Assembly (NCBI RefSeq): GCF_000275845.1 | Contig: NW_006766894.1 | Coordinates: 542,353 to 558,480, forward strand | Length of the DNA: 16,128 nucleotides | Direction of reading: 5' to 3' | Origin: Dichomitus squalens LYAD-421 SS1 | Taxonomy: Eukaryota; Basidiomycota; Agaricomycetes; Polyporales; Polyporaceae | Part shown: in pieces, positions 1 to 16,128 of the stretch | Numbering within the stretch: position 1 is the stretch's first letter | How the letters are laid out: the number at the start of each line of letters is the position of its first letter | The notes under the pieces: model-generated | Told to the model about the DNA's origin: nothing | What the model saw: the letters and a program-made list of their open reading frames with translations, nothing else | The model's database searches: none | Program-made: the position numbers and the translations under genes

Positions 1-1094
1 CTAAAGACGACCATGGGTCATGAGGAACGGACCGATGGTCCCAGAGCGTTAACGGGGAAACAGAAAGCTGGATGGTCAACTCACACACACACAATCGACA
101 AAATGGATGCACACATCCAAAGAGACACCTGCCTGTTCTGGTTTACAGAGTGCTCGTTTCTCGTCGGCCGCTCATTTCTTCGCGCGCTTGAGGGGCGCCT
201 ATAAACGGCTGCTGGGAACCGTGACCGAAAGACCGCTGTCTGAACTTGAGCACCATCCCCCCGATTTTGCTTTAAACGTGCAGAAACATACTTGTGTGTC
301 CACTTCAGGGCTTCCAGCGGTAACAATCGAGTGAACAAGCAGGGTGTAGCCACCCTGCCGATGCGCCGCGACTTGAGCGACCGACATGAATTGAGTATGC
401 TGCACGCATAGGGCGCTAAGTAGGCGCCTGTATACGACAAGAGGAAGGGATACATTTGGACGTGTGCGTCCGTAATGGCGTCGGTTCCCTGTATGGGGTT
501 TGAAATTTGAACCCAATCATCAGCAGTCCAATTGTGCCTCGTTCATAGAACCCCGTCCTCGTACCAAGCGATGCGGGGAAATGCCCCGCGATAGGATATC
601 CATCGCTATCTGGGAAATAGCGGTGAAGTGAATTTGCAGAGCATCTCATAGGTGAGCAGTTCTCCGAGTCGAGAGTCTTAGAGGATAGCGCAAAGACACG
701 TACATGCCTGTGAGTTGTGATAGCGCCAAGATATCCCAAGAGATCGGGGGGCTAGCGAATGTGATCGGTTTGGCTTGAATGCATTGTCTTGGGGCGAAGT
801 ACAACGCATGTACTGAAGCAAGCAGAGGTAAGTATGTATGCATATGGGAAGACGCCGTTGCCGCCGGTTGTTAAGCATGCATGGTAGCGGTAGAAGAATC
901 GACGAGGAGGCAAAGGCTAGCGGCGGACGCAGGTTGGTCGTATACACTGGACGTTCATCATACGTCTGAACCGCAATCGCCGCACTCTCAGTCAGACAAC
1001 GAAACGAGTGTATTGGCGCACGTATGCAGCACAGTTGAACATGGATAAGTTGACCGTAGCTGCCAAAACGCCATCATACACACTCGTCGACATC
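1..1094. other. Region without a recognisable gene
   Basis: Downstream of the minus-strand CstF-64 gene. Short open frames exist on both strands, but none shows a family motif, a convincing splice pattern or a good start context. A short CA run lies near 82-95. Two small adjacent hairpins can be drawn: GCGGGG/CCCCGC (573-589) and CGCTAT/ATAGCG (604-622). I see nothing that supports a gene or a mobile element here. Confidence 0.5.
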
Positions 1095-2682
1095 TCAAGT
1101 GTCGACACCGAATTGTCTCCTCTGTGCAGTATAATCAGCGAGGACGTTGGAAATTTGCAGAATATACGACCCGTACCAGCTGCAAGATCGGGTCTCGTTC
1201 CGACGGAGGTAGCGTATTGAGCTGCTCTTGCGTCAAGTTCAGCACTTGCATCAATATGTCCTACGAAACAGCGGCCATCAGAAACGCAGCCTCATCGTGG
1301 ACAGCGGTAGTGCGTACCCTCTGCGCTTGGTCGAGATCGGGGAGACGAGGTGGCGCAGGCTGTTGAGAGTGCATCACAGGCGGAGGCATATGCGCGGGGG
1401 GCATCTGCTGTGGGTGCGCCGCGACAGGCGGGGGCGCGGGAGGCGGCGGACCGCGATAGTAAGGAGGCATTTGCGGCGGAGGCTGCCCATACATACTCGG
1501 TGGCGGAACTGGAGGTGCGGGGTGCTGCATTGGGGTAGGAGCGGGTGGCATTGGGGGCGCATACATCGACCCTGGCGGAAGCGCAGGTGTCGACATGTAG
1601 GAAGGAGGAGCGGGATGGGAGGGTTGTGTTGGAGGTGGCGCTGACGTTGCGGGGGGGATTGTCGCGCCAGTGGCTGCGAGCATGCGCTGGGGTGATTGTT
1701 TGAGGGCGCGGAAGGCATAAGAGAGACATTGGAGACATACTTGGAGGATGGCAGGGTCGACTATCTTGTGCAGGAGAAGTGCTTGGAAAAGCGCATATCC
1801 TAGTTGGGGGTGCGCCACCAATAGTGCACGAGCATGTTCAGGGTGTGTGATGATGAACGCCTATAAGTCGGGTGCCATCGAAGATCAGATGAAGCAGTGA
1901 GATGTTTGCTCAAAGATTGCGGACCTTCATCTGCGCCAAGACTTCGAGAATCTGACCCGGGTCAGTGGTCGCGAGTACATGGCTGATCGCATCCAACGCG
2001 TTGGACCCATGTGGGAGAGGGACGCCTTTCGGCAAGTGTTGGAGGAAGGCATTGGGGTCGTTACTCCGACCGAGTCGGTCGTGGTGATCACCATATCTGT
2101 CGCGGTCATGTCGTTCCCGTTCGTTGCGTTCGCGCCATTGGGCGCGTGTCTCGCCACCGTCTATGATCTCGCCACGCACCGTTGTCTTGCCCTCAAGGAA
2201 CGGATCCGAGTCTGCGAGGTCGATTCGGAGTGGCCTACCGCCAATTTCATAGCCATTGAGGTTGCGAACGGCGGAGGCTGCGGTTTCATGGTCTAACGAT
2301 ATAGGAAGTTGGTATATTGTGCGCATATGACATGTCTAAGATGAAACTGACCGGCAAACTCGCAGAAGCCATACCCTTTAGGCTTGCCTGTATCTCTGTC
2401 AAATACTAGTCTACGGCGCGGAGGAGCCATGAACACTGTGAGATGATGTGGGGATGGGGAATGTGGACGTACCGCAGACCAACAACCTGGCCGACACTTT
2501 TGAAGACGTCTATGAGCTGGTCCTGATCTCATTGTCATGAACGCCCGCTCGGCTCTTCTTAAAACAATCACTCACTTCCGCCATGTTATAAGGGACATTG
2601 CCCACTGTGCAGGCAACGCTGGTTCAATCGCATGGTATTACAGACAAGAGGAGAGCCACACACCAAAGACGACTTTGCTCAT
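1095..2682 (-). CDS. RNA15: Cleavage stimulation factor subunit CstF-64 / Rna15-like RNA-binding protein
   Basis: Nuclear mRNA 3'-end processing factor; in this family the RRM binds U/GU-rich RNA near the poly(A) site and the hinge contacts CstF-77/Rna14. Nine exons on the minus strand: 2682-2664, 2604-2576, 2522-2473, 2410-2352, 2292-1925, 1860-1741, 1686-1318, 1260-1177, 1121-1095; all eight introns (53-64 bp) are GT-AG and the frame closes at 374 aa. RRM at about residues 4-80, with RNP2 VFVGNV (6-11, split by the first intron) and RNP1 KGYGFCEF (44-51). Hinge at about 140-216, including ITHPEHARALLVAHPQLGYA. Pro/Met/Gln-rich linker at about 217-330. C-terminal helical domain at about 335-374, with QVLNLTQEQL and LPPSERDPILQL. 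The start ATG directly precedes SKVVFVGN. The GTCCGC donor at 1924 is weak, but the protein joins correctly. Domain order and length fit the family; the splicing is inferred. Confidence 0.93.
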
Positions 2683-3941
2683 TTTGTCCTATGCTCCTTT
2701 CTGTCACAAGTTTCCTATACCTTCAAGCTGTAATCACGGATGTTGAGGCTGCGAGATCAAACTTCGGATAGACTTGAGCAGGTTGAGGTTGCGTTATGTA
2801 GTTGCGCGTTGAGTTGGAGAATGCTTTCACTGGACCGTCAAGGGAGTTTGCTGACTTCGCAAGGTATTCGAGAGTCCTCAGAATCACAAACAGCACGACG
2901 AGGATGGAAAGCCGTTGTTCGAGTCCGCCGGAGACGTAGCGGCGGTCAACAAGCAATAAACAGCGGCGCCAACGGTACTTGCTCTGCAAAAAAGATCGCA
3001 GACCGGAGCGCGCAAAATCCGGTTTGGCCCTGTTTGACCACTCGGGGAAACGCCTCCCATGCCGGAAGCCTCTTTGCAGCATGGTCTATATTTCAGCTGA
3101 AACCCCACCAAAGATATTCAAGAGGTTGCATTTTGGAGACAAAGAATATCGTTTTGCATGTTTGCACCCGATTGAAAGCGGGCTCAGACTCAAGCACGGT
3201 CTTGTCGAACGGAGTCCTTGTGAACGCCCCGGTGTCCGAAACAGGAATCCTCGCCGTAGCCGACGGGGGACAGAACACGGCCAAACAGGATTTTGCGCAC
3301 TTCGGTCTGCAATCTTTTTTGCAAAGCACTGTAATCGTGGGAGTACAAGCTGCAGACGTCCGATAATATGGACTCATCAACGTTGTATCTCGCTCATTAC
3401 CTTGTTGCGACTGCCATGTCGTTCTTTGTGGCTTTTGACGATGCTCATGTCCATAAGGAACGTCTCTTTGAGGTCATGGAGGAAGAGCGATAGCAACAAA
3501 GACTCAATATCCTTGTCAACTGGGAGTCCTGCGAGCTGGTGTGTCTCGTGGCCTTTGTTCCTCTGTACGTAGCATAACCATGGCTCACAATATCCTGTCG
3601 TTCAAACTAGGAGCGAAGGTGGAGGAGTCAACGTGCACGAGATCGAGGAGAACGCTTGTGGTCCATCCCGTCTCGTTGCCTTCATAATCTATCATCACCT
3701 GCGTATACAATTTTGCTTTCCTGTGCTCATCTCCATACCAACTCCTTTTGTCGGCTCACACGAGATCAAATCTTATATTGACAACGCCATTAGTAAGTCG
3801 CCACTTATTCTCGCGATCTGCTTGGGACACGGCCGTGCATCGGAGACAACGACCGCAGATTTCGAGTCTCGACTACCACAAGTCCATTGATATATATGAC
3901 AGTTGCACTGCGGTCGTCCATATACTTAGGAACTAAAAAGA
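2683..3941. other. Intergenic region with an inverted repeat
   Basis: Lies between the divergently oriented CstF-64 gene and the DUF6533 array. Several frames are open for up to about 200 codons on both strands around 2740-3570, but they overlap the inverted repeat, read through it in both directions, and show no recognisable domain. From about 3370 a short frame starting MDSSTLYLAHYLVATAMSFF is hydrophobic and ends after some 40 codons. I could not join it to further exons or assign it to a family. No gene is supported. Confidence 0.45.
2981..3327. repeat. Inverted repeat, 54-bp arms with 239-bp spacer
   Basis: Arm 2981-3034 is matched by the reverse complement of 3274-3327 with 48 of 54 bases identical by eye. 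Both arms contain TGCAAAAAAGAT, CGCAAAATCC or its near match, and TTTGGCC. Four of the six differences are transitions (C/T or G/A), two at CpG positions, as methyl-C decay would give. Similarity fades quickly on both sides. It could be the remains of a mobile element or an inverted local duplication; no transposase and no target-site duplication was recognised. Confidence 0.75.
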
Positions 3942-4290
3942 TTGCGATTTGCTCGGTCTAGGAACCCATCTGTCAAAAGTGACAGATTCTTCGGCAGATC
4001 ACCATCCTACCACACCCATGTCTCGTCTCCGTGGCATCCCATTCATCCGCGTGTCGAGTAATTTCCACGCTGCGGGCTCATTCGCGGGGTTCCGACGCCA
4101 CTGTTACATTGAGCCTCTAAGTTTGCTTCCCGAGAACCGCGGTTGCTCATTCATCTTGCATTTGTAGGCCGACGTGCCCTAGACTCGTCCCGCAACAGTG
4201 TCGTTGTCTTGGTCTCCGATCATGGGGGGTTATCCTGTGTAAGAGAAACAAAAGCAAGCACGTACTCCCATGGGAGCACCATAGTCCACC
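3942..4290 (+). repeat. 5' flanking module of the DUF6533 array, copy upstream of gene A
   Basis: Starts with ATTGCGATTT and TAGGAACC, contains CCCGAGAACCGCGG (4129-4142), an AAACAAAAGCAAGCA stretch (4248-4262), and ends in CACCATG of gene A. Diverged copies start at about 6755, 8699, 13232 and 14335. It probably carries the promoter and 5' UTR. A perfect 8-bp hairpin (3968-3975 with 3980-3987) occurs only in this copy, so it is unlikely to be the shared signal. Confidence 0.7.
4129..4142 (+). promoter_or_regulatory. Conserved upstream motif CCCGAGAACCGCGG, gene A
   Basis: One of seven copies in the window; 162 bp upstream of the gene A start. The role (promoter element, 5' UTR element or simply the best preserved part of a duplicated flank) is not known. 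Confidence 0.5.
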
Positions 4291-6337
4291 ATGTCTTTAT
4301 CGTCACTGTCACCTCTCGCTTCTTTGTTACCTCCAGGAGTATCCGTCACCAAGGGACTAGAGCTGTTCTTCCAAGTCGTTCAAGATACGTTTACGACGAA
4401 CCTCGTAGCAGGTGAGTTTGCGAACCCTAAGATATCTATGGAGCGACACTCTCACTTACTCTTCGAATCAGCTGCAGCGGTGACATGGATGGGATACGAC
4501 ATCTGCTTGACGGTCGCTGAGGAGGTATGAGCGCCATCGTGGCCAGTGTTTTGTTCGTTTACTAACAGTGTGCAAATCAGGTTGAACTCGTTTGGAGGTG
4601 AATCACTAATGGCATGCGGGTACAGTTGTTAGCCCTTAGTCTTACATGTCTGCACGCCACCGCAGGGCAAGATGGACGTTATCCAAGTTTCTGTACATTG
4701 GTGTCAGGTATTATGGCTTTGCAGCGGCATTGTGAGTCGCGTCACTGGTTCACATCGACGTCTATGTTTGGCTCATTATTCAAAGGTTCTATTTCGTAGG
4801 TGAGGCATGTCGGAGAATGTCTGGACTGGACTGTCGTTGAACCCCCTGCCGTAGTGAACACAAGCATGTCAGTACCCTTTCAGGTAAGTCAAATGGTTTG
4901 CCTGGGGCGTCTAGTGAATCTTACATGCGTGTTATAAGCTGTAAGCCGAATCGTTTGCGTCTCTGAAGCTACCATCGTCGTTGATATCACTTTCGAGATG
5001 CCGTGGTTGGGGCTACTACGGAGCGTTGTGAGTAAACTTCATCAGGCTAGTTCATGACTGCATACTGATCGATGGTGTATGCAGCGGCGCAACGACACCT
5101 ATTGTGCTCCTGAGCGAGGCATCATTCCTCCTACGCATATGGGTAGCTTATGGAAAGAGCAAGAAGAGTATGTTGATCTATCCTCATACGCATATCATTG
5201 AAATGACGCTGTACTGGTCGACTCCACTAAGTCCTCGCCTTCGTTCTCGTTTGCTATATCGGTGAGTCTCACATGCACTTCCTCAGTGCGCTTTGAGCTG
5301 ACTTGGGCATAGCCGAGATCGCAGTATGCATGATTTTGACCTATCACAGCCTCGTACCTAACTCGGGGACCATCAGAGCTCTCTTGCGATCGGTATCGTA
5401 GAGGGGCGAAACTTAATTGTCTTGCAGCGTCCATCCGGTTTTCCCCTCCCCGGGTGTTTCACCACTGCCACGGTTTCTCTCAAAAATACCCTGCCGGCTT
5501 GGTGCGCCTCGCATTATATATCATGGCATTGAATATCATCTGATTTCCTCTATTGTTGTTCAGGGTCGTGACCTGTGCTACCTCCAGTACGCTTCGTTTA
5601 CTACAAGCCGTATCGAGCCGTTTCACTCACGTTTCCTGTCATAGCCTCCTATCTAGTGCTAATGATCCATCAGTTCGTCAATAGTCACGCATTCAAAGCA
5701 GAGCTGATCAGAGTACGACGTGATCCCCTTGGCGAGTGGTTTCAACTGCACAAATTAAGTCCGCTGGTATACCTGCTTGTCACGGATGGCCTTCTCTATT
5801 TCGCAATGTCAGTTGGGCACCTTCGACCTAGGTATCTCATCTGATTCTGGAGCATGCGCTGACACACTGCCTTCTGTAGGATGTTCTGTGAGTCAAGTCC
5901 TCCCTAACACGTATTTGAAGGCCAACACATGTCGGTGGGACACAGCTGCTAGCACGCTGAATATGGCCATAACCATCCACTTCAATCGCAGAGAGATTCA
6001 AGCCACGGGCGTGCCGTAAGTGCGTCGTGATTGCCTATGAGTATGTGGCTGACTAGCGTGCGGTTCATAGGGTGATTCTCGCCGTCTCCTCGATATCGGT
6101 GAGTATGGTCTCCGGTCCTCCGGCGCGAGTAGTCACAACATGCTAACGTCGATTTTCCAGGCTTCGCGCCTTACGCTCAACTTGCGTGGGGTCACCGCTC
6201 TGCAGCGCGAGAAATTCCCAAGTCAATATACCACCATGTACTTTGAGCCGGCAGACGCACCAAGAGGGGGCTCGGCTGAGGATCCCCGAGAGGCTTCGAT
6301 CGCGGACCGACCGTCTGCCACGATTGTTGATGCATAG
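4291..6337 (+). CDS. DUF6533 domain-containing seven-helix membrane protein, gene A (349 aa)
   Basis: Eighteen exons: 4291-4411, 4472-4524, 4581-4597, 4666-4731, 4786-4799, 4855-4883, 4939-4940, 4998-5027, 5085-5167, 5232-5261, 5313-5323, 5377-5501, 5564-5586, 5645-5807, 5880-5887, 5946-6015, 6071-6098, 6161-6337. All introns are GT-AG and 51-72 bp; the sum is 1050 nt, one closed frame. The DUF6533 signature lies at about residues 46-80: GYDICLT (48-54), EEVELVW (57-63), RW (66-67), LYIGVRYYG (73-81). About seven hydrophobic segments follow: roughly 40-56, 72-91, 112-133, 139-160, 194-213, 239-266 and 280-299. The last contains SRLTLNLRG (293-301), a motif typical of these proteins. A polar tail of about 48 residues ends the protein. 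The ATG was chosen from the CACCATG context and from alignment with genes B and C. The 2-nt exon 7 is required for the frame. Family function is unknown; no catalytic motif is visible. Confidence 0.88.
4939..4940 (+). other. Two-nucleotide exon (CT) of gene A
   Basis: The exon ending at 4883 is in phase 0 (Phe-Gln) and the exon starting at 4998 must supply only the third base of a codon (A|TGC CGT GGT). The only way to link them with canonical sites is acceptor AG at 4937-4938, exon CT, donor GTAAGC at 4941. This gives CT|A = Leu101 before Cys102. Flanking introns are 55 and 57 bp, normal for this gene. Reading past CT gives CTG TAA, a stop. Confidence 0.75.
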
Positions 6338-6640
6338 CCTCCGCCGGCGTTCTCAGGACGCTTAGCTAAGGCAGCCGTCGTTTCTCTATCAGCTCCCTAA
6401 CTCTATGTAAATAATCTGCTGTACTTCAGCCCGAGGCTCGTCACTCCAATCTATCTCCATTGGTCATCCAGCAGACTCCAGGCGAACTGAAAACTTTCTC
6501 CGGTTCTGCAGGGGCACGCTCCAATCTTAGCTCGCCGACTTATCGCAATAGGCTGCGAGATGTTGATCACCTATGATTTGTCGTGCGTAAGTCCACCGTG
6601 TCTCTTCCTTGATTAACTACAAGGGCTTCTTACATGTCGA
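6338..6640 (+). repeat. 3' flanking module of the DUF6533 array, copy after gene A
   Basis: Follows the gene A stop codon and contains no gene. It includes CGTTTCTCTATC, CTCTATGTAAA, TTCTGCAGGG, CGCTCCAATCTTAG and GTTGATCACCTA. The same order of blocks recurs at about 8213-8460 and more weakly at 13731-14140. Probably 3' UTR and terminator region; no clear polyadenylation hexamer is evident. Confidence 0.65.
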
Positions 6641-6754
6641 GTAGGGGCCTCACTTGGCCAAGGGATGTATTCAGAGGCTACCTCGTTGCTCGCCTGCCCT
6701 CTCCCACTTGCGATGTCCGGCGGACACTATGGCAACTCAGAGATATTCAACAGT

Positions 6755-7104
6755 ATTGCGACTCGCACGGCATGGAAACAAATCTGTCAGAGTGAGCTAT
6801 GCTTTTGGCGGTTCTTCGTTCTCATCTCCCTTCTGTGGCCCTCCCATTCGTCGGACTATTTGGCAAGTCCCACGTCGCTGATTCATGCGTGAGCCTCCGA
6901 TGCCAGAGTTGTAACACTTGGCTTCTAAGTATGTCTGCTCCCGAGAACCACGGGTCGCTCATCTATCTGCAGCCGCCCACGCCCTAGACTCGTTGATCAT
7001 CTACCGCAACATAGTCCTGAATTACGAAGCTGAAGTCTATGTTACGGCAACAAAAGCGAGCACCCATCCTCCCACTGGCAGAGGTCCAAGCATAGGAAAC
7101 CACC
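6755..7104 (+). repeat. 5' flanking module, copy before the first deletion derivative
   Basis: Diverged copy of the module before gene A: ATTGCGACTCGCA at its start, CACGTCGCTGATTCATG and GAGCCTCCGA in the middle, CCCGAGAACCACGG at 6940-6953, a CAACAAAAGCGAGCA block, then CACCATG. The control region is thus preserved although the gene behind it is not. Confidence 0.7.
6940..6953 (+). promoter_or_regulatory. Conserved upstream motif CCCGAGAACCACGG, first derivative
   Basis: 165 bp before the ATG at 7105; nearly the same spacing as in gene A. Confidence 0.45.
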
Positions 7105-7641
7105 ATGTCTCTCTCCTCGTTGTCCCCTCTCGCTGCATTGTTACCTCCGGGGGTGTCTAATACTGTCTATTATTGACTCACATAGGATGTTCTGTAAGTT
7201 GAGCTTCTTCTCAAATGGGGTACACGGTTAACATACAAGATCGCGTGCAGCTGCCAGCACCCTGAACATGGCAATCACTATTCATTTCAATCGCAGATAG
7301 ATCGGAGCCTGAGTCCAAGCCGTGGGTGTACCGTACGTGCGCCGCAGGTATCGCTGGTGAGCGCGCAACTAATCAGGAAATCATGAGTGGGTGATTCTCG
7401 CAATTGCCTCTGTCTCTGTTAGTATCCCTCGATTCTCCTATGTATGTCAAGCGTGACAGGGTGATGGTCATCTCTCAGGCTTCGCGCCTCGTACTCAACC
7501 TGCGCGGAGCTACCGGTAAACAGCAGTTCTAAAGTGACCAAACCACGATCCGGTTCGAGCTCCAAAACCTAGCCAAGGGTCGATCAGCTGAGGCAAGCTG
7601 GGGAAGGTCCACCCCGATCCTCTGCCACTGTGCACGTGTAG
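7105..7641 (+). pseudogene. DUF6533 pseudogene 1, internal deletion (exon 1 joined to exon 15)
   Basis: ATG at 7105 opens a frame beginning MSLSSLSPLAALLPPGVS, nearly identical to gene A, and stops at 7174-7176. Immediately after comes AG|GATGTTCT|GTAAGT (exon 7186-7193), the counterpart of gene A's 8-nt exon 15. Counterparts of exon 16 (from 7251, in-frame TAG after CGC AGA), exon 17 (about 7390-7417) and exon 18 (from 7479, in-frame TAA at 7530) follow. Exon-18 homology runs on to a TAG at 7639-7641, matching gene A's stop. Exons 2-14 are missing as one block. The intron that gene A has between exons 16 and 17 is still visible, though its acceptor is damaged. Clearly non-functional as a DUF6533 protein; a short peptide could still be made. 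Confidence 0.85.
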
Positions 7642-7789
7642 ATGTCGGGCAAAATTGATTCAGACAAGGTGGGAACTCTATAGTACTAGGGCAACGCAGT
7701 TGTAACTAGTCTACAAACCTGGGATTCGAGCTTCGAGCCCTTGGTGCATTGATCTGGTCTGCACCTGATCGCCAATCACTGGTCAGCTT

Positions 7790-7985
7790 CGTGTGGGACA
7801 TAACTGGACTTCGTTCCTTCTCATATTACCGGATTAGTCAAGCCGTTTCGTGCCTAACTTCGCCGTCTGAGAGGAAACTTCTTATAGCAGACTGTCCGAT
7901 CCTCAGCGCGGCTCATTCCCGAGAACCACGGCGATCACCAAATATACGGGCGGTAATCATGCAGAACACGGGGTCAGTGCCTCGT
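7790..7985 (+). repeat. Second type of 5' flanking module, left copy
   Basis: Resembles 9191-9385 upstream of gene B: shared CCGGATT..GTCAAGCCGTT, CTGAGAGG, the conserved motif CCCGAGAACCACGG (7918-7931) and CATGCAGAAC followed by CAGTGCC. It differs from the module before genes A and C except around the motif. It is followed not by a gene start but by a last-exon relic. Confidence 0.65.
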
Positions 7986-8027
7986 CCATTGTCTTCACAC
8001 CCCTATGTACCAGTGTTGCAGCCAAAC

Positions 8028-8212
8028 GCACGAGGAGGGGACGGGCTGAGTATTGGCTTCCGCCGCCTAAGGGAGCGTCTATTATCGGCAATGTCCGGTA
8101 GCGCTGTCCGCAAGGTCCGTCGCCGCCCTGAGCCAAACACGCTCGACGTACTTCGTGGTGCACAGAGAGGCCGACCGTCCCTTGGCTGTCTGCCACGGTC
8201 ATCGATGCATGA
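8028..8212 (+). pseudogene. DUF6533 pseudogene 2, relic of the last exon
   Basis: The best match to gene A is 8165-8212 against 6291-6337: GACCGACCGTC or its close equivalent, TCTGCCACG, and GATGCATGA against GATGCATAG, so even the stop position is kept. The stretch 8028-8060 resembles the GGGGGCTCGGCTGAG part of gene A's last exon. Everything upstream of the last exon is missing and the 5' module lies directly before it. An open frame of 189 codons crosses the region but is in no frame of the parent protein and is not taken as a gene. Confidence 0.65.
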
Positions 8213-8460
8213 GGTGTCCTCCGCAGGCGGTCCCTGGGTGCTTAGAGCAGGCGGCTGTTGTTCGTCTATCGAATCCCTAGCTCCATGTAAAGGGATCGCT
8301 ATTCGACAGGGCCGTTAATCAAACATATTCCAGGCAAACTTGAGACATTCTTCAAGTCTGCAGGACGCTCCAATCTTAGTTCACCCGCCTTCTCGCAACG
8401 GGTTGTTTGATGTCGATCACCTAAGATGAGTCCACCTCGTTGCTCTTTTGTTGATCCGTT
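8213..8460 (+). repeat. 3' flanking module, second copy
   Basis: Matches 6338-6600 in block order: GTTCGTCTATC, CCTAGCTCCATGTAAA, TCTGCAGGACGCTCCAATC, TTCTCGCAACGGG and GTCGATCACCTAAGAT. No gene is present. Confidence 0.65.
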
Positions 8461-8476
8461 ACAAACACACATGACT

Positions 8477-8511
8477 CATGCTCGAAATACCATGATGGTA
8501 TTTTGAGTATG
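8477..8511. repeat. 35-nt hairpin at a module junction
   Basis: A 16-nt left arm (8477-8492) pairs with a 16-nt right arm (8496-8511) around a TGA loop. The only two differences would be G-U pairs in RNA. It lies just after the second 3' module and before the next 5' region. It is not present in the other 3' module copies, so it was added or the others lost it. Possible terminator or remnant of a small palindromic insertion. Confidence 0.6.
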
Positions 8512-8698
8512 TAGCTGATCTAGTTAGTAGATGGGTATCAAGAGGCTGCAAGCGATCTCATTGGCCGCACCTTCGCATCCTGCCCTGCCTACACGGCAGA
8601 TCGGATACTGTGATCAACGGCCCTGTTGGGCCGAGCCTACTCGAACCCGACTGGGACTGGTAAACCCACTCACACGCACCACACAAGCAGAAACAGGA

Positions 8699-9016
8699 GT
8701 GCGATTCGCAGTCGTAGAAATCAATCTATCGAACTGAGTTACGCCTTCGGAGGTTCTCCATACTCTCCTCGCTTTGCATCCTCCCATTGGGTGGGACGCT
8801 TTCCACGTCGCGAATTACGTAGGGGCCTCTGACACCATCGTTGTCGCCCTATTTGCCTCTTGCGTCTGCTCCCCGAGAATCACGGGTGCTCACATATCTG
8901 CAGCCGCTCATGTCCCAGGCTCCTCGATCATCTGCCGCATCATGAACGTTCTGGACCTTGATCACGATATGATTCCTAGCTTAGTGAGACGAAAGCAAGG
9001 ACTACCTTCCTACACC
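8699..9016 (+). repeat. 5' flanking module, third copy
   Basis: Starts GTGCGATTCGCA with TAGAAATCAATCTATC, has CCACGTCGCGAATTAC and CCCGAGAATCACGG (8872-8885), and ends CACC directly before a relic of exon 1 in which the ATG has become TTG. Confidence 0.6.
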
Positions 9017-9054
9017 TTGCCTCTCTCGTGGTTGGTCCCTCCCCCTGTTGTGAC
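9017..9054 (+). pseudogene. DUF6533 pseudogene 3, relic of exon 1
   Basis: CACC-TTG at 9013-9019 aligns with CACC-ATG of the other copies, followed by CTCTCTCGTGGTTG and CTCCCCCTG against CTCTCTCCTCGTTG and CTCCGGGGG. The match is lost after about 9054. The start codon is gone and no later exons were found before the gene B upstream region. Confidence 0.5.
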
Positions 9055-9190
9055 TGCCAGTAGTATCTATAAACTGACCAGCTCTACTGTTTCCATGTCT
9101 ACGTCACCAGTGATGTATGGCCTTATCAAGATGTAGAGTCGCACGGGTATAGGCACATATACCACCGGACCATCGAACGCCTATCAGCTT

Positions 9191-9385
9191 CATATGGGAT
9201 ATACAGTGACTTAACTGAACTCCGTGGGTTCCCATACCGGATTGTCAAGCCGTTCCGTGCCAAAGCCGTCTTCCTGAGAGGGAAATCCCAGTTGCGGATT
9301 GTTGCAGCCTCAGCCCGAGAACCACGGTGGCGGGCCAGCAGACGGCAGATCCCATGCAGAACCGTTATGGGGACAGTGCCTTGCA
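9191..9385 (+). repeat. Second type of 5' flanking module, copy upstream of gene B
   Basis: Partner of 7790-7985. It contains the conserved motif at 9314-9327 and lies 86 bp before the gene B start. Gene B therefore uses a flank partly different from genes A and C, sharing mainly the motif. Confidence 0.65.
9314..9327 (+). promoter_or_regulatory. Conserved upstream motif CCCGAGAACCACGG, gene B
   Basis: 157 bp upstream of the gene B start, exact match to the copies at 6940 and 7918, although the surrounding flank has diverged. Confidence 0.5.
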
Positions 9386-9411
9386 TTCGAGAGCCGCAGT
9401 CTGGCGTTCAC

Positions 9412-9418
9412 TTATATA
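9412..9418 (+). promoter_or_regulatory. TATA-like box of gene B
   Basis: TTATATA lies 53-59 bp upstream of the gene B ATG, after the conserved motif. The spacing would leave a 5' UTR of roughly 30 nt. No equally clear box is seen before genes A and C. Confidence 0.35.
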
Positions 9419-9470
9419 CTCGAACTCGAATGCGTCGGAGTGAGAACAACAGACAACAGCCATTGTCACC

Positions 9471-11416
9471 ATGTCGCTCACCTCTTTGTTGCCTCCTGGA
9501 CTATCGCTCCTTCAGGGTATAGAGCTCTTCATTCAGCTAATTGGGGACACGACTGTGGTGAATAGGGCGGCAGGTCGGTATCGTATACTTTCATGAGTAA
9601 CCACTGCCTGAGCACCAGCGGGTTTGACAGCCGCAGCGTCCACGTGGCTGGCTTACGACATATGTCTCACCCTAGCCGAGGAGGTATACGATATTTTGAA
9701 TGCTTCTGATTGATGATTTCTAACCATCCGTTCAATGATTAGGTCGAACTTGTGTGGAAGTGAGTACCTAGAACATATGAGCTCGGTAATGCTGGAATTG
9801 ACCTTTCCTGTCCAGGGCACGATGGTCACTTCCCAAAGTTCTATACTTCCTTGTGAGGTACTACGCTCTCTCAACCTCTCTGTGCGTCTTTCGTCCTATG
9901 CATTCACTGCCGCACATTCTCACTGCCCTCGGTGCAGGTTATACCTATCGGGTAAGCTGTGAGGACACTCTCAAAAAAGTTGAGTGCTCAACGTCCGTTC
10001 AGTCAATTCCAGCCCTGATCCCCCATTTGGAGTAAGCAACCTCGGCTCGATGAATAACTACGCAGCTCACTCTTCTTGAACCGTCTGGACTGGGTGCTAG
10101 ATGTAAGCTCGCTTCTGCCCGCAGTATCCGAATGATGCACTCCGAACTAAAGGGCTTGTCTGCAGATGCCGCGGATGGCCCTGGTTCGAGGCATTGTGCG
10201 TGGCCTTCGTGTCGATATTGAGGACATCTTCTGAGAACAGGCGCAACAGTGCTATCGAATCTTTAAATTTCTTTAGCGAAGGCATGTTCGTCCTCAGACT
10301 CTGGGCTGCGTACCGAGAGAACAGATACGGTCAGCCGTCCCACACGGTTGGTTCGGCGCGAGGACTAACCCGAAGTGTATATATCGTCCGCAGCGCGGGC
10401 TCTCATCGCATTCTGCTACACTGGTGAGTCACGGACCATTTCAAGCTAGACGAAGTGCTCACAGGGGTACAGCGGAAATTGCCGTGGGTGGAATTCCTGC
10501 GATGCGAAGGGTACTACTGATGTCAGACGTATGCAGGCGGCGATCCCCATAAGCGTTGTGGAGGCTCGCCTAATCACAATACTGCCGCGCCCAGCGAACT
10601 TCCCCCTACCTGGATGTTACACCCTCGCGAGTGTACCTCTCAGGAAATCCCTTGCCTCATGGGTTGTCAACTGTACGGTCGCAAGTGTGTCGTTGTCCTA
10701 CCTCTTCATCCGATAGCCAAGCTACTATCTGCTGAGTCCCCCCTGTGCATAGCGACGTTTTTCGCCTTGATGCTATACAAATTCTTCACCGGCGACGCGT
10801 TTAAGCTTGAGCTGTCCGAAGCCAAGCGCAACCCGCTGGCCAAGTGGACAGAAGTGCGCCGTTTCAGTCCTTTGCTCTACCTGCTGCTCCGAGATGGAAC
10901 GGCATACTTTGCAATGTATGTCTCATCCCTCTTCGTTTGAAGTGCTTCCTGACTCGGAGCTGACCGGGGATCTGACAGGATATTCCGTAAGTACTCACGA
11001 TATCCCGCGCATCAACGCCATTCATTGACACCTGCCGTCCATCACTGCAGTCGTAAACGCCGTGAACATGGCGCTTTCTATTCGCGAGGAAGGCCGAGCT
11101 CTCGAAGGGATGGGCGTCGCATGGTTGGTTGCCGTCTCGTCCGTTGCTGTAAGTGACAATTCAAGATGCACTAGTTACAGCCGGAGTTCGGTGCCCATCA
11201 CTGATCACTTATCCTGACTAGTCTTCGCGGCTGCTACTGAACCTGCGCGGATTCATCAGTGGGAGCGACAACATGTCCGGGGGCAAGTCGCAGAGTACGA
11301 CGATGCGCTTCAAGGACAACACAGCAACAACGGAGAATGCTGAGCAGGGTGTTACGGTTGCCGGAGATGTAGAAGAGTGTCAGAGGCGCGACGTCGTTCC
11401 GGGACATTATGCTTGA
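9471..11416 (+). CDS. DUF6533 domain-containing seven-helix membrane protein, gene B (351 aa)
   Basis: Sixteen exons: 9471-9573, 9631-9683, 9743-9759, 9816-9881, 9938-9951, 10003-10031, 10101-10102, 10166-10195, 10241-10329, 10394-10423, 10473-10483, 10537-10684, 10753-10915, 10979-10986, 11051-11148, 11222-11416. Total 1056 nt in one closed frame. Exon lengths 2-8, 10, 11, 13 and 14 equal those of the gene A counterparts. DUF6533 signature: AYDICLTLAEEVELVW (about 42-57), ARW, then LYFLVRYYA. Later family landmarks are FPLPGCY, RDGTAYFAM and SRLLLNLRG near the last membrane segment, followed by a polar tail of about 55 residues unlike gene A's. Two gene A introns are absent: exon 12 (148 nt) equals gene A exons 12+13, and exon 15 (98 nt) equals exons 16+17. 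The intron at 10196-10240 is only 45 nt, in frame and without a stop, so retention would add 15 residues. Function unknown. Confidence 0.88.
10101..10102 (+). other. Two-nucleotide exon (AT) of gene B
   Basis: Lies between a 69-bp intron (10032-10100, ends CTAG) and a 63-bp intron (10103-10165, GTAAGC...CTGCAG). It joins GGA (phase 0) to A|TGC CGC GGA, giving AT|A = Ile95 before the conserved Cys96. Reading on from AT gives ATG TAA, a stop, so no longer exon can start at this acceptor. Confidence 0.75.
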
Positions 11417-11479
11417 TATTCATGTTAGATTTAGTATCTGACATCGGGAACGGATGTATATATCGGCTGACACCCTCGA

Positions 11480-12290
11480 CCGCCCGTATCAGTCGCTGAA
11501 TCACCTGGGCTGACCTGAGTGCAGTCTCGAGAGTGCCAAAAACTTTCCTCAAGTTCAGGGCGAACTTCGCCGACACAGGGACGACGCCCAACGTCCTCTC
11601 CTCCCCATGTCCCACTGGGTCGCCCTCCGCACGAAACGCATGCGCCCTCATCTCCTTCACATAGATCTCCAACCCCCCAATCTCGCATTGCCAATTTTGT
11701 CTTGGTTTCTTCCACTTCTTCTGTGGACGTGCATCCGATTCATAAAGCGAGCCAGCCTGATTCGCGATCACAGTCCACGCGTTCGTCTCCATCCCGGCTA
11801 GGTCGAGCACGTAGGCGAGCGTAGGAACGAGCGAACGAACGTCCGCAGACATGTCCTCGATGCCCCAGGCTTTACTGCGCCGATGAACCGGCATGCCTCC
11901 ACCTTCTGTCCGTCTCCCCTATCTCCTACTGAGCTTCGTCGCATCTGCCGCTGGTCGCGCGTGAACGCGTCCGCGAGCTCTCCTCCCGCCATCAGCTCGC
12001 GCTCGCACACATCCTCCACGGACGTCTCGTCGTGCAGCGCGTCCTCTGCGCGTAGGCTGCCGAGCGCAAAACAGCCAGACGCACGACCACAACGACAGGG
12101 TTCAGCGTCGTGAGCGCGTACGCGGCGACCTTTGCATGCACGAACCTTAAAGAAGGACGCGCGGAGGAGCGTGCTCTTCCCGTGTTGGGCATCCTGACGA
12201 GCCCGACATCCGTGAGGAGCTTCATCTCAAGGCTGGCTGATATAGGCAACGCAGACAGCAGTTCCACTCGGGACAAGCAGGGAAGGATGA
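11480..12290 (-). pseudogene. Relic of an Obg/MTG2-type mitochondrial GTPase
   Basis: Read on the minus strand, fragments in different frames follow the order of an Obg-family G domain. LLTDVGLVRMPNTG (about 12227-12180) is the G1 loop. HAKVAAYALTTLNPVV is the switch I region. LHDETSVEDVCERELMAGG comes next, then KPGASRTCLRTFVRSFLRS, resembling the DNPGLI...SFLR part. TLAYVLDLAG and WTVIANQA stand where the NKxD region is expected, and VVPVSAKFALNLRKV is the G5 SAK motif (about 11580-11536). At least three frame changes break it, the first inside the P-loop, where one missing base puts GKSTLL out of frame. The NKxD asparagine-lysine pair is also lost. The N-terminal Obg fold is not found. An Arg/Ser-rich, mitochondrial-presequence-like frame (12413-12667, no ATG) may be a further piece. 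Family assignment is firm from motif order; an intact gene is excluded unless the base sequence is wrong. Confidence 0.75.
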
Positions 12291-12667
12291 GCCTCACTAG
12301 TCTATGCGCGAGTCACTAGACGATGAAGGGAGTCTCTTTGCGCGTATCTGACCTTCATCCCCCCACTGATCATCACTGATCATCTCGTAATGGAGCCCTT
12401 CGTGTTCTTTTTCTAGCTGGAGAGCTGGGGCGCAATACTCACATTTTGCCTGCGTTTCCAGTCCGTCCTCCACTGCCGGCCTAGCTCATCCTGAGCTGCT
12501 GGTCTTCGCAGAGACAACTCTGCCGAGCTTGAGGTGCCTGCTTCAGCAATGACAGCGGTCGTGTAGCATCTTGGAGTAAACGTGGTGACGCTGTGGCTCC
12601 TAGGGAGGTTCACGGACGACGTGTAATGCACGCAGTCTGTGCGGGGACGCGCGCGAGCAGACGGCAA

Positions 12668-12958
12668 CTATGAGGCGCCCGTTTTGCCCGCCCTGCCCTG
12701 AAGCTGGGACGCGATCGGGGCACGTTCTCTCGCCCCCTTCTCATTTGCCGCGATTTCGTTGCCACCACACGATATTTCCTCGTCTGCCCTCGAAGATGTA
12801 GACACATAAGTTGCACAGGGTAGTTCAAAGCAGTCAAGGTCCAATGCGCCTCCCTGCAATTCCTGGATCTGATCGGACAACACCCATTGGGTGATGGAGG
12901 CTCCTTTGCCATGCATGATCCCATTGAAGATCACATTGGCTTTGGGTCCACCGTCCAT
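12668..12958 (-). CDS. Unassigned short open frame (96 aa)
   Basis: ATG at 12958, stop at 12670-12668. The protein begins with MDGGPKANVIFNGIMHGKGA, has natural-looking composition at first and becomes Ala/Glu/Arg-rich at the end. I do not recognise a family. The next open stretch in the same frame (12667-12413) follows directly after the stop, so this may be part of a decayed gene together with it. No splice partner upstream could be fixed. It may equally be non-coding. Confidence 0.2.
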   Translation of the reverse strand: MDGGPKANVIFNGIMHGKGASITQWVLSDQIQELQGGALDLDCFELPCATYVSTSSRADEEISCGGNEIAANEKGARERAPIASQLQGRAGKTGAS

Positions 12959-13231
12959 TCATGTGTCTTCCGCGTCCTCGACAAGACTGATGGATAGTAG
13001 AGAAAAATACTTCAAGGTTTTTGAGCTGCTGAACGCGGTAGGCGATTGCTCCTGTCATCCTATGTTTCGCTTCCTAGCGTAAGTCTGTCACGAATTCTCC
13101 CCTTTGCCCTTCTTTTACGTGTCATCCCACATACGGGTCAATCTCTTCGAGGCCATAGATTCCATTTCTGCACCCCCTTTCTCACCGAATGTGACGGATC
13201 GCACCGCCGTGGACCACACATGAGCTAACAA
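12959..13231. other. Gap without recognisable gene
   Basis: Separates the minus-strand relics from the next copy of the 5' module. Only short frames on both strands; no motif was recognised. Confidence 0.4.
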
Positions 13232-13540
13232 GATAGCGATTTGCATGGCGTAGGAACCTATCTGTCGTATTAGACGGTTCCTTCGAGTGATATTCTATCC
13301 ATCTCTGTTTACCTCTCCACTGATACCTTTTCTTCCTCTGACTGTCTAGCTGTCCCTACGTCGCAGCTTCAGTGGCGGGCTTCCGACCCCTCCGTTCCAC
13401 ACAGGCTTTATGTTTCGCTCCCCGAGAACCGCGGCCTCTCGTTCTTCTGTAGATTGTCATACCCCGGGGTCGTCGGCTGCTTCATCCTGTGAAAAAGCAA
13501 CAGAAGCAAGTGCTTTCCCACCGGTACCAGAATTGGGCTC
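13232..13540 (+). repeat. 5' flanking module, fourth copy
   Basis: Starts GATAGCGATTTGCATGGCG with TAGGAACC, has CCCGAGAACCGCGG at 13421-13434 (identical to the gene A version) and a CATCCTGTG...CAACAGAAGCAAG block equivalent to the one just before gene A. The ATG and exon 1 are missing. Confidence 0.65.
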
Positions 13541-13730
13541 TTGCGTCCTTCGGCGTACGTAAGTCATGATATGTTGATGCTGATTTCTCAGGCTTCCGGT
13601 GTCGCAAGCAGGTTGCGGAGTCTCCCGGGCCGATCGACAGCGCGGGAACTTCACGAGCGAGCAAACCACAATGCACGTCGAACAGCTGAACACAGCGGAT
13701 AGCCGTTCAGCGATAATGCCCCGCAGGATC
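13541..13730 (+). pseudogene. DUF6533 pseudogene 4, 5' flank fused to last-exon relic
   Basis: Directly after the 5' module comes a shrunken intron (GTAAGT at 13559 to TTTCTCAG at 13591, 33 bp) and GCTTC, the usual first bases of the last exon. Then CAGCGCGGGAACTTC and CAAACCACAATG align with CAGCGCGAGAAATTC and ATACCACCATG of gene A's last exon. All exons from 1 to about 17 are lost. Like pseudogene 1, it keeps the two ends and lacks the middle, but with a different breakpoint. Confidence 0.6.
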
Positions 13731-14140
13731 CTACAGCTTGGCACACACTCGTTATAACTATTCAAGGGCAGACTTGAAACGAGGCGGTTTCCGAAGGCAA
13801 ACCAGGTCTGTCGGTCTATGCATCTGTTGCTTGCCTAGGCAGTACTCGGCTCAGCCGCATGCAATCCGGAAACCAGAAGTCTACGACAACCCTGCAAAGA
13901 ACGTGTATGTGCAGAGAAGTCATGGTATCTAGCAGGTTCGGAGCTGATACTATCCCAGATGTTTATGACCTTTTGTCCACCTCTGTTATCGGAACGCTAT
14001 CCAGTTCCTTCGCTGGTATTTACCTTAGCTGGTAAAGTTGAAGGGCCCTTTCCAGCGAATGCGAGACGTTCTTCGGGTCCCCAAGGCGCCTAGGCTCTAA
14101 TCTGAACACGTTGACCTTTCCGCAACGGGTATGCAAGTGA
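13731..14140 (+). repeat. 3' flanking module, weak third copy
   Basis: Recognisable mainly at 14050-14135: CCAGCGAA, GAGACGTTCTTC, GGCTCTAATCT and CCGCAACGGGTATG, in the same order as at 8331-8410. The part 13740-14040 is too diverged to align by eye and holds no recognisable gene. Confidence 0.45.
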
Positions 14141-14334
14141 CGCTCACTGATAATATGCTGACCACTAGTTAAACACGTTCCTATCCCCTGAATTGAATCA
14201 CCGAGCTTGATTCGCACTGCGTCGGTCTCACTGGGAAGGGAAGGCCTCGGAGACCTCAATCACAAACGCGTTCCCCGATGAGGTCAAAGGACGAGAGCCT
14301 ACTCAAGCAATCACCCCCTAGTTAACAGTTTGAG

Positions 14335-14605
14335 GATGCGATTCACGTGGCGTAGGAACCAATCCACCAATTTGACTATACCTCTCACATGTGTGACCCT
14401 CCCAGTCGTCGGTCCGTCTGACACTTCCCACGTCGCGGATTCATACTCGAGCCTCCGACGCCACCGTCTTGCTTGGCTTCTATCTTTGTTCTCCGAGAAG
14501 CACGGCTGCGCATCTGTCTGCAAGGCCTCATGCTCCCTGGCCACGAAGCTAAACTCTATGTTACAGCGACAAAAGCATCACCCTCCCAGTAGGCACAAAC
14601 CCACC
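14335..14605 (+). repeat. 5' flanking module, copy upstream of gene C
   Basis: Starts GATGCGATTCACGTGGCG with TAGGAACC, contains CCCACGTCGCGGATTCAT and GAGCCTCCGACGCCACC, the motif variant TCCGAGAAGCACGG (14492-14505), a GACAAAAGCATC block and CCCACC before ATG. It is somewhat shorter than the gene A copy. Nothing recognisable lies between it and the weak 3' module (14141-14334). Confidence 0.7.
14492..14505 (+). promoter_or_regulatory. Conserved upstream motif variant TCCGAGAAGCACGG, gene C
   Basis: 114 bp before the gene C start; two differences from the commonest form, on the copy that drives the truncated gene. Confidence 0.4.
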
Positions 14606-15751
14606 ATGTCTCTCTCCTCGTTGTCGCCTCTGGCTTCACTACTACCCCCAGGAGTCTCCATTCTCCAGGGATTACAGCTGTTCTTTCAAGTCATTCAAGA
14701 TACATTCACGACGAACCTCGTAGCAGGTGGACAAGGCCTGGACTCTGGGCTGCTTAGTCACTCACTCGGTCGTTGTACTTAGCGGCAGCGGTCACGTGGA
14801 TTGGTTACGACATTTGTCTGACATTTGCCGACGAGGTCTGTCTGTCTCTGCTGCATTTGCATTCGTCGTTCACTGAATGGTGTCCACATCAGGTTGAGCT
14901 GATCTGGAAGTGAATCAACTCACTCTGGATCCATGCATCAGTGTCTGACTTGACGTATTCGCACGCCGGAGCAGGGCAAGGTGGACGCTGCCCAAATTTC
15001 TGTACATCGCAGTGAGATATTATGGGTTCGCAGCTGCCTTGTAAGACCACACCGTTTTGCACCCTTTTTCAGTCTATCAGTTTCACTTCGTTGCAGATTT
15101 TACTTCGTCGGTGAGACATGTCTACAGGTACATTGTAGGAATGCTTGCTCAGCACTATGCACTAGTAAACACAAGCACAGACGCGCCCTTCCAGGTGAGT
15201 ACAACCGCTTTCTAATGGTGTCAATGGAAGCCGCTAACCCGACCGTCGTCAGCTGTAAGCTTATACAGACAGGCTCCCGAGATGACCGTTATGTTAAAGC
15301 TAAATCACTACACCTAAGTTGCCGTGGCTGGGCTTACTACGAGGCATTGTGGGTAGCAAAAACGGGAATGATACACACTTACTGAACATCCCTGTATCTA
15401 GCGGTGCAACCGCAGTCATCGTGCTTCTGAGCGAAGCATTGTTCCTTCTACGCATCTGGATAGCTTACGGGAGAAACCAAAAGAGTGCGTCTCTTGGAGG
15501 ATCTACCTGGCATAATAAACGTGGTACTAATCGAGTTTGCATATGTCGGCCGCGCCAAGTCCTCGCTTTTGTTCTGGTCTGCTACGTAGGTGAGCTCGAG
15601 AGGCACTTACTTGGAAGCTTTCCAATACTGACTTGCGTGTAGCGGAGATCGCGGTGAGTGTAGGCCTGAGCAGTCGTTGTCTCTCACATAACATCCAATT
15701 CCTCAGAGCTCTCTCGCAGTCGGTATAGTTGAGGGACGAACCCATCAGTAA
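14606..15751 (+). CDS. Truncated DUF6533 membrane protein, gene C (166 aa)
   Basis: Twelve exons: 14606-14726, 14783-14835, 14893-14909, 14975-15040, 15097-15110, 15166-15194, 15253-15254, 15319-15348, 15402-15484, 15560-15589, 15643-15653, 15707-15751. The first eleven match gene A exon for exon in length (121, 53, 17, 66, 14, 29, 2, 30, 83, 30, 11). The first 18 residues are identical to gene A and the DUF6533 signature is intact (GYDICLT, EVELIW, ARW, LYIAVRYYG). In exon 12 homology holds through IVEGR, then breaks at about 15740. The frame ends three codons later (Thr-His-Gln-stop), where gene A goes on for about 185 residues. The protein would keep about four membrane segments and lose the rest. 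All splice sites and the frame are intact up to the break, so the loss is probably recent. It could be expressed as a short form or be a young pseudogene. Confidence 0.8.
15253..15254 (+). other. Two-nucleotide exon (CT) of gene C
   Basis: Between a 58-bp intron (15195-15252, ends GTCAG) and a 64-bp intron (15255-15318, GTAAGC...CTAAG). It gives CT|T = Leu101 before Cys102. Position, flanking phase and the AG|NT|GTAAGC context match genes A and B, while most of the surrounding intron sequence does not. Confidence 0.75.
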
Positions 15752-15909
15752 AACTGACAATCTCTTAACTACTTATGGCTCTTAAAAGCGCTCGCTCAGA
15801 GGTCTAAGAGCTTTCAGAACCAGTACTCCGGGCGACAACTTGGGAGCAGCTCCGGGGCCAGATTCAAGCAGAAGTACATGTTGTATAGTACACATCTATG
15901 GACATGTAA

Positions 15910-16128
15910 TCATACTAGAATCTCATGAGAGTGATAGTCAGCGTACCAATTAACGTAGAAACGACGGAATGCATCAAGGGAGTCGGTGTAATCGAAGTCT
16001 GTGGGAAGCGCTGTCCTGCCGTATACTCCCACAAGATGACAGGCTCGAATGATGGAATCTATGTGAATGATACCCCAAACACGCTCCCCAGCAGCGTCCA
16101 ACTCTGGTCTAACAACCCACATGCCTGT
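15910..16128 (-). CDS. C-terminal part of a transposon-associated protein (Plavaka/KDZ-like)
   Basis: Open frame running in from beyond the right edge (the first ATG in view is at 16122) to a TGA at 15912-15910. It shows the string IIHIDSIIRACHLVGVYG, then FDYTDSLDAFRRFYVNWYAD and HSHEI before the stop. This order (I-H-x-D-S-I-x-R-x-x-H-L, then S-L-D-x-F-x-x-F-Y-V-N-x-Y-x-D, then H-x-H-E-I at the very end) is one I recall from the C-termini of many basidiomycete transposon-associated proteins of the Plavaka/KDZ type. The exact superfamily cannot be fixed from the end alone. It lies about 160 bp beyond the stop of truncated gene C, so insertion of the element may have removed the rest of that gene. 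Confidence 0.6.
   Translation of the reverse strand, partial: TGMWVVRPELDAAGERVWGIIHIDSIIRACHLVGVYGRTALPTDFDYTDSLDAFRRFYVNWYADYHSHEILV

Follow-up and report, generated by a model that had tools for sequence, protein, structure and literature searches.

Exons of a single nucleotide are documented as rarities in the accounts available to us, which concern APC11, VPS55 and CYP621A. In plants, one-nucleotide exons have been described in APC11 of Arabidopsis (PMC4674806) and in both APC11 and VPS55 (PMC8831610), and when the APC11 exon was engineered into a two-base TT form, it was included in the mRNA in Arabidopsis and mis-spliced in rice (PMC4674806). A fungal example is the one-nucleotide exon found in the CYP621A P450 genes of Fusarium, which was inferred from exon phases that could not be joined and from an interval roughly as long as two usual introns, argued from a conserved AG/N/GT signal with an intronless relative as a length marker, and confirmed by reads (PMC12940212). 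Amongst the basidiomycetes, the P450 genes of Phanerochaete chrysosporium are reported to contain microexons of 2–10 codons, the shortest of which is 6 bp (PMC1184071). We found no report of a natural two-base exon in the titles and abstract openings listed, though PMC7725694 and PMC5241210 each use a phrase for such an exon once, and the matches listed for microexons in Agaricomycetes, mushrooms and fungi included nothing on an exon of two bases.

The genes we describe here belong to the DUF6533 family, which includes SNB1 of Coprinopsis cinerea (Agaricomycetes), a predicted seven-helix membrane protein required for fruiting-body patterning (PMC10949477), and the domain is also listed in PMC8955403. 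In the SNB1 paper the word 'intron' is absent and 'exon' is used twice, both times in the methods for guide design, and the passages available to us contain no description of a micro-exon (PMC10949477). The DUF6533 genes of Dichomitus squalens resemble CYP621A in being fungal and in the manner in which the exon can be inferred and argued, from exon phases and interval length to the conserved signal and the length marker (PMC12940212), and they resemble plant APC11 and VPS55 in having a putatively constitutive exon far below the usual size, canonical introns on either side, and relatives with intron loss (PMC4674806, PMC8831610). They also share with the Phanerochaete P450 genes a basidiomycete host, an abundance of small introns and the presence of very short exons (PMC1184071). 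However, the plant cases concern one base in one or two genes (PMC4674806, PMC8831610) and CYP621A one base, always G, in a single gene followed through its orthologs in the ascomycete genus Fusarium (PMC12940212), whereas the predicted DUF6533 exon has two varying bases and recurs in dozens of paralogs in one genome. The kind of exon is already known through the one-base exons of plants and Fusarium; what appears to be new is that a natural exon of two bases, variable in sequence, should recur in dozens of genes within a single genome.

A probable two-nucleotide exon in genes A, B and C

The window we analysed is a stretch of 16,128 nucleotides of D. squalens DNA which includes three genes, A, B and C, of a large family of DUF6533 (PF20151) membrane proteins, and in each of these a constitutive exon of two nucleotides very probably provides the first two bases of one codon. 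All of the features given here are on the forward strand. The upstream exon of gene A (4855..4883, 29 nt, ...SVPFQ) ends in phase 0 after codon 100, and is followed by a phase-0 intron (4884..4938, 55 nt, GTAAGT...AAG), the two-nucleotide exon CT (4939..4940), a phase-2 intron (4941..4997, 57 nt, GTAAGC...GAG) and the downstream exon (4998..5027, 30 nt, A/TGC CGT GGT TGG), with CT and the next base A making the codon CTA (Leu). The same arrangement is seen in gene B, where the upstream exon (10003..10031) ends after codon 94 and the phase-0 intron (10032..10100, 69 nt), the exon AT (10101..10102) and the phase-2 intron (10103..10165, 63 nt) lead to a downstream exon (10166..10195) beginning A/TGC CGC GGA TGG, making ATA (Ile). 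Gene C has an upstream exon at 15166..15194, a phase-0 intron at 15195..15252 (58 nt), the exon CT at 15253..15254, a phase-2 intron at 15255..15318 (64 nt) and a downstream exon at 15319..15348 (T/TGC CGT GGC TGG), making CTT (Leu).

Much of this had been proposed in an earlier note made from the sequence, and the signals AG/CT/GTAAGC at 4939-4940, AG/AT/GTAAGC at 10101-10102 and AG/CT/GTAAGC at 15253-15254 are all present as it described. The lengths it gave for the flanking introns (55/57, 69/63 and 58/64 bp in A, B and C) are also correct, as are the phase-0 close of the upstream exon after 100 codons in A and 94 in B, the single leftover base ahead of TGC at the start of the downstream exon, and the NTG TAA encountered on reading past the two bases. 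Route enumeration agrees with the note that just one two-base exon is possible from the conserved donor in each of the three genes.

We compared these with two further members of the A–C clade, D (L065), which is on the same contig but outside the window, and E (L066) from another contig; protein identity amongst A–E is 47–84%, with A and C sharing 84%. The gene models obtained by spliced alignment have 17 exons for A, 15 for B and 12 for C (the final residues of A and B are outside the models), and intron positions agree across A–E, with A and E each having two more than B and D. When scored against PF20151 the A, B and E proteins gave 49.6, 57.4 and 63.8 bits and two more family proteins 53.5 and 50.9 bits, placing five of the five scored proteins above the curated cut-off of 24.1 bits (C and D were outside the scored set). 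The alignment of gene C to the other genes ends at 15742, and because homology is lost beyond this position the 3' part of the gene is seemingly missing.

Genes A–E also contain further very short exons of 8, 11, 14 and 17 nt. These include an 8-nt exon in gene A (5880-5887) which has a same-size exon in B, D and E, and an 11-nt exon (5313-5323) which has a counterpart in B, C, D and E. Elsewhere in the window, 7105-7164 contains a 20-residue match to the N-terminus of gene A which we regard as a degenerate copy fragment, and by eye the longer interval of 7105-7560 has pieces like later gene A exons, as in a degenerate gene-A-like copy. A neighbouring gene on the minus strand (about 1261-2571) has two PF14327 pieces (hinge domain, cleavage stimulation factor subunit 2), and an Rfam scan of the window produced no match at the gathering threshold.

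The earlier note had also claimed that no alternative AG would give the right phase, and this is false. Enumeration of GT-AG routes with introns of at least 40 nt identified open in-frame routes by a single intron from the same donor, with acceptors at 4968 in A, 10124 in B, and 15259 and 15268 in C. Genes A, B and C alone are therefore insufficient, and the case rests on the wider family. At the matching place D has AG/AT/GTAAGC and E has AG/TT/GTCAGT, and in neither gene did the enumeration find a route by a single GT-AG intron starting at the conserved donor, though E offers from this donor another possible exon of two bases (TC) and one of 14 nt. The two-base exon is the sole route common to A–E, and was picked in 61 of 64 runs when these genes were subjected to spliced alignment using paralog queries with the residue masked or deleted and two intron penalties. 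Between A and C, identity is 57% and 56% in the two flanking introns (59% and 59% when shuffled) and 78% in exons 1–11. As the introns are no closer than shuffled sequences and the exons are at 78%, the surviving signal points to selection, as the earlier note had suggested.

Distribution of the predicted exon in the DUF6533 family

The 40.3 Mb D. squalens assembly has at least 150 scored PF20151 matches among 204 candidates, and these are numerous on contigs such as C14, C2, C32, C43 and C72. Our sample of 66 loci (60 of them distinct) was non-random and came from the 30 best PF20151 matches, 16 regions which were mostly around gene A matches or on the same contigs, and 20 loci from the next part of the list. 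Pairwise-query spliced alignment misplaced the micro-exon in many loci, and for this reason profiles were used instead; with profiles as the guide, a two-base exon was called at 39 of 60 loci and raised the score over routes lacking it at 37 of the 60, by more than 5 units at 29, and two loci (L015 and L031) had a better profile alignment score without the exon.

As the profiles were partly trained on two-base-exon models, and are to that extent circular, we applied a fixed rule needing no residue match at the micro-exon (the start frame and the downstream anchor still come from the profile alignment). The rule requires a phase-0 donor, an intron of 40–75 nt, an exon of X nt, a second intron of 40–75 nt, a phase-2 acceptor, and a frame open to the next donor, and was applied to a set of 61 loci made up of A–E and 56 other DUF6533 loci, with L018, L030, L093 and L094 left out, being without an anchor. 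An exon of X = 2 fits 56 of the 61 loci, the exceptions being L010, L013, L028, L036 and L086, whereas exons of 5, 8, 11, 14, 17, 20 and 23 nt fit 8, 5, 7, 8, 3, 1 and 2 of the same 61. The difference was maintained at a splice-site score of at least 3 (44 loci for X = 2 versus 1, 3, 1, 4, 1, 1 and 1 for the lengths from 5 to 23 nt) and of at least 4 (30 versus 0, 2, 1, 1, 0, 0 and 0). A strict version of the rule, with a minimum tail of 40 nt and GAG barred, gave X = 2 in 42 of the 61 loci and other lengths in no more than 3, though it misses A, B, C and E and takes the wrong second acceptor in D.

Shuffling the intervals (200 times per locus for the 56 loci) gave a fit in 9.1% of cases, equivalent to 5.1 of the 56 loci expected; as these shuffles leave the two outer splice sites unchanged, their scope is narrower than that of the search, and it is the other exon lengths which provide the like-for-like control. 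Splice scores are low for some of the 56 fits, which may be chance matches, and the failure of the direct join to keep the frame at all 56 loci is a consequence of the rule and has no evidential weight. An ultra-short exon of 1–2 nt between complete GT-AG introns of normal size can be placed in A–E and in 56 of the 61 loci overall, and its place is conserved in these 56 paralogous loci despite the divergence of the introns; the upstream exon has a median pairwise identity of 33% among the paralogous loci.

Eight loci from lower in the list were added after the rule had been fixed, six of which were testable (L105 and L106 are without an anchor). An exon of X = 2 fits four of the six (L107, L109, L110 and L111, with no fit for L104 and L108), and lengths of 5, 14, 17 and 20 nt fit one locus each. 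By direct reading the exon is also present in L105 (AT), L106 (AG) and L108 (AG), the last of which has a second intron of 79 nt that is beyond the upper limit of the rule.

In a tree of the family the exon is found on both sides of the deepest drawn split (midpoint root, support 85/94); we claim no order of intron gain or loss as the tree is built on only 88 columns, with 25 of its 56 inner branches open. A tblastn search found no relative among 293 pattern matches in prokaryotic contigs and 43 in viral contigs. The feature described in the earlier note is real, and its micro-exon interpretation stands in so far as the paralogs have the two-nucleotide exon as their common route. The note overstated how unique this route is within each gene and understated the spread of the exon, which is not special to three genes but widespread in the DUF6533 genes of this genome.

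Anatomy of the predicted exon and its introns

The exon dinucleotides in the 56 loci are AG (27), GA (7), GG (6), CT, CG and AT (3 each), AC and CA (2 each), and TC, AA and TT (1 each). There is little constraint on the residue they would encode (Ser, Gly, Glu, Asp, Arg, Leu and Ile are among those seen), and it is the place and length of the predicted exon which are conserved. The residue after the split codon is Cys in 33 of the 56 best fits. A subfamily with an AG exon (L016, L022, L023, L026, L038, L084, L088 and L103) has Ala or Val in place of the Cys of most other clades. In a subfamily ending FSALRSYAL the residue at this position is other than Cys.

The introns on either side are GT-AG introns of 47–70 nt, with medians of 54 and 56 nt, and the whole interval is 100–139 nt; the ordinary introns of A–E (n = 61) are 41–77 nt long, with a median of 57 nt. 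Motifs resembling a branch point are present in 59% and 55% of the first and second flanking introns, as compared to 41% and 54% in two ordinary intron sets and 21–23% in shuffles. The donor after the micro-exon has a mean score of 0.69, versus 2.46 for the upstream donor and 1.4 for the donor of the next intron, and scores 1.89, 0.77 and 0.03 when 0, 1 and 2 of the exon bases match A-G (Spearman -0.43, p 0.001, 56 loci, uncorrected for relatedness). This compensation, with relatedness left uncorrected, fits U1 reading the exon and intron bases jointly.

Four paralogs have one intron only at this place. Only the first, phase-0 intron is found in L028 and L104, where the codon is whole (GCG and AGA, respectively) and is followed by Cys; only the second, phase-2 intron is found in L086 and L093, where the codon is again whole (AAA in both) and followed by Cys. 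These paralogs are natural length markers which, on our reading of the loci, put one codon between the first intron and Cys.

In the arrangement we propose, the exon would lie between a phase-0 intron and a phase-2 intron, both of them ordinary GT-AG introns, which would be removed in turn with each recognised across the intron, and either order would be workable. Removal in turn is expected because the first acceptor is only two bases from the second donor and would be overlapped by U1 bound there. Short introns in fungi are mostly recognised across the intron. The earlier note had seen a challenge to exon definition in an exon this short, but this is the wrong frame: exon definition is not relevant as both flanking introns are ordinary short introns of this kind.

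Alternative explanations

A single longer intron might run from the upstream donor to an acceptor inside what we regard as the second intron, adding a short gene-specific peptide and leaving no micro-exon. Such in-frame routes from the same donor exist in A, B and C and in 23 of the 56 loci overall, yet none is available in D, E and 33 of the 56, the peptides that would be added vary in length and sequence across the loci, even between A and C with their 84% protein identity, and the excess of AG/NN/GT would be left unexplained. We consider this very unlikely, and the in-frame acceptors further along in A, B and C were dropped as a real route because D, E and most of the family loci are without one. 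An even more improbable suggestion is that the genes are pseudogenes with a genuine frame break; gene C, which is without its 3' part, would be in keeping with this, but A, B, D and E are open across 15–17 exons, with matching intron positions and 47–83% protein identity.

Two further readings have hardly any probability. In the first, one intron with non-canonical ends would cover the whole interval of 100–139 nt, the frame being kept by a donor or acceptor two bases off GT or AG and the internal AG/NN/GT being a matter of chance. Such an intron would be roughly double the size of the others (41–77 nt in A–E), dozens of genes would have to use donors other than GT or acceptors other than AG, and the reading explains neither the fit of 2 nt at 56 of 61 loci compared to 1 to 8 for other lengths nor the paralogs with either intron alone. 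Equally remote is stepwise removal that leaves no base behind, either by recursive splicing at a zero-length exon (a ratchet point, AG/GT) or from a stwintron. The two introns are almost back to back and their removal in turn is likely, and to this extent the recursive splicing raised as a possibility in the earlier note agrees with our reading; in its strict zero-length sense it fails as two bases must remain in the mRNA. A zero-length site is excluded by the frame, which would be broken, and by the two bases present between AG and GT, and a stwintron by the paralogs in which one or the other intron is complete on its own (L028 and L104; L086 and L093), with neither inside a splice site of the other.

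The micro-exon is, in our view, the best explanation. What we could demonstrate at the level of the sequence is that the place of the putative exon is common to diverged paralogs, that the two-base fit is in excess of both chance and other exon lengths, and that the one-intron states have a whole codon; the exon is best read as old within the DUF6533 family of this genome.

Significance

These genes are a test of minimum exon size, and suggest that two bases of nearly any sequence may suffice for an exon and that such an exon may persist through a large gene radiation, in which the median pairwise identity is 33%. The paralogs are replicate natural variants in which the order of intron removal, the use by U1 of the exon bases at -2/-1, and splice sites which overlap in space might be investigated. 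Gene finders unable to place a two-base exon would misread these DUF6533 genes at the split codon, and the Pfam model (46 positions) may end shortly before the micro-exon because of genes misread in this way.

We lean towards the view, with some reserve, that the two-base exon is ancestral to DUF6533 and would be found throughout the mushroom-forming fungi, with many gene models wrong from this codon on. If this is true, the DUF6533 genes would offer a natural series of two-base exons with varied bases and donor strengths, and the spliceosome would always be working in turn at two mutually exclusive sites.
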